Below are positions 1-47,562 of a stretch of 47,562 bases of DNA, in pieces. The notes below the pieces were generated by a model. It searched no databases and was not told where the DNA came from. It saw only the letters and a program-made list of their open reading frames with translations. The stretch lies in the NCBI GenBank assembly GCA_016194585.1, contig JACQBG010000025.1, positions 1 through 47,562 on the forward strand, in the 5' to 3' direction. Positions within the stretch are counted from its first letter, which is position 1, and each line of letters begins with the position of its first letter. The DNA comes from Gemmatimonadota bacterium (GTDB lineage Bacteria > Gemmatimonadota > Gemmatimonadetes > Gemmatimonadales > Gemmatimonadaceae). Position numbers and translations under genes: made by a program.

Positions 1-1548
1 GCGCGTGCTCGGCGACAGCGTGGCGTAGCCCGGCGTCGCGAGTTCGTCGGGATCCATCCGGCCGAAGAGCGCCGTGCCGCAGTTGCCGACGACGCGGCGG
101 TGCACCTGCGACCGGAACTGCTGCGCCGCGAAGAGCACGAGCCCCAGATACCGGCCGCGCTCGGCGATGTCGAGGAGCATCGCGCGGACGTACGTGTCGG
201 GGCCGTCGCTGGGCGCGTACTTGTTGAGCTCGTCGACGAACACGACGACGTGCTCGACCCCGAGCGTGCGCTTCTCGAGATGCTCGCGCAGTTGCGAGAC
301 GATGCGGGCGAAGATGAGGTCCTGCGCGTCCTCCTCGAGGTTCGCCACGTCGACGACGTACACCGCCCGGTCGCGGAACGCGCCGAACGGCAGGTCGCTC
401 ACGGACCCGTCGTCGGTGACGAGCCCGCGGCACCGCGTCGAGATGTTCGTGAGGCGGTTGCGCACCTTGCGGATCGTCGCGACGTGGTGCGTGCGCCACG
501 ACTCGGCGTTCTTCGCCTCCATGCCGCGCAGCAGGTCGCGGAACCAGCCCTCGAGCTCGGTGAACGACGCCACGCGATGCTCGGCGGAGAGCACCGGGTC
601 GGTGAACGGCTGGTCGACGACGCGCTCCTTGATGAAGTCGATCAGCGCGTCGGCCTTCGCGTCGATGTCGTCCTTGTTGAGCAACACCTCGGCGTACTGC
701 AGCACTTCGCGCAGCCCCCACGAGAGCGGCCGCACGTTGTGCGCGAGCGCGTCGTTGGAGCGCAGCGTGTTCAGCGAATAGCCGCGCGCCGTGTAAGGCG
801 CGAAATACTCCACGTCGCGGAACGGCTCCGCCGGCACGCCCATCGCGCCGTACAGAGCCCGGTCGGCGTCGTCGAGCTTGGCCGCGGGCTGGTCGAGGAA
901 GCAGAGGTCCGGCCCCTTCACGTTGAAGCAGACCGCCGCCACCTTCCCCTTCCGCTCCGGGAAGTGCGCGAAGATCGAGGCGAGCAGCCACTCGACAGCG
1001 CTCGTCTTCGTGGCGAGTCCCGACACGCCGCTGATGTTGAGGTGCGCCGCCTCCGGGCCGAGGAGGAAGTCGGCGTCGAGGTAGATGGGCGACGAGGTCG
1101 CGCCGGCGCGGTAGAGCCCCACGGGGATCCCCGTGGACTCGCCCGCCCGCAGATAGCCGTCCATGCGCAGCGCGACGGCGACGTCCTCGTCGCTCGCGAG
1201 GTGCACCGTCCCGGTGCCCACCGGCTGCAGCGGCTCCTCCGGCACGTGCCGCAGCACCGCCGCCGTGTAGAGCCGCACCTCGGTGCGCCGGGTGGGCGAG
1301 AGCACCGCGCCGTCGGGAGCCCCGTCGTGGCCGAGCACGTCGTGCAACGGCGTCTCGAGGTCGGTGTAGCTGAACCCTTCGGTGACGACGCCGTACGCGC
1401 GCGGCAGCGCGCCGTTCACCGGGTGCGCCCCCTCGACGCGCACGATCGTGCCGATGCCGACCGGCGAGTCGAGCGCGGTCCAGAAGTGGAATTCGTGCGG
1501 CGTGTTGGGACGTCGCTCCGTGGCGACGATGCGGCCGAGGACGGGCAT
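1..1548 (-). CDS. herA: HerA-type DUF87 ATPase/helicase (C-terminus beyond window)
   Basis: Hexameric DNA-translocase family that in archaea and some bacteria works with the NurA nuclease in DNA end resection. 516 codons are visible and the frame runs open off the left edge. The N-terminal ~35 residues look like the HAS-barrel of HerA proteins. The P-loop region is GVSGLATKTS at about residues 174-183, where the usual Gly before Lys is Thr. Walker B is VVVFVDELNKYAP, with Asp-Glu in place. The ATG at 1546-1548 is 15 bases after the stop of the NurA-like gene, so the two form one operon. What I see: the fold motifs and the pairing. What is known: HerA and NurA act as a complex. Inference: same role here. 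The odd P-loop leaves ATPase mechanism less certain. Confidence 0.85.
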   Translation of the reverse strand, partial: MPVLGRIVATERRPNTPHEFHFWTALDSPVGIGTIVRVEGAHPVNGALPRAYGVVTEGFSYTDLETPLHDVLGHDGAPDGAVLSPTRRTEVRLYTAAVLRHVPEEPLQPVGTGTVHLASDEDVAVALRMDGYLRAGESTGIPVGLYRAGATSSPIYLDADFLLGPEAAHLNISGVSGLATKTSAVEWLLASIFAHFPERKGKVAAVCFNVKGPDLCFLDQPAAKLDDADRALYGAMGVPAEPFRDVEYFAPYTARGYSLNTLRSNDALAHNVRPLSWGLREVLQYAEVLLNKDDIDAKADALIDFIKERVVDQPFTDPVLSAEHRVASFTELEGWFRDLLRGMEAKNAESWRTHHVATIRKVRNRLTNISTRCRGLVTDDGSVSDLPFGAFRDRAVYVVDVANLEEDAQDLIFARIVSQLREHLEKRTLGVEHVVVFVDELNKYAPSDGPDTYVRAMLLDIAERGRYLGLVLFAAQQFRSQVHRRVVGNCGTALFGRMDPDELATPGYATLSPSTR

Positions 1549-1563
1549 GGGTGAAAGGTACCC

Positions 1564-2568
1564 TCAGCCCGTGATGGCGCGCAGGTACTCCTCGCAGTTG
1601 CGGATGCCGTAGGCCATCGTGCTCCACCGCTTGTCGGGGAGCGACACGGGGGCGCGTTCGGCGAGCACCCAACGGCTCACCTCGTCGGCGCGCGCGGGCA
1701 CGAAGGAAGCGCGCGCCACCTCCACGCGCACGAGCCCGAAGAACGGGTCCATCCCCGCCGCGCCGCGCAGCCGCAGGTACCAGCTCGCGACCACCGTCCG
1801 CCGCGGCGAACGGATCTCGAAGGCGCTCGTGCGCTCCCCCTCGCCGAGCGCGAGCACGACGCCGAGCGCGTCGCCGGCCGCATAGAGCGTGCGATGCGAC
1901 TTCACGATGCCCACGGCGGCGTCCGATCGCGACGCCGTGCCGCTCGACGCGATGCCGCCGTCGACGTAGAGCGGGCCGTCGCCGTGCGCCACCCACGATT
2001 CGGCGAGCCCCGTCTCGAGCAGCTCACGCCGCCGTTGCACGGCGGTGCGGGCCACGGCGAGCAGCTCGGCCGGATGGCGCGCGCCGTGCGCGGCGTCGCC
2101 GTCGAGCGTATCGATGACGGGGATGTTCGCGTCGACGAGCGCCGCCACGCGTTCGTCGCCGGCCAGCGACGCGGGGAGATAGACCGAGCGGTCGACTCGC
2201 GGTGCGCGCCAGGTCGTGAGCTCACCGTCCCTGCGGCATCGCACGACCGCGGCGACGATGCCGTGCACGATCGGCACGCCGTCGTTCCAGCGGCCGACGA
2301 CGCGACTCACCTGCACGCCATCGAGGAACGCCGAGAAGCCGACGGTCGGCTCTCCCGGGACGCGCTGCGCCGCGAGCGCGCCCCCTTCGATGGGGATCGC
2401 CGCCTCGAGGCGCGGCGGGTCGGCGTCGAGCGGCGTCAACTCGAGCGGGCGTTCGCCACCGGGCGCCGACGCCGTCGGCGCCCCGACACCGGCGGCCAGG
2501 CGACGCAGCAGGCGCGCGACGTCCTGCGCGCTTGCTCCATCGAGCGCGCCGTCATATGATGGCGGCAT
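1564..2568 (-). CDS. nurA: NurA-type nuclease
   Basis: 334 aa. NurA is a Mn-dependent 5'-3' nuclease that acts with HerA on DNA ends. Support is a short N-terminal LDG (Asp83), a strand with YVDGGI (Asp203) and GIVKSHRTLY (Lys223, His225), which match the spacing of metal-binding and conserved residues in NurA, plus the downstream HerA-type gene. The C-terminus ends IRNCEEYLRAITG. Its ATG (CAT at 2566-2568) shares bases with the start of the divergent lipoprotein gene. A GAGG sequence seven bases upstream is a plausible ribosome site and lies inside that gene's coding sequence, so the message must begin within it. Family membership rests on motifs and context, because NurA sequences diverge strongly. 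Confidence 0.75.
   Translation of the reverse strand: MPPSYDGALDGASAQDVARLLRRLAAGVGAPTASAPGGERPLELTPLDADPPRLEAAIPIEGGALAAQRVPGEPTVGFSAFLDGVQVSRVVGRWNDGVPIVHGIVAAVVRCRRDGELTTWRAPRVDRSVYLPASLAGDERVAALVDANIPVIDTLDGDAAHGARHPAELLAVARTAVQRRRELLETGLAESWVAHGDGPLYVDGGIASSGTASRSDAAVGIVKSHRTLYAAGDALGVVLALGEGERTSAFEIRSPRRTVVASWYLRLRGAAGMDPFFGLVRVEVARASFVPARADEVSRWVLAERAPVSLPDKRWSTMAYGIRNCEEYLRAITG
2555..2560 (+). promoter_or_regulatory. -10 hexamer of a likely leaderless promoter
   Basis: TATGAT lies exactly six bases before the ATG at 2567. A TTGCTC sequence 17 bases further upstream (2532-2537) could be the -35. Transcription would start at or next to the start codon. The promoter sits inside the first codons of nurA on the other strand. 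Confidence 0.55.
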
Positions 2569-3571
2569 GGTGCCGCCTCGGAGTCGCTCGCCGTTCGCGT
2601 CGATCATCGTGCTGGGCATCCTAGCGTTCGCCGCCGGGTGCGACAAGGACGCGGCGCGACGCGAGGCCGCGCAGGTCGTGCGCCCCGTGGGCACCCCCGC
2701 GATCAACATCTTCCATCGGCCGACGCTGCTGTTCCAGGTGTACGGCGACCGCGCCGACCCGCGGGTGCTGCCGGTGGCCGCGATGATCGACAGCACGGTG
2801 GTCGCGATCGGCCTCAACGAATACGGTTGGCACGCCCTCGACTCGCTGTACTTCGCGCCCGGCACGACGCTGTCGCTCTATCACGGCGGACAGCCCACCG
2901 GCCGTGCGACGATCACGCGCGGCATGTGGACGAAGGACGGCGCGCTGCAGACGCTCCCCGGCTGCTCCGCGATGCGGCCGCTGGCCGCGGCGACGTTGCT
3001 GACGGCCGGACTCGACGCCGATTCCGCCGTCGAGCTGCTCGCGACCAGCGCCCCGCTCACGACGCGCCCCGCCTCGCGCGAGTCGTTCCCGTCGCGCGAC
3101 GTGCTCAAGGTCGGCCGCGCGCTGGGGGTCGACGTGGCGACCCACCACGGGCTCGCGGCGGAGGACCTCGATTCGCTCGAATTCAGCGCGAAGGCCATCT
3201 CCACCGGCGCCACGGGGGGGCTGACCGTCGTCGCGTCGTTCCTCGATGCCGGCGCGGGCGACCTCGGGCCCGGCGCCGGACACTCCACGAGCGTGCTCGT
3301 GCTGGGCGAGCAGGTCGACGGCGCCTGGCAGCCGACGTACCGCCACGCGTCGAGCGGCGACGCGCGCACCGTGGAGTTCCAGCGGTACCTCGACCACCTC
3401 GATCTCGACGGCGACGGCATCGACGAAGTGCTGCTCGAAGCCTGGCGCTACGCCGGCGGCAACGAGCTCGTGATACTCCGGTTCAAGGCCGGACAGTGGC
3501 ACGAAGCGCTGCGGGTCCCGCTCGGTTGGTGCCTCGACTCGCCGAAGACGAGTGGGAGGGCAAGGCCCTAG
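2567..3571 (+). CDS. Lipoprotein of unknown function with an acidic DxDGDG loop
   Basis: 334 aa. The N-terminus has basic residues, a hydrophobic stretch and the lipobox FAAGC (Cys25), so it is an exported, lipid-anchored protein. The middle shows no family I recognise. Near the C-terminus, DLDGDGIDEVLLE (Asp279 onward) resembles the calcium loops of FG-GAP/VCBS repeats, followed by a beta-rich tail. The ATG at 2567 is chosen because the signal peptide begins there and a -10-like TATGAT ends six bases upstream; no Shine-Dalgarno is visible. Start bases overlap those of nurA on the opposite strand. The last six codons and the stop lie inside the left arm of the GTGGGA inverted repeat, so the C-terminal SGRARP appears to be repeat-derived. 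Confidence 0.8.
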   Translation: MVPPRSRSPFASIIVLGILAFAAGCDKDAARREAAQVVRPVGTPAINIFHRPTLLFQVYGDRADPRVLPVAAMIDSTVVAIGLNEYGWHALDSLYFAPGTTLSLYHGGQPTGRATITRGMWTKDGALQTLPGCSAMRPLAAATLLTAGLDADSAVELLATSAPLTTRPASRESFPSRDVLKVGRALGVDVATHHGLAAEDLDSLEFSAKAISTGATGGLTVVASFLDAGAGDLGPGAGHSTSVLVLGEQVDGAWQPTYRHASSGDARTVEFQRYLDHLDLDGDGIDEVLLEAWRYAGGNELVILRFKAGQWHEALRVPLGWCLDSPKTSGRARP

Positions 3572-3738
3572 CGGGGGAGGTCGAGTGGGAGTGGGAGCCG
3601 AGTGGGAGTGGGACGGGCTCGCACTGCCGTGGGAGTGGGAGTGGGAGTGGGAGTGCGAGTGGGAGTCGGAGGCCGTCCCACTCCCACTAGCCTCCCACTC
3701 ACACTAGACCTCCCCCGCCCGCCCCTTGCCCTCCCACT
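3551..3738. repeat. 64-bp-arm inverted repeat made of GTGGGA units
   Basis: Left arm 3551-3614 pairs with right arm 3675-3738 without gaps, 56 of 64 positions by my count: 15 perfect pairs (AGTGGGAGGGCAAGG with its complement), six mostly unpaired bases, 11 perfect pairs, then 28 of 32. The 60-base loop is itself GTGGGA repeats plus an inner CTCGCACT/AGTGCGAG pair. One strand is G-tract-rich and could form G-quadruplexes. It separates the convergent lipoprotein and Lrp-like genes, ends three bases from the latter's stop, and probably terminates transcription both ways. Confidence 0.9.
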
Positions 3739-3741
3739 GCC

Positions 3742-4020
3742 CTAAGAGAGCCCGATATCCCACGCTTGCTCAAGATCTTCCTTCGAGTACGCCCGGAACG
3801 CCGTCAGCGTCGTCGTCCGCACGAGCCCCGGCACCTCGGGGAACTGCTCGGTCACGATGCGCGCGATGTCCTCGTACTGCGGCACCTTCACGATCACGAC
3901 GAGGTCCCACTCGCCGCTCACCGAGTAGACGTCGGTGACGCCGTCGAGGCCGGCGAGCTTCTTCGCGCACTGGGGGATGAGGCGCGGCTCCGCCTTCACG
4001 AGCACGATGGTGGTGATCAT
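3742..4020 (-). CDS. Stand-alone Lrp/AsnC effector (RAM) domain protein
   Basis: 92 aa, covering only the ligand-binding, oligomerising RAM domain of Lrp/AsnC regulators (ITTIVLVKAEP start, GVTDVYSVSGEWDLVVIVKV core, TTTLTAFRAYSKEDL end). There is no helix-turn-helix, so it cannot bind DNA by itself. Such single-domain proteins are known to form ring oligomers that bind amino acids and may modulate full-length Lrp partners or act as metabolic sensors. The ATG overlaps the stop of the upstream gene by four bases, indicating translational coupling. The partner gene is unknown, so the ligand cannot be inferred. Confidence 0.88.
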   Translation of the reverse strand: MITTIVLVKAEPRLIPQCAKKLAGLDGVTDVYSVSGEWDLVVIVKVPQYEDIARIVTEQFPEVPGLVRTTTLTAFRAYSKEDLEQAWDIGLS

Positions 4021-4520
4021 GGCTCCGCCGGGAACGGGGGCACGTTGAGCAGCCAGACGCCCGCGACGCGGTCGCGTTCATCGACGTCGAGCGCGAGGTC
4101 CTTCGCGAACTGCACGTGACGCACGGCGCGCACCGCGCCGATGCGGAAATGGAACGTGTGCTCCGCCGGGTCCGACATCGCCGACACCTGCGTGTCCACC
4201 TCGAGCGACGCGAGCCCCGGCTGCGAGCGGCGCGCCGGGAGCGTCACGCGCGCGCCGATCACGTCGGCCGGCGGCGCGAGCCCCGCGACCTTCCGCACGT
4301 CGGGCCACACCGCCACCTCGACGCTCGTGATGCGGCCACCGGTGACGTCGAAGACGAGCCACGAGCCGTCGCTCCCTTCGATCTCCACGGCGCCAGACAT
4401 CCCCTCGCCGGCCGCGGTCGCGTGCAGCGTCGCGGTGAGGATGTCGGTGTCGGCATCCCAGCGATACGTGACCTTGGGCAGCGGCTGGTCGTTCGGCTCG
4501 ACCCGAACTTCGATCTCCAC
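4017..4520 (-). CDS. Conserved-looking protein of unknown function, weakly DUF2283-like
   Basis: 167 aa, no signal peptide, soluble and beta-rich. The pattern YRWDADTDILTATL, then VFDVTGGRITSVEV, resembles the short DUF2283 repeat (a Tyr-Asp-x-x-x-Asp strand pair followed by a Gly-containing turn). A second similar end, LDVDERDRVAGVWLLNVPP, closes the protein, so it may hold two copies. I do not claim a function. The start is GTG at 4518-4520, with GGAG seven bases upstream. It overlaps the following Lrp-like gene by four bases, so the two are one transcription unit; the Lrp-like partner may sense a ligand relevant to this protein. Confidence 0.7.
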   Translation of the reverse strand: MEIEVRVEPNDQPLPKVTYRWDADTDILTATLHATAAGEGMSGAVEIEGSDGSWLVFDVTGGRITSVEVAVWPDVRKVAGLAPPADVIGARVTLPARRSQPGLASLEVDTQVSAMSDPAEHTFHFRIGAVRAVRHVQFAKDLALDVDERDRVAGVWLLNVPPFPAEP

Positions 4521-4614
4521 GCGGGGCTCCGGTTGGTGAGGTGCAGCCTACCTCAGGCGCGCGCGCCCTTCCAGCACGGAACGCCGCGACGCACGGCGAA
4601 AGCGCGCGGCGCCG

Positions 4615-5820
4615 TCACGACAGTTCCCGGAACGCGGCGACGATGCGCCGCATCGCGTCCTCCACCTGCGACTGCTCCGCCGCATACGACGTGCGGATCC
4701 AGTCCGGCGTGAGGAACGCCGAGCCGGGGACGGCCGCGACGTTGTGGTTCTCGAGCAGGTAGCTGGCGAACGCCGTGCCCGCCTCGCCGCCGGCGAGTCC
4801 GAGCGGCGCGCGCATGTACAGGTAGAAGGCGCCGTCGGGCGCCAGCACCTTGAGCCGCGGCTCCTCGCCGAGGATCGCGAGCGCGGCGTCCCGCCGCGCG
4901 CGGAACTGCGCGACCATCGCCGCGATCGCCGCGTCGGCCTCGGCGACCTGCGTGAGCGCGGCGAGCGCCGCGTGCTGGCTCACCGCGGCGGCGTTCGACG
5001 TCGTGTGCGACTGCAGCGCGTTCATCGCCTTCGCCACCGGCGCCGGCGAGATCGTCCATCCGATGCGCCAGCCCGTCATCGCGTACGCCTTCGCGACGCC
5101 GTTGATGACGATGAGGTTGTGGCGCGACGCCGCGACATCGAGCGCGCCCGGCGCCGGCGCGCCACCGTACGCGATGCGCTGATATATCTCGTCGCTCAGC
5201 ACCCACCACCCCCGCTGCGACGCGAGATCGAGGATCGCGCGCAGCTCCGCCGCGTCGTAGACCGATCCCGTGGGGTTCACCGGGGAGTTGAGCATCAAGC
5301 CGCGTGTGCGCGGCGTCGCCACCTGCGCGAGCGACGCGGCCGTGACCTTGAAACCGCGCGCCGGATCGCCGAGCACCGGCACGACGGTCGCGCGGGCGAG
5401 CTCGACCATCTCGAAGTAGCTCGTCCAGCTGGGCACCGGCACGAGCACCTCGTCGCCCGGGCCGAACAGCGAGAAGCACGCGTTGAACAGCGATTGCTTC
5501 GAGCCCGTCGAGACGACGACCTCCGCCGCCTTCACCGGATCCGCCCCCGTCCAATGGCGGTTGGCCTCCGCCGCGATCGCCTCGCGGAGCGGGAGGATCC
5601 CTTCAGTGAGCGTGTAGCGCGTCGCCCCCGCGTCGATCGCCCGCTGCGCGGCGCGGCGGATGAACTCCGGCGTATCGAAGTCCGGCTCGCCGGCACCCAG
5701 ATCGATGATCTGACGCCCCTCCGCGCGGAGCGCCTTCGCCTTCGTCGAGACCGCGATCGTCGCGGACTCCTTGAGCTGGGCGATGTTGGCTGAGGGCTGA
5801 AAACGGAGTTCGGGGCTCAT
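4615..5820 (-). CDS. Aspartate aminotransferase, class I/II (PLP)
   Basis: 401 aa. It transfers the amino group of aspartate (or a related amino acid) to 2-oxoglutarate in the cytoplasm. Fold-type I hallmarks: NSPVNPTG around 178-185, SDEIY with Asp210 contacting the pyridine nitrogen, and the Schiff-base lysine Lys244 in VAKAYAMTGWRIG. The residue before the lysine is Ala rather than Ser, as in Thermus-type subgroup Ib enzymes. Length is normal. The ATG at 5818-5820 gives the expected MSPELRFQPSANI start; longer upstream reading is low-complexity and opposite the next gene. It is transcribed alone, divergent from the DEAD-box-like gene. Substrate range (Asp, prephenate or others) cannot be fixed from sequence. 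Confidence 0.92.
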   Translation of the reverse strand: MSPELRFQPSANIAQLKESATIAVSTKAKALRAEGRQIIDLGAGEPDFDTPEFIRRAAQRAIDAGATRYTLTEGILPLREAIAAEANRHWTGADPVKAAEVVVSTGSKQSLFNACFSLFGPGDEVLVPVPSWTSYFEMVELARATVVPVLGDPARGFKVTAASLAQVATPRTRGLMLNSPVNPTGSVYDAAELRAILDLASQRGWWVLSDEIYQRIAYGGAPAPGALDVAASRHNLIVINGVAKAYAMTGWRIGWTISPAPVAKAMNALQSHTTSNAAAVSQHAALAALTQVAEADAAIAAMVAQFRARRDAALAILGEEPRLKVLAPDGAFYLYMRAPLGLAGGEAGTAFASYLLENHNVAAVPGSAFLTPDWIRTSYAAEQSQVEDAMRRIVAAFRELS

Positions 5821-5950
5821 CGGCGTCGCGCGGGGGGTGGTTCGTGGCGGTGGTCGGCGGGCGTCGATCACAGTCGCTAGATTGACCGTGTCGGGCTGTT
5901 GAACGATAAACCACGCGGCACCTGCCGCGCCATTGACATTCGAGGAAGAA

Positions 5951-7516
5951 TTGAGCGAGACCGAGCGCGAAACGGCCGGAGCCGTGCGCAGCGCCCACGT
6001 GGCGCATTTCATCCCTGCCGATTGGTCGGCGATCGCCCCCCGCCTCACGGGGGCGCTGGAACGCGTCGACCGCGCGCTCGGTGAGCTCCAAGTCCTCGTC
6101 ATCGTCCCCGACTCGACCGGCTGCGTCGCACTCGCGCGCGAACTCCGCGCGCTCGCGGCGGCCGACGGCCTCCAGATCGTCCCCGCCACCAGCGCCGCCC
6201 GCGCCGAGCGCCTCCTCAAGGAGTCGCCGGTGCACGTCGTGCTGGGCTCCGCCCACACGATCGCCGCGCTGCTGCGCGCCTCGGCCATCAAGCTCGCCGG
6301 CGTGCAGGCCGTCGTCTTCGCCGCCGCCGACGAGTACGACGCCGCCAGCGACGACCTCGCCCTGGTGATGGCCGAGGTACCGAAGTCCGGAGCGCGCCTG
6401 CTCACCGCCACGACGGCCACCACGTCGGTCGAGGAGCTGCTGGAGCGGTATCTGCACCGCGCCCGCCGCGTCACCGCTGCACCGGTTGAGCCCGGCGCCC
6501 AGCCGACCGCCGCGACGGTGTATGCGCGCACCGTCTCCGCCGACGCGCCGCTCGCGCCGCTCGGCGAGTTGCTCGACGAACTCGACCCGCCGTCGACGGC
6601 GATCATCACCGACGACGAGCGCACCGCCCGCGCGGCCCGCGAAGCGCTCGACGCGCTCGGCTACACCGCGGGAACGGGACTCGTGCAGATCGCCGCCGGC
6701 GAGGTCACCCCGAACACGGCGCTCGTCGTGTTCGTCGGGCTGCCGTCGGCCGCGACGCTGGCCGCGACGGCCGCGGCGCGCCCCGTACGGATGGTGGCGC
6801 TCGTGACGGCGCGCCAGCGCACGTCGCTCGAACGGCTCGCCGGCGTGACCGTGACACCGTGGGAGCTCTCGCGGGCCGCGCGTGAGGCGTTCCAGCGCGA
6901 GGACGCGCTGCGCGCCGCGCTGCGCGCGACGCTTGCGGCGGGGCTCCCCACGCGCGAAGTGCTCGCGCTCGAGCCGCTCCTCGGCGATTTCGACGGGCTC
7001 GCCATCGCCGCGGCCGCGCTGCGGCTCTACGAGCGGGAGCGGGAACGGGCCGACGCCCTCGCGGCACACCGTCCCGCGCCCCGGTCGGAAGCCGCGTCGG
7101 AGCCGCGCCCACCGCGCGAGCCGCGCCCACCGCGCGAGCCGCAGGGCGGCGCGCCCCGCGAGCGTCCGCGATTCGACCGCGACAGCGGCCCGCCGCGCGA
7201 GCGAAAGTTCGGTGGCGACCGCTCCGACAGCCGCCCGCCACGCAAATTCGACCGCGAGGGCGGTCCGCCCCGCGCCGGCAAGTTCGGGCGCGACAGCGGC
7301 CCCCCGCGCGAGCGCACGTTCGGCGGGGAGCGCAGCGCCAGCCCCCGCCCGCCGCGCAAGTTCGACCGTGACGGTGGCGCCGCACCCCGTGGTGGCCCCG
7401 CCCGCGGCGGGCGCGACGACCGTCCGGCCTGGGGCGGCGAGTCCCGCCCCAGCCGCCCCTTCACCCGCGGTCCGCGTCGCGACGACGGAGGCCGCCCTCC
7501 GAGGAAGGAGAGATGA
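5951..7516 (+). CDS. Catalytically dead DEAD-box-helicase-like protein with Arg/Gly/Pro-rich tail
   Basis: About 521 aa. Two RecA-like halves align by eye with DeaD/CsdA helicases, but every signature is lost. There is no Q motif or P-loop; PTRELA is replaced by PDSTGC (~53-58), TPGR by GSAH (~99-102), DEAD by AADEYD (~125-130) and SAT by TAT (~152-154). The second half keeps the frame of the VFVNT and LVTPRE strands (IITDD ~218, LVTARQR ~284) but has no HRIGRTGR. Residues ~305-360 match the helical segment after the core. The tail (~375-521) repeats PPRERKFG and PPRKFDR-like blocks and is disordered, RNA-binding in character. Start: TTG at 5951 preceded by GAGGAAG; TTG 5933 is an alternative. 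It overlaps tdk by four bases. Inferred role: RNA-binding scaffold without ATPase. Confidence 0.75.
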
Positions 7517-8136
7517 GTGTCGGCTCGTTTCAGCTGAACGGCGGCTGGATCGAGGTCATCGCCGGCGTGATGTTCAGCGGCAAGAGCGAGGAGTTGATGC
7601 GGCGCGTGCGTCGCGCGATGATCGCCCGCAAGCGCGTGCAGGTGTTCAAGTCCCACCTCGACGACCGCTACGGCGGCGTGTTCAAGGTGGGATCGCACGA
7701 CGGCCGCGCCATCGAGGCGGTGCCCGTGGATTCGGCGCACCAGATCAGCCTGCGGCTCGACCCCACGGCGCACGTCATCGCCATCGACGAGGCGCAGTTC
7801 CTCGATCCGGGCATCGTGCAGGTGGCGAACGACCTCGCCGACCGAGGCCGCCGCGTGATCGTGGCGGGGACCGACATCGACTTCCGCGGCGAGCCCTTCG
7901 GCCCGATGCCGCAGCTGATGTGCGTCGCCGAGATCGTCGACAAGCTGCACGCGATCTGCGTGATGTGCGGCGCGCCGGCGACGCGCAACCAGCGGCTCAT
8001 CGACGGCAAGCCGGCGCGCTACGATTCGCCGATCGTCATGGTGGGCGGTTCCGAGTCGTACGAGGCGCGGTGCCGCAACTGCCACACCGTGGCGCCGCCC
8101 GCCGAGCAGGCGCAGGAACAGCTCTTCGCGCGGTAG
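7513..8136 (+). CDS. tdk: Thymidine kinase (type II)
   Basis: 207 aa. It phosphorylates thymidine to dTMP in pyrimidine salvage. P-loop GVMFSGKS (residues 18-25), metal-site DEAQF (Asp93-Glu94), and the lasso domain with two cysteine pairs (CVMC and CRNC) that bind a structural zinc. The substrate loop around [10 protein letters not shown] is present. Length is typical. The ATG overlaps the stop of the preceding pseudo-helicase gene (ATGA), so translation is coupled. A strong hairpin follows the stop. Confidence 0.97.
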
Positions 8137-8151
8137 CGCGTTCCACGGAAG

Positions 8152-8190
8152 GACGAAGGGCGGGCGTCGCGTGGACGCCCGCCCTTCGTC
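8152..8190. terminator. Bidirectional hairpin between tdk and the pilin operon
   Basis: A perfect 17-bp stem (GACGAAGGGCGGGCGTC with its complement) around a five-base loop, followed by TTT on the plus strand. It lies between two convergent gene ends. The outer stem CGAAGGG/CCCTTCG recurs at 15558-15601 and 31177-31226. Confidence 0.9.
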
Positions 8191-8213
8191 TTTCCAGTCG
8201 CCTGGCGACGCGC

Positions 8214-10424
8214 TTACGGCACGCTGCGTCCGCGCAGCGAGGCGTAATAGTTCTTGACCGTCGCCCACGTCGAGACCTTCGTCGGGTCGATCTCGTAGTA
8301 CTTGTTGTCGAGATAGCGTCCGGTCTGCGGGAAGAACGGCGGCTTGTGGTTCGTGAGCTGGCACGGGTCGACCGTGCGCGTCTCGCGCAAACCCGACGCG
8401 CCGCTGCCGTAGGTGGCCGAGAGGAACTTCTCGATCACTCCGCCCGTCTGGTTCACGCACCCGCCCGACTGCGGATTGCCTTGGCAGTACGTCGTCGGGT
8501 TGATCGACGGACCTCCGGCGTAGTTCTCCACGCCCACGGTCGCCGTGAGACTCATCGTCACCATGTGGAGCGTCGCGTTGGGCGTGCCGAGGAAACGCAC
8601 CGTGCCGGCGGGGTCGTACCGCGGGCGGTTCAGCGCGTTGTCGGCGATCATCACGCTGTCGCGGGCGATCACGCCGAGGAAGTTGCGGCACAGCGCCGAC
8701 GTCGCGGTGGGATCCTGGTCGTAGACGAGATCGTCGATGAACACGAGCGACCCCATCACGTAGAGGGTGAGGTTGCCGCGCAACGTGTCGCTGGCGTAGA
8801 GCCGGCCACCGCTGTAGATGACGCCCTTGGCGCTGAGGTTGTTCGGCTTGAAGAGCGGCCAGAGGTAGTTGTTCTCGCTCGGATCGATCTTCGACGCCGG
8901 CGTCCCCGTCATCGCCGTGCCGCCGAACGTTCGCCACGCGCCGAGGCGCACCTGCGAGCCGGAGAAGGTACCGCCGCCGGAACCGACGATGGTGCCCGAC
9001 TTGCAGATCCCCGTCTGCACCGTCTGGTCGTAGTAACACCGATACACGTTGGCCGTGAACGTCGTGTCCTGGCCCCCGTACTGTTTCGCCGCCGCACAAC
9101 CCGCACCCGGAGCGCCCCAGCCATAGACGCTCGTCGACGAGGTGTCGGTGGAGACGGCCGTGCAGGTCGAGTTGACGTTGCGCTCCGTGAGCATCAGTTG
9201 CGGACTCCCCGGCGCGTAACAGCGCGAGATGCCGACGCCGTAGCTCAGGATCTTCGAGTAGGCCGCGGCGTTCCCGGCCACCACCGTCGTCGAGTCGGCG
9301 GCCGTCATCACCGGCGACGTGGCCAGCGAGCGGATGCGATGCACCACCCACGGCTCGCGGAAGCGCGCCGCCGGGAAGAACTCGGTCTTGCCGCCGATCG
9401 TCGCGTTGATGCCGCACTGGTTCAGCATCACGATGTTCTTGACCGGGGTCCACGGGCTCGACGTCGCGCGCGGGAGGTCGACGCGCAGGGTGGCGGTGTC
9501 GATCCCCGGCGCGAGATCGAACACCTCCATGAACCCTTCGTATTCCTCGATCACGCCGTCCATGTCGTCGTCGAAATACTTGAACCGGATGCGCGTGGCG
9601 CGCGCGACCGTGGAGCCCGACGTGAGGTGCCCGGAGAGGTCGGCCACGCCGTAGAGACTGTCGCGCGTCGACGTGCCGGCGACCGGCGTGAAGTTGAGGT
9701 TGCCGCTCGTCGCATATCCCGGGAGCGCGGCGAGCTTCGCCACCGTCGGGAAGGGGATGCGGCCGGACGTGTACGTCGTGCCGTTCGTATAGGTCGGTCC
9801 CGTGCTGATCGAGCGCCCGGTCGGCACGCTCACCGTGTCGTAGAACGTGCTCCCGGTGGCCGCATACCAGTTCGTGTTGCTGTGCGACCGGCCGCGGATG
9901 AACTCGCCGGGGCCATACGTGAGTCCCGACGGGAACGAATCGGCGAACATCGCGTAGCGCGAGAAGCTCTCCGACGTCAGGTCGAGCCGGCGCACCGTGC
10001 GCGTGCCCCCCGTGTCGTACGACTGCGAGAGGATCGTGATGAACTTGCCGTATCGTCCCGAGGTGTCGCCCGTGAACGAGATGTAGGTGTTCACCTTGAT
10101 GCCCGGGATCGCCGTGCCGTAGGCGTCGGTGAGCGTCCCGCCCGACACGTACGTGAGCGCGGTATCGTCGGGGATCGCCAGCGTCGTGTCGTGGGTCGCC
10201 CGCGACTTGGCCAGCGCCACGGCCTGCTCGGCCGCGTAGCGGAAGTCGCGTTCCTTGTTGTAGTAGCTCGTGAGCAGGTTGGCGCTCGACATCAGGTAGA
10301 TGGCCGAGATCGCCAGTCCCGCGAGCGAGAGCGTCATGACGAGCACGAGGATCATCGCCGATCCCCGGCGTGCACGCCGGACGGCCGGGCGCACGGATCG
10401 AAGAGGCATGGGAGACATGGTCAT
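8214..10424 (-). CDS. Large PilX/GspK-like minor pilin with an EF-hand loop
   Basis: 736 aa, far larger than PilX (~200) and larger than GspK (~330). N-terminus: basic leader, RRG then SAMILVLVMTLSLAGLAI, a type IV prepilin site whose +5 residue is Leu, not Glu, as in GspK-like pilins that cap the pilus tip. The rest is a Thr/Ser/Gly-rich, Cys-containing exported domain. Residues 285-296 (DDDMDGVIEEYE) fit the 12-residue EF-hand loop exactly (D, D, D-G, I, E at 1, 3, 5-6, 8, 12), so calcium binding is likely. The start ATG overlaps the stop of the PilW-like gene by four bases; in-frame Met codons at 10418 and 10409 are alternatives. It is the last gene of the operon. Inference: tip-located adhesin-like minor pilin. 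Confidence 0.8.
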   Translation of the reverse strand: MTMSPMPLRSVRPAVRRARRGSAMILVLVMTLSLAGLAISAIYLMSSANLLTSYYNKERDFRYAAEQAVALAKSRATHDTTLAIPDDTALTYVSGGTLTDAYGTAIPGIKVNTYISFTGDTSGRYGKFITILSQSYDTGGTRTVRRLDLTSESFSRYAMFADSFPSGLTYGPGEFIRGRSHSNTNWYAATGSTFYDTVSVPTGRSISTGPTYTNGTTYTSGRIPFPTVAKLAALPGYATSGNLNFTPVAGTSTRDSLYGVADLSGHLTSGSTVARATRIRFKYFDDDMDGVIEEYEGFMEVFDLAPGIDTATLRVDLPRATSSPWTPVKNIVMLNQCGINATIGGKTEFFPAARFREPWVVHRIRSLATSPVMTAADSTTVVAGNAAAYSKILSYGVGISRCYAPGSPQLMLTERNVNSTCTAVSTDTSSTSVYGWGAPGAGCAAAKQYGGQDTTFTANVYRCYYDQTVQTGICKSGTIVGSGGGTFSGSQVRLGAWRTFGGTAMTGTPASKIDPSENNYLWPLFKPNNLSAKGVIYSGGRLYASDTLRGNLTLYVMGSLVFIDDLVYDQDPTATSALCRNFLGVIARDSVMIADNALNRPRYDPAGTVRFLGTPNATLHMVTMSLTATVGVENYAGGPSINPTTYCQGNPQSGGCVNQTGGVIEKFLSATYGSGASGLRETRTVDPCQLTNHKPPFFPQTGRYLDNKYYEIDPTKVSTWATVKNYYASLRGRSVP

Positions 10425-11593
10425 GGGTTGGTGATGGCGGCGGCTTGCTTGATCGTCGAACTCGATGGCGTGCAGTCGTAGGCGACGACGCCGTACGTCC
10501 ACGTGCTCGCCCCGACGGGGTGATTGTCGGTGAACGTGTACGACGCGTGCCGCTGCGCCACGACGTTCCCCAGCACTTCCCAGTCGGTGTTCCCCGCCTT
10601 GAGTCGCTGCACGGTGTAGACGGCGACGTCCTGCTCCCCCGCCGTCTCCTCCAGCGAGGCCAGCCACGAGACCTGCACGCTCGTGACGATGGTGCCCGTC
10701 GAGTCGTAGCCCTGCGTCACGGTGACGGTGCCGGGTGGCAACGGCGCCGAGCCGCACGACTGCTGCCGCAGCATGCCGGCGTTGAGCAGCTTCGTGTCGT
10801 GGTTGATGGTGCGCGTCACGTCCTGCGCCCGGCGCACGTCACGGTACAGGCTCGCCACGCGCATGTGGACGATGCGGATGGAGTCCGTGGGATCGCCCGC
10901 CGAGTTCCAGTAGAGCGGAAGGGACGTCTGCGGGATCTGGCTGACGACGCCGCTCGCGTTCGTGCGCCAATACTTGAAGAAGTACGCCGTGTCGGTCGGG
11001 ATCCAGATGTTGCGCGCCACGATCGTGCTGTCGCGGTCGTTCACGCGGCGGTACAGGATGAACAGATCGTTGCGCCCCGCCGACGGATCGGTGTAGAGGA
11101 AGTAGGAGATCGTCTCGGCCGGGCTCTGGTTGCCGCTGCCGTCGAGGTAGTACTGCGTCGGATACTGGACGGTCGACGTCGGCAGCGCCTTCTTGCGCGA
11201 TGGCTCCCAGCTCTCCGCGGCGAGCGAGTCGGCGTTCGGGTCGTAGTACGTCGCGTCGGGGTCATACGTGGTGCGGGAGACGAGGTCGACGTTGAACGTG
11301 ACTGCGTAGGGCGCCGCCTGCACGATGATCGGCTGCCCCGTGATCCCCCCGGCGATGCGGAGCTCGCGGTCGATCGTCGCCTGTGCGTAGCGGGCGTTCT
11401 GCAGGGCGTCGAGCCGCCCGGCCCCCTTGTCGACGGCCAGCGTCTGGTTGCGGAAGAACGGCACGGTGATGGCGAACACCATCACGGTGAGCAGCACCGC
11501 CATCATCATCTCGATGATGGTGAAGCCGCGTCGCGCCCGGCGCGCGGCCGGTCGTGCCGTGGAGGGCGAGGACATGTGCATCGAGGACTCCAT
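10421..11593 (-). CDS. PilW-like minor pilin
   Basis: 390 aa. The prepilin site RRG|FTIIEMMMAVLLTVMVF is cut after Gly23 and has Glu at +5, followed by one hydrophobic helix and a large beta-rich extracytoplasmic domain. Position in the operon (after PilV-like, before PilX-like) and size fit PilW/GspJ-type minor pilins that prime pilus assembly. The C-terminal third (around YDSTGTIVTSVQVSWLASLEE and VYTVQRLKAGNTDWEVLGNV) resembles a fibronectin type III beta sandwich, which is unusual for PilW and may mediate surface contacts. One base separates its start from the PilV-like stop. Confidence 0.85.
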   Translation of the reverse strand: MESSMHMSSPSTARPAARRARRGFTIIEMMMAVLLTVMVFAITVPFFRNQTLAVDKGAGRLDALQNARYAQATIDRELRIAGGITGQPIIVQAAPYAVTFNVDLVSRTTYDPDATYYDPNADSLAAESWEPSRKKALPTSTVQYPTQYYLDGSGNQSPAETISYFLYTDPSAGRNDLFILYRRVNDRDSTIVARNIWIPTDTAYFFKYWRTNASGVVSQIPQTSLPLYWNSAGDPTDSIRIVHMRVASLYRDVRRAQDVTRTINHDTKLLNAGMLRQQSCGSAPLPPGTVTVTQGYDSTGTIVTSVQVSWLASLEETAGEQDVAVYTVQRLKAGNTDWEVLGNVVAQRHASYTFTDNHPVGASTWTYGVVAYDCTPSSSTIKQAAAITNP

Positions 11594-11594
11594 G

Positions 11595-12062
11595 TCAGAA
11601 CGCCGCGATGATCGTGGTCTTCGAGATTCCCGTCGTCGGGAGGCTGCGCCCCGTGACCTTCACGGTCACCGTGACATAGTCGTTGGTGGCCGTCGGGCAC
11701 CCCGAGCACTGCACGACCTTCGTATAACGCGTGAACCCGGTGTAGACCGGGTCGGCGGCGAAGGTCTCGGTGATGTTGTTGTAGGTCGTCACCAGCGTGG
11801 AATAGACCTTCCACCCCTTGATCGTCTCGATCTTCTGCGTCGCCAGGTCGCCGCCCAGGGCGAGGTCGGAGCTCGTCTGCGTCTTGTGCTGGAAGAGGCG
11901 GCTGAAGTTCGCCAGCCCCAGCATCGCCATGCTGAGGATGGTGATCGCCATGATCACTTCCACGAGCGTCATGCCGCGGCGCCGGCCGCGGCGGGGCATC
12001 ATCGGAGCGTTGCGCACGATGGGCCTCACTGGTTCATCCGGATCCATGAGGTGCCGTTCCAT
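11595..12062 (-). CDS. PilV-like minor pilin
   Basis: 155 aa from the longest start. The prepilin site GRRRG|MTLVEVIMAITILSMAML has Glu at +5 and a standard hydrophobic N-helix, followed by a small globular domain with a CSGC pair that could form a disulfide. Size and order match PilV/GspI. The start is uncertain: ATG at 12060-12062 overlaps the FimT-like gene by 37 bases, ATG at 12045-12047 (MDPDEP) overlaps less, and ATG at 12001-12003 gives a short leader typical of prepilins. I report the longest version. Confidence 0.82.
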   Translation of the reverse strand: MERHLMDPDEPVRPIVRNAPMMPRRGRRRGMTLVEVIMAITILSMAMLGLANFSRLFQHKTQTSSDLALGGDLATQKIETIKGWKVYSTLVTTYNNITETFAADPVYTGFTRYTKVVQCSGCPTATNDYVTVTVKVTGRSLPTTGISKTTIIAAF

Positions 12063-12610
12063 TTGTACATGTCGGTCTTCCCCGTCCCCTGGGTGAGCCA
12101 GATCGCCCGGTACTCGGTCTTCACGGCGTCGCGGTTGGTCACGTAGATCATGGCATCGGTGCTCGCCGAGCCGTCACGCCGGAAGATCACGCCCTGCAAC
12201 CCGCCGAAGGTGTTGAGCTGCGTGCCCGTCACTGCACCCGTCGGGATGTGCCCATCGGGACCCGCCCAGTTGGGCGTGGTGAACTTCGTCCCCTCCTCGA
12301 GGTGGCGGCCGATCTGCCGGTCGTTCACGTCGAGCGAATCGTTGTTGTTGTAGTCCTGGACGAGGATCACCTTGTTGTTCGTCAAGTCGAAGTTCACGAC
12401 CTGGTTGCTCTGCCGGGTGATCGCCGCCCGCTGCGCGAGCTGCATCTGCATGCGCACGAGCCGCGCCGCGGCGTCGGCCCGATAGCCCGCCTGCCCGAGG
12501 CGCGGGATGCCGAACCCCGCCACGATCCCGATGATCACGATGACGATCAGGATCTCGATCAGCGTGACGCCGGCGGTGGACCGCCGCTCAACTCGTCTGG
12601 TCTGCCACAT
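12026..12610 (-). CDS. FimT/GspH-type pseudopilin with a calcium-loop-like insert
   Basis: 194 aa, first gene of the minor-pilin operon. The prepilin site STAG|VTLIEILIVIVIIGIVAGFG has Glu at +5. The body is a GspH/FimT beta domain. Residues 86-97 (DYNNNDSLDVND) form a dockerin/EF-like acidic Asn-Asp loop, of the kind that binds calcium. FimT-type pilins are known in other species to bind DNA in competence; I see no clear basic C-terminal patch to claim that here. The ATG at 12608-12610 has GAGG eight bases upstream. Confidence 0.88.
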   Translation of the reverse strand: MWQTRRVERRSTAGVTLIEILIVIVIIGIVAGFGIPRLGQAGYRADAAARLVRMQMQLAQRAAITRQSNQVVNFDLTNNKVILVQDYNNNDSLDVNDRQIGRHLEEGTKFTTPNWAGPDGHIPTGAVTGTQLNTFGGLQGVIFRRDGSASTDAMIYVTNRDAVKTEYRAIWLTQGTGKTDMYKWNGTSWIRMNQ

Positions 12611-12877
12611 CGGTCATCCCTCACGGATTGCGCCTTCCCGGCCGATCGCCACCCGGGCCGGAACGGCCCCCGCGACGCCAGCGCGCCGCAGGGGCCTTCC
12701 CTACCTCTTGTATACTCTAGACGACCGCTCCGGGCCACCAGAGGTCACCGCGTCACGCGGATACTATTAACTGTCACTTTGTGATGGTGCTGCGCGAAAT
12801 CTCACACTAGATTGCACAGGGAACACGCGGAAGCTACCAGTTCGACCGTCACTTGTCTGTGAGTGGAGTCACGAAAC
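12611..12877. promoter_or_regulatory. Divergent control region between pilin operon and AraC-type gene
   Basis: The region is the most AT-rich stretch nearby. Toward the regulator, TAGATT at 12808-12813 is a possible -10, giving a leader of about 55-60 bases with GGAG before the ATG. Toward the pilins, the reverse complement holds TATACA near 12710 and TAGTAT near 12765. A small dyad TCAC-TTT-GTGA (12775-12785) and a GGGCCG/CGGCCC hairpin (12655-12669) are candidate operators. Assignments are by eye. Confidence 0.45.
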
Positions 12878-13648
12878 ATGGGCATCGTCGCCACGCTCCT
12901 CCCCGAAGACCGCTCGCTGCAACGCGTCGTCCACGCGGTCCACGGCCAGCACTCCGTCATCCCCTGCCGCACCTGGGCCGAGGTGTTCGAGGCCTGCGAG
13001 GACGAGGCCGTGCACCTCGCCGTGCTCGACCTCTTCGCCGACGGCAAGGCCGACTTCGAGCACGTGCGCCAACTCAAGCTCCGCTTCGCCCGCATCACGC
13101 TCGTCGCCTACGTCAGCTTCGCCCCCGACCGCGCCCGCGACCTCTTCGACGCGGGGCGCGCCGGCTTCGACGGCCTGTTGATCGTCGAGCAGGACGACAG
13201 CCCGGCCCAGCTCCGCCAGGTGATCGAGCAGGCCGAGGCCCGCGGCGTCGCCGGTCTCCTCCGCCACCGACTCGGCACGCTCCATCCACTCACGCGCGAC
13301 GCCGTGCTCGTGGCCGTCACCCGGGCCCACCTGCGACTCACCTCGCACCGGCTCGCCGACATCCTCGCCACGTCGCGACGCCAGCTCGTGGCCCGCCTCG
13401 AGAAGGACGGGTTCCCGCCGCCGCAGAAGCTCATCAGCTGGGGACGGCTGGTCGTCGCCGCCCAGATGCTGGAGGACCGCAACCGGAGCGCCGACGGCAT
13501 CGCGCGCGCGCTCGACTTCCCCTCCGGCAGCGCCTTCCGCAACACCTGCCAGCGCTACCTCGGCTCGACGCCGCACGAGATCAGGGAGAAAGGTGGGGCG
13601 ACGTTCGTCGTCGACACCTTCCTCGTCGCGGTCGGGCGCACGGGGTGA
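12878..13648 (+). CDS. AraC-family regulator with receiver-like N-terminus
   Basis: 256 aa. The C-terminal ~100 residues hold the two helix-turn-helix units of AraC/XylS proteins: LTSHRLADILATSRRQLVARL, then SADGIARALDFPSGSAFRNTCQRYLGSTPHEIR, the second close to the family signature. The N-terminal ~115 residues (GIVATLLPEDRSLQRVV, VHLAVLDLF, ARITLVAYVSF) look like a response-regulator-type Rossmann fold, but I see no convincing acidic phosphorylation cluster, so it may be a ligand or protein sensor. The ATG at 12878 has GGAG nine bases upstream; GTG at 12863 would add five residues. It faces the minor-pilin operon on one side and abuts another pilin gene on the other, so pilin control is the obvious inference. 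Confidence 0.85.
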   Translation: MGIVATLLPEDRSLQRVVHAVHGQHSVIPCRTWAEVFEACEDEAVHLAVLDLFADGKADFEHVRQLKLRFARITLVAYVSFAPDRARDLFDAGRAGFDGLLIVEQDDSPAQLRQVIEQAEARGVAGLLRHRLGTLHPLTRDAVLVAVTRAHLRLTSHRLADILATSRRQLVARLEKDGFPPPQKLISWGRLVVAAQMLEDRNRSADGIARALDFPSGSAFRNTCQRYLGSTPHEIREKGGATFVVDTFLVAVGRTG

Positions 13649-13655
13649 AACGGCG

Positions 13656-14267
13656 TCACTGCATGTCGGACTGCTTCCACGTGCCGTCGGACATCATGCG
13701 CCACACGTGCACCTTCCCCGTGGCGCCGTACACCTGGACGGCCCGGTAGTCCACCTTGCGCCCTCGCGGCGACCCCAGGTACACCACGAAGTCGCCGCTC
13801 GTCGACCCCATCGGGTAGAGCGCCACTGAGGGCGAGTACATGCACACCTGGCCGTTCGTCGCCGCGACGTTGTTGTACGCGACGACACCGGGGCCGGTCA
13901 CGTAGTAGCGGCTGTCGCCGTCGATCGTGGTCGGCGGGATCACGAACGTCGCCCCTTCCGACAGCGTCTTCCACGTGCGCGTCTCGTTGCCGCCGTCGTA
14001 GCTGTTGTTCTTGTTCAGGTCGAGCACGGTGCGGAACTGCGCGTTGCAGTAGACGAACGTAAGCAGGATGTTGTTGTTCCGCTGCACCGCGAGGTTCTGC
14101 GCCGCGATGATGTGGTTCTGCACGTTGCGCGCGTTGCCGTCCATGCGGAACCGCGCGAAGTCGATGTTCGGCAGCGCGATGAGCGCGAGCACCGCGATGA
14201 CGCCGACGGCGATCGCCATCTCGATCATCGTCCAGCCCCGGCGGGCGCGGCGCAGAAATCGAGGCAT
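13656..14267 (-). CDS. Second FimT/GspH-like pseudopilin
   Basis: 203 aa. The prepilin site RRARRG|WTMIEMAIAVGVIAVLALIALP is cut after Gly11 and has Glu at +5. Residues 83-94 (DLNKNNSYDGGN) repeat the Asn/Asp loop seen in the operon FimT, at the same place in the fold, so the two are paralogues. The ATG at 14265-14267 gives a short basic leader; upstream codons do not look like coding sequence. It ends seven bases from the convergent AraC-type gene and is separated by that gene from the rest of the pilin cluster. It is transcribed divergently from coaE. Confidence 0.86.
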   Translation of the reverse strand: MPRFLRRARRGWTMIEMAIAVGVIAVLALIALPNIDFARFRMDGNARNVQNHIIAAQNLAVQRNNNILLTFVYCNAQFRTVLDLNKNNSYDGGNETRTWKTLSEGATFVIPPTTIDGDSRYYVTGPGVVAYNNVAATNGQVCMYSPSVALYPMGSTSGDFVVYLGSPRGRKVDYRAVQVYGATGKVHVWRMMSDGTWKQSDMQ

Positions 14268-14310
14268 CAGGTCCGGAGGGCTGGGTGTGGAGGGAACGGC
14301 ATCGATGCCG

Positions 14311-14316
14311 TATACT
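14311..14316 (+). promoter_or_regulatory. Possible -10 element for coaE
   Basis: TATACT stands out in GC-rich sequence 62 bases before the coaE ATG. No good -35 is visible. It would give a leader of roughly 55 bases. Confidence 0.4.
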
Positions 14317-14377
14317 GGCGACATTCGCAGCCGTTCGAAAGTCACCGGCGCCCCGCACGGCGCCACCGGAGCGCGCC

Positions 14378-14974
14378 ATGCGCATCATCGGCCTGACGGG
14401 GAACATCGCGAGCGGGAAGTCGAGCGTCGCGCGCCTGCTCGCCGAGCGGGGCATCCCCGTGATCGACGACGACGTCCTCGCGCGCGAGGCGGTGGCGCCC
14501 GGGTCGCCGGCGCTGGCGCGCATCGTCGAGCGCTTCGGACTGGAGGCGCTCGCCCCCGACGGCACGCTCGACCGCACCGCCCTCCGGCGCCGGGTGTTCG
14601 GCGCACCGCTCGAGCTCGACGCGCTGAACGCGATCGTGCATCCCGCCGTCGGCCGGCTGCGCGACGTCGCCCTCGACCGCCAACGCGCCGCCGGCGCGCC
14701 GGTCGTGGTGTGCGACATCCCGCTCCTCTTCGAAGCCGGACTCACCGGCTCGGTGGACACCATCCTGCTCGTGGACGCGCCGCGCGACGTGCGCCTCGAC
14801 CGCCTCGTGCGCGATCGCGGGCTCGCGCCGGCGGAGGCGATGCAGATGATCGCGGCGCAGATGCCCGCCGAGCTGAAGCGCGCCCGCGCCGATGTGGTGA
14901 TCGACAACGATGGGAGCCGAGAGGACCTCGCAGCACGCGTCGACGCGGCGTGGCGCGCCCTGCAGTCGGCTTGA
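14378..14974 (+). CDS. coaE: Dephospho-CoA kinase
   Basis: 198 aa. It phosphorylates the 3'-hydroxyl of dephospho-CoA, the last step of coenzyme A synthesis. P-loop GLTGNIASGKS at the N-terminus (ATG is MRIIGLTG), DDD in VIDDDVLAREAV that binds the substrate, the lid region near HPAVGRLRD, and CDIPLLFEAG, all family marks. Length is typical. It precedes gcvH by 151 bases on the same strand and may be co-transcribed. The upstream neighbour is divergent. Confidence 0.96.
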   Translation: MRIIGLTGNIASGKSSVARLLAERGIPVIDDDVLAREAVAPGSPALARIVERFGLEALAPDGTLDRTALRRRVFGAPLELDALNAIVHPAVGRLRDVALDRQRAAGAPVVVCDIPLLFEAGLTGSVDTILLVDAPRDVRLDRLVRDRGLAPAEAMQMIAAQMPAELKRARADVVIDNDGSREDLAARVDAAWRALQSA

Positions 14975-15125
14975 AGAACGCCTCGCGCCGCCCTACACTT
15001 CGCGCGGGGCCCTCGCCGCGTGGCGACCGTCCCGGGGCCCGCCGGAGCCGCTCCGCCGGACCGCCTTCCGCCGCGATGCGTCCGCGCGCCGCGACCTTCG
15101 CTCCGACCCTCGCCGCTCGCCACCC

Positions 15126-15515
15126 ATGTCATCGATCCCAGCCGACCTCCGCTACACCAGCGACCACGAATACGTGAAGTCCACCGCCGACGCGACGGTG
15201 TTCGCCGTCGGCATCACCGACTACGCCCAGGGCGAACTCGGCGACATCGTCTACCTCGAGCTGCCGAAGCCCGGCGCCACCTTCGCCGCCCATGCGACGT
15301 TCGGCACGGTCGAGGCGGTGAAGGCGGTGAGCGAGCTGTACTGCCCCATCGCCGGCGTCGTCGTCGAAGTGAACCCGCGTCTCGAGAGCGAGCCGGCCAT
15401 CGTCAACTCCGACCCCTACGGCGACGGCTGGATGATCAAGCTCAAGGCGAGCGCGGCGGACGTCGCGGCGCTGATGGACGCCAAGGCGTACACGGCGCAC
15501 CTGGGCGGGAAGTAG
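15126..15515 (+). CDS. gcvH: Glycine cleavage system H protein
   Basis: 129 aa. It is the lipoyl carrier that shuttles the aminomethyl group between P, T and L proteins. The lipoylated lysine is Lys66 in TVEAVKAVSELY, with the GDIVYLELP hairpin before it and the conserved NSDPYGDGWMIKL near the end. Start ATG gives SSIPADLRYTSDHEYV. gcvP lies next to it on the opposite strand, convergent; gcvT is not in this window. Both lipoylation routes (LipM-like at 18860, LipB at 40029 with LipA at 31808) are nearby. In organisms using LipM, GcvH is the first acceptor of octanoate. Confidence 0.97.
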   Translation: MSSIPADLRYTSDHEYVKSTADATVFAVGITDYAQGELGDIVYLELPKPGATFAAHATFGTVEAVKAVSELYCPIAGVVVEVNPRLESEPAIVNSDPYGDGWMIKLKASAADVAALMDAKAYTAHLGGK

Positions 15516-15557
15516 CGAAGTCGACCGCCGTGCACGGTTGACGGTGGACCGTACACT

Positions 15558-15601
15558 GCACGAAGGGCCGGCGTCGCGCTTGCGATGCCGGCCCTTCGTG
15601 C
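15558..15601. terminator. Bidirectional hairpin between gcvH and gcvP
   Basis: A 20-bp stem with one G-T pair (arms 15558-15577 and 15582-15601) around a four-base loop. The outer stem GCACGAAGGGCCGGC matches the CGAAGGG type seen at two other convergent gene ends. There is no T run on either side. Confidence 0.85.
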
Positions 15602-15630
15602 CATGGCGTGGGGAGTGGGGAGGTTCGAGT

Positions 15631-15673
15631 CGTGTGTCGTGGGTCGTTGACCGTTCACCGTCAACGACACACG
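15631..15673. repeat. Second intergenic hairpin with ACCGTTCACCGT-type core
   Basis: GTCGTTGAC (15643-15651) pairs with GTCAACGAC (15660-15668) around loop CGTTCACC. An alternative outer pairing is CGTGTGTCGT (15631-15640) with ACGACACACG (15664-15673). The core resembles the palindrome at 31151-31171. Just upstream, 15610-15622 carries a GGGAGTGGGGAGG run like the repeat at 3551-3738. Confidence 0.6.
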
Positions 15674-15695
15674 GACGACTGTCAACAGCGGTCCC

Positions 15696-18563
<2,868 letters not shown>

Positions 18564-18668
18564 GATCGAAACTCCTGGAGCGCGCCGCGCGCGCCGCCGA
18601 AGGTCGCGGAAATGGGGAGGTCGAACGACAGGAAAGCTAACGCCCCGACGGGGTGACGCGGGATGCGC

Positions 18669-18674
18669 TAATTT
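18669..18674 (+). promoter_or_regulatory. -10 hexamer of a likely leaderless promoter
   Basis: TAATTT lies six bases before the ATG at 18681 in an otherwise GC-rich stretch. No Shine-Dalgarno precedes that ATG. It would drive the small membrane protein and the coupled lipM gene. Confidence 0.5.
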
Positions 18675-18680
18675 CCCTAC

Positions 18681-18863
18681 ATGTCCGTCATCCAAGGGGT
18701 AACCGTCGTGTCCACCAGAGCCGAAGCCGCACGGGCCGGGATCAGTTTCGGGAGCGCGCTCGCCATCGCCATCTCGTGGAGCCTGCACCACTCCATCCTC
18801 TGGGCGATCGTGCACGGGTTCTTCAGCTGGTTCTATGTCATCTACTACGCCGTCACGCGGTGA
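18681..18863 (+). CDS. Small membrane protein, unknown function
   Basis: 60 aa from ATG. A short polar head is followed by [22 protein letters not shown] and a second hydrophobic stretch rich in aromatic residues ([16 protein letters not shown]), so it has one long or two short membrane segments. Similar tiny proteins with a Ser-Ile-Leu-Trp-Ala core and aromatic tail occur in several phyla without known function. Two starts are possible: ATG 18681, placed six bases after a -10-like hexamer, or GTG 18708 preceded by AAGGGG at eight bases. The stop overlaps the lipM GTG by four bases, so its translation is tied to the octanoyltransferase. Whether that link is functional is open. Confidence 0.75.
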
Positions 18864-19630
18864 GCGCGCTGCGCTGGCGCCTGCTCGATTCGGGCGCCGA
18901 CGACGGCGTGGAGCAGATGGCGGTCGACGCCGGGCTCATGGACCGTGCGCGCGCCACGGGTGAGGCGGTGCTGCGCGTGTACGCCTGGTCGCGCCCGACG
19001 CTCTCGTTCGGCCGGCACGAGGCGGCGCGCGGCCGGTTCGCGCCGGCCGCGCTCGACGCCGCGGGGGTCGGCGCCGTGCGGCGCCCCACGGGTGGGCGCG
19101 TGCTCCTGCACGACCACGAGGTCACGTACAGCGTGACCGCGCCCGAACTGGACGGCGAGCCGCTGCGCGAGAGCTACCACGCCATCAACCGCCTGTTGCT
19201 CCACGCGCTGCGCGCGCTCGGGGTCGAGGCGATGGAGGCCGACCCGTCGCCGACACCGCGGCCGGGAAGCGCCGCCTGCTTCGCCGAGCCGAACGCCGGC
19301 GAACTCGTGGTGAACGGACGCAAGCTCGTCGGGAGCGCGCAGGTGCGCGAACGCGGCGCGCTGTTGCAGCACGGCTCCATCCTCCTCGCCGACGATCAGG
19401 GGCGCATCGCCGCGCTCTCCGGGGCGCCGCTCACGCCGGCGGTCCCCGCGGCGACGCTCGCCGATGCGCTGGGCACGGCGCCGACGTACGGGCGCGTGCG
19501 CGACGCGCTCGCCCTGGCGCTCCGCGAGATGCACGGCGACGCCGCCCCGCTCGACGCCGGCGAGGCACGCCGATTCGCCGCACCGCACCGCGCGCGCTTC
19601 GCGTCGCCGGAGTGGACGTGGCGGCGGTAG
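18860..19630 (+). CDS. lipM: LipM-type octanoyl-[ACP]:GcvH transferase
   Basis: 256 aa. It belongs to the lipoate-protein ligase A/LipM superfamily, moving octanoate (or lipoate) onto lipoyl domains. Visible: [19 protein letters not shown]-terminus, [19 protein letters not shown] (acyl site, 74-92), and [23 protein letters not shown] with Cys140 at the position of the catalytic cysteine of LipM and Lys155. LplA ligases lack that cysteine and carry a C-terminal domain missing here, so the transferase reading is preferred. Start GTG overlaps the small membrane protein stop. It neighbours gcvP and gcvH, the expected first substrate. A LipB-type enzyme also exists at 40029. Confidence 0.85.
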
Positions 19631-19664
19631 ACGTTTAATGTTGGCCGTCCTCCACCGGAGCCTC

Positions 19665-21317
19665 ATGGCCCGCTCTCTCGCCGTCCGCATCGTCATCGGG
19701 TGCGTGTTCATCGTCGCCGCGTGCGGGAGGAGCGGTGCGACCGGCGGCACGCTCATCGTCGGCGCGCCGACCGACCCGAAGAAGCTCTTCCCTCCCCTCT
19801 ACGACGAAGCCACGGGGCAGGCGATCTCCGAGGTCGTGTACGACAAGCTCGCCGACATCGGCCCCGCGCTGAACACCGTCGGCGACGCGGGCTACCAGCC
19901 GCGCCTCGCAGAGCGGTGGGAATGGTCCCGCGACTCGCTGCAGATCACGTTCCACCTCGACCCGCGCGCCCGCTGGCACGACGGTGCGCCGGTGACGGCC
20001 GAGGACGTGCGGTTCGCGCTCAGCGTGTACCTCGACCCGGCGGTGGCCAGCCCGAAGGCGTCGGAGCTGGCCGACGAACTCGACTCGATCACCGTCCGCG
20101 ACTCGCTCACCGCCGTGGCGTGGTACAAGCGGCGTTCGGCGGAGCAGTTCCACGAACTGGTGAACAACCTCGTACCGCTCCCGGCGCACCTGTTGCGCGC
20201 CATCCCGCGCGACTCGCTCGCGACGAGCGGCGCCGTGCGCGCGCTCGTGGGGAGCGGACCCTTCCGCCTCGTCCGGTGGGAGGACGGCCAATTCATCGAG
20301 CTGGCCGCGACGCCCGATTTCTACCGGGGGCGGGCCGCGCTCGACCGCGTCGTCTTCGAGATCGTGAAGGAGCCCACGACGACGTTCGCGAAGCTGTACG
20401 GCGGGGAACTCGACGTCGTCGACCAGTTCCCGGCGAGCGAAGTCGCCGAGCTCCGCAAGCACGCGGCGCTGCGCCTCGAGCGCGCCGCCTCGTTCTTCTA
20501 CGGGTACGTCGCGTTCAACCTGTACGACGGCGCGAGCGGCCGTCCGCATCCCGTCTTCGGCGACCGCGGAGTGCGGCGCGCGCTGACGATGGCGCTCGAC
20601 CGCGACGCGATGGCGCGCAGCGTGTTCGGCGAGGTCGGCGTGGCGGCCGCGGGTCCGCTCACCCGTTCGCAGTGGGGCTACGACCCGTCGCTCCCGTCGA
20701 TCCCGTTCGACCGTGCGGGGGCGGCCCGCGCGCTCGACAGCCTCGGCTGGCACGTGGGACCCGATGGCGTCCGGACCAAGGGCGGGCGCCGTCTCGCGTT
20801 CACCCTCCTCGTCCCGGCGACCAGCAAGCCGCGCCTGCAGATGGCGACGCTGATGCAGGACCAGTGGAAGCAGGTCGGCGTCGCGCTCGACGTGTCGTCG
20901 CTCGATCCGTCCGCGCTCGGGCCGATGGTGGTCAAGCACGAGTTCGACGCCTTCGCCGGGTCGTTCCACGTCTCGCCGAGCCCGTCGGGGCTGCGCAAGA
21001 CGTGGGGCGAGCTTCCCGAAGCCGGCTCGGGCTACAACCCGGGGCGATACGGCAGCCCCGCCTTCCTCGCGCAGGTCGACAGCGGCATCGGCGCCTTCCA
21101 GATCCCGGAGGCGAAGCGCCACTTCAAGGCGGCGCTCGAGACCGTCATCGCCGACGCGCCGGGGATCTGGCTGTACGAAGCGCCCAACCTCGTCGCCATC
21201 GCGGGTCGCGTACGGACCCCGCCGCTGCGCCCCGACGCGTGGTGGTCGAATCTCGAGCGGTGGAGCTTCGCGCCGGGGGCCGCCCCCGCGCGCGCTCCGT
21301 CGGCGAAGACGCCTTAG
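19665..21317 (+). CDS. Peptide/oligopeptide ABC transporter substrate-binding lipoprotein
   Basis: 550 aa, SBP family 5 (DppA/OppA class). Lipobox VAAC with Cys20 anchors it outside the inner membrane. Family marks include PRLAERWEWSRDSLQITFHLDPRA-like N-domain text, WHDGAPVTAEDVRFAL, GSGPFRLVRWEDGQFIEL, RALTMALDRDAMA, and YEAPNLVAI near the end. ATG 19665 is chosen for GGAG four bases upstream and a compact signal peptide; an in-frame ATG at 19638 is less likely. It heads a five-gene operon with two permeases and two ATPases. Exact ligand (di- or oligopeptide, nickel, sugar) is not readable from sequence. Confidence 0.92.
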   Translation: MARSLAVRIVIGCVFIVAACGRSGATGGTLIVGAPTDPKKLFPPLYDEATGQAISEVVYDKLADIGPALNTVGDAGYQPRLAERWEWSRDSLQITFHLDPRARWHDGAPVTAEDVRFALSVYLDPAVASPKASELADELDSITVRDSLTAVAWYKRRSAEQFHELVNNLVPLPAHLLRAIPRDSLATSGAVRALVGSGPFRLVRWEDGQFIELAATPDFYRGRAALDRVVFEIVKEPTTTFAKLYGGELDVVDQFPASEVAELRKHAALRLERAASFFYGYVAFNLYDGASGRPHPVFGDRGVRRALTMALDRDAMARSVFGEVGVAAAGPLTRSQWGYDPSLPSIPFDRAGAARALDSLGWHVGPDGVRTKGGRRLAFTLLVPATSKPRLQMATLMQDQWKQVGVALDVSSLDPSALGPMVVKHEFDAFAGSFHVSPSPSGLRKTWGELPEAGSGYNPGRYGSPAFLAQVDSGIGAFQIPEAKRHFKAALETVIADAPGIWLYEAPNLVAIAGRVRTPPLRPDAWWSNLERWSFAPGAAPARAPSAKTP

Positions 21318-21323
21318 CGTCTG

Positions 21324-22292
21324 GTGCGATTCGCCCTGAGGCGCGCGCTCCAGGCGGCGATCGTCATCGCCGTCGTCGCGTCGCTGGCGTTCGTCCTCAT
21401 CCACTTCGCGCCGGGCGATCCGTTCCCCAGCGCGCTCGACGACCCGCATCTCACCGACGCGCTCCGCGCGCGGCTCCGCACGCAGTACGGCTTCGACGAG
21501 CCGATCGTCGTGCAGTACCTGCGGTTCCTCGCGAGCTACGCGCGGGGCGAGCTGGGCTGGTCGGTCGGTCACGGCCGCCCCGTCGCTTCGGTGCTCGCCA
21601 CCGTGCTCCCGCGCACGGTGCTCCTGATGGCCGTTGGGCTCGGGCTCGGACTCGTTGGCGGCGTCGCCCTCGGCACCTGGCAGGCGATGCACCGTGGCTC
21701 GCGCGTCGAGCGGTTGACGGGGTTCGCCGCGCTCGTCGTGCTCTCGGTGCCTGAGTTCCTGGTCGCGTTGCTGGCGATCCGGCTGTTCGCGCAGGGTCTC
21801 CAGTGGTTCCCGATGTCGGGGCTGGTCGACATGCGCATGCACGGATCGATGGATGCCTGGGAACGGGCCGGCGACGTCGCACGGCATCTCGCGCTCCCCG
21901 CGCTCACGCTCGCCGCGCTCGTGGCGGCCGCGGTGTCGCGCTATCATCGGGCGGCCATGCTCGCCGTGCTCCCCGAGGACTTCGTGCGCACGGCGCGCGC
22001 CAAGGGGCTCACCGAACGGCGGGTGATCCTCCGCCACGTGCTGCCGAACGCCATCGGCACGGCGCTCTCGATCGCCGGGCTGCTCATCCCCGCGGTGTTC
22101 GGCGGGGCGACGATCATCGAGAAGTTCTTCGCCTGGCCGGGGATGGGGCTCGCGATGTTCGACGCCGCCGTCGGCCGCGATTACCAACTGGTCGTCGCCG
22201 GCGTCGTGCTCTCCGGCGTGTTCGTCGCCATCGGCTCCGCCTTCGCCGACGTGATCGCCGCGCGCCTCGATCCGCGGCAGGCGAGGCGATGA
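21324..22292 (+). CDS. Peptide ABC transporter permease (DppB type)
   Basis: 322 aa, about six membrane helices. DppB/OppB marks: FVLIHFAPGDPF at the N-terminus, YGFDEPIVVQYLRFLASYARGELGWS, and the cytoplasmic EAA loop RTARAKGLTERRVILRHVLPNA followed by FFAWPGMG. Start is GTG at 21324, four bases after the SBP stop region, giving MRFALRRALQ. It couples by ATGA overlap to the next permease gene. It forms the membrane channel with that partner. Confidence 0.94.
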   Translation: MRFALRRALQAAIVIAVVASLAFVLIHFAPGDPFPSALDDPHLTDALRARLRTQYGFDEPIVVQYLRFLASYARGELGWSVGHGRPVASVLATVLPRTVLLMAVGLGLGLVGGVALGTWQAMHRGSRVERLTGFAALVVLSVPEFLVALLAIRLFAQGLQWFPMSGLVDMRMHGSMDAWERAGDVARHLALPALTLAALVAAAVSRYHRAAMLAVLPEDFVRTARAKGLTERRVILRHVLPNAIGTALSIAGLLIPAVFGGATIIEKFFAWPGMGLAMFDAAVGRDYQLVVAGVVLSGVFVAIGSAFADVIAARLDPRQARR

Positions 22293-23152
22293 GCGCCGCG
22301 ACGCGCCGCATCCGCGCCCTCGCGCGCGAGGCATTCCCCGACTGGCCGTCACGCGTGGCGATCGCCGTGCTCGCGCTCGTGCTCCTGGCCGTGTTGTTCG
22401 CGCCGCTCCTCGCGCCGTACGATCCGAACGCGCTCGCGGACTTCGTCCGCGACCAGTTCCTCGCGCCGTCGATGCACCATCCGTTCGGCACCGACCAGGC
22501 GGGGCGCGACGTGCTGAGCCGCGTCATGCACGGCGGGCGCGTCTCGTTGGGCGTCGCGGCGCTGAGCGTGGTCGTCTCGGTGGCCGTCGGCGCACTGTGG
22601 GGAGCCGTCGCGGGATTCGCCGGCGGCGTGTTCGACGCCACGCTCATGCGCGTGAGCGACGCCGTGCTGGCCTTCCCGCGCATCCTCCTGCTCCTCCTCA
22701 TGACGAGCCTCGTGCGAGCGCCGTCGGCCGCCGGCATCGCACTGCTGCTCGGCATCACCTCGTGGCCCGGCATGAGCCGCCTGGTACGCGCCGAGGTGCG
22801 CCACCTCCGCGAGCAGGACTACGTGCTCGCGGCCCGGGCGCTCGGCGTCCCGTGGTGGCGCACTCTGCGCACGCACCTTCTCCCCGGCGTGGCGCCGCAG
22901 GTGAGCGTCGCCGCCGCGCTCGCGTTCGCCTCGGTCATCCCGCTCGAAGCCACGCTGTCGTTCCTCGGGCTCGGCCTGCATCCGCCGGCGGCGAGCTGGG
23001 GGAACATCCTCCTCGACGGCGCCGACCAGGCCGCCGCGCACTGGTGGCTCGTGCTCTTCCCGGCCCTCGCCATCGTCGTCACGGTCGTCTGCGTGAACAC
23101 CATCGGCGAGCGGCTCCAGGACGCGATCGACCCCCGGCGGGTAGCGCCATGA
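22289..23152 (+). CDS. Peptide ABC transporter permease (DppC type)
   Basis: 287 aa. DppC/OppC marks: LLAPYDPNA near residue 40, HPFGTDQAGRDVLSRVMHGGRVSL, and the EAA loop EQDYVLAARALGVPWWRTLRTHLLPG, with EATLSFLGLGLHPPAASWGNIL further on. About six membrane helices. Overlaps both neighbours by four bases (ATGA), so the operon is translationally coupled. Confidence 0.94.
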   Translation: MSAATRRIRALAREAFPDWPSRVAIAVLALVLLAVLFAPLLAPYDPNALADFVRDQFLAPSMHHPFGTDQAGRDVLSRVMHGGRVSLGVAALSVVVSVAVGALWGAVAGFAGGVFDATLMRVSDAVLAFPRILLLLLMTSLVRAPSAAGIALLLGITSWPGMSRLVRAEVRHLREQDYVLAARALGVPWWRTLRTHLLPGVAPQVSVAAALAFASVIPLEATLSFLGLGLHPPAASWGNILLDGADQAAAHWWLVLFPALAIVVTVVCVNTIGERLQDAIDPRRVAP

Positions 23153-23943
23153 GCGCGCTCCTCGAGGTCGAGACGCTCGACGTCACCTACCGCCGCGGCG
23201 GCGAGCGTCGCGCCGTCGATCGCACCACGGTCTCGATCGACGCGGGCGAGACGGTGGCGCTCGTCGGCGAGTCGGGGAGCGGCAAGACGGCGATCGCGCT
23301 CGCGCTGTTGCGGCTGCTCCCGAGCAACGCGCGCATCGGCCCGTCGAGCCACGTGCGCTTCGACGGCGCCGACCTGCTCGCGCTCGACGCGGGCGCGATG
23401 CGCGCCCTGCGCGGGCGCCGCATCGCGATGGTCTTCCAGGAGCCGGCGACCGCACTGAACCCCCGGATGCGCGTCGCGGAGCAGGTGGCCGAGGTCGCGC
23501 TCGCGCACGGCGAGCGCTCGGCGGCCACGGCGCGCGCGCGCGCCCTCGCGATGCTCGATCAGGTGGGCCTCGACGACCTCCCGCGCACCGCCCGCGCGTA
23601 TCCGCACGAACTCTCGGGCGGCCAGCGGCAGCGCGCGATGATCGCCATGGCCCTGCTCCTCGACCCCGCGCTCGTCATCGCCGACGAGCCCACCTCGGCC
23701 CTCGACGTCACCGTGCAGGCGCAGGTGCTGGAACTCCTGCGCGAACGGCAGCGCGCGTCGGGGATGGCCCTGCTCCTCGTCACGCACGACCTCGCCATCG
23801 TCGCCGGCACCTGCGGGCGCACGATGGTCATGCACGACGGTCGCATCGTCGAGGACGCGCCGACCGCGCGCCTCTTCGCGGCGCCCGCCGACCCGCACAG
23901 CGCGGCGCTGGTGCGCGCCGTGGCGCGGAGCGAGCGCGCATGA
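23149..23943 (+). CDS. Peptide ABC transporter ATPase (DppD type)
   Basis: 264 aa. Complete ABC ATPase: Walker A GESGSGKT (40-47), Q-loop MVFQEPATALNPRM, signature LSGGQRQR, Walker B LVIADEPTSALD and switch His in LLVTHDLAIVAG. The Pro-rich end resembles a shortened OppD C-terminal region, without the usual cysteine-containing extension of longer DppD proteins. It pairs with the next ATPase to energise uptake. Confidence 0.94.
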   Translation: MSALLEVETLDVTYRRGGERRAVDRTTVSIDAGETVALVGESGSGKTAIALALLRLLPSNARIGPSSHVRFDGADLLALDAGAMRALRGRRIAMVFQEPATALNPRMRVAEQVAEVALAHGERSAATARARALAMLDQVGLDDLPRTARAYPHELSGGQRQRAMIAMALLLDPALVIADEPTSALDVTVQAQVLELLRERQRASGMALLLVTHDLAIVAGTCGRTMVMHDGRIVEDAPTARLFAAPADPHSAALVRAVARSERA

Positions 23944-24710
23944 GTGCCCTCGTGGCCGTGCGCGATCTCGTCGTCGAGTACGCGGCACGGCACGGCCGAC
24001 GGCGGGCCGTCGACGGCGTCTCGCTCGACATCGCGCGCGGCGAGACGCTCGCGCTCGTCGGCGAGTCGGGGAGCGGCAAGACGAGCCTCGGCCGGGCGAT
24101 CCTCCGGCTCGTCGAGCCGGCGAGCGGTGGTGTGACGTTCGACGGGATCGACGTCCGCGCCCTCGGGCGCGAGCCGTTGCGCGCGCTGCGCCGCCGCATG
24201 CAGGTCGTGTTCCAGGACCCGAAGGCGTCGCTCGACCCGCGACTCACCGTGGGCCGCATCGTGCGCGAGGGGATCGACGCCCACCGCCTCGCCCGGGGGC
24301 GAGACGCCGACGCGCGCGTCGAACGGCTGCTCGACGACGTCGGACTCGCCGCCGCCGATGTCGCGCGCCACCCGCACGAGTTCTCCGGCGGGCAGCGGCA
24401 GCGCATCGCCATCGCCCGCGCGCTCGCCGTGGAACCCGAGTTCCTCGTGCTCGACGAAGCCGTCTCGGCGCTCGACAGCACGGTGCGCGCGCAGGTCCTC
24501 GCCCTCCTCGCCTCGTTGCAGGCGACGCGTGCCCTCACCTACCTGTTCATCGCGCACGACCTCGCGGTCGTCGAGGGGTTCGCGACCCGCGTCGCCGTGA
24601 TGCACGAAGGGCGCATCGTCGAATGTGCACCGGCGCGCGCGCTGTTCAGCGCGCCCACCCACGACTACACGCGCGCCCTCCTCGCCGCCACGCCGCGCGT
24701 GCCGTGGTGA
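23940..24710 (+). CDS. Peptide ABC transporter ATPase (DppF type)
   Basis: 256 aa. Walker A GESGSGKT (41-48), Q-loop VVFQDPKASLDPRLTV, signature FSGGQRQR, Walker B FLVLDEAVSALD and switch His in LFIAHDLAVVEG. DEAVSALD in place of DEPTSALD is common in DppF/OppF, and the catalytic Glu is kept. Overlaps the previous gene by four bases and ends the operon. A large palindrome (24750-24857) follows. Confidence 0.94.
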   Translation: MSALVAVRDLVVEYAARHGRRRAVDGVSLDIARGETLALVGESGSGKTSLGRAILRLVEPASGGVTFDGIDVRALGREPLRALRRRMQVVFQDPKASLDPRLTVGRIVREGIDAHRLARGRDADARVERLLDDVGLAAADVARHPHEFSGGQRQRIAIARALAVEPEFLVLDEAVSALDSTVRAQVLALLASLQATRALTYLFIAHDLAVVEGFATRVAVMHEGRIVECAPARALFSAPTHDYTRALLAATPRVPW

Positions 24711-24749
24711 GGCCGATGGTCCGGGTCGCGGAGGGTCGAGAAACGACGA

Positions 24750-24857
24750 GCCACGGATCACACAGATCTTAGACGGCGATGGGCACGGATCCTTTCCGAG
24801 GGAGTGCCCTGGAAGGATCCGTGCCCATCGCCCTTCAGCATCCGTGTGATCCGTGGC
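24750..24857. repeat. Dispersed palindromic repeat, copy 1
   Basis: The outer arms GCCACGGATCACAC (24750-24763) and 24844-24857 are perfect complements. The inner arms 24777-24797 and 24811-24830 (core GGGCACGGATCC) pair with a single bulged T. The 13-base spacers between them pair partly. The right flank GATCCGTGGCAAGGCGGTAGG recurs after copy 2 (32762-32865). It sits between two convergent genes (importer operon and POT carrier) and may act as a terminator for both. Confidence 0.9.
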
Positions 24858-24891
24858 AAGGCGGTAGGCCCTGCCTGACCACGAGGCTCGC

Positions 24892-26400
24892 CTATTTCAC
24901 CCCGTGCATGAGCTTGTTGATCTGTGGCGCGGCGAGGAACAGCACCGCGCCCGCGCCGAACAACGCCCACCAGCCGAACGTGTACCCGCTCAGCGCCGAC
25001 GTCGTCGTCATCCCCGTCTCGCCGCTCACCGCGCTCGCGAAGATCCCCGACAGGTTGTTGCCGATCCCCGTCGAGAGGAACCAGCCGCCCATGCCGAGCC
25101 CGACGAGCCGCACCGGGGCGAGCTTCGTCACCATCGAGAGGCCGATCGGCGAGAGACAGAGCTCGCCCACCGACTGGATGAAGTACACCGCGACCAGCGT
25201 CCAGAACGGGATCTTGTTGTCGACGCTCACGAGCTTCGTCAGCGCGAACATCAGCAGCAGGAACGCCAGGCCGTTGAAGAGCAGGCCAAGCCCGAACTTC
25301 CGCGGGATCGACGGGTTCACGTTCCGCTTGGCCAGCCACACCCAGATCATGGCCACCACCGGCGCCAGGCTGATGATCGCGATGGAGTTCACGCTCTGGA
25401 ACCACGCCGTCGGGAACACGAACGTGCCCAGCTTGCGGTTGACGATCTCGTCGGCGAGGAAGGTGAACGAGCTCCCGGCCTGCTCGAAGAACATCCAGAA
25501 CATCACGTTGAACACGAAGATGATCAGCATCGCGATCGTCTTGTCGCGCGCCACCTTCCCGTCGCGGATCCCCTCGACCATCAGCATCACGCACAGGCCG
25601 ACGAACATCAGCGAGAGCACCCACTGCAGGTTCTTGCCGCCCACGGCGAGCAGGAAGTAGACGATCGGCACCGTCACGATCGCGCCGAGCGCCACGTACA
25701 CGACCTTCATGAGGCTCTGCGAGTCCGCGGGCGGGGCCCCGATCCCCTGCAGCTGCCGGCGTCCGAAGTAGAACCAGACGAGGCTCACCAGCATGCCGAA
25801 ACCGGAGGCGATGAACACGAAGCGGTAGGCCGGCATCGCGTCGCTGCCGAACACGGTCTGCGCGAGCCAGCCGGTGACGAGCGGCGCCATGAACGCGCCC
25901 GAGTTGATCCCCATGTAGAAGATCGTGAAGCCGCTGTCCCGCCGCTCGTCCGTCGTCGCGTACAGCTTGCCGACGATCGTCGAGATGATCGGCTTGAACA
26001 TCCCGTTGCCGACGACGATCGTCGCCAACCCCATCTTGAAGATCGTCGGATCGGGGAGCGCGATCATGAACAGCCCGGCCGCCATGAACACCGCGCCCGT
26101 GAGGATCGCCCGCTGATAGCCGATGATCTTGTCGGCGATGTACCCGCCGAAGATGGCCCCCGCGTACACGAGCGCGAGATACGAGCCGTACGTCAGGTTC
26201 GCCTCGGCCTGCCCGGTGGACGAACCGCCGTGGAACTGCGAGACGATGTAGAGCACCAGCGCCCAGCGGATGCCGTAGAAGGCGAACCGCTCCCAGAACT
26301 CGGACATGAACAACATCCAAAGCGGAGACGGATGCCCCATCACCTGCTTGAACTGCGGGATCGCCGCGTCGGCTGGCGACGGGCTCGCGGCACTGCTCAT
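24892..26400 (-). CDS. POT-family proton-coupled di/tripeptide transporter
   Basis: 502 aa, about 14 hydrophobic segments. POT marks: ExxERFxxYG as EFWERFAFYGIRW (proton coupling), GGYIADKIIGYQRAIL loop, and the PTR2 signature FTIFYMGINSGAFMAP. It imports small peptides with protons across the inner membrane, complementing the peptide ABC importer encoded immediately upstream on the other strand. ATG at 26398-26400 places the first helix correctly; GGAG lies about 11 bases upstream, rather far. The stop is next to the palindromic repeat. Confidence 0.93.
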   Translation of the reverse strand: MSSAASPSPADAAIPQFKQVMGHPSPLWMLFMSEFWERFAFYGIRWALVLYIVSQFHGGSSTGQAEANLTYGSYLALVYAGAIFGGYIADKIIGYQRAILTGAVFMAAGLFMIALPDPTIFKMGLATIVVGNGMFKPIISTIVGKLYATTDERRDSGFTIFYMGINSGAFMAPLVTGWLAQTVFGSDAMPAYRFVFIASGFGMLVSLVWFYFGRRQLQGIGAPPADSQSLMKVVYVALGAIVTVPIVYFLLAVGGKNLQWVLSLMFVGLCVMLMVEGIRDGKVARDKTIAMLIIFVFNVMFWMFFEQAGSSFTFLADEIVNRKLGTFVFPTAWFQSVNSIAIISLAPVVAMIWVWLAKRNVNPSIPRKFGLGLLFNGLAFLLLMFALTKLVSVDNKIPFWTLVAVYFIQSVGELCLSPIGLSMVTKLAPVRLVGLGMGGWFLSTGIGNNLSGIFASAVSGETGMTTTSALSGYTFGWWALFGAGAVLFLAAPQINKLMHGVK

Positions 26401-26515
26401 ATGATGGTTACTCCAGATTCGATGCGAAGGACTGGATGCCTCACGGAGCGCCATGCGCCGGCGACGGCCGGCGTGGCCCGCAACAAGTAACGTTCGGGCG
26501 CCGATTCGTCAAACG

Positions 26516-27073
26516 TTACGACTGTCCCATCCGGCGCTTCAACTCCGCGAGCTTCGCCTCCGCCGCCGCGTCGGCCTCGCTCCGCGCGCGCGTTCGCGCG
26601 AGGCCGTCGAGCTCCGCGTGCAGCGACGCGTCGTCGGGAAGGCCGAGGTCCGCGTCCGTCGGCCCCGACGGCGGCGCCCCGCTCCCGACTCCCGCGTTCG
26701 CCGCCTTCAGCGCCGCCGTCATCTCGGCGAGCTCGCGCTCGGCGAGGTCCGCTTCGGCCTCCTGCACCTCCACCTTGCGCTCGAGCACGGCGATCCGCTC
26801 GGCGTGCTGCCGCTCGTACTTCTCGGCGATCGCCACCGTCTCGGCGTCGGCGATCCCGGCGGCGAGCGCCTTGCGCCGCGTCACCGTCGCGAGCGACTCG
26901 CGCTCCGCCTGCAGCTTGCGCTTCGTCTGCTCGGCCAGATCGCGCAGGTCGTCGACGCCGAGCTTCGCGCTGACGAGCACGCGCTTCATGTCGTTGATCG
27001 CCGCCCGGCGGTCGGTGGGCGCCACGTTGCCGAACCGGAGGTCGTTGATGGCTTGCTTGAGCGAATCGAACAT
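26516..27073 (-). CDS. Coiled-coil protein, weakly PspA/IM30-like
   Basis: 185 aa, almost wholly helical with long charged heptads (roughly residues 20-115 and 145-180), broken by a Gly/Pro/Ala linker (VGSGAPPSGPTDADLGLPDD). No signal or membrane segment. The arrangement of an N-terminal short helix followed by long antiparallel coils recalls PspA/IM30 proteins, but the typical N-terminal sequence is absent, so I do not assign it there. Start ATG 27071-27073 gives MFDSLKQAIND; an in-frame ATG nine bases earlier is possible. Divergent from the next gene, with only 38 bases between. Confidence 0.7.
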   Translation of the reverse strand: MFDSLKQAINDLRFGNVAPTDRRAAINDMKRVLVSAKLGVDDLRDLAEQTKRKLQAERESLATVTRRKALAAGIADAETVAIAEKYERQHAERIAVLERKVEVQEAEADLAERELAEMTAALKAANAGVGSGAPPSGPTDADLGLPDDASLHAELDGLARTRARSEADAAAEAKLAELKRRMGQS

Positions 27074-27100
27074 CGGATGCACGAATCGGGGGTGAGAGTG

Positions 27101-27106
27101 TAGGAT
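27101..27106 (+). promoter_or_regulatory. -10 hexamer of a likely leaderless promoter
   Basis: TAGGAT ends five bases before the ATG at 27112. The AGGAG that follows touches the start codon, too close to act as a ribosome site, so leaderless translation is the simpler reading. Confidence 0.45.
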
Positions 27107-27111
27107 AGGAG

Positions 27112-27831
27112 ATGCCGCCCATCGCCGCCATCAGCGCCACCGCCGACGCGACGCGCGTCCGGCTCTCCCTCAACTACGTACGGTCGACGGAGGGCGCCGG
27201 TCTCACGCCGCTCGTCGTCCCCCCCTACGCCGACGCCTCCCGGGCCGCCTCGGTGCTCGACGCCGCCGCGGGCCTCCTGCTCACCGGCGGCGAGGACGTC
27301 GATCCCCGCCTCTACGGCGCTGTGCCACATCCGACCACGCAGGCCCCCAATCCGGCGCGCGACGAGACGGAGCTCGCCCTGCTCCGCCTCGCCCGCGAAC
27401 GGCGCATCCCCGTCCTCGCGATCTGTCGCGGGATCCAGCTGGTGAACGTCGCGTTCGGCGGCACGCTGGTGCAGGACCTGCCGTCGGAACGCCCGTCCGC
27501 GATCGTGCACGACCAGGGGGAGGAGCGCAGCCGGCGGAGCCACGCCGTCACGCTCGCGGCCGACAGCCTCGTCGCGTCGGCCGCCGGGAGCACCGCGTTC
27601 GACGTCAACTCGTACCACCATCAGGCGGTCGACCGGCTCGGCACCGGCTTGCGCGTGACCGGTCGCGCCCCCGACGGCGTGGTGGAGGCGTGCGAGGGCA
27701 CCGAGGCGGGATGGTGGCTGCTCGCCGTGCAGTGGCACCCTGAGGACCTCACGACCGACGCACCGGGGTGGGATCGCGGCCTCTTCCGCGCCTGGGCCGA
27801 CCAGGTTCGGGCCTTCTGCGCTACGCGCTGA
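27112..27831 (+). CDS. Class I glutamine amidotransferase-like peptidase (PuuD/C26 type)
   Basis: 239 aa. Related to gamma-glutamyl-gamma-aminobutyrate hydrolases of putrescine breakdown. Catalytic triad visible: nucleophile Cys105 in LAICRGIQLVN, His209 and Glu211 in AVQWHPED. LLLTGGEDVDPRLYG and VNSYHHQAVDRLG are family-specific. No glutamine-dependent synthetase partner is nearby, so a stand-alone hydrolase acting on gamma-glutamyl compounds is likely. The 3' end overlaps the convergent unknown gene by 11 bases. Substrate is inferred from family only. Confidence 0.9.
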   Translation: MPPIAAISATADATRVRLSLNYVRSTEGAGLTPLVVPPYADASRAASVLDAAAGLLLTGGEDVDPRLYGAVPHPTTQAPNPARDETELALLRLARERRIPVLAICRGIQLVNVAFGGTLVQDLPSERPSAIVHDQGEERSRRSHAVTLAADSLVASAAGSTAFDVNSYHHQAVDRLGTGLRVTGRAPDGVVEACEGTEAGWWLLAVQWHPEDLTTDAPGWDRGLFRAWADQVRAFCATR

Positions 27832-28552
27832 GCCGCCAGCGCGACTCGTCGCGGACCTGGCGCATGAGGCGCTCGGGGGTCGAGTTCCGCGGGAAGAGCA
27901 GCGCATCGCTCACGTTGTTCAGCGCCACGCGCAGCACCAGGAAGCGCCGCGCCGCGGACGCGAACAGCAGGTCCAGCTCGTGCTCGTGCGCCAGCCGGTG
28001 TTCGGCCGCGAGACGGAAGCCACGCTCTCCCAGGCGGTCGTAGTAGTCGATGTCGGGACCGCCGCGCCGCCACCGGCGGTGCTCGATGAAGTCCGGGAAC
28101 ATCCCGGCGAGCCACAGTGCATGACACCCCAGATGCACGCGCACCATCAGCGTGCGCCGGGGATCGGGACCGTTCACCTCCGCGAGAAGGCTCGCGAGGG
28201 TGTCATACGTCTGGTCGTCGACGTCGCTGATGCGGCTCGCGCGACCTCGGAGTCCGAAATGAAGGAGCAGCGATGCGACGAAGTCGGCGAGTTGGCGGTC
28301 GCCTTCGCCCACGCCGAGCAAGGCGTGCCGCGCGACCACGTAGGCGAACAACGGCAGCGAGGCGCGCGCGCCGATGCGGCTCTCGAGGAGCGCCCGCGGG
28401 AGGGCGGGGTCGTCCAGCACGGCGTCGAATCCGCCATCGCGCAGGGCACGCTCCGCCTCGTCCGCCGCGGCGCGACCACGCTGCGCGAGCAGGGCCACGG
28501 CGAGTTGAGCGTCCTCCCGGGTGAACCGATGGTGCAGGTTGGCGGCGATCAT
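27821..28552 (-). CDS. Protein of unknown function, all-helical
   Basis: 243 aa, no signal peptide. The most distinctive stretch is LGCHALWLAGMFPDFIEHR, then GGPDIDYYDRLGERGFRLAAEHRLAHEHELDLLFASAARRF, with evenly spaced His, Asp and Glu residues. I do not recognise a named domain. It looks soluble and helical throughout. ATG at 28550-28552 is preceded by GAGGAGG, an excellent ribosome site. It is divergent from the GT2 gene, with 82 bases between starts, and its end overlaps the amidotransferase gene tail to tail. Confidence 0.75.
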   Translation of the reverse strand: MIAANLHHRFTREDAQLAVALLAQRGRAAADEAERALRDGGFDAVLDDPALPRALLESRIGARASLPLFAYVVARHALLGVGEGDRQLADFVASLLLHFGLRGRASRISDVDDQTYDTLASLLAEVNGPDPRRTLMVRVHLGCHALWLAGMFPDFIEHRRWRRGGPDIDYYDRLGERGFRLAAEHRLAHEHELDLLFASAARRFLVLRVALNNVSDALLFPRNSTPERLMRQVRDESRWRLSA

Positions 28553-28634
28553 GTGCGACCTCCTCGGGCCGGCTGCCGGCACTACTCCGGATCCTGTCCT
28601 ACCCCTAACTTCCGGTATCGTCACCAGAGGTCCC

Positions 28635-29399
28635 GTGCTGTACATCTGCATCCCCTCGTACAACGAAGCCCCGACGGTCGGGGTGCTCCTGTGGCGCATC
28701 CGCAAGGTGTTCCAGGAGTACTCGCGCGAGTACGAGGTGCTGGTGTACGACGACGCCAGCACGGACGGCACGCGCGAGGTCCTCGAGCCGTACGCGAAGG
28801 TGATGCCGCTGACGGTGCTCGGCCGCCGGGAACAGGTCGGGTATGCGCGCGCCGTCGACGCCCTCTTCCGGGCGACGAGCGAGCGGACGCGCTACCCGCG
28901 CCGCGACGCCCTCGTGCTCATGCAGGCCGACTTCACCGACCAGCCGGAACACCTGCCCGAGCTCGTCAAGCGCTTCGAGGGAGGCGCCGACGTCGTCGTC
29001 GCCGACCGCGTGATGGGCACCGGCGCGCCGGAGGCGGTACGGAAGCTCGGGCGCTCGGCGCGCTGGCTCCGCGCGCTGCTCCCGATCCGCAAGTTCGTGA
29101 CGGTGCCCGGCGTGCAGGACCCGTTCGGCGGCTTCCGCCTGTTGCGGGTGACCGTCGTGCGCGACCTGCTGAAGGAGTGTGGCGAGCACGCGTTCAGCGA
29201 CGCCCCGGTATGGGCCGCGAACGCCGAGTTGCTCCGTGCCGCGATGCGGTTGGCGCGGCGCGTCGAGACGCTGCCGCTCGAGGCGCGCTGGGACGTGCGC
29301 CCGCGTGAGAGCCGCGTCCGGCCGTGGCCCGATACCGTCGATCTCGTCAAGCGAGGCTGGGCGGCCCGCTCGCGCCGTTCGCCGAGCTCGGCGAACTGA
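28635..29399 (+). CDS. Family 2 glycosyltransferase (polyprenol-phosphate sugar type)
   Basis: 254 aa. GT-A fold: LYICIPSYNEAPTVGVLL start, nucleotide-sugar site VYDDASTDGT (Asp39-Asp40) and a metal site in LMQADFTDQPEHL (Asp99) resembling the dolichol-phosphate mannose synthase group. No membrane helix follows, so it is a soluble or peripheral enzyme. GTG 28635 is chosen because the fold begins there and AGAGG lies five bases upstream; ATG 28551 would add an unstructured 28 residues. It is the first gene of a three-gene operon with a DUF3108 protein and a DHS-like protein. Sugar and acceptor are unknown. Confidence 0.85.
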   Translation: MLYICIPSYNEAPTVGVLLWRIRKVFQEYSREYEVLVYDDASTDGTREVLEPYAKVMPLTVLGRREQVGYARAVDALFRATSERTRYPRRDALVLMQADFTDQPEHLPELVKRFEGGADVVVADRVMGTGAPEAVRKLGRSARWLRALLPIRKFVTVPGVQDPFGGFRLLRVTVVRDLLKECGEHAFSDAPVWAANAELLRAAMRLARRVETLPLEARWDVRPRESRVRPWPDTVDLVKRGWAARSRRSPSSAN

Positions 29400-29403
29400 G
29401 CCG

Positions 29404-30174
29404 GTGGCCGTGAGGGCCCGGGCTCGGTGCCGCGCGGCGCTCGCCGGCGCGTTCGCCCTCGTCGCCGCTTCGACGGCCGGCGCGCAGCACCCGGCCAGCG
29501 TGCCGTGGGCCACGGGCGAACGGCTCACCTACTCCGTGCGGTTCAACGGACTCTCCGTGGGCGACGCCGAGATGCGCGTCGTCGGGCAGGATACCGTGCG
29601 CGGACGCCGCACGTGGAAACTCGAGTTCGGCATCACCGGGGGCATCCCGTTCTTCCACGTGAACGACAGCTACGAGAGCTGGCTCGACATCGAGACGCTC
29701 TCGTCGCTGCGCTTCATCCAGCGCATCAACGAGGGGGGCTACCACCCCACCCGCACCTTCGAGATCCACCCCGAGCGCGGCTTCTTCCAGCAGAACGACA
29801 AGCCCGAGGAGCCCACCGTCGCCCAGCCCCTCGACGACGCGTCGTTCTTCTTCTTCCTGCGCACGATCCCGCTCGAGGTCGGGCGCACGTACGAGTTCAA
29901 CCGCTACTTCAACCCCAAGGCCAACCCGGTCATCATCCGCGTGTTGCGCCGCGAGCACATCCGCGTGGCGGCCGGGGAGTTCGACGCGATCGTCATCCAG
30001 CCGATCATCAAGACGAGCGGGCTCTTCTCCGACAACGGGATGGCCGAGCTCTGGCTCTCCGACGATCCGCGCCGCATCCTCCTGCAGCTGAAGAGCAAGT
30101 TCTCGATCGTGAACCTGAGCCTGGGCCTCAAGCAGATGACGCTCCCGCCGCTCTCCACCGACCCCGCCAAGTGA
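29404..30174 (+). CDS. Exported DUF3108-domain protein
   Basis: 256 aa. Signal peptide with Arg-rich head and cleavage near AGAQ. The mature part matches DUF3108: GERLTYSVRFNGLSVGDAEM, GRRTWKLEFGITG, DSYESWLDIETLSSLRF, and a closing LWLSDDPRRILLQLKSK beta region. Such proteins are periplasmic beta-barrel-like lipid-binding candidates of unknown role. The start is GTG 29404 or 29410, four to ten bases after the glycosyltransferase stop. Its own stop overlaps the next gene by four bases. Pairing with a glycosyltransferase hints at envelope work, as an inference only. Confidence 0.85.
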   Translation: MAVRARARCRAALAGAFALVAASTAGAQHPASVPWATGERLTYSVRFNGLSVGDAEMRVVGQDTVRGRRTWKLEFGITGGIPFFHVNDSYESWLDIETLSSLRFIQRINEGGYHPTRTFEIHPERGFFQQNDKPEEPTVAQPLDDASFFFFLRTIPLEVGRTYEFNRYFNPKANPVIIRVLRREHIRVAAGEFDAIVIQPIIKTSGLFSDNGMAELWLSDDPRRILLQLKSKFSIVNLSLGLKQMTLPPLSTDPAK

Positions 30175-31130
30175 GCGACGCGCGCGAGACCGACCTCGCC
30201 CGCGTGCGCACCGTGCCGATCGCCGCGCGCCCCAACAAGGTGCGCGCCGAGGAGTTCTGCTCGCCGCCCGGCGACGACCGGTCGTTCGCCGCCTTCCTGC
30301 GCGCGCTCCCCGACGTGCTCGTCGCCCGCGACTTCCGCGCCGTGGTCGAGGCGATCGCCGCGGCGGCGCGCGCGAAGAAGGGCGTCATCGTGATGCTGGG
30401 CGGGCACATCGTGAAGACCGGACTCGCGCCGGTGCTCATCGACCTCATGCGGCGCGGCGTCATCACCCACCTCGCGATGAACGGCTCGGCGGCGATCCAC
30501 GACTACGAGATCGCGCGCTTCGGCGGCACGAGCGAGGACGTCGCCGCCGGACTCCGCGACGGCACGTTCGGCATGGCCGAGGAGACGGGACGCGAGCTCA
30601 ACGAGGCGTTCGTGCGCGGCAGCGCCGCCGGCCAGGGGATGGGCGAAGCCGTGGCGGTCGCCCTCGAGGGCGCGGCGACGCTCGCCCATCCCGAGCTGTC
30701 GGTGGTCCTCAACGCGGCGCGACTCGGCATCCCGGTGACGGTGCACGCCGCCCTCGGCGCCGAGATCATCCACCAGCACCCCGCGGCGAACGGCGCCGCC
30801 ATCGGCGACACGAGCCACCGCGACTTCCGCCGGCTGGCGGCGAGCATCGAACGGCTCGACGAGGGCGGCGTCGCGCTCAACTGCGGCAGCGCCGTGATCA
30901 TGCCCGAGGTGTTCCTCAAGGCGCTCACCGTGGCCCGCAACGTGACCGGCGGCGCGCCGCGAAGCTTCACGACGGTGGACCTCGACATGCTGCGCCACTA
31001 CCGCCCGCGCGTGAACGTCGTGCAGCGACCGACGATGGACAGCGGCAAAGGGTACGAGATCACCGGACACCACGAGATCATGGTGCCGCTGCTGGCGTGG
31101 GCGGTGGTGGAACGGCTCGAGCGGGACTGA
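30171..31130 (+). CDS. Deoxyhypusine-synthase-like protein
   Basis: 319 aa, cytoplasmic. Sequence style (KKGVIVMLGGHIVKTGLAPVLIDLMRRGVITHLAMNGSAAIHDYEIA, then TSEDVAAGLRDGTFGMAEETG and VHAALGAEIIHQHP) fits the NAD-binding deoxyhypusine synthase-like fold as found in bacteria. Bacteria lack eIF5A, so if related the enzyme may make homospermidine or act on something else. The lysine-bearing SWGKI-type site of true DHS is not evident. Start GTG overlaps the DUF3108 stop. It is last in the operon and is followed by a palindrome and a hairpin. Family call is from memory of similar proteins and is moderate. Confidence 0.6.
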   Translation: MSDARETDLARVRTVPIAARPNKVRAEEFCSPPGDDRSFAAFLRALPDVLVARDFRAVVEAIAAAARAKKGVIVMLGGHIVKTGLAPVLIDLMRRGVITHLAMNGSAAIHDYEIARFGGTSEDVAAGLRDGTFGMAEETGRELNEAFVRGSAAGQGMGEAVAVALEGAATLAHPELSVVLNAARLGIPVTVHAALGAEIIHQHPAANGAAIGDTSHRDFRRLAASIERLDEGGVALNCGSAVIMPEVFLKALTVARNVTGGAPRSFTTVDLDMLRHYRPRVNVVQRPTMDSGKGYEITGHHEIMVPLLAWAVVERLERD

Positions 31131-31150
31131 GCGGGAGGCGGGAGTCGACC

Positions 31151-31171
31151 GACCGTTCACGGTGAACGGTC
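31151..31171. repeat. Near-perfect 21-bp palindrome
   Basis: Ten-base arms GACCGTTCAC and GTGAACGGTC around one G. It lies just after the DHS-like stop and before the terminator hairpin. Related ACGGTTCACGGT text occurs at 33929-33944 and around 15535-15555. Confidence 0.75.
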
Positions 31172-31176
31172 CGTCC

Positions 31177-31226
31177 GCATGACGAAGGGGGCACCGCGCT
31201 CACGCGCCGTGCCCCCTTCGTCATGC
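31177..31226. terminator. Bidirectional hairpin after the DHS-like gene
   Basis: A perfect 18-bp stem, GCATGACGAAGGGGGCAC with its complement (31177-31194 and 31209-31226), around a 14-base loop. It belongs to the CGAAGGG outer-stem type. It lies between convergent genes, with no T run. Confidence 0.88.
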
Positions 31227-31262
31227 GCCGCTGCCGGGGCGGCGCGCCCAACGTTCGGACGT

Positions 31263-31493
31263 TCAGATGCTCGTCGACGTCCCCGAGAACTTCTCCGAGA
31301 GCGACTTCGCCGTGTCGGGACTCACGACGCGGAGGATGAAGTACGCGATCGCGCCGATGATCACGACCTTGAGCGCGAACAGCGCGAGGACGATGAACAC
31401 GCCGAGGAGGCCGGCGAAGACGCCGAAGAAGAGCTTCAGCACGAAGAGGCCAACGAGGGCCATCAAGCCGATCATGAAGAGCGTGCGCAGCAT
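31263..31493 (-). CDS. Small membrane protein, unknown function
   Basis: 76 aa. Two adjoining hydrophobic helices (residues ~3-30 and ~32-60) with a Gly-rich joint, then a short polar tail (VSPDTAKSLSEKFSGTSTSI). No known domain. ATG at 31491-31493 has GAGGA about six bases upstream. Transcribed alone, convergent on the GT2 operon. Coding support is the good ribosome site, membrane pattern and clean separation from neighbours. Confidence 0.7.
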   Translation of the reverse strand: MLRTLFMIGLMALVGLFVLKLFFGVFAGLLGVFIVLALFALKVVIIGAIAYFILRVVSPDTAKSLSEKFSGTSTSI

Positions 31494-31807
31494 AGCGGAA
31501 TCCTCGACGGGGTCTGCGGTCCGTACGGAAGTAAGGGAGCCGCTGTTTCAGCGCAACCCGAGCGTGAGCGTGCGGTGGGGTGGCGGCGGCCGGCGGGTCT
31601 CGACCCGATACGCGCCGGACCACCTTCGAGGGGGGTCGATACCCGCGCCGACACACTCTCTACAGTCACCTGCCGCCTGGTTCTAGAGTAACCTTCTAAC
31701 TTGATTTTGATGGTTACTATGGCCTAGACCTACTATATACCCCCTCCTAGATTCCGCTCCATGGCCGGCTCCCCGGCCACGTGCCTCTCCTCTCTCGCGA
31801 CACCGGA
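31494..31807. promoter_or_regulatory. Intergenic control region upstream of lipA
   Basis: 314 bases between the divergent small membrane gene and lipA. I see no gene. The right half is AT-rich for this genome. An inverted repeat AGTAACC (31687-31693) and GGTTACT (31712-31718) with an 18-base spacer could be an operator. TTGATT (31701-31706), TATATA (31734-31739) and TAGATT (31748-31753) are candidate promoter hexamers. An out-of-frame ATG at 31761 opens about 56 codons overlapping lipA; I do not call it a gene. Confidence 0.4.
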
Positions 31808-32716
31808 ATGGCCGAGCACTTCTATCAGATTATGGGGCGGCACCGCGCCGAACCCCTCCCCGAGCGCAAGCCGAGTTGGCTCAAGGTCAAGGCGCCGGGA
31901 GGGCACGGCTACCTCGGCCTCAAAGGGCTGATGCGCGAGCTCGACCTCCACACCGTGTGCGAGGAAGCCCACTGCCCGAACGTCGGCGAGTGCTGGGACC
32001 ACGGCACGGCGACGTTCATGATCCTCGGCGACGTGTGCACGCGGAACTGCGCGTACTGCGCCGTCGCGCACGGCCGGCCGCCGAAGTTCGACCCGGCGGA
32101 GCCGTCGCGCGTGGCCGAGGCGGCCGAGAAGATGCAGCTCCGCCACCTCGTCATCACGAGCGTCGACCGCGACGATCTCCCCGATTTCGGCGCGTGGGCC
32201 TTCGCCGAGGTGATCCGTCAGGTGCACGAGCGGGTGCCGGGGTGCTCGGTGGAGGTGCTCGTGCCGGACTTCCAGGGCAACGAGGACGCGATCCGCTCGG
32301 TGCTGGAGGCGCGTCCGGAGATCTACAACCACAACACCGAGACGGTGCCGCGCCTGTACAAGAAGGCGCGCCCCGGGGGCCGCTACGAGCGCGTGAAGGA
32401 GATCTTCCGCTTCGCCAAGCGCACCGCGCCCGACATCCCCACGAAGACGGGGATCATCGTCGGGATGGGCGAGACGAACGAGGAAGTGCTGGAGACGATG
32501 CGCGACCTGCGCACGGTCGACGTCGACATCCTCACCATCGGCCAGTACCTGCGGCCGAGCAACGACCACATCGCGCTCGACCGGTACGTGACGCCGGACG
32601 AGTTCCGGATGTTCTACGAGGCCGGGATGGCGATGGGGTTCAAGCACGTCGAGAGCGCGCCGCTCGTCCGGAGCAGCTACCACGCGTGGGAGCAGGTGCA
32701 GGCGGCGGGGGTCTGA
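31808..32716 (+). CDS. lipA: Lipoyl synthase (radical SAM)
   Basis: 302 aa from ATG 31808. It inserts two sulfurs into octanoyl groups bound to GcvH or E2. Auxiliary cluster cysteines C51, C56, C62 (CEEAHCPNVGEC) and radical-SAM cluster C77, C81, C84 (CTRNCAYC) are all present, as is the C-terminal RSSY motif whose serine completes the auxiliary cluster. Length fits the family. An in-frame GTG at 31781 would add nine residues. Followed after 185 bases by the pyruvate dehydrogenase operon, whose E2 is a substrate; the two octanoyltransferases that feed it are at 18860 and 40029. Confidence 0.96.
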   Translation: MAEHFYQIMGRHRAEPLPERKPSWLKVKAPGGHGYLGLKGLMRELDLHTVCEEAHCPNVGECWDHGTATFMILGDVCTRNCAYCAVAHGRPPKFDPAEPSRVAEAAEKMQLRHLVITSVDRDDLPDFGAWAFAEVIRQVHERVPGCSVEVLVPDFQGNEDAIRSVLEARPEIYNHNTETVPRLYKKARPGGRYERVKEIFRFAKRTAPDIPTKTGIIVGMGETNEEVLETMRDLRTVDVDILTIGQYLRPSNDHIALDRYVTPDEFRMFYEAGMAMGFKHVESAPLVRSSYHAWEQVQAAGV

Positions 32717-32761
32717 GACCCGGCCGCCTGCTCCGTTCTTGAGATCGACGACAACAGCTTT

Positions 32762-32865
32762 GCCACGGATGAACGCGGAGAAGAGCGGGATCCACACGGA
32801 TCCTTCCTGGGGAGTCCCCAGAGGCAGATCCGTGCGAATCCCGTTCGATCCGTGAGATCCGTGGC
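32762..32865. repeat. Dispersed palindromic repeat, copy 2
   Basis: Outer arms GCCACGGAT (32762-32770) and ATCCGTGGC (32857-32865). The inner arms, around CGGGATCCACACGGATCC and its near complement, surround a central TGGGGA/TCCCCA hairpin. The flank GATCCGTGGCAAGGCAGTAGG after it matches copy 1 (24750-24857) in 20 of 21 bases. It lies between lipA and pdhA on the same strand. Confidence 0.85.
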
Positions 32866-32901
32866 AAGGCAGTAGGACCCAGCCCAACATCGAGCCCCAG
32901 A

Positions 32902-33906
32902 ATGGCACCCAAGAAGAAGCCAGACACCAACGGGAACGCCGCGCTCCACAAGGAGCTGCTGCATCACATGCTGCTGCAGCGCCGCTTCGAGGAGAAGGTC
33001 GCCGAGGCGTACGCGCTCGGGAAGATCGGCGGGTTCTGCCACCTGTACATCGGGCAGGAAGCCGTGAGCACCGGCATCATCCCGCTGCTGCGCGAGGATG
33101 ACTACGTCATCACGACGTACCGCGACCACGGGCAGGCGATCGTGCGCGGCGTCCCGCCGCGGAACGTCATGGCCGAGCTGTTCGGACGCGTCGACGGCTG
33201 CAGCAAGGGGAAGGGCGGCTCGATGCACATGTTCGACCGCAACGTGAACTTCCTCGGCGGGCATGGCATCGTCGGCGGGCACGTGCCGGTGGCGACCGGC
33301 GTCGGCTTCGCCATCAAGTACCGGGGCGGCGACCAGGTGATCGTCTGCTTCATGGGCGAGGCCGCGGTGAACAACGGGGCGTTCCACGAATCGCTGAACA
33401 TGGCGGGCTTGTGGAAGCTCCCTGTGGTGTACGTCATCGAGAACAACAAGTACGGCATGGGGACGGCCGAGAGCCGCGCGTCGTCGACGATGGAGATGTA
33501 CAAGCGCGGCGACACCTACTCGATGGCGAACGCGGTCGTCGACGGACAGGATGTGTTCGCGGTGCGCGAGGCGGCGACCGCCGCCATCGCCCGCGCGCGC
33601 GCGACGGGCGAGGCGACGCTGCTCGAGGTGCGCACGTACCGCTTCGTCGGCCATTCCATGAGCGACGCGGTGAGCGGCACGTACCGCAGCAAGGCGGAGC
33701 TCGAGGAGTACATGAAGCGCGACCCGATCAACCTCCTCAAGGCGACGATGACGGCCGCCGGCGAACTCGACGACGCCGCGTTGCAGGCGATGGAGCAGGA
33801 GATCGCCGCGGTGGTGCAGGATGCGTGGGACTTCGCGGACGCGAGCCCGGAGCCGCCGCTGGAGGCGCTGTACGAGGACGTGCTGGTCGAGACCACGGCG
33901 GGCTGA
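32902..33906 (+). CDS. pdhA: Pyruvate dehydrogenase E1 component, alpha subunit
   Basis: 334 aa. Thiamine-diphosphate enzyme that decarboxylates pyruvate with the beta subunit. The HLYIGQEAVSTGI and TYRDHGQAIVRGV regions, GKGGSMHMFD, and the ThDP motif MGEAAVNNGAFHESLNMA to VIENN (residues 152-182) are visible; the motif reads GEA where GDG is classical. The phosphorylation-loop-like RYRSHSMSD is present as YRFVGHSMSDAVSGTYRSK. The short Lys-rich N-terminus lacks a presequence. First gene of pdhA-pdhB-pdhC-lpd. The branched-chain alternative is disfavoured by the HSMSD loop. Confidence 0.94.
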   Translation: MAPKKKPDTNGNAALHKELLHHMLLQRRFEEKVAEAYALGKIGGFCHLYIGQEAVSTGIIPLLREDDYVITTYRDHGQAIVRGVPPRNVMAELFGRVDGCSKGKGGSMHMFDRNVNFLGGHGIVGGHVPVATGVGFAIKYRGGDQVIVCFMGEAAVNNGAFHESLNMAGLWKLPVVYVIENNKYGMGTAESRASSTMEMYKRGDTYSMANAVVDGQDVFAVREAATAAIARARATGEATLLEVRTYRFVGHSMSDAVSGTYRSKAELEEYMKRDPINLLKATMTAAGELDDAALQAMEQEIAAVVQDAWDFADASPEPPLEALYEDVLVETTAG

Positions 33907-33980
33907 CGCCGATCACCACTGCGAGTGGACGGTTCACGGTACACAGGCTGTTCTCTCATTCTGATCATCACTAGCTGACG

Positions 33981-34964
33981 ATGCCAGTAATCACCTATCG
34001 CGACGCCTTGAACCAGGCTCTCCGCGAAGAGATGCACAACGACGACCGCGTCTTCCTCATGGGAGAGGAGGTCGGGCTCTACAACGGCGCCTACAAGGTC
34101 TCGAAGGGGCTCCTCGAGGAGTTCGGCGAGATGCGCGTCGTCGACACGCCGATCACCGAGCTCGGCTTCGCCGGCGTCGGCGTGGGCGCCGCCATGGTCG
34201 GCTTGCGCCCCGTCATCGAGTTCATGACGTGGAACTTCGCGCTGCTCGCGCTCGACCAGGTCGTGAACGCGGCGGCGAAGATGCTGTACATGAGCGGCGG
34301 CCAGTACCCGATGCCGATCGTCTTCCGTGGCCCAAACGGCGCGGCGCTCCAGCTGTCGGCGCAGCACTCGCAGGCGTGGGAATCGTGGCTCGCGCACATC
34401 CCCGGCCTCAAGGTCGTGTCGCCCGGCACGCCGTACGACGCGAAGGGGCTCCTCAAGAGCGCCATCCGCGACGGCAACCCGGTGGTGTTCCTCGAGGGCG
34501 AGATGCTCTACAACACCAAGGGCGAAGTGCCGGAGGAGCCGTACCTCATCCCGCTCGGCAAGGCCGACCTCAAGCGCGAAGGGAACGACTGCTCGATCAT
34601 CACGAGCGGCAAGATGGTGCTCGTCGCGATGAGCGCCGCCGACCAGCTCGCGAAGGAGGGGATCCACGTCGACGTCGTGGACCTCCGCACCATCCGCCCG
34701 ATGGACACCGAGGCGATCTTCGCGAGCGTGCGCAGGACGAACCGCGCTGTCGTGCTCGAGGAAGGGTGGGAAGTGTGCGGCATCGGCGCGCAGGTGGTCG
34801 ATTATATCCAGCGCGACTGCTTCGACGACCTCGACGCCCCGGTCATCCGGGTGCACCAGGCCGACGTGCCGATGCCCTACGCCAAGGCGATCGAGAAGGC
34901 GGCGAAGCCCGACGTCCCCAAGACGATCGCGGCCGTGAAGAAAGTCATGTACCTCGAGGCGTAA
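33981..34964 (+). CDS. pdhB: Pyruvate dehydrogenase E1 component, beta subunit
   Basis: 327 aa. Partner of PdhA in the alpha2beta2 E1. Marks: ITYRDALNQALREEMHNDDRVFLMGEEVGLYNGAYKVSKGL, DTPITELGFAGVGVGAAMVGLRPVIEFMTWNFALLALDQ, FRGPNGAALQLSAQHSQ and VVDLRTIRPMD with the C-terminal HQADVPMPYAK. Typical length. 74 bases separate it from pdhA; that gap holds an ACGGTTCACGGT motif. pdhC follows three bases after its stop. Confidence 0.96.
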   Translation: MPVITYRDALNQALREEMHNDDRVFLMGEEVGLYNGAYKVSKGLLEEFGEMRVVDTPITELGFAGVGVGAAMVGLRPVIEFMTWNFALLALDQVVNAAAKMLYMSGGQYPMPIVFRGPNGAALQLSAQHSQAWESWLAHIPGLKVVSPGTPYDAKGLLKSAIRDGNPVVFLEGEMLYNTKGEVPEEPYLIPLGKADLKREGNDCSIITSGKMVLVAMSAADQLAKEGIHVDVVDLRTIRPMDTEAIFASVRRTNRAVVLEEGWEVCGIGAQVVDYIQRDCFDDLDAPVIRVHQADVPMPYAKAIEKAAKPDVPKTIAAVKKVMYLEA

Positions 34965-34967
34965 CCG

Positions 34968-36275
34968 ATGGCTACCAAGGTCTTCATGGAAGCGCTGTCG
35001 CCCACGATGGAAGAGGGGCGGCTGGTGAAGTGGAACAAGAACGAAGGCGACGCCATCAAGCAGGGCGACGTCCTCGCGGAAGTCGAGACCGACAAGGCGG
35101 TGATGGAGCTCGTCGCGCGCGGTGAAGGCGTGCTCCGCGCCCGCCTCGTCGCCGAGGGCGCGGCCGTGCCGGTCGGCACGCTGGTGGGCGTGATCGGCGC
35201 CAAGGACGAGGACATCAGCGCCCTCGTCGCCGGCGCGAGCGCCGCGGCGGCCGCCGCTGCTCCCCCAGTGACCGCCGCAGCAGCCAGCGCTCCGCAGTCG
35301 AACGCCGGCACGTCTGGATCTGCGTCAACCGCTGCCGCCCCGTTGCCGGTCGCAGCGAGCGGATCCGGAACCCACGGATCTGCGCCATCTGCGGCCCCGG
35401 CATCTGCGGCCGCGGCCCGCACCATCGCCAGTCCCCTCGCCCGACGGCTCGCCGGCGACCGCGGGGTCGAGCTGAGCGGCGTCACGGGCTCCGGCCCGGG
35501 GGGCCGCATCGTCAAGCGCGACATCGAGGCCATCGCCGCGGCGGGCTCGTCGGCCCGCGCCGCGGCGCCCGTGCGCAAGACCATCGAAGGCGACTTCGAA
35601 GACGTCCCGCTCACGATGATCCGCAAGACGATCGCGAAGCGCCTCGCCGAGTCGATCGGCCCCATCCCGACCTTCTACCTCACCGCCGAGTTCGACCTCT
35701 CGCGCGCCGCCGAGATGCGCACCGCAGCCGCCGAACTCGGCGACGAATTCAAGGTCTCGTTCAACGACATCATCCTGAAGGCCACCGCCACGGCGCTCGC
35801 GCAGCATCCCGAGGTGAACGCGCACTGGCTCGGCGATCACATCCGCTACCACAACCGCGTCCACCTCGGCATGGCCGTCGCCACGGATGACGGGCTCATC
35901 GTGCCGGTGATCTTCGACGCGAACGAGAAGGGGCTCGGCGCCATCTCGCGCGAGTCGAAGGAGCTCGCGAAGAAGGCGCGCGAGCGCAAGCTCAAGCCCG
36001 AGGATTACACGGGCTCGACGTTCTCGGTGTCGAACCTCGGCATGATGCAGATCGAGCAGTTCACCGCGATCATCAACCCGCCCGAGGTCGGCATCCTCGC
36101 CATCGGCGCCATCGAGGACAAGGCGGTCGTCGCGCCCGACGGCGGGTTCGAGGTGCGGAAGCGGTTGAGAGTAACCATGAGCTGCGATCACCGCGCCGTG
36201 GATGGCGCGGTGGGCGCTAAGTTCCTGCAGACCCTGCGACGCCTGATCGAGAACCCTCTCCTGCTGGTACACTAG
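34968..36275 (+). CDS. pdhC: Dihydrolipoamide acetyltransferase (PDH E2)
   Basis: 435 aa. Transfers acetyl groups from lipoamide to CoA and forms the complex core. One lipoyl domain at 1-80 (lipoyl Lys43 in VETDKAVMEL), an Ala/Pro/Ser-rich flexible linker ~88-150, the E1/E3-binding domain ~152-190 (SPLARRLAGDRGVELSGVTG, then GRIVKRDI), and the catalytic domain ~208-435 ending in DHRAVDGAVGAKFL with catalytic His408 and Asp412. It is a minimal single-lipoyl E2. Operon context separates it from 2-oxoglutarate E2. lpd follows after one base. Confidence 0.96.
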   Translation: MATKVFMEALSPTMEEGRLVKWNKNEGDAIKQGDVLAEVETDKAVMELVARGEGVLRARLVAEGAAVPVGTLVGVIGAKDEDISALVAGASAAAAAAAPPVTAAAASAPQSNAGTSGSASTAAAPLPVAASGSGTHGSAPSAAPASAAAARTIASPLARRLAGDRGVELSGVTGSGPGGRIVKRDIEAIAAAGSSARAAAPVRKTIEGDFEDVPLTMIRKTIAKRLAESIGPIPTFYLTAEFDLSRAAEMRTAAAELGDEFKVSFNDIILKATATALAQHPEVNAHWLGDHIRYHNRVHLGMAVATDDGLIVPVIFDANEKGLGAISRESKELAKKARERKLKPEDYTGSTFSVSNLGMMQIEQFTAIINPPEVGILAIGAIEDKAVVAPDGGFEVRKRLRVTMSCDHRAVDGAVGAKFLQTLRRLIENPLLLVH

Positions 36276-36276
36276 C

Positions 36277-37680
36277 ATGGCTTCCTTCGACGTGATCTTC
36301 CTTGGCGGCGGCCCGGCCGGCTACGTGGGCGCCATCCGTTCTGCACAGCTCGGCCTCAGCGTCGCCGTCATCGAGCGCGAGGGGCTCGGCGGCACCTGCG
36401 TCCTCTGGGGGTGCATCCCCGCGAAGGCGCTGCTCGAGGCCTCGAACATCGCCAACCGCCTGAAGCATGCCGCCGAGTTCGGCGTGATGGTCGGCGAGGT
36501 GAAGACCGATTACGGCATCGCCATGAAGCGCTCGCGCGACGTGAGCACGAAGAACTCGAAGGGCGTCGAGTTCCTGTTCAAGAAGAACAAGGTCACCTGG
36601 ATCAAGGGCACGGGCACGATCGCGGCGAACAAGTCGGTGAAGGTCACCATGGCCGACGGCAAGAGCGAGACGCATACCGCGACCAAGGCGCTCGTCATCG
36701 CGACCGGGTCGCGCGTGAAGGGACTGCCCCAGGCGGGGCTCGAGCTCAACAAGACCACGGTCATCTCCTCGGACGAGGCGCTCGTGCTCGAGAAGGCGCC
36801 GAAGTCGCTCGCCATCGTCGGCGCGGGGGCCGTGGGGTGCGAGTTCGCCGACGTGTTCAACGCGTTCGGCACCAAGGTCACGCTCGTCGAGGTGGCGCCG
36901 CGCATCCTCCCGCTCGAGGACGAGGACGCGAGCGCCGAGGTCGGGCGCAGCTTCAAGAAGCGCGGCATCGACGTGCTCGTCGGCGCCAAGCTGAGCGGCG
37001 CGAAGGTCGGGAAGAACTCCGTGACGTTCAGCGTCGACGCCGGCGGCGCCAAGCAGGACGTCGAGGTCGAGAAGGTGCTCGTCGCGGCAGGACGCGCGCC
37101 GAACATCGAGAACATCGGCCTCAAGGAAGCCGGCGTCGCGACGACCGAGCGCGGCTTCATCAAGATCACCGAGAAGATGGAGACGAACGTCAAGGGCATC
37201 TACGCCATCGGCGACGTCGCGGGCCCGCCGATGCTCGCCCACAAGGGGGAGCGCGAGGGGATGATCGTCGCCGAGGTGATCGCGGGCGCGCACTTTCACC
37301 CGCTGAACTACGGCAACATCCCGAACGCGACGTACTGCCACCCCGAGGTCGCGAGCATCGGGCTCACCGAGGCGCAGTGCAAGGAACGGAAGCTCGAGTA
37401 CAAGGTGGGCAAGTTCCCGTTCAGCGCGAACGGCCGTGCCCGCACGTCAGGCGAGACGGAAGGGTTCGTGAAGATCATCCGCGACGTGAAGTACGGCGAG
37501 ATCCTCGGCGCCCACATCACCGGCGCGCACGCGACGGAGATGATCCACGAGCTGGCCGTGGCGCGCGAGAACGAATTCACGGTCGAGGAGATCGAGCTCG
37601 CGATCCACGCGCACCCGACGCTGAGCGAGGCGATCGCCGAGGCGACGCTGGACGCGATGGGGCGCGTGATCCACGCGTAG
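36277..37680 (+). CDS. lpdA: Dihydrolipoyl dehydrogenase (E3)
   Basis: 467 aa. Reoxidises dihydrolipoyl groups with FAD and NAD. FAD site FLGGGPAGYVGAI, redox disulfide C41 and C46 in GGTCVLWGCIPAK, NAD-site GAGAVGCEFADVFNAFG, second FAD site YAIGDVAGPPMLAHKG, and the C-terminal base in HAHPTLSEA. VLW between the cysteines replaces the common LNV. As the only E3 in view it probably serves both PDH and the glycine cleavage system. It ends the operon, and a hairpin follows. Confidence 0.97.
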   Translation: MASFDVIFLGGGPAGYVGAIRSAQLGLSVAVIEREGLGGTCVLWGCIPAKALLEASNIANRLKHAAEFGVMVGEVKTDYGIAMKRSRDVSTKNSKGVEFLFKKNKVTWIKGTGTIAANKSVKVTMADGKSETHTATKALVIATGSRVKGLPQAGLELNKTTVISSDEALVLEKAPKSLAIVGAGAVGCEFADVFNAFGTKVTLVEVAPRILPLEDEDASAEVGRSFKKRGIDVLVGAKLSGAKVGKNSVTFSVDAGGAKQDVEVEKVLVAAGRAPNIENIGLKEAGVATTERGFIKITEKMETNVKGIYAIGDVAGPPMLAHKGEREGMIVAEVIAGAHFHPLNYGNIPNATYCHPEVASIGLTEAQCKERKLEYKVGKFPFSANGRARTSGETEGFVKIIRDVKYGEILGAHITGAHATEMIHELAVARENEFTVEEIELAIHAHPTLSEAIAEATLDAMGRVIHA

Positions 37681-37688
37681 CCGCCACG

Positions 37689-37721
37689 CCGCTGGCGGTA
37701 AGCCGCTGACCGCCAGCGGCT
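37689..37721. terminator. Hairpin with two alternative folds after lpdA
   Basis: CCGCTGGCGGT (37689-37699) pairs perfectly with ACCGCCAGCGG (37709-37719). Alternatively AGCCGCTG (37701-37708) pairs with CAGCGGCT (37714-37721). The folds exclude each other. It lies between two convergent genes and probably ends both transcripts. Confidence 0.75.
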
Positions 37722-37741
37722 AGCGCTTACCGTCGACGGCC

Positions 37742-38527
37742 TCAGTCGCTGCCCGTGGCCCAGTGCGGTGTCGCCGCCCACTTCGAGGCCTCGAACAAGT
37801 CGGGATGCAGCGTCATTCCCGTCTTCCAGTCGGAGTAGTCCTCCGCCTGGCGCTTCGTCCCGCCGGAGTACATCTCGATGCTCGTCGCCAGCCAGCCGCC
37901 CCCGGTCTGCACGTAGCCGGCGAGGCGCACGTCGAGCGGCGGGCGCGTCGCCGAGCCGAGCACGATCATGCGCACCACGAGCTGCCGGCCGACATCCACC
38001 CAGAACTGCGCGCTCGTCGAGTCGCCCGCCGCGGCGCCGACGACCCACACGGGGCGCCCTTCCCACGTGTCGGCGCGCACCTTCGAGAGGTCGATCGAGA
38101 GCGGCGCGAGTTCCCTGGCCGTGCGCTCGGCTGGCTGCAGGTACACGCTCTCGATGAACGGGAGGAACGAGTTCCCCGAGGCGCGTGTCGCCGAGACCTT
38201 GCCGCCACGCACGACGTACGTCGAGTCCCAGGTCGAGATCGTGCCGTTCCCCGCCGACAGCGGCGCCACGTCGATGCGCAGCACCGCGCTGCGCTCGGGG
38301 GTGTAGCGCAGGCTCTCGAACCAGGTCTGCACCGTGTCGCTGCCATCCGGACGGTGGAGCGTCGTCTTCTGGACGAAGGTCAGCGTCGTGTACCACCGGC
38401 CGGCGTACATGGCGCGCATCTGGTCGAGCACGGCGGTGCCGTTGGCGGGCACGGTCGACTGAGCCCCGAGCGCGAACGGCGCGAGGAGCGTGGCGAGGAA
38501 CGTGAGAGCGACGGAGCGGAAGCGCAT
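37742..38527 (-). CDS. Exported protein, possibly LolA-like fold
   Basis: 261 aa. A clear signal peptide (MRFRSVALTFLATLLAPFALGAQ) and a beta-rich mature part: LDQMRAMYAGRWYTTLTFVQKTTL, WFESLRYTPERSAVLRIDV, YVVRGGKVSATR, FWVDVGRQLVVRMIVLG. The alternation of strands and the Tyr-Thr-Thr-Leu-Thr-Phe-Gln start recall outer-membrane lipoprotein carrier or related lipid-binding folds, but the match is loose. ATG at 38525-38527 is preferred; ATG at 38537-38539 would add MDDP. Probably periplasmic. Function unassigned. Confidence 0.75.
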   Translation of the reverse strand: MRFRSVALTFLATLLAPFALGAQSTVPANGTAVLDQMRAMYAGRWYTTLTFVQKTTLHRPDGSDTVQTWFESLRYTPERSAVLRIDVAPLSAGNGTISTWDSTYVVRGGKVSATRASGNSFLPFIESVYLQPAERTARELAPLSIDLSKVRADTWEGRPVWVVGAAAGDSTSAQFWVDVGRQLVVRMIVLGSATRPPLDVRLAGYVQTGGGWLATSIEMYSGGTKRQAEDYSDWKTGMTLHPDLFEASKWAATPHWATGSD

Positions 38528-38658
38528 CGGATCATCCATGGCGTGTCGGTTGGAAGAACGTACCGATTCCGAAGCCCGTACGATACGAAGCGTACGCGCG
38601 TTTCGCGTCGCGGTCGGCGCTGACGTCCCGCCGGGTTGCCCCTCCCGTGCGCTGCCGT

Positions 38659-38666
38659 CATACTCT
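38659..38666 (+). promoter_or_regulatory. -10 region of a likely leaderless promoter
   Basis: CATACT (38659-38664), with TTGCCC 17 bases upstream (38636-38641), or TACTCT (38661-38666), ending six bases before the GTG at 38673. Either places the transcript start at the start codon. No Shine-Dalgarno is seen. Confidence 0.5.
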
Positions 38667-38672
38667 CGACCA

Positions 38673-40019
38673 GTGAACGAACGCCACTCGGACTCCCCTG
38701 CCCTTGCGCGCAACCTCTCGTTGCGCGACCTCGTCGTCTACGGCCTGCTGTTCATCGGACCGCTCGCGCCGGTCGGCGTCTTCGGCGTGCTCGACGCGCA
38801 CGCGAGCGGCGCCGTCGCCCTCGTGTACCTCGTCGCGACGCTGGCGATGGCCTTTACCGCCTGGTCGTACGCGCAGATGTCGCGCGTCGTCCCGCACGCG
38901 GGCTCCGTCTTCGCGTACGCGCGCGAGGGACTCGGCCGCCCGGCGGGATTCATCGCCGGATGGATGGCCATCCTCGACTACCTGCTCATCCCGTCACTCG
39001 CGTACCTGTTTTCCGGCATCGCGCTGCACGCGATGGTTCCGTCGGTGGCCGCGTGGGTGTTCACCGTGATCGCGTTCGTCCTCACGACGGCGCTGAACCT
39101 CATGGGGGTCGGGGTCGCGGCCCGGATCGGCTTCCTCGTGCTCGTCGCCGAGATCGTCGTGCTCGCGCTCTTCATCGCCGGCGCGACGGTCGCGCTCGCG
39201 ACGCACGGCCCGGCGCGGCCGTGGACGGCGCCGTTCGCCGGCACGGGCGTGCTCGACCTCAAGATGCTCGCCGGCGCGATCTCGATCGCCGTGCTCTCGT
39301 TCCTCGGGTTCGACGCGATCGCCTCGTTCGCCGAGGAGAGCAGCGGCGACGCCCGGCAGGTCGGGCGCGCCATCATGTTCTGTCTCGTCGTCGCCGGCGC
39401 GCTCTTCGTCGTCGAGTCATATCTCGGCGGCCTCTTGAGCGCCGTCCCGCCCTCGGAGCTGGCCGCCCACCCGGAGCGACAGGGGACGGCGTTCTATGAT
39501 CTCACGCGCGCCGCGATCGGGCCATGGCTCGCCACCGCGATGGCGCTCACGAAGGCGGTGGGGCCGGCCTTCGCCGCCATGACCGGGCAGGCCGCCGCCG
39601 GCCGGCTGCTCTTCGGGATGGCCCGCGACGGCCAGCTGCCGGCCGCGCTCGCCCGCGTCGACGCGCGCCACGGCGTGCCGCGTGCCGCCCTGCTCGCCGT
39701 CGCGTCGCTGACGCTCGCCGTGTCGGTGTGGGCGGCCCGGCAGGACGACGGCCTCTCGGTGCTCGTCTCCATCGTCGACGTCGGTGCGCTCGCCGCGTTC
39801 ACGCTGCTGCACGCGTCGGTGGTGGGCTACTTCGTCGTGCGGCGGCGGGCGGCCGCGCGCGCGGCGCACCGGGTGGTGCCCGCCGTCGGCGTGGCCGTGA
39901 CGCTCTGGGTGCTCGTCGGCGCGAGCCCGCTGGCGAAGACGGTCGGTGCGGCATGGCTCGCTATTGGCCTGCTCGTGTTCGCGACGCGCCGCGCCGATGC
40001 CGCTTCCCGGCCGGGCTAG
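38673..40019 (+). CDS. APC-family amino-acid permease
   Basis: 448 aa, about 12 membrane helices. The APC core is clear: LVVYGLLFIGPLAPVGVFGVLDAHASGAV (substrate-binding helix 1), SYAQMSRVVPHAGSVFAYAREGLG (helix 2-3), and SFLGFDAIASFAEESSGD (helix 6), all typical of amino-acid/polyamine antiporters and symporters. GTG 38673 gives a short polar N-terminus before helix 1. lipB begins nine bases after its stop. The amino acid carried cannot be told. Confidence 0.9.
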   Translation: MNERHSDSPALARNLSLRDLVVYGLLFIGPLAPVGVFGVLDAHASGAVALVYLVATLAMAFTAWSYAQMSRVVPHAGSVFAYAREGLGRPAGFIAGWMAILDYLLIPSLAYLFSGIALHAMVPSVAAWVFTVIAFVLTTALNLMGVGVAARIGFLVLVAEIVVLALFIAGATVALATHGPARPWTAPFAGTGVLDLKMLAGAISIAVLSFLGFDAIASFAEESSGDARQVGRAIMFCLVVAGALFVVESYLGGLLSAVPPSELAAHPERQGTAFYDLTRAAIGPWLATAMALTKAVGPAFAAMTGQAAAGRLLFGMARDGQLPAALARVDARHGVPRAALLAVASLTLAVSVWAARQDDGLSVLVSIVDVGALAAFTLLHASVVGYFVVRRRAAARAAHRVVPAVGVAVTLWVLVGASPLAKTVGAAWLAIGLLVFATRRADAASRPG

Positions 40020-40022
40020 ATT
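40017..40022 (+). promoter_or_regulatory. -10 hexamer of a likely leaderless promoter
   Basis: TAGATT includes the stop codon of the permease gene and ends six bases before the lipB GTG. GAGG touches the start codon, too close to serve as a ribosome site. lipB may thus have its own start besides read-through. Confidence 0.45.
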
Positions 40023-40028
40023 TCGAGG

Positions 40029-40769
40029 GTGAGTCCCGAACGCCGCCTCCTCGTCGCCGACCTCGGCACGCGCTCGTACGCCGACGCGCTGGCGCTGCAG
40101 CGCGCCGCCGCCCGCGCGCGTCTCGACGGGTCGCTCGACCAGGATCTGCTGCTCCTCGTCGAGCACCCACCCGTGGTGACGCGCGGTCGCGCGGCGCGCG
40201 ATCCATCCCACCTCCTTGCCACGCCCGAGTTGCTCGCGGCGCGCGGCGTCGAACTGTTCGACGTCGAACGCGGCGGCGACGTGACCTTCCACGGTCCCGG
40301 CCAGCTCGTGGGCTATCCGATCGTGGACCTGAACCGGCACACGCTCGACCTGCACTGGTACCTGCGGCAGGTGGAGGAAGTGCTGATCCGCGCGCTCGCC
40401 GAGTTCGAGGTCATCGGCGAGCGCAGCGCCGGCCAGACCGGCGTGTGGACGAGCGGCCGGAAGATCGCGTCGATCGGTGTGCACGCGCGCCAATGGGTGA
40501 CGTGGCACGGCTTCGCGTTGAACGTCACCACCGACCTCTCGTACTTCGACCTCATGGTGCCCTGCGGCATCGATGGCGTCACCATGACGTCGGTCGAGCA
40601 GGAGCTGCTCCGCCGTGCCGACGGGACCTGTTACGCGTCCTCGCCGGCGTTGGGTCAGGAGGTGCGCGAGGCGGTGGTGCGCGCCGCGGGCGCGGTGTTC
40701 GCGCTCGAGCCGGTCCCCGCGACGCCGGCGACACTCGAGGCCCTCACCTCGCCAGAACCGCGCGCGTGA
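40029..40769 (+). CDS. lipB: Octanoyl-[ACP]:protein N-octanoyltransferase
   Basis: 246 aa. Moves octanoate from ACP to lipoyl domains, the first step of lipoate synthesis. Signature RGGDVTFHGPGQLVGYPI (81-98), catalytic Lys145 in GRKIASIGV and catalytic Cys179 in VPCGIDGVTMTS, all in the expected order. GTG start follows the permease gene by nine bases. The genome also carries a LipM-type transferase at 18860, so two non-homologous-mechanism octanoyltransferases coexist. The 3' end lies 39 bases from the convergent M48 gene. Confidence 0.96.
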   Translation: MSPERRLLVADLGTRSYADALALQRAAARARLDGSLDQDLLLLVEHPPVVTRGRAARDPSHLLATPELLAARGVELFDVERGGDVTFHGPGQLVGYPIVDLNRHTLDLHWYLRQVEEVLIRALAEFEVIGERSAGQTGVWTSGRKIASIGVHARQWVTWHGFALNVTTDLSYFDLMVPCGIDGVTMTSVEQELLRRADGTCYASSPALGQEVREAVVRAAGAVFALEPVPATPATLEALTSPEPRA

Positions 40770-40808
40770 GGACCTCGGGGCCGATCTCCGCTCCGCTCGG
40801 CTCGTTCG

Positions 40809-41648
40809 CTACTTCGCCACCGCCTTCGGCGCCGGCGACGGCGGCAGCGATCGCAGGCGACGCTTCATCTGCTGGAACGCGTCCGAATCGACGCGCAGGC
40901 CCCGCAGCTGGCTCGCCGGATACGCGGCGATCTGCGCCGTGGTCGACGTGATGCGGGACTCCTCCAGCGGATGGGTCGCGAAGAACGCGTCCACGGCCGT
41001 CGGATTGGTCTGACGCTCGCTGAGCAGGATCCGGAACATCTCCGGGATCCCGTGCGGATCGATGCCCGCCTTCACCGTGGTCTTCACCCCTTCGTCGTCG
41101 GCTTGCGCCTCGTCCTGCCGGCTGAAGCTCGCGAACAGCGCCGACCCGCCGACGTTGATCGCCGCCTGCCCGGCGCCGCTGTCGCACACCTTCGTGAGCG
41201 TGCACAATGCGACGAGGCCGCCGTCCGTCTTCTGCTGCTGCTGCATCTGCTGCACGGTGTGACGGAGCGTGACGTGGCCGATCTCGTGTCCCATCACTCC
41301 CGCCAGCTGGTCCATCGTCTGCGCACGCTCGATGAGACCCCGGTTCACGTACACCCACCCGCCGGGGACGGCGAAGGCGTTCACTTCCTTGCTGTCGACG
41401 ACCGTGAAGTGCCACGCGAGCCCGCGCGTGTCGGTGACGGCGGCGAGCGAGTTGCCGAGCGTGGTGACGTAGTTCGAGACGGCCGCGTCGCGGACGATCG
41501 GCAGTTGGGTGTCGATCTGCGCCGCGTACTGCTGGCCCATCTGGATCTCCTGCTGCTGCGAGATGGCGCACGCCCCGGAGATGGCGGCGAGGGCGAGGGC
41601 GCCGACGATGCGCGCAGCGCGCGTGAGCGGGATGGAGAGCAGCGGCAT
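40809..41648 (-). CDS. M48-family zinc metalloprotease lipoprotein
   Basis: 279 aa. Lipobox SGAC with Cys27 after a hydrophobic signal, so periplasm-facing and membrane-anchored. Zinc site HEIGH (His121, Glu122, His125) and the downstream glutamate in DEAQADDEG. NAFAVPGGWVYVNRGLI and the C-terminal FATHPLEESRI are typical of the M48B/LoiP-YggG and BepA class of outer-membrane quality-control proteases; no TPR repeats follow, so it is LoiP-like. ATG at 41646-41648 is preceded by AAGGA. It is divergent from the DUF900 gene with 234 bases between, where I see only a TATCCT (41803-41808). Confidence 0.93.
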   Translation of the reverse strand: MPLLSIPLTRAARIVGALALAAISGACAISQQQEIQMGQQYAAQIDTQLPIVRDAAVSNYVTTLGNSLAAVTDTRGLAWHFTVVDSKEVNAFAVPGGWVYVNRGLIERAQTMDQLAGVMGHEIGHVTLRHTVQQMQQQQKTDGGLVALCTLTKVCDSGAGQAAINVGGSALFASFSRQDEAQADDEGVKTTVKAGIDPHGIPEMFRILLSERQTNPTAVDAFFATHPLEESRITSTTAQIAAYPASQLRGLRVDSDAFQQMKRRLRSLPPSPAPKAVAK

Positions 41649-41882
41649 GGTCGATCCTTGGGCAGCGGGAACGGCCGGGACGGCGCCCGGCACTCATGCA
41701 CGTTAGGACCGAATTCGGCGCGGAACCACCGCGCGAACGGCCTAGGCCATTGGGGTGATGGCGGCGGGCGCGACGCGGTTTGCCGTTCGCGAACGGCGGC
41801 ACTATCCTTCGCGTTGCCCGCTGTGCAGCACGATCGGGTCGGCTGCCGGAAGACGTCACGAACCACAACCAGACGCTTCGCG

Positions 41883-43019
41883 ATGCTTCGTCGACTCCTG
41901 CTCGCATCCCTGCTCGCCGCCGCCTGCGGCGGCAGTCCGCCGCCAGCCCCCGCCGCGCCGCCCCCTGCGCCCGCCGCCCCACCGCGAGCCGCGACGACCC
42001 GCTCCTACGCCGCGCTCGACACCGCTCCCGGCCGCGTGAGCATCTTCCTCGCCACGTCGCGCCGCGCCGTGAACGCCGAGCGCCCCGGCGACCGCTACGG
42101 CCCCGACGACGCCGACCAGCTCCAGTTCGCGGCGGTCGGCGTCAACGTGCCGCCCTACGTCGCGCGCGGCACCGGCGAGCTCCCGCGCCCGGGGAGCCTG
42201 ATGAACGCGCTCAGCTACAACCCCGATGCCCGCCGCGAGTTCTTCGTGACGTCGGTCATCCCCGTCGACTCGAACCGGTTCGTGCAGCGCGTCGCCGACG
42301 ACCTCGCCCTCTCCCACTCGCGCGACGTCCTCGTGTTCGTGCACGGCTTCAACGTGACGTTCGAGGACGCGGCTGTGCGCGCCGCGCAGGTCGCCGCCGA
42401 CCTCGGCTTCGACGGCACGGTCGTCCTCTTCTCGTGGCCGAGCGCGGGCTCGGTGACGGCGTACGTGCGCGACCAGCAGGCCGCCCGCAACGCGGGCTAT
42501 CACCTCCTGCGCCTCCTCACGCACATCCTCCCGCTCGCCAAACCCGACCGCGTGCACCTGCTGGGACATTCGATGGGCTCCGAGGTCATCGCCAAGGCGC
42601 TCTCGCTCACCGCCCCCGACGACTCGCTCCCGCGCTTCGCGCAGGTCGTGTTCGCCGCCCCCGACGTCGACGCGCGCGTCTTCCGCCGGGAGATCATGCC
42701 CCGCCTCGCGCCTCGCGCCGCGCGCATCACCCTCTACGCGTCGAGCGACGACGAAGCGCTGCGTGCCTCGCGCTCGGTCAACAACGTCTGGCGGCTCGGA
42801 CTCGGCGGCGACTCGCTCACCGTCATCGACGGCATGGACACCATCGACGCGACACGCGTCCGCGCCGACGTGCTGGGACACACGCTCTTCGGCAACCAGG
42901 GGTTCCTCGCCGACCTCGCCGTGCTGCTCCACGACGGCAGCTCGCCCCTCGACCGTCGCGTGCTCCCGGTCCGTCGCGGAGCGCTCACCTTCTACCGCTT
43001 CCGCGGCGACCCGAAGTAG
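41883..43019 (+). CDS. DUF900-type alpha/beta hydrolase lipoprotein
   Basis: 378 aa. Lipobox AAAC (Cys15), then a Pro/Ala-rich spacer to ~35. Alpha/beta hydrolase core: VLVFVHGFNVTFEDAAVRAAQ, LFSWPSAGSVTAYVRDQQAA and nucleophile elbow LLGHSMGSEV, ending with a His candidate in DVLGHTLFGNQGFL. DUF900 proteins are lipase-like and of unknown substrate. ATG 41883 is chosen for the compact lipoprotein signal; the frame stays open upstream, with a TTG at 41814 lying five bases after TATCCT, a rival leaderless start. It ends four bases from the convergent GT39 gene. Confidence 0.88.
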   Translation: MLRRLLLASLLAAACGGSPPPAPAAPPPAPAAPPRAATTRSYAALDTAPGRVSIFLATSRRAVNAERPGDRYGPDDADQLQFAAVGVNVPPYVARGTGELPRPGSLMNALSYNPDARREFFVTSVIPVDSNRFVQRVADDLALSHSRDVLVFVHGFNVTFEDAAVRAAQVAADLGFDGTVVLFSWPSAGSVTAYVRDQQAARNAGYHLLRLLTHILPLAKPDRVHLLGHSMGSEVIAKALSLTAPDDSLPRFAQVVFAAPDVDARVFRREIMPRLAPRAARITLYASSDDEALRASRSVNNVWRLGLGGDSLTVIDGMDTIDATRVRADVLGHTLFGNQGFLADLAVLLHDGSSPLDRRVLPVRRGALTFYRFRGDPK

Positions 43020-43023
43020 CGGC

Positions 43024-44568
43024 TCAGCGCGGCTGGTCGGTGGGATAGAGCTTGCGGAAGCCGGTCGCCCGGTACACGTCGACCACCATCGCCACCTGTC
43101 CGTGGCGATGCAGCGGCACCGAGTCGGCGAACGCGACGCTCTCGAAGTACGGCGAGAACTTCGCCACCACGTCGTCGCCCGTCTTGTGTTTCACGAGCAG
43201 CACGGCGTCGCGCCCGATCCAGTCACGCTCGTCCTGCGTGTAGCGGAAGTGATGCGGGTCGGCGCAGAGGCAGAGCACGGGCCAGTCGGGTCCGACGCCG
43301 ACGGCCGCCTTCCCCGCCTGGATCCAGCTCGGCGCGGCCACGAAGCCGTGCGCGGGCAGCAATCCCCTCACGTCGAGCGCGGGACGCACCTCGCGCCAAT
43401 CGAGCAGATCGACCGTCGGATCGCCCTGCGAGAACGCCGACGGCGCGAGACGCGCCATCCAACCGGTGGCGGCGTGGCTCGCGAGCAGCGTCACCAGCGC
43501 GACGTACCCGCCCACGCTCCAGCGCAACCAGCGTCGCGTACGCTGGTCGTCGCGCATCATCCGGTCCGCGGCCGCCGCGCCCAGCGCGGGGAAGACGAAC
43601 AGCCACCCCGGCGCCTGCCAGTGCGGGAGCCCCACGTCGCCGCGGAGCGCGACGAGGGTGAACACCGCGATCGGTCCGATCGCGAGGCAGAACAGGAACC
43701 AGCGGGCCGCGTCGCGCGGCCCGCTGCGCGCCGAACGCCAGAGCGATGCCGCCAGCGGCACGAAGATCCAGGGCAGCACCCACGCCATCTGCCCGCCGAT
43801 GTTGGCGAGCATCGCGTCGACGTGCACGCCGCCACGTCCCGCCGCCCGGCCGCCCTGGAAGACGAACGAGGCCCAGCCGTGCTCCCGGTTCCAGACGATC
43901 ACCGGCGCGAGACACGCGAGCGCGACGACGGCACCGAGGTACGGCCCCGGCGTCGCGAGATGCCGACGGTGTGCCGGACTCGTGAGCAGGAAGAGGAACG
44001 TTCCCGCGAGCACGAACACCCCATGGTACTTCGTGAGCATCGCCAGCCCGGCGAAGAGCCCTGCGGCCAGCCAGAGCAAGACCGGATGCCAGCGGCCGTT
44101 CGACGTCTCCGGGAACAGGACGGAGACCAGCACCGACGCGGCCGACATCGTGAACAGCATCAGCGGCCCGTCGGGGAGCACCCAGCTCCCCGTGCTCAGG
44201 CTGAACACCGCGCTGACGTTGAGCAGCAGCGCCGCGATCGCCCCGGCGGCCTCGCCGAAGAGCCGGGCCGTGAGGCGGTAGGTGAGCCAGGTCGTGCCGG
44301 CGAAACAGAGGGCGAACGGCAGGCGCAACACCGCCACCCGCTCGCTCTGCGCGAGACGCGCGATCTCGCCGACGATCCAGAAATGCAGCGGCGGGTGGTC
44401 GAAGTACGAGAGCGAGAACTGCCGGGCCACGGCGACGGCGTACGATTCGTCGACGCCCAGCCCCACCGTGGCCGAGAGCAGGAATCGGAAGAGCAGTCCC
44501 ACGATGATGATCGTGAGGACCGTGCTGCCGGGGTCCCGGATGAGGATCGAGCGCGAGGGGGATGACAC
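43024..44568 (-). CDS. GT39-family (ArnT/PMT-like) membrane glycosyltransferase
   Basis: 514 aa, about 12 membrane helices in the first ~390 residues, then a periplasmic domain. The first loop carries the catalytic Asp-Glu of PMT/ArnT enzymes (VGLGVDESYAVAVARQFSLSYFDHPPLHFW), and LTARLFGEAAG, GLAMLTKYHG and HWQAPGWLF are family text. It transfers a sugar from a polyprenyl-phosphate carrier to an envelope acceptor. Start GTG 44566-44568, with GATATT ending six bases upstream. A GT2 enzyme that could load the carrier is at 28635, but the link is only inferred. Confidence 0.9.
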   Translation of the reverse strand: MSSPSRSILIRDPGSTVLTIIIVGLLFRFLLSATVGLGVDESYAVAVARQFSLSYFDHPPLHFWIVGEIARLAQSERVAVLRLPFALCFAGTTWLTYRLTARLFGEAAGAIAALLLNVSAVFSLSTGSWVLPDGPLMLFTMSAASVLVSVLFPETSNGRWHPVLLWLAAGLFAGLAMLTKYHGVFVLAGTFLFLLTSPAHRRHLATPGPYLGAVVALACLAPVIVWNREHGWASFVFQGGRAAGRGGVHVDAMLANIGGQMAWVLPWIFVPLAASLWRSARSGPRDAARWFLFCLAIGPIAVFTLVALRGDVGLPHWQAPGWLFVFPALGAAAADRMMRDDQRTRRWLRWSVGGYVALVTLLASHAATGWMARLAPSAFSQGDPTVDLLDWREVRPALDVRGLLPAHGFVAAPSWIQAGKAAVGVGPDWPVLCLCADPHHFRYTQDERDWIGRDAVLLVKHKTGDDVVAKFSPYFESVAFADSVPLHRHGQVAMVVDVYRATGFRKLYPTDQPR

Positions 44569-44574
44569 GCGCCA

Positions 44575-44580
44575 AATATC
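44575..44580 (-). promoter_or_regulatory. -10 hexamer of a likely leaderless promoter
   Basis: On the minus strand GATATT ends six bases before the GTG of the GT39 gene. It mirrors the TATATT serving the helicase gene 50 bases away on the other strand. Confidence 0.4.
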
Positions 44581-44630
44581 GCATCCGGAAGCGTCCCGCG
44601 CGCAACCGCCGGGGAGCGCGCGCGCCGCGG

Positions 44631-44636
44631 TATATT
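44631..44636 (+). promoter_or_regulatory. -10 hexamer of a likely leaderless promoter
   Basis: TATATT followed by six bases and then the ATG at 44643. The surrounding sequence is nearly all G and C, so the hexamer stands out. No ribosome site precedes the ATG. Confidence 0.6.
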
Positions 44637-44642
44637 CCCCGA

Positions 44643-46721
44643 ATGACGGACGACGCCCGCGTCTACCCGCAGCGACCGCGCGAAGTCGAACCGCGCGGCC
44701 CCGCCGACCTGGCCGCCGGCCTCAACGAGGCGCAGGCGCGCGCCGCCACGCACCCCGACGGCCCACTCCTCGTCATCGCGGGCGCCGGCACGGGCAAGAC
44801 GCGCACCCTCGTCCACCGCGTCGCCCTCCTGCTCGAGCGGGGCATCCGGCCGGAACGCATCCTCCTCCTCACCTTCACGCGCCGATCGGCACAGGAGATG
44901 CTCGCCCGCGCCGAACGCCTCGTCGGCAGCGTCAGCCGCAGCGTGCACGGCGGCACCTTCCACGCGACGGCGCACCGCCTGCTGCGGCGCTACGGCGAGG
45001 CCGCCGGGCTTCCCGCCGGCTTCACCATCATGGACCAGTCCGACGCCGGCGACCTGATGCAGCTCTCGCGCGCCAAACTCGGCCTCGGCGAGAAGAAGAA
45101 GCGCTTCCCGAAGAAGGAGACGCTCCACCACGTCTACTCGCGGCACGTCAACACCGAGATCCCGGTCGCCGCGATCCTGAGCGAGGAGTACCCGCAGTTC
45201 GTCGAGTTCGAAGAGGAGTTCGGCCGCGTGTTCGCCGACTACACGGCGCGGAAGGCCGAGCGCAACCTCGTCGACTACGACGACCTCCTGCTCTTCTGGG
45301 CGATGCTCGTCGAGACCGACGGCCCGCTCGCCCAGCGCATCAGCGGGCTCTACGACCACATCCTCGTCGACGAGTACCAGGACACCAACCACCTCCAGTC
45401 GCGCATCCTCCGCGGGATGTGCCGCACCCACGCCAACCTCACCGTCGTCGGCGACGACGCGCAGAGCATCTACTCCTTCCGCGGCGCGACGATCCGCAAC
45501 ATCCTCGACTTCCCGCACCACTTCCCGGGCGCCGCCATCGTGCCGCTCGAGGAGAACTACCGCTCCACGCAACCGATCCTCGACTGCACGAACACGCTCA
45601 TCTCGCGCGCCGAGGAACGCTACACGAAGAACCTCTACACGCACCGCACCGGCGGCGAGAAGCCCTGGCTCGTCACCGCGCACGACGAGCCGGCGCAGAC
45701 GCGCTTCGTCGTCGACCGCCTCCTCGAGCTGCACGAGGAAGGGGTGCCGCTCCGCGAGATGGCCGTGCTCTTCCGCGCCGGCTACATGAGCGCCGACCTC
45801 GAGATCGAGCTCACCGCGCGCGGCATCCCGTTCGAGAAGTGGGGCGGCCTCAAGTTCCTCGAGGCGGCGCACGTGAAGGACGTCCTCGCCTTCCTGCGCG
45901 TGCTCGAGAACCCGCGCGACGACGTGAGCTGGTACCGCCTGCTCATGCTCATGCCAGGCATCGGCGACGTCACCGCGCGCGGGGCCATCGACGCGATGGC
46001 GCAGCTCGCCTGGTCGTCGGACGCGTTCGGCCGCTACCAGCCGCCGCCGCGCGCCCGCGCCGCGCATGGCGCGCTCGTCGAGCTGCTCGACCAGCTGCGC
46101 GCCGGCCCCGCCGAGGCCGACGGTCTCGTAACGCACGAGATCGCCCGCGTGCGCCGGCTGTACGACGACATCCTCCGCGAACGCTACGACCGCGTCGAGC
46201 CGCGCCTCGCCGACCTCGACCAGCTGCAGACCATCTCCGGCGGCTACTCGAGCCGCGCCGCCTTCCTCTCGGCCATCGCCCTCGAGCCGCCGCAGGCGAC
46301 GCAGGACCTCGGCTTCGGCAGCGGCAGCGAGGACGACACGCTCGTCCTCAGCACCGCGCACAGCGCGAAGGGCCGCGAGTGGGACGCCGTCTTCGTCATC
46401 TGGGCCGTCGACGGCTACTTCCCGATGGCGCGCGCCCTCGGCGACGACGAGCAGATCGAGGAGGAGCGCCGCCTCATGTACGTGGCGATGACGCGCGCCC
46501 GGAACCACCTCTTCATCACGTATCCGCTCAACGTCTACGACACGCGCCGCGGATCGGACTACTCCATCGACCAGCTCTCGCGCTTCCTCGACCGCGGCGT
46601 GCGCGAGACGATGCAACGCGTCGTCGTCGACGCCGGCGAGGCCACGCCGCCGGCCGCCGAGCCGGCCGCGCCGCCCGTCGTCGACCTGCGCGCCATGCTG
46701 CGAGGACGGTTCGGCGCCTGA
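44643..46721 (+). CDS. UvrD/PcrA-type superfamily 1A DNA helicase
   Basis: 692 aa. 3'-5' DNA helicase of repair and replication restart. All motifs are seen: Walker A IAGAGTGKTRTL, Ia LLTFTRRSAQEML, II LVDEYQDTN, III GDDAQSIYSFRGA, IV-like LEENYRST, V STAHSAKGREWDAVFV, VI MYVAMTRARNHLF. Length is near PcrA, but the C-terminus is short, without the Tudor-like PcrA domain that contacts RNA polymerase. It starts with a polar ~25-residue extension. ATG 43 bases after the divergent GT39 region has no Shine-Dalgarno and a -10 six bases upstream. A hairpin follows. Confidence 0.95.
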   Translation: MTDDARVYPQRPREVEPRGPADLAAGLNEAQARAATHPDGPLLVIAGAGTGKTRTLVHRVALLLERGIRPERILLLTFTRRSAQEMLARAERLVGSVSRSVHGGTFHATAHRLLRRYGEAAGLPAGFTIMDQSDAGDLMQLSRAKLGLGEKKKRFPKKETLHHVYSRHVNTEIPVAAILSEEYPQFVEFEEEFGRVFADYTARKAERNLVDYDDLLLFWAMLVETDGPLAQRISGLYDHILVDEYQDTNHLQSRILRGMCRTHANLTVVGDDAQSIYSFRGATIRNILDFPHHFPGAAIVPLEENYRSTQPILDCTNTLISRAEERYTKNLYTHRTGGEKPWLVTAHDEPAQTRFVVDRLLELHEEGVPLREMAVLFRAGYMSADLEIELTARGIPFEKWGGLKFLEAAHVKDVLAFLRVLENPRDDVSWYRLLMLMPGIGDVTARGAIDAMAQLAWSSDAFGRYQPPPRARAAHGALVELLDQLRAGPAEADGLVTHEIARVRRLYDDILRERYDRVEPRLADLDQLQTISGGYSSRAAFLSAIALEPPQATQDLGFGSGSEDDTLVLSTAHSAKGREWDAVFVIWAVDGYFPMARALGDDEQIEEERRLMYVAMTRARNHLFITYPLNVYDTRRGSDYSIDQLSRFLDRGVRETMQRVVVDAGEATPPAAEPAAPPVVDLRAMLRGRFGA

Positions 46722-46753
46722 CGAACAATGGCCGCGTCGCGCCGCGGCCCGCC

Positions 46754-46776
46754 GCGCTGAGCGCCGCGCTCAGCGC
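46754..46776. terminator. GC hairpin between helicase and aminopeptidase genes
   Basis: GCGCTGAGC (46754-46762) and GCTCAGCGC (46768-46776) form a perfect nine-bp stem around GCCGC. The right arm includes the stop codon of the minus-strand aminopeptidase gene. Confidence 0.65.
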
Positions 46777-47562
46777 CGCGGCGTCACCCACGCGTGGACC
46801 GCGGCGCCGCTCGCGCCCCCGGCGCCCCGCGCGATCGTGATCACCCGCTCGAGCGCCTGCCTCACGTCCCCGCCCTCGCGCGCATACACCGCCTCGAAGT
46901 CGTCGAGCCCGGTCGCGTAGATGCGACGCGCCAGCAGCGCCGCGTTGTCGAGCCGCACCCGCTGTGCGTACCGCCGGTCGATCGTGCGGAGCCGCGGCGC
47001 CACGGAATCCACCAGCTCGGTGCGGGCCCGCGCGTAGATCGAATCGCGCGCCGCGAGCCGCGCGGACCGGCCCTCGTCGCCGGGATGCGCCGCGAACGCG
47101 GAGTCGAGCGCGCGATACGTGCGCTCCCACACCGCGCCGAGCAGCAGGTCGTCCCCCCACCGCGCCGCCACGCGCCGCGCGCTCGCCGTATCGCCCCGCG
47201 CCAGGAAGAACCGCTCGGCGCCGCGCGCGCCGACGAACGAGGCGAAGCTCTCGTTGAACACCGCCTCGCCCTTCGCATAGAACCGGTTGTGCGTCAGCTC
47301 GTGCACCACCGTGTTCACGATCTCGAGCGAGTCCTCGCCCAGCGTCGTCGAGAGCAGCGGATCGTTGAAGAAGCCGAGCGTGCTGAACGCCGGCGAGGGG
47401 CGCAGGTAGGTGTCGTACCCCTCCGCGGCGAGCTCCAGCTCGGCGCGACGCGCGAGCGCGAAGTCGAAGAACCCCTTGTACGGCACCCGCCCCACCACCG
47501 GGAACCACCAGGTCACCGCGCGCAACGCGTCGCGATGCGCGCCCGAGAGCACCAGCACGAGC
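46770..47562 (-). CDS. Predicted zinc aminopeptidase (DUF2265 type), N-terminus beyond window
   Basis: At least 264 codons are visible and the frame runs open at the right edge. Zinc motif VVHELTHNRFYAKGEAVFNESFASF contains HExxH plus the downstream Glu, with a preceding FSTLGFFNDPLLST segment, a combination seen in the predicted aminopeptidase family PF10023. Upstream text WWFPVVGRVPYKGFFDF fits its membrane-proximal N-domain. Probably periplasmic, clipping short peptides, in keeping with the peptide importers in this window. Convergent on the helicase gene. Confidence 0.85.
   Translation of the reverse strand, partial: LVLVLSGAHRDALRAVTWWFPVVGRVPYKGFFDFALARRAELELAAEGYDTYLRPSPAFSTLGFFNDPLLSTTLGEDSLEIVNTVVHELTHNRFYAKGEAVFNESFASFVGARGAERFFLARGDTASARRVAARWGDDLLLGAVWERTYRALDSAFAAHPGDEGRSARLAARDSIYARARTELVDSVAPRLRTIDRRYAQRVRLDNAALLARRIYATGLDDFEAVYAREGGDVRQALERVITIARGAGGASGAAVHAWVTPRR

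Follow-up and report, generated by a model that had tools for sequence, protein, structure and literature searches.

A lipoprotein gene in the Gemmatimonadota genome G000 (3.34 Mb, 50 contigs) runs at its 3′ end into a GTGGGA-rich inverted repeat, which extends almost to the convergent neighbouring gene (Table 1). The locus, part of an analysed stretch of 47,562 nucleotides (the window), raises the question of what such a repeat is and how it came to occupy the gap. The original prediction described an array of GTGGGA hexamers folded as an inverted repeat with 64-base arms. It proposed a terminator, a G-quadruplex or a nuclease/recombination site, and regarded the position next to herA-nurA as suggestive. 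This interpretation is partly supported. A recombination site comes closest, but the evidence favours a mobile element that is associated with a gene for an intervening-sequence protein (IVP), the repeat corresponding to the ends of this element. As explanations, terminator, G-quadruplex and herA-nurA are secondary or incidental.

The repeat in the window and its family

The inverted repeat is real, as its best 64-nt arms pair at 56 of 64 bases, against 28–34 in 20 dinucleotide shuffles. The complete arms measure 78 nt each, are separated by 32 nt and are complementary at 66 of 78 positions (85%). The predicted RNA fold of the element reaches −141.9 kcal/mol (z = −8.4) on the forward strand and −144.7 kcal/mol (z = −10.1) on the opposite strand. 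The description as a hexamer array holds for the GTGGGA-rich tail of the arm, which is preceded by about 40 nt of conserved head sequence not built of hexamers; the order is GTGGGAGGGCAAG, six variable bases, GSGGGSGAG(G/A)TCGAGTG and then GTGGGA words. Allowing up to one mismatch, the window contains 10 occurrences of AGTGGGAGTGGGA against an expected 0.06, and every one falls within 3584–3705. The forward strand of the element carries 13 GGG runs, in line with the predicted number of more than ten. An Rfam search of the window gives no match.

Table 1. Features of the repeat in the window, its neighbouring genes and the IVP genes of the same genome
Feature	Position	Strand	Evidence or remarks
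Left arm	3551–3628	+	inverted repeat
Conserved head GTGGGAGGGCAAG of left arm	3552–3564	+	
Left-arm family core	3552–3613	+	97% identity to family consensus, 62 nt
Centre, chiefly GTGGGA words, with inner hairpin	3629–3660		sequence and folds
Right arm, same family	3661–3738	-	inverted repeat
Right-arm family core	3676–3737	-	89% identity to family consensus
Lipoprotein gene; its C-terminal residues TSGRARP and its stop codon are within or adjacent to the element	2567–3571	+	open reading frame
AsnC/Lrp ligand-binding-domain gene, convergent neighbour	3742–4020	-	PF01037, E = 1.2e-13
IVP gene 1 of this genome	C23		bracketed by GTGGGA arms
IVP gene 2 of this genome	C8:107145–110372 (L267)		inverted GGGGGA-word arms, 89 nt, 87% identical
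IVP gene 3 of this genome	C49 (L253)		without arms

Both boundaries of the repeat were placed correctly by the original prediction: the last 20 nt of the lipoprotein reading frame (stop codon at 3571) fall inside the left arm, and the right arm ends three bases from the AsnC-type gene. In congeners the lipoprotein ends in WCLDSPKDKK, WCLDAPKPK or similar, whereas the window gene ends in WCLDSPKTSGRARP. From this comparison, the last residues and the stop codon appear to be derived from the element, the insertion of which changed the end of the lipoprotein. At 188 bp the window copy is too short for an IVP reading frame, and contains none. A HerA-like ATPase gene, truncated by the window start, is located at 1–1548 on the minus strand (NCBIfam HerA, E = 2.6e-4, far below cut-off), while NurA is unconfirmed in Pfam and NCBIfam searches. 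Because the other copies of the element lie elsewhere, this neighbourhood is incidental.

A genome-wide search for similar arrays reveals 32 matches to the 79-nt arm consensus in this genome and 18 in its relative G110. Copies of the family sequence (GTGGGAGGGCAAG-N6-GSGGGSGAGGTCGAGTG...) number about 30 and 18, respectively, and GTGGGAGTGGGA occurs 56 times in the present genome versus 3 times for the reversed control. Among 99 genomes of the taxonomic family, the exact 13-nt head is present in 28 copies here and in at most two in any other genome drawn; three of the latter places were read, and none is an element. In a scan of named genome contigs, the head-plus-core pattern is found only in the uncultured Gemmatimonadetes MAG Kiruna2_bin-1709, which is G110 and belongs to the same genus. 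The two genomes share at least one occupied site, which lies downstream of infA. Contigs C7 (L033) and C30 (L042) of G000 both start inside the same element downstream of infA, where they probably join, the inverted repeat having broken the assembly. For the GTGGGA family the search yielded no empty site; a target duplication was seen neither in the GTGGGA pairs, inspected by eye, nor elsewhere in Gemmatimonadota.

Neighbouring arms of opposite orientation, at most 350 bp apart, face with their heads outward in 42 cases and the other way in none. The 92 sites at which both neighbouring genes were called, with a simple in-house caller, comprise 31 convergent, 39 tandem and 22 divergent gaps; convergent gaps are enriched relative to the background (41 of 268), yet they are not required. 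An orientation-locked 3′-end element, with the arm always sense to the preceding gene, is excluded by this mixture of contexts. The centres of the elements vary by site and frequently contain a GC-rich hairpin.

The AsnC-type gene, present in 17 of 18 congeners, serves as an anchor for locating the orthologous gap. A long inverted repeat occupies this gap in seven genomes and is absent from ten. Its arms are built of different words: GTGGGA here, AGTGGGAGACGGT in G103 and G104, GGGGCGAGACCAG in G101, GATGCAGGGTGCGGAAGAGG in G096, GGCGAATGGCGAG in G105 and GATGCAGAATGCAG in G019. Genus-wide searches with two of these families show that each is dispersed, its principal host genomes containing between 28 and 60 matches. 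The asnC genes of G101 and G096 are 97% identical, yet their gaps carry different word families; at a second site the two genomes have the outer sequence GAACGGCAGGGGCGAG in common and differ inside it. An AAC(G/T)GCAG-like motif recurs, as judged by eye, immediately outside the arms of several families, and related elements are built of words without GGG runs, such as GATGCTG and GGTGTC.

Other repeats were noted in passing. The window contains long intergenic inverted repeats of CCACGGAT(GAACGCGGAT)-type words at 24750–24857 and 32754–32873, with relatives at C46 and C34 of G096. At L031 and L047, hairpins of GTGAGGC words (gaggcgtgaggcggc...gccgcctcacgcctcac) adjoin GTGGGAGTGGGA words and may represent a further family. 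A 72-bp near-perfect palindrome family, GCCGGCGAATT...GATC...AATTCGCCGGC, has at least two copies, at 81177–81248 and 105253–105325 of C46 in G000.

IVP genes between inverted arms

In five genomes, wide arm pairs of 650–830 bp, belonging to a single arm family, each bracket one small PF05635 gene, which encodes the 23S rRNA intervening-sequence protein, a four-helix bundle. The copy so bracketed in the present genome scores above the cut-off of TIGR02436 (four helix bundle protein) as well. One still wider arm pair encloses an IS110 transposase instead of an IVP. Of the 50 IVP loci known from the genus, 39 are enclosed by inverted word arrays, as opposed to 2 of 157 size-matched genes (1/77 and 1/80; Fisher P ∼1e-29), and the arms at each IVP locus are made of its own words. 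The strict inverted-repeat test (E ≤ 1e-6) is failed by 11 of the 50 loci, one of them in this genome. The GGGGGA arm of the C8 locus has four matches genome-wide. A conserved IVP subtype (M-QDYRRLDVWTKAHELVLET) has no flanking inverted repeat in the present genome (L253, on C49), in G103 (L251) or in G104 (L255); these armless genes are perhaps immobile residents.

The repeat load and the number of IVP genes are associated. All genomes with a long inverted repeat in the asnC gap have 3 to 11 IVP genes, and genomes with 0 to 2 have no such repeat there, although the congeners are related and the counts are not independent. Intergenic inverted repeats number 3, 20 and 65 per Mb at 0, 3 and 10 IVP genes, respectively (three genomes of related congeners, partial sequence). 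The strict test is passed by 10 IVP loci from 28 further genomes of the class, and 9 others have weaker word-made inverted repeats.

A single-sequence AlphaFold model of the G110 IVP, of low confidence (pLDDT 68), shows a bundle of helices and matches no PDB entry at E ≤ 0.001; by sequence, the protein is weakly similar to 2gsc, XCC0516 (E = 9e-4). We know of no catalytic motif in IVP. The Y1 transposase family PF01797 is absent from this genome, and no reverse transcriptase of the RVT_1 family (PF00078) is found in it or in the other IVP-rich congeners, except for a single match in G110.

Cyanobacterial plasmid units and empty sites

A tblastn search of plasmids with a Gemmatimonadota IVP retrieves 17 matching records, 16 of which are cyanobacterial. 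Twelve IVP loci were read; clear inverted word arrays are present at nine, and weak or short ones at two more, so that the association of IVP genes with such arrays extends over two phyla. On a plasmid of Nostoc edaphicum the IVP gene is bracketed by arrays of the heptamer TAGGGAG, which we take to be of the published short tandemly repeated repetitive (STRR) type.

In plasmid C of Trichormus variabilis an IVP unit is located between two genes, while three plasmids with 97–99% identical flanks lack it. The empty site reads AAAAAGTAATTAACAAAT and the filled site AAAAAGTAAT-unit-GTAATTAACAAAT, with a 5-bp duplication, GTAAT. This is the only site with a clear target duplication, the other sites being ambiguous or without one. 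Two homologous Nostoc operons contain two different units, which are reciprocally present and absent; one is inserted right at a stop codon, the other at the stop/start overlap of adjacent genes. On a third Nostoc plasmid an IVP gene is interrupted by a gene-less, word-armed copy. Together with the clean presence and absence at orthologous plasmid sites, this implies that whole units, and gene-less forms as well, come and go. As a separate observation, IVP genes are found within CRISPR-cas loci on three cyanobacterial plasmids (L366, L369 and L370), between cas6 and cas4 in two of them and between cas10 and a Cmr3-type gene in the third.

Origin of the repeat and comparison with known elements

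The repeat at 3551–3738 is probably a gene-less, non-autonomous (MITE/REPIN-like) copy of a small mobile GTGGGA IVP element. The full form would consist of an IVP gene (PF05635/TIGR02436) between two inverted arms of degenerate short words. The arms may act as recognition sites for movement, the mover being IVP itself or a partner acting with it, and gene-less copies may be mobilised in trans, in the way proposed for REPINs and RAYTs. Insertion beside stop codons and in intergenic gaps would be tolerated; in the window it would have provided the lipoprotein with a new C-terminal tail and stop codon, and hairpin folding would be a by-product, as would any influence on termination. This reading is based on the ∼30 dispersed copies, the 42:0 heads-outward arrangement and the arms around PF05635 genes in five genomes. 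It draws further on the excess of arrays at IVP loci over controls, the repeat load that tracks IVP number in the asnC gap and per Mb, and the loci found across the class. The cyanobacterial empty sites with the GTAAT duplication, the gene-less copy interrupting an IVP gene, and the occurrence of different families at one gap in sister species also favour it. Counted against it are the lack of an empty site for GTGGGA, of a duplication in Gemmatimonadota, of a catalytic motif and of a reverse transcriptase or transposase partner, together with the 11 loci that fail the strict test. Alternatively, some other process, for example slippage or gene conversion, could create the repeats, with IVP carried along in them or profiting from them.

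If local slippage and hairpin template switching expanded the words and copied one arm to the other, with IVP genes merely tolerating or preferring such sites, arms of degenerate tandem words and a fast turnover of content between sister species would be expected, and both are seen. Such an origin is nevertheless improbable: about 30 unlinked sites share one family, whose conserved head is not repeated, orthologous sites either contain a whole unit or cleanly lack it, and the association with IVP is strong relative to controls. A bidirectional terminator, or a stabiliser of mRNA 3′ ends between convergent genes, under selection for RNA pairing, is likewise unlikely. The very stable fold on both strands, the enrichment of convergent gaps and the frequent GC-rich hairpin in the centres agree with it, but the 39 tandem and 22 divergent sites and the common occurrence of single arms do not, and an intrinsic terminator (GC stem with T tract) is absent from 3480–3800. 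Selection for pairing between the arms finds no support in the GTGGGA family, in which arms of the same site are not more alike than shuffled partners (0.847 versus 0.856, P = 0.78); in family A they are slightly so.

The 13 GGG runs and the intergenic inverted pairs would also suit a G-quadruplex site or a REP/BIME-like host element for nucleoid or gyrase binding that is not related to mobility. That the families are species-specific, that some lack GGG runs, and that congeners with few or no IVP genes have no arms at the asnC gap makes this very unlikely. An assembly artefact at a repeat, which the original prediction had named as a possible refutation, might be suspected from the start of C7 and C30 in one copy and from the presence of N in some G096 copies. 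As a general cause it is highly improbable: the window copy lies away from the contig ends, with unique flanks and two non-identical arms, and the family recurs at many unrelated loci in two species, including the orthologous infA site.

Several known systems resemble the proposed IVP element. Intervening sequences of 23S rRNA with an S23p/IVP reading frame, for instance in Coxiella burnetii, have been described as selfish elements (PMC4990558). They encode the same protein family, and the inverted repeats on either side of the reading frame pair to form a long stem. The present units differ by their location in intergenic DNA and plasmid operons, their arms of tandem words and their many dispersed gene-less copies; all copies read lie between protein genes, and none was seen in 23S rRNA. 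REP/REPIN-RAYT systems (PMC3116915, PMC2817692) likewise comprise dispersed, non-autonomous intergenic repeats, mostly in inverted pairs, with one gene flanked by the same repeats. However, the gene linked here encodes a four-helix-bundle IVP and not a Y1 (HUH) transposase, and the arms are longer (60–100 nt), word-built and not individually palindromic; without PF01797 in this genome, a link to RAYTs is rejected. Like MITEs, the copies are short and gene-less, with inverted ends and a gene-bearing relative in the same genome, and the presence/absence at orthologous sites typical of MITEs is found for the cyanobacterial plasmid IVP units. In contrast to MITEs, searches for Y1 in this genome and RVT_1 genus-wide gave no parent enzyme of a known class for these copies, and target duplication is clear at only one cyanobacterial site. 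Avd of diversity-generating retroelements is related to IVP in fold and family (PMC10053308), but the IVP-rich genomes lack RVT_1, apart from the one match in G110, which argues against a reverse transcriptase acting in trans. The cyanobacterial STRRs are similar in their heptamer-type tandem words in intergenic DNA; they are described as tandem repeats, and the STRR papers found mention neither a link to IVP nor an inverted bracket.

Because the same layout recurs in cyanobacteria, many of the puzzling short repeats of bacteria may be ends of elements of this kind. We tentatively propose, as a possibility that we do not yet favour, that PF05635 proteins are mobility proteins of widespread, unrecognised elements in which neither a transposase of the classical kind nor a reverse transcriptase takes part; the word arrays would be recognition ends, and the cyanobacterial STRR-type repeats and similar soil-bacterial words gene-less copies and remnants. 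Within its incomplete coverage, the literature found contains no link between non-rRNA IVP genes and tandem words and nothing relevant on Gemmatimonad repeats, and the papers found state no cause for tandem word repeats in cyanobacteria or soil bacteria. For the IVP/S23 proteins, which are common, no function is known; a physical link between them and word repeats, with empty sites, would explain both. The link would also make directly testable the older hypothesis of Ralph and McClelland (1993), as cited in PMC4990558, that the reading frame of the intervening sequence is a mobility component. In addition, it would define a pair of non-autonomous and autonomous elements comparable to REPIN and RAYT, but driven by a different protein.

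Follow-up and report, generated by a model that had tools for sequence, protein, structure and literature searches.

The window analysed here, a stretch of 47,562 nucleotides, corresponds to contig C42 of a Gemmatimonadota genome of 3.34 Mb in 50 contigs (98.27% complete). It contains a unit of three genes on the forward strand, whose frames are all open from end to end. The first gene (28635–29399) encodes a GT2 glycosyltransferase of the dolichol/undecaprenyl-phosphate sugar synthase type, the second (29404–30174) a DUF3108 protein with a predicted beta-barrel, lipid-carrier-like fold and an N-terminal hydrophobic export signal, and the third (30171–31130) a GSU2086-family protein with the predicted fold of deoxyhypusine synthase (DHS) and ornithine cyclodeaminase (OCD). 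A spacer of 4 bases (29400–29403) separates the GT2 and DUF3108 genes, and the DUF3108 gene overlaps the third gene by four bases (GTGA, 30171–30174, forward strand), confirming the coupled arrangement described in a sequence-only reading of this DNA. All three genes probably start with GTG, at 28635, 29404 (alternatively 29410) and 30171, respectively. Further downstream on the same strand, a lipoyl synthase gene (31781–32716; NF004019, 3.4e-124) is the first of a lipA-pdhABC cluster, a neighbour that lies outside the unit. No lipopolysaccharide (LPS) genes flank the trio inside this window.

The GT2 enzyme matched the Pfam domain PF00535 with 85.6 bits (cut-off 23.3; 5e-24), and its best solved relative was the DPM synthase 5mlz (4.6e-12). 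By domain and relatives it is DPM/ArnC-like and belongs with the polyprenyl-phosphate sugar synthases; no membrane domain was seen in it. The DDxSxD motif is present. The DxD motif, which is the metal motif of GT2 polyprenyl-phosphate sugar synthases, is replaced by QxD (Q97, D99), so that the second Asp is kept, and both residues are near-invariant across 51 sequences.

The DUF3108 protein matched PF11306 with 108.3 bits against a gathering cut-off of 26 (6.2e-31). Its AF2 model (pLDDT 90.4) gave Foldseek matches to 6ntr (DUF1849, which we take to be EipB; 5.2e-6), to the YmcC-like 3fzx, to LprG and to LolA. The predicted fold resembles those of periplasmic lipid handling and, together with the N-terminal hydrophobic segment, supports the earlier description of an exported protein of the lipid-binding type.

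Conservation of the trio was counted in the best 80 of 526 confirmed loci of the third gene, including a locus only where its flank was long enough to show the neighbour in question ("with room"). Nearly all of these best 80 are labelled Gemmatimonadota or its families, the rest being a few unlabelled metagenome-assembled genomes and one filed as Candidatus Kuenenia. Within this set, the gene immediately upstream of the third gene encodes DUF3108 in 74 of the 78 loci with room (the misses are L044, L060, L066 and L079), and the full order GT2, DUF3108, third gene is kept in 65/68, so the arrangement is not a matter of chance. The three order misses (L044, L066, L079) have a GT2 gene and no DUF3108 match, and the GT2 proteins of L066 and L079 have a long charged tail in its place. 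The four-base overlap recurs in 38 of the 67 loci of the set with both ends called. Because lipA, found within 4.5 kb downstream in 59/66 loci with room, is absent in the other 7, the trio is not tied to the lipA-pdh cluster. The trio is present in Gemmatimonadota families f1–f6, f8 and f10, and thus its conservation extends beyond close relatives inside the phylum; in the deep family f10, GT2 was found by HMM search in L158, L159 and L161.

The GT2 and DUF3108 proteins are joined in one open frame at 13 loci (12 identified by script and L098 from the frame table), and all three fusions that we read have a hydrophobic stretch where the two parts meet. Six of the fusions were among the 38 tips of a DUF3108 tree; they did not cluster as one group, L052 falling apart from the others, which indicates that fusion occurred at least twice. 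Across 200 genomes of the phylum, DUF3108 was present in 197 and the third gene, scored over its family cut-off, in 86. Eleven fetched loci (L200, L201, L205, L207–L211 and L213–L215) have the GT2-DUF3108 pair without an adjoining third gene, showing that the link is not obligatory; the genomes of L209, L210 and L211 have a third-gene relative located elsewhere. DUF3108 without GT2 was found in L198, L199 and L202–L204. Based on this distribution across genomes and fetched loci, the GT2-DUF3108 pair seems to be the wider core, with the third gene as an addition to it.

The surroundings of the pair were inspected in 23 fetched GT2-DUF3108 loci, selected by depth and by lack of the third gene. 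An MsbA relative (at least 40% identity) lies upstream on the same strand in 12 of them (L158, L159, L161, L166, L167, L169, L207, L209, L210, L211, L213 and L214), and in L168 MsbA is on the opposite strand. In all four loci tested (L166, L167, L207, L209), a lipid A acyltransferase gene of the LpxL family (PF03279) separates MsbA from GT2; two loci, L166 and L167, were tested for heptosyltransferase-family genes (PF01075), and both have them near the unit. Two of the MsbA proteins scored 5.6e-165 and 2e-164 on TIGR02203 (550 and 548 bits, both under the cut-off of 602), and the ArnT-like protein of L158 scored 6.9e-67, also under its cut-off. Since lipid A genes of the MsbA and LpxL types precede the unit in several Gemmatimonadota families, a role in the envelope, suggested previously as an envelope modification pathway, is supported and can be sharpened to LPS. 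DUF3108 and its GT2 partner are thereby placed in an LPS neighbourhood.

Outside Gemmatimonadota, the third gene was seen only with heptose-type sugar genes or phage genes, and not in a trio with GT2 and DUF3108. Two plasmids carried members with heptose neighbours (L114 and L115), 35–38% identical to the third protein: in Solidesulfovibrio the gene has an HldE-like fusion on one side and a GmhA-like SIS gene on the other, and in Chloroflexota it comes ahead of an HldA-like kinase gene and a GmhA-like gene. Within the phylum, a GmhA-like gene directly follows the third gene in L156 and L157 of the deep family f10. Viral contigs were scanned twice, giving 18 distinct contigs, several of them near-identical. 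In phage L188, the rfaE_dom_II (HldC-like), GSU2086 and rfaE_dom_I (HldA-like) genes mutually overlap; a dTDP-glucose-dehydratase-like gene follows this heptose run, and UvsX-, SbcC- and SbcD-like genes lie upstream. Phage L175 carries HldE-, RmlA- and GDP-mannose-dehydratase-type genes. The GSU2086 gene of L187 comes after a terminase gene, L173 has terminase and portal genes, and L176/L194, the weakest relative, has HldE-like matches nearby. No heptose gene was recognised beside the GSU2086 gene in the remaining viral contigs with the probes used, and no relatives were found in named phage records (two queries) or PHROGs (five proteins). For Geobacter, a published study (PMC5585712) gives electrode-growth values of -3.1, -3.2 and -3.7, all defects, for GSU2085 (hldE), GSU2086 and GSU2087 (gmhA), respectively.

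In the present genome, hldE and gmhA were not found beside the third gene as an ADP-heptose pathway operon, and its rfaE_dom_II gene is on contig C24 and not on the trio contig. A reading of the third gene as serving heptose only is weakened here, since gmhA gave 0 matches in this genome; in addition, four GSU2086-positive genomes (G031, G101, G195 and G011) have no rfaE_dom_II match.

The third protein matched the NCBIfam GSU2086 family (NF052581) over its full length (residues 7–310) with 404.9 bits, above the cut-off of 250 (2.4e-121). Among the PDB families listed for it, an AF2 model computed from 46 sequences (pLDDT 89.2) aligned with deoxyhypusine synthase 7cmc at a VIA Z of 20.8 (rmsd 3.4 over 263 residues), with AgrE 6lrf at Z 20.4 and with ArgZ 6juy at Z 20.0, and Foldseek likewise returned a DHS-like fold match (5.1e-8). 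The label "DHS-like" given by the sequence-only reading therefore holds as a description of the predicted fold, but the polyamine role attached to it was not borne out. PF01916 gave no Pfam match in the third protein at E up to 1, and the best DHS model, PRK02301, reached 17 bits against a cut-off of 364. The SWGK motif of deoxyhypusine synthase, which holds the catalytic lysine, occurs in 0/46 relatives; K250 is kept in 46/46. This genome's own PF01916 protein, encoded elsewhere, has the SWGK motif and, at 562 bits, is classed as a homospermidine biosynthesis protein. The absent motif, the low family score and the separate homospermidine gene led us to reject a polyamine enzyme, and an ornithine cyclodeaminase identity was rejected on its TIGR00300 score of 22.5 bits (cut-off 410.8); a separate OCD gene is present in the genome (445 bits). 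Profile alignment of the third protein with a 21-sequence OCD profile by hhalign gave 92.6%, a value not comparable with the 1.7% and 7.3% obtained from single-sequence alignments with DHS. No Lar_N domain (PF09861) was found in the third protein.

The NCBI name of the ornithine cyclodeaminase relative includes "nickel-pincer nucleotide-dependent", a presumed property; our search found no literature joining ornithine cyclodeaminase or cyclodeaminase with the nickel-pincer nucleotide (NPN). Because of this name, we tested for the presence of LarC, LarA and LarE genes. Using thresholds that we set ourselves, GSU2086 was called present at E up to 1e-15 (89 genomes, comprising the 86 over the cut-off and fragments in G001, G066 and G146), OCD at E below 1e-20 (85 genomes, after dropping weaker rows of G027, G057, G159 and G177 as cross-hits to the GSU2086 gene), and for LarC and LarA the limit was an E of 0.001. 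LarC was found in 81/89 GSU2086 carriers versus 19/111 non-carriers (Fisher 1.9e-27). Among genomes without LarA and OCD, the corresponding figures were 12/15 and 6/90 (3.6e-9), and, of the genomes that have OCD but neither the third gene nor LarA, 8/16 had LarC, versus the same 6/90. The observed concordance of GSU2086 and LarC was reached in 0 of 20000 within-family shuffles and in 414 of 20000 within-genus shuffles, and shared ancestry may account for part of the association. In genus g3, LarC was present in 3/3 species with the third gene and in 0/3 without it.

LarE tracks LarC in 38 genomes that we picked, the exception being G105, with LarE and no LarC match. The present genome has LarC on C16 and LarE on C49, and no LarA (Lar_N, PF09861) was found in it. 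In G196, which gave no OCD or LarA match, a larE-larB-larC run lies beside a nickel-transporter-like gene, larB and the transporter being assigned from a look at their sequences. By eye, we recognised no GSU2086 gene in seven gene-called stretches, out of ten that cover the lar regions of six genomes. Five GSU2086 carriers (G044, G163, G038, G185 and G149) are firmly without LarC and LarE, which weakens a strict dependence on NPN. Two more, G114 and G011, have the GSU2086 gene and neither LarC nor LarE; as both carry LarA, the absent lar genes may be assembly gaps. The proteins of the exceptions keep 50/50 invariant residues, apart from L218 (G038), which has S177C, and L161 (G011), where five residues differ. 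A 2024 paper (PMC11796402) puts the share of surveyed genomes with larB, larC and larE but no larA at about 15% and from this considers non-LarA NPN proteins likely.

The explanation that we favour, at slightly less than an even chance, is that the trio is an envelope (LPS/lipid A) glycosylation unit whose third protein is a sugar-phosphate enzyme, possibly dependent on NPN. At the inner membrane, the GT2 would work on the inner face and add a sugar to a lipid carrier or to lipid A, and the exported DUF3108 protein would bind the lipid-linked product outside, the two presumably working closely enough to have become fused at least twice. We propose that the third protein is a sugar-phosphate epimerase or isomerase: an enzyme of the DHS fold that would act on a heptose-type sugar phosphate by redox-neutral hydride transfer, altering its stereochemistry or oxidation state, possibly with NPN rather than NAD, and so supply the sugar. 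The three proteins would then act in a single pathway. Counting against this explanation are the lack of LPS flanks in this window and of the first Asp of the GT2 DxD motif, as well as the GT2-DUF3108 pairs with no third gene next to them, the missing gmhA and distant rfaE_dom_II gene of this genome, and the GSU2086 carriers that have neither LarC nor LarE.

An alternative keeps the envelope sugar role and gives the third protein a tightly bound NAD+, as in DHS, with LarC reflecting inherited history or an effect of OCD. By their PDB entry titles, relatives of the DHS and AgrE kind have NAD bound; the five firm genomes without LarC and LarE have an intact active-site set; the within-genus concordance only modestly exceeds that of the shuffles; and OCD co-occurs with GSU2086 in 67 of its 85 genomes. 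It is harder to reconcile with the LarC counts in genomes free of OCD and LarA (12/15 versus 6/90), with the lar run of G196 and with the split in genus g3. We regard an NAD+ enzyme as a serious possibility, if well short of an even one.

The third gene could also merely ride along with a functional GT2-DUF3108 unit while belonging to unrelated small-molecule metabolism, as might be expected from the 11 loci where the pair lacks an adjoining third gene, from the 197 genomes with DUF3108 compared with 86 with the third gene, and from the placement of the third gene elsewhere in other phyla. However, its position and order are kept across f1–f6, f8 and f10, often with the four-base overlap, and its partners elsewhere are also sugar genes, which makes such hitch-hiking unlikely. 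A polyamine/hypusine enzyme or an ornithine cyclodeaminase would have the fold in its favour (Z about 20), along with the weak TIGR00300 and PRK02301 scores and the hhalign result against the OCD profile. Given that these scores fall far under their cut-offs, that SWGK is missing throughout the relatives and that separate genes exist for both functions, we consider this identity very improbable.

Returning to the glycosylation unit with a sugar-phosphate enzyme, the fold, neighbours and co-occurrence of the third protein raise the possibility of an NPN enzyme other than LarA, with sugar phosphates as substrates. Extended to the whole family, GSU2086 proteins would be a second, non-LarA NPN client: a nickel epimerase of DHS fold for heptose-type sugar phosphates, feeding LPS in Gemmatimonadota, carried by phages in heptose-nucleotide runs and explaining part of the NPN-making genomes without LarA. 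We put this forward tentatively, as possible rather than probable. The family offers a concrete, purifiable candidate for a non-LarA NPN protein; its neighbours point to sugars as the substrate class, and it co-occurs with LarC in genomes lacking the known or presumed clients (12/15 versus 6/90). If true, nickel hydride-transfer chemistry, known for hydroxy acids, would be extended to LPS sugar precursors, and a family found in bacteria, plasmids and phages would gain a function.

Among known systems, the ArnC/ArnT lipid A modification uses a DPM-type GT2 of the same kind as that of the trio, and an ArnT-like gene and MsbA adjoin the unit in the deep-branching family f10; to our knowledge, the known Arn pathway has no DUF3108 or GSU2086-family partners. 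The third protein is a full-length, above-cut-off member of the GSU2086 family, whose name carries no assigned function. In the Geobacter study (PMC5585712), the namesake sits between hldE and gmhA, whereas here the partners are GT2 and DUF3108. With deoxyhypusine/homospermidine synthase (PF01916), the third protein has the predicted fold in common (Z 20.8), but neither the Pfam match nor SWGK. With ornithine cyclodeaminases of the ArgZ/AgrE/TIGR00300 type it shares the predicted fold (Z 20.4 and 20.0) and an HD-x-E region, and both genes track LarC, but its neighbours are sugar rather than amino-acid genes. Finally, although the third protein has no Lar_N domain, it would share with the NPN enzymes of the LarA superfamily both the cofactor and a redox-neutral hydride chemistry.

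Matches to the LarA family (lactate racemase, a known enzyme of the nickel-pincer nucleotide, NPN) were present in the Gemmatimonadota genomes G114 and G011, where both a match to LarC and a match over the cut-off to LarE, which are NPN-making proteins, were absent. Ornithine cyclodeaminase (OCD), which NCBI names NPN-dependent and which shares the DHS fold with the GSU2086-family protein, was found in all five genomes of genus g26 (G012, G030, G044, G141 and G163), while LarC and LarE over the cut-off were found in none of the five. GSU2086 occurred alongside OCD in two of these genomes, and the OCD of G141 contains a single in-frame TAG. LarC was matched without LarA, OCD or GSU2086 in G020, G050, G103, G130, G165 and G183, genomes that may hold further NPN clients.

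On a viral contig, the GSU2086-family gene follows the phage terminase large-subunit gene after 2 bases (L187:2346-4918) and lies within the head-packaging module. On the Solidesulfovibrio plasmid, a heptose-type run is followed by three radical SAM genes, which adjoin pseudaminic-acid-type genes (L115:11373-15881).

In two relatives of the trio (L066:115-2346 and L079:5908-7962), DUF3108 is replaced by a charged, low-complexity GT2 tail of several hundred residues. Elsewhere in the source genome (contig C5, 26720-27079), DUF3108 is matched once more, at a lower score of 54 bits, within a 945-residue open frame.

Immediately 5' of MsbA, the LPS neighbourhood of L167 encodes a response regulator-PglZ domain fusion (L167:1889-3493), assigned by Pfam at this locus only; similar fusions were recognised by look at L166:15441-17009 and L207:529-2103. 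We take this fusion upstream of MsbA to be PorX-like.
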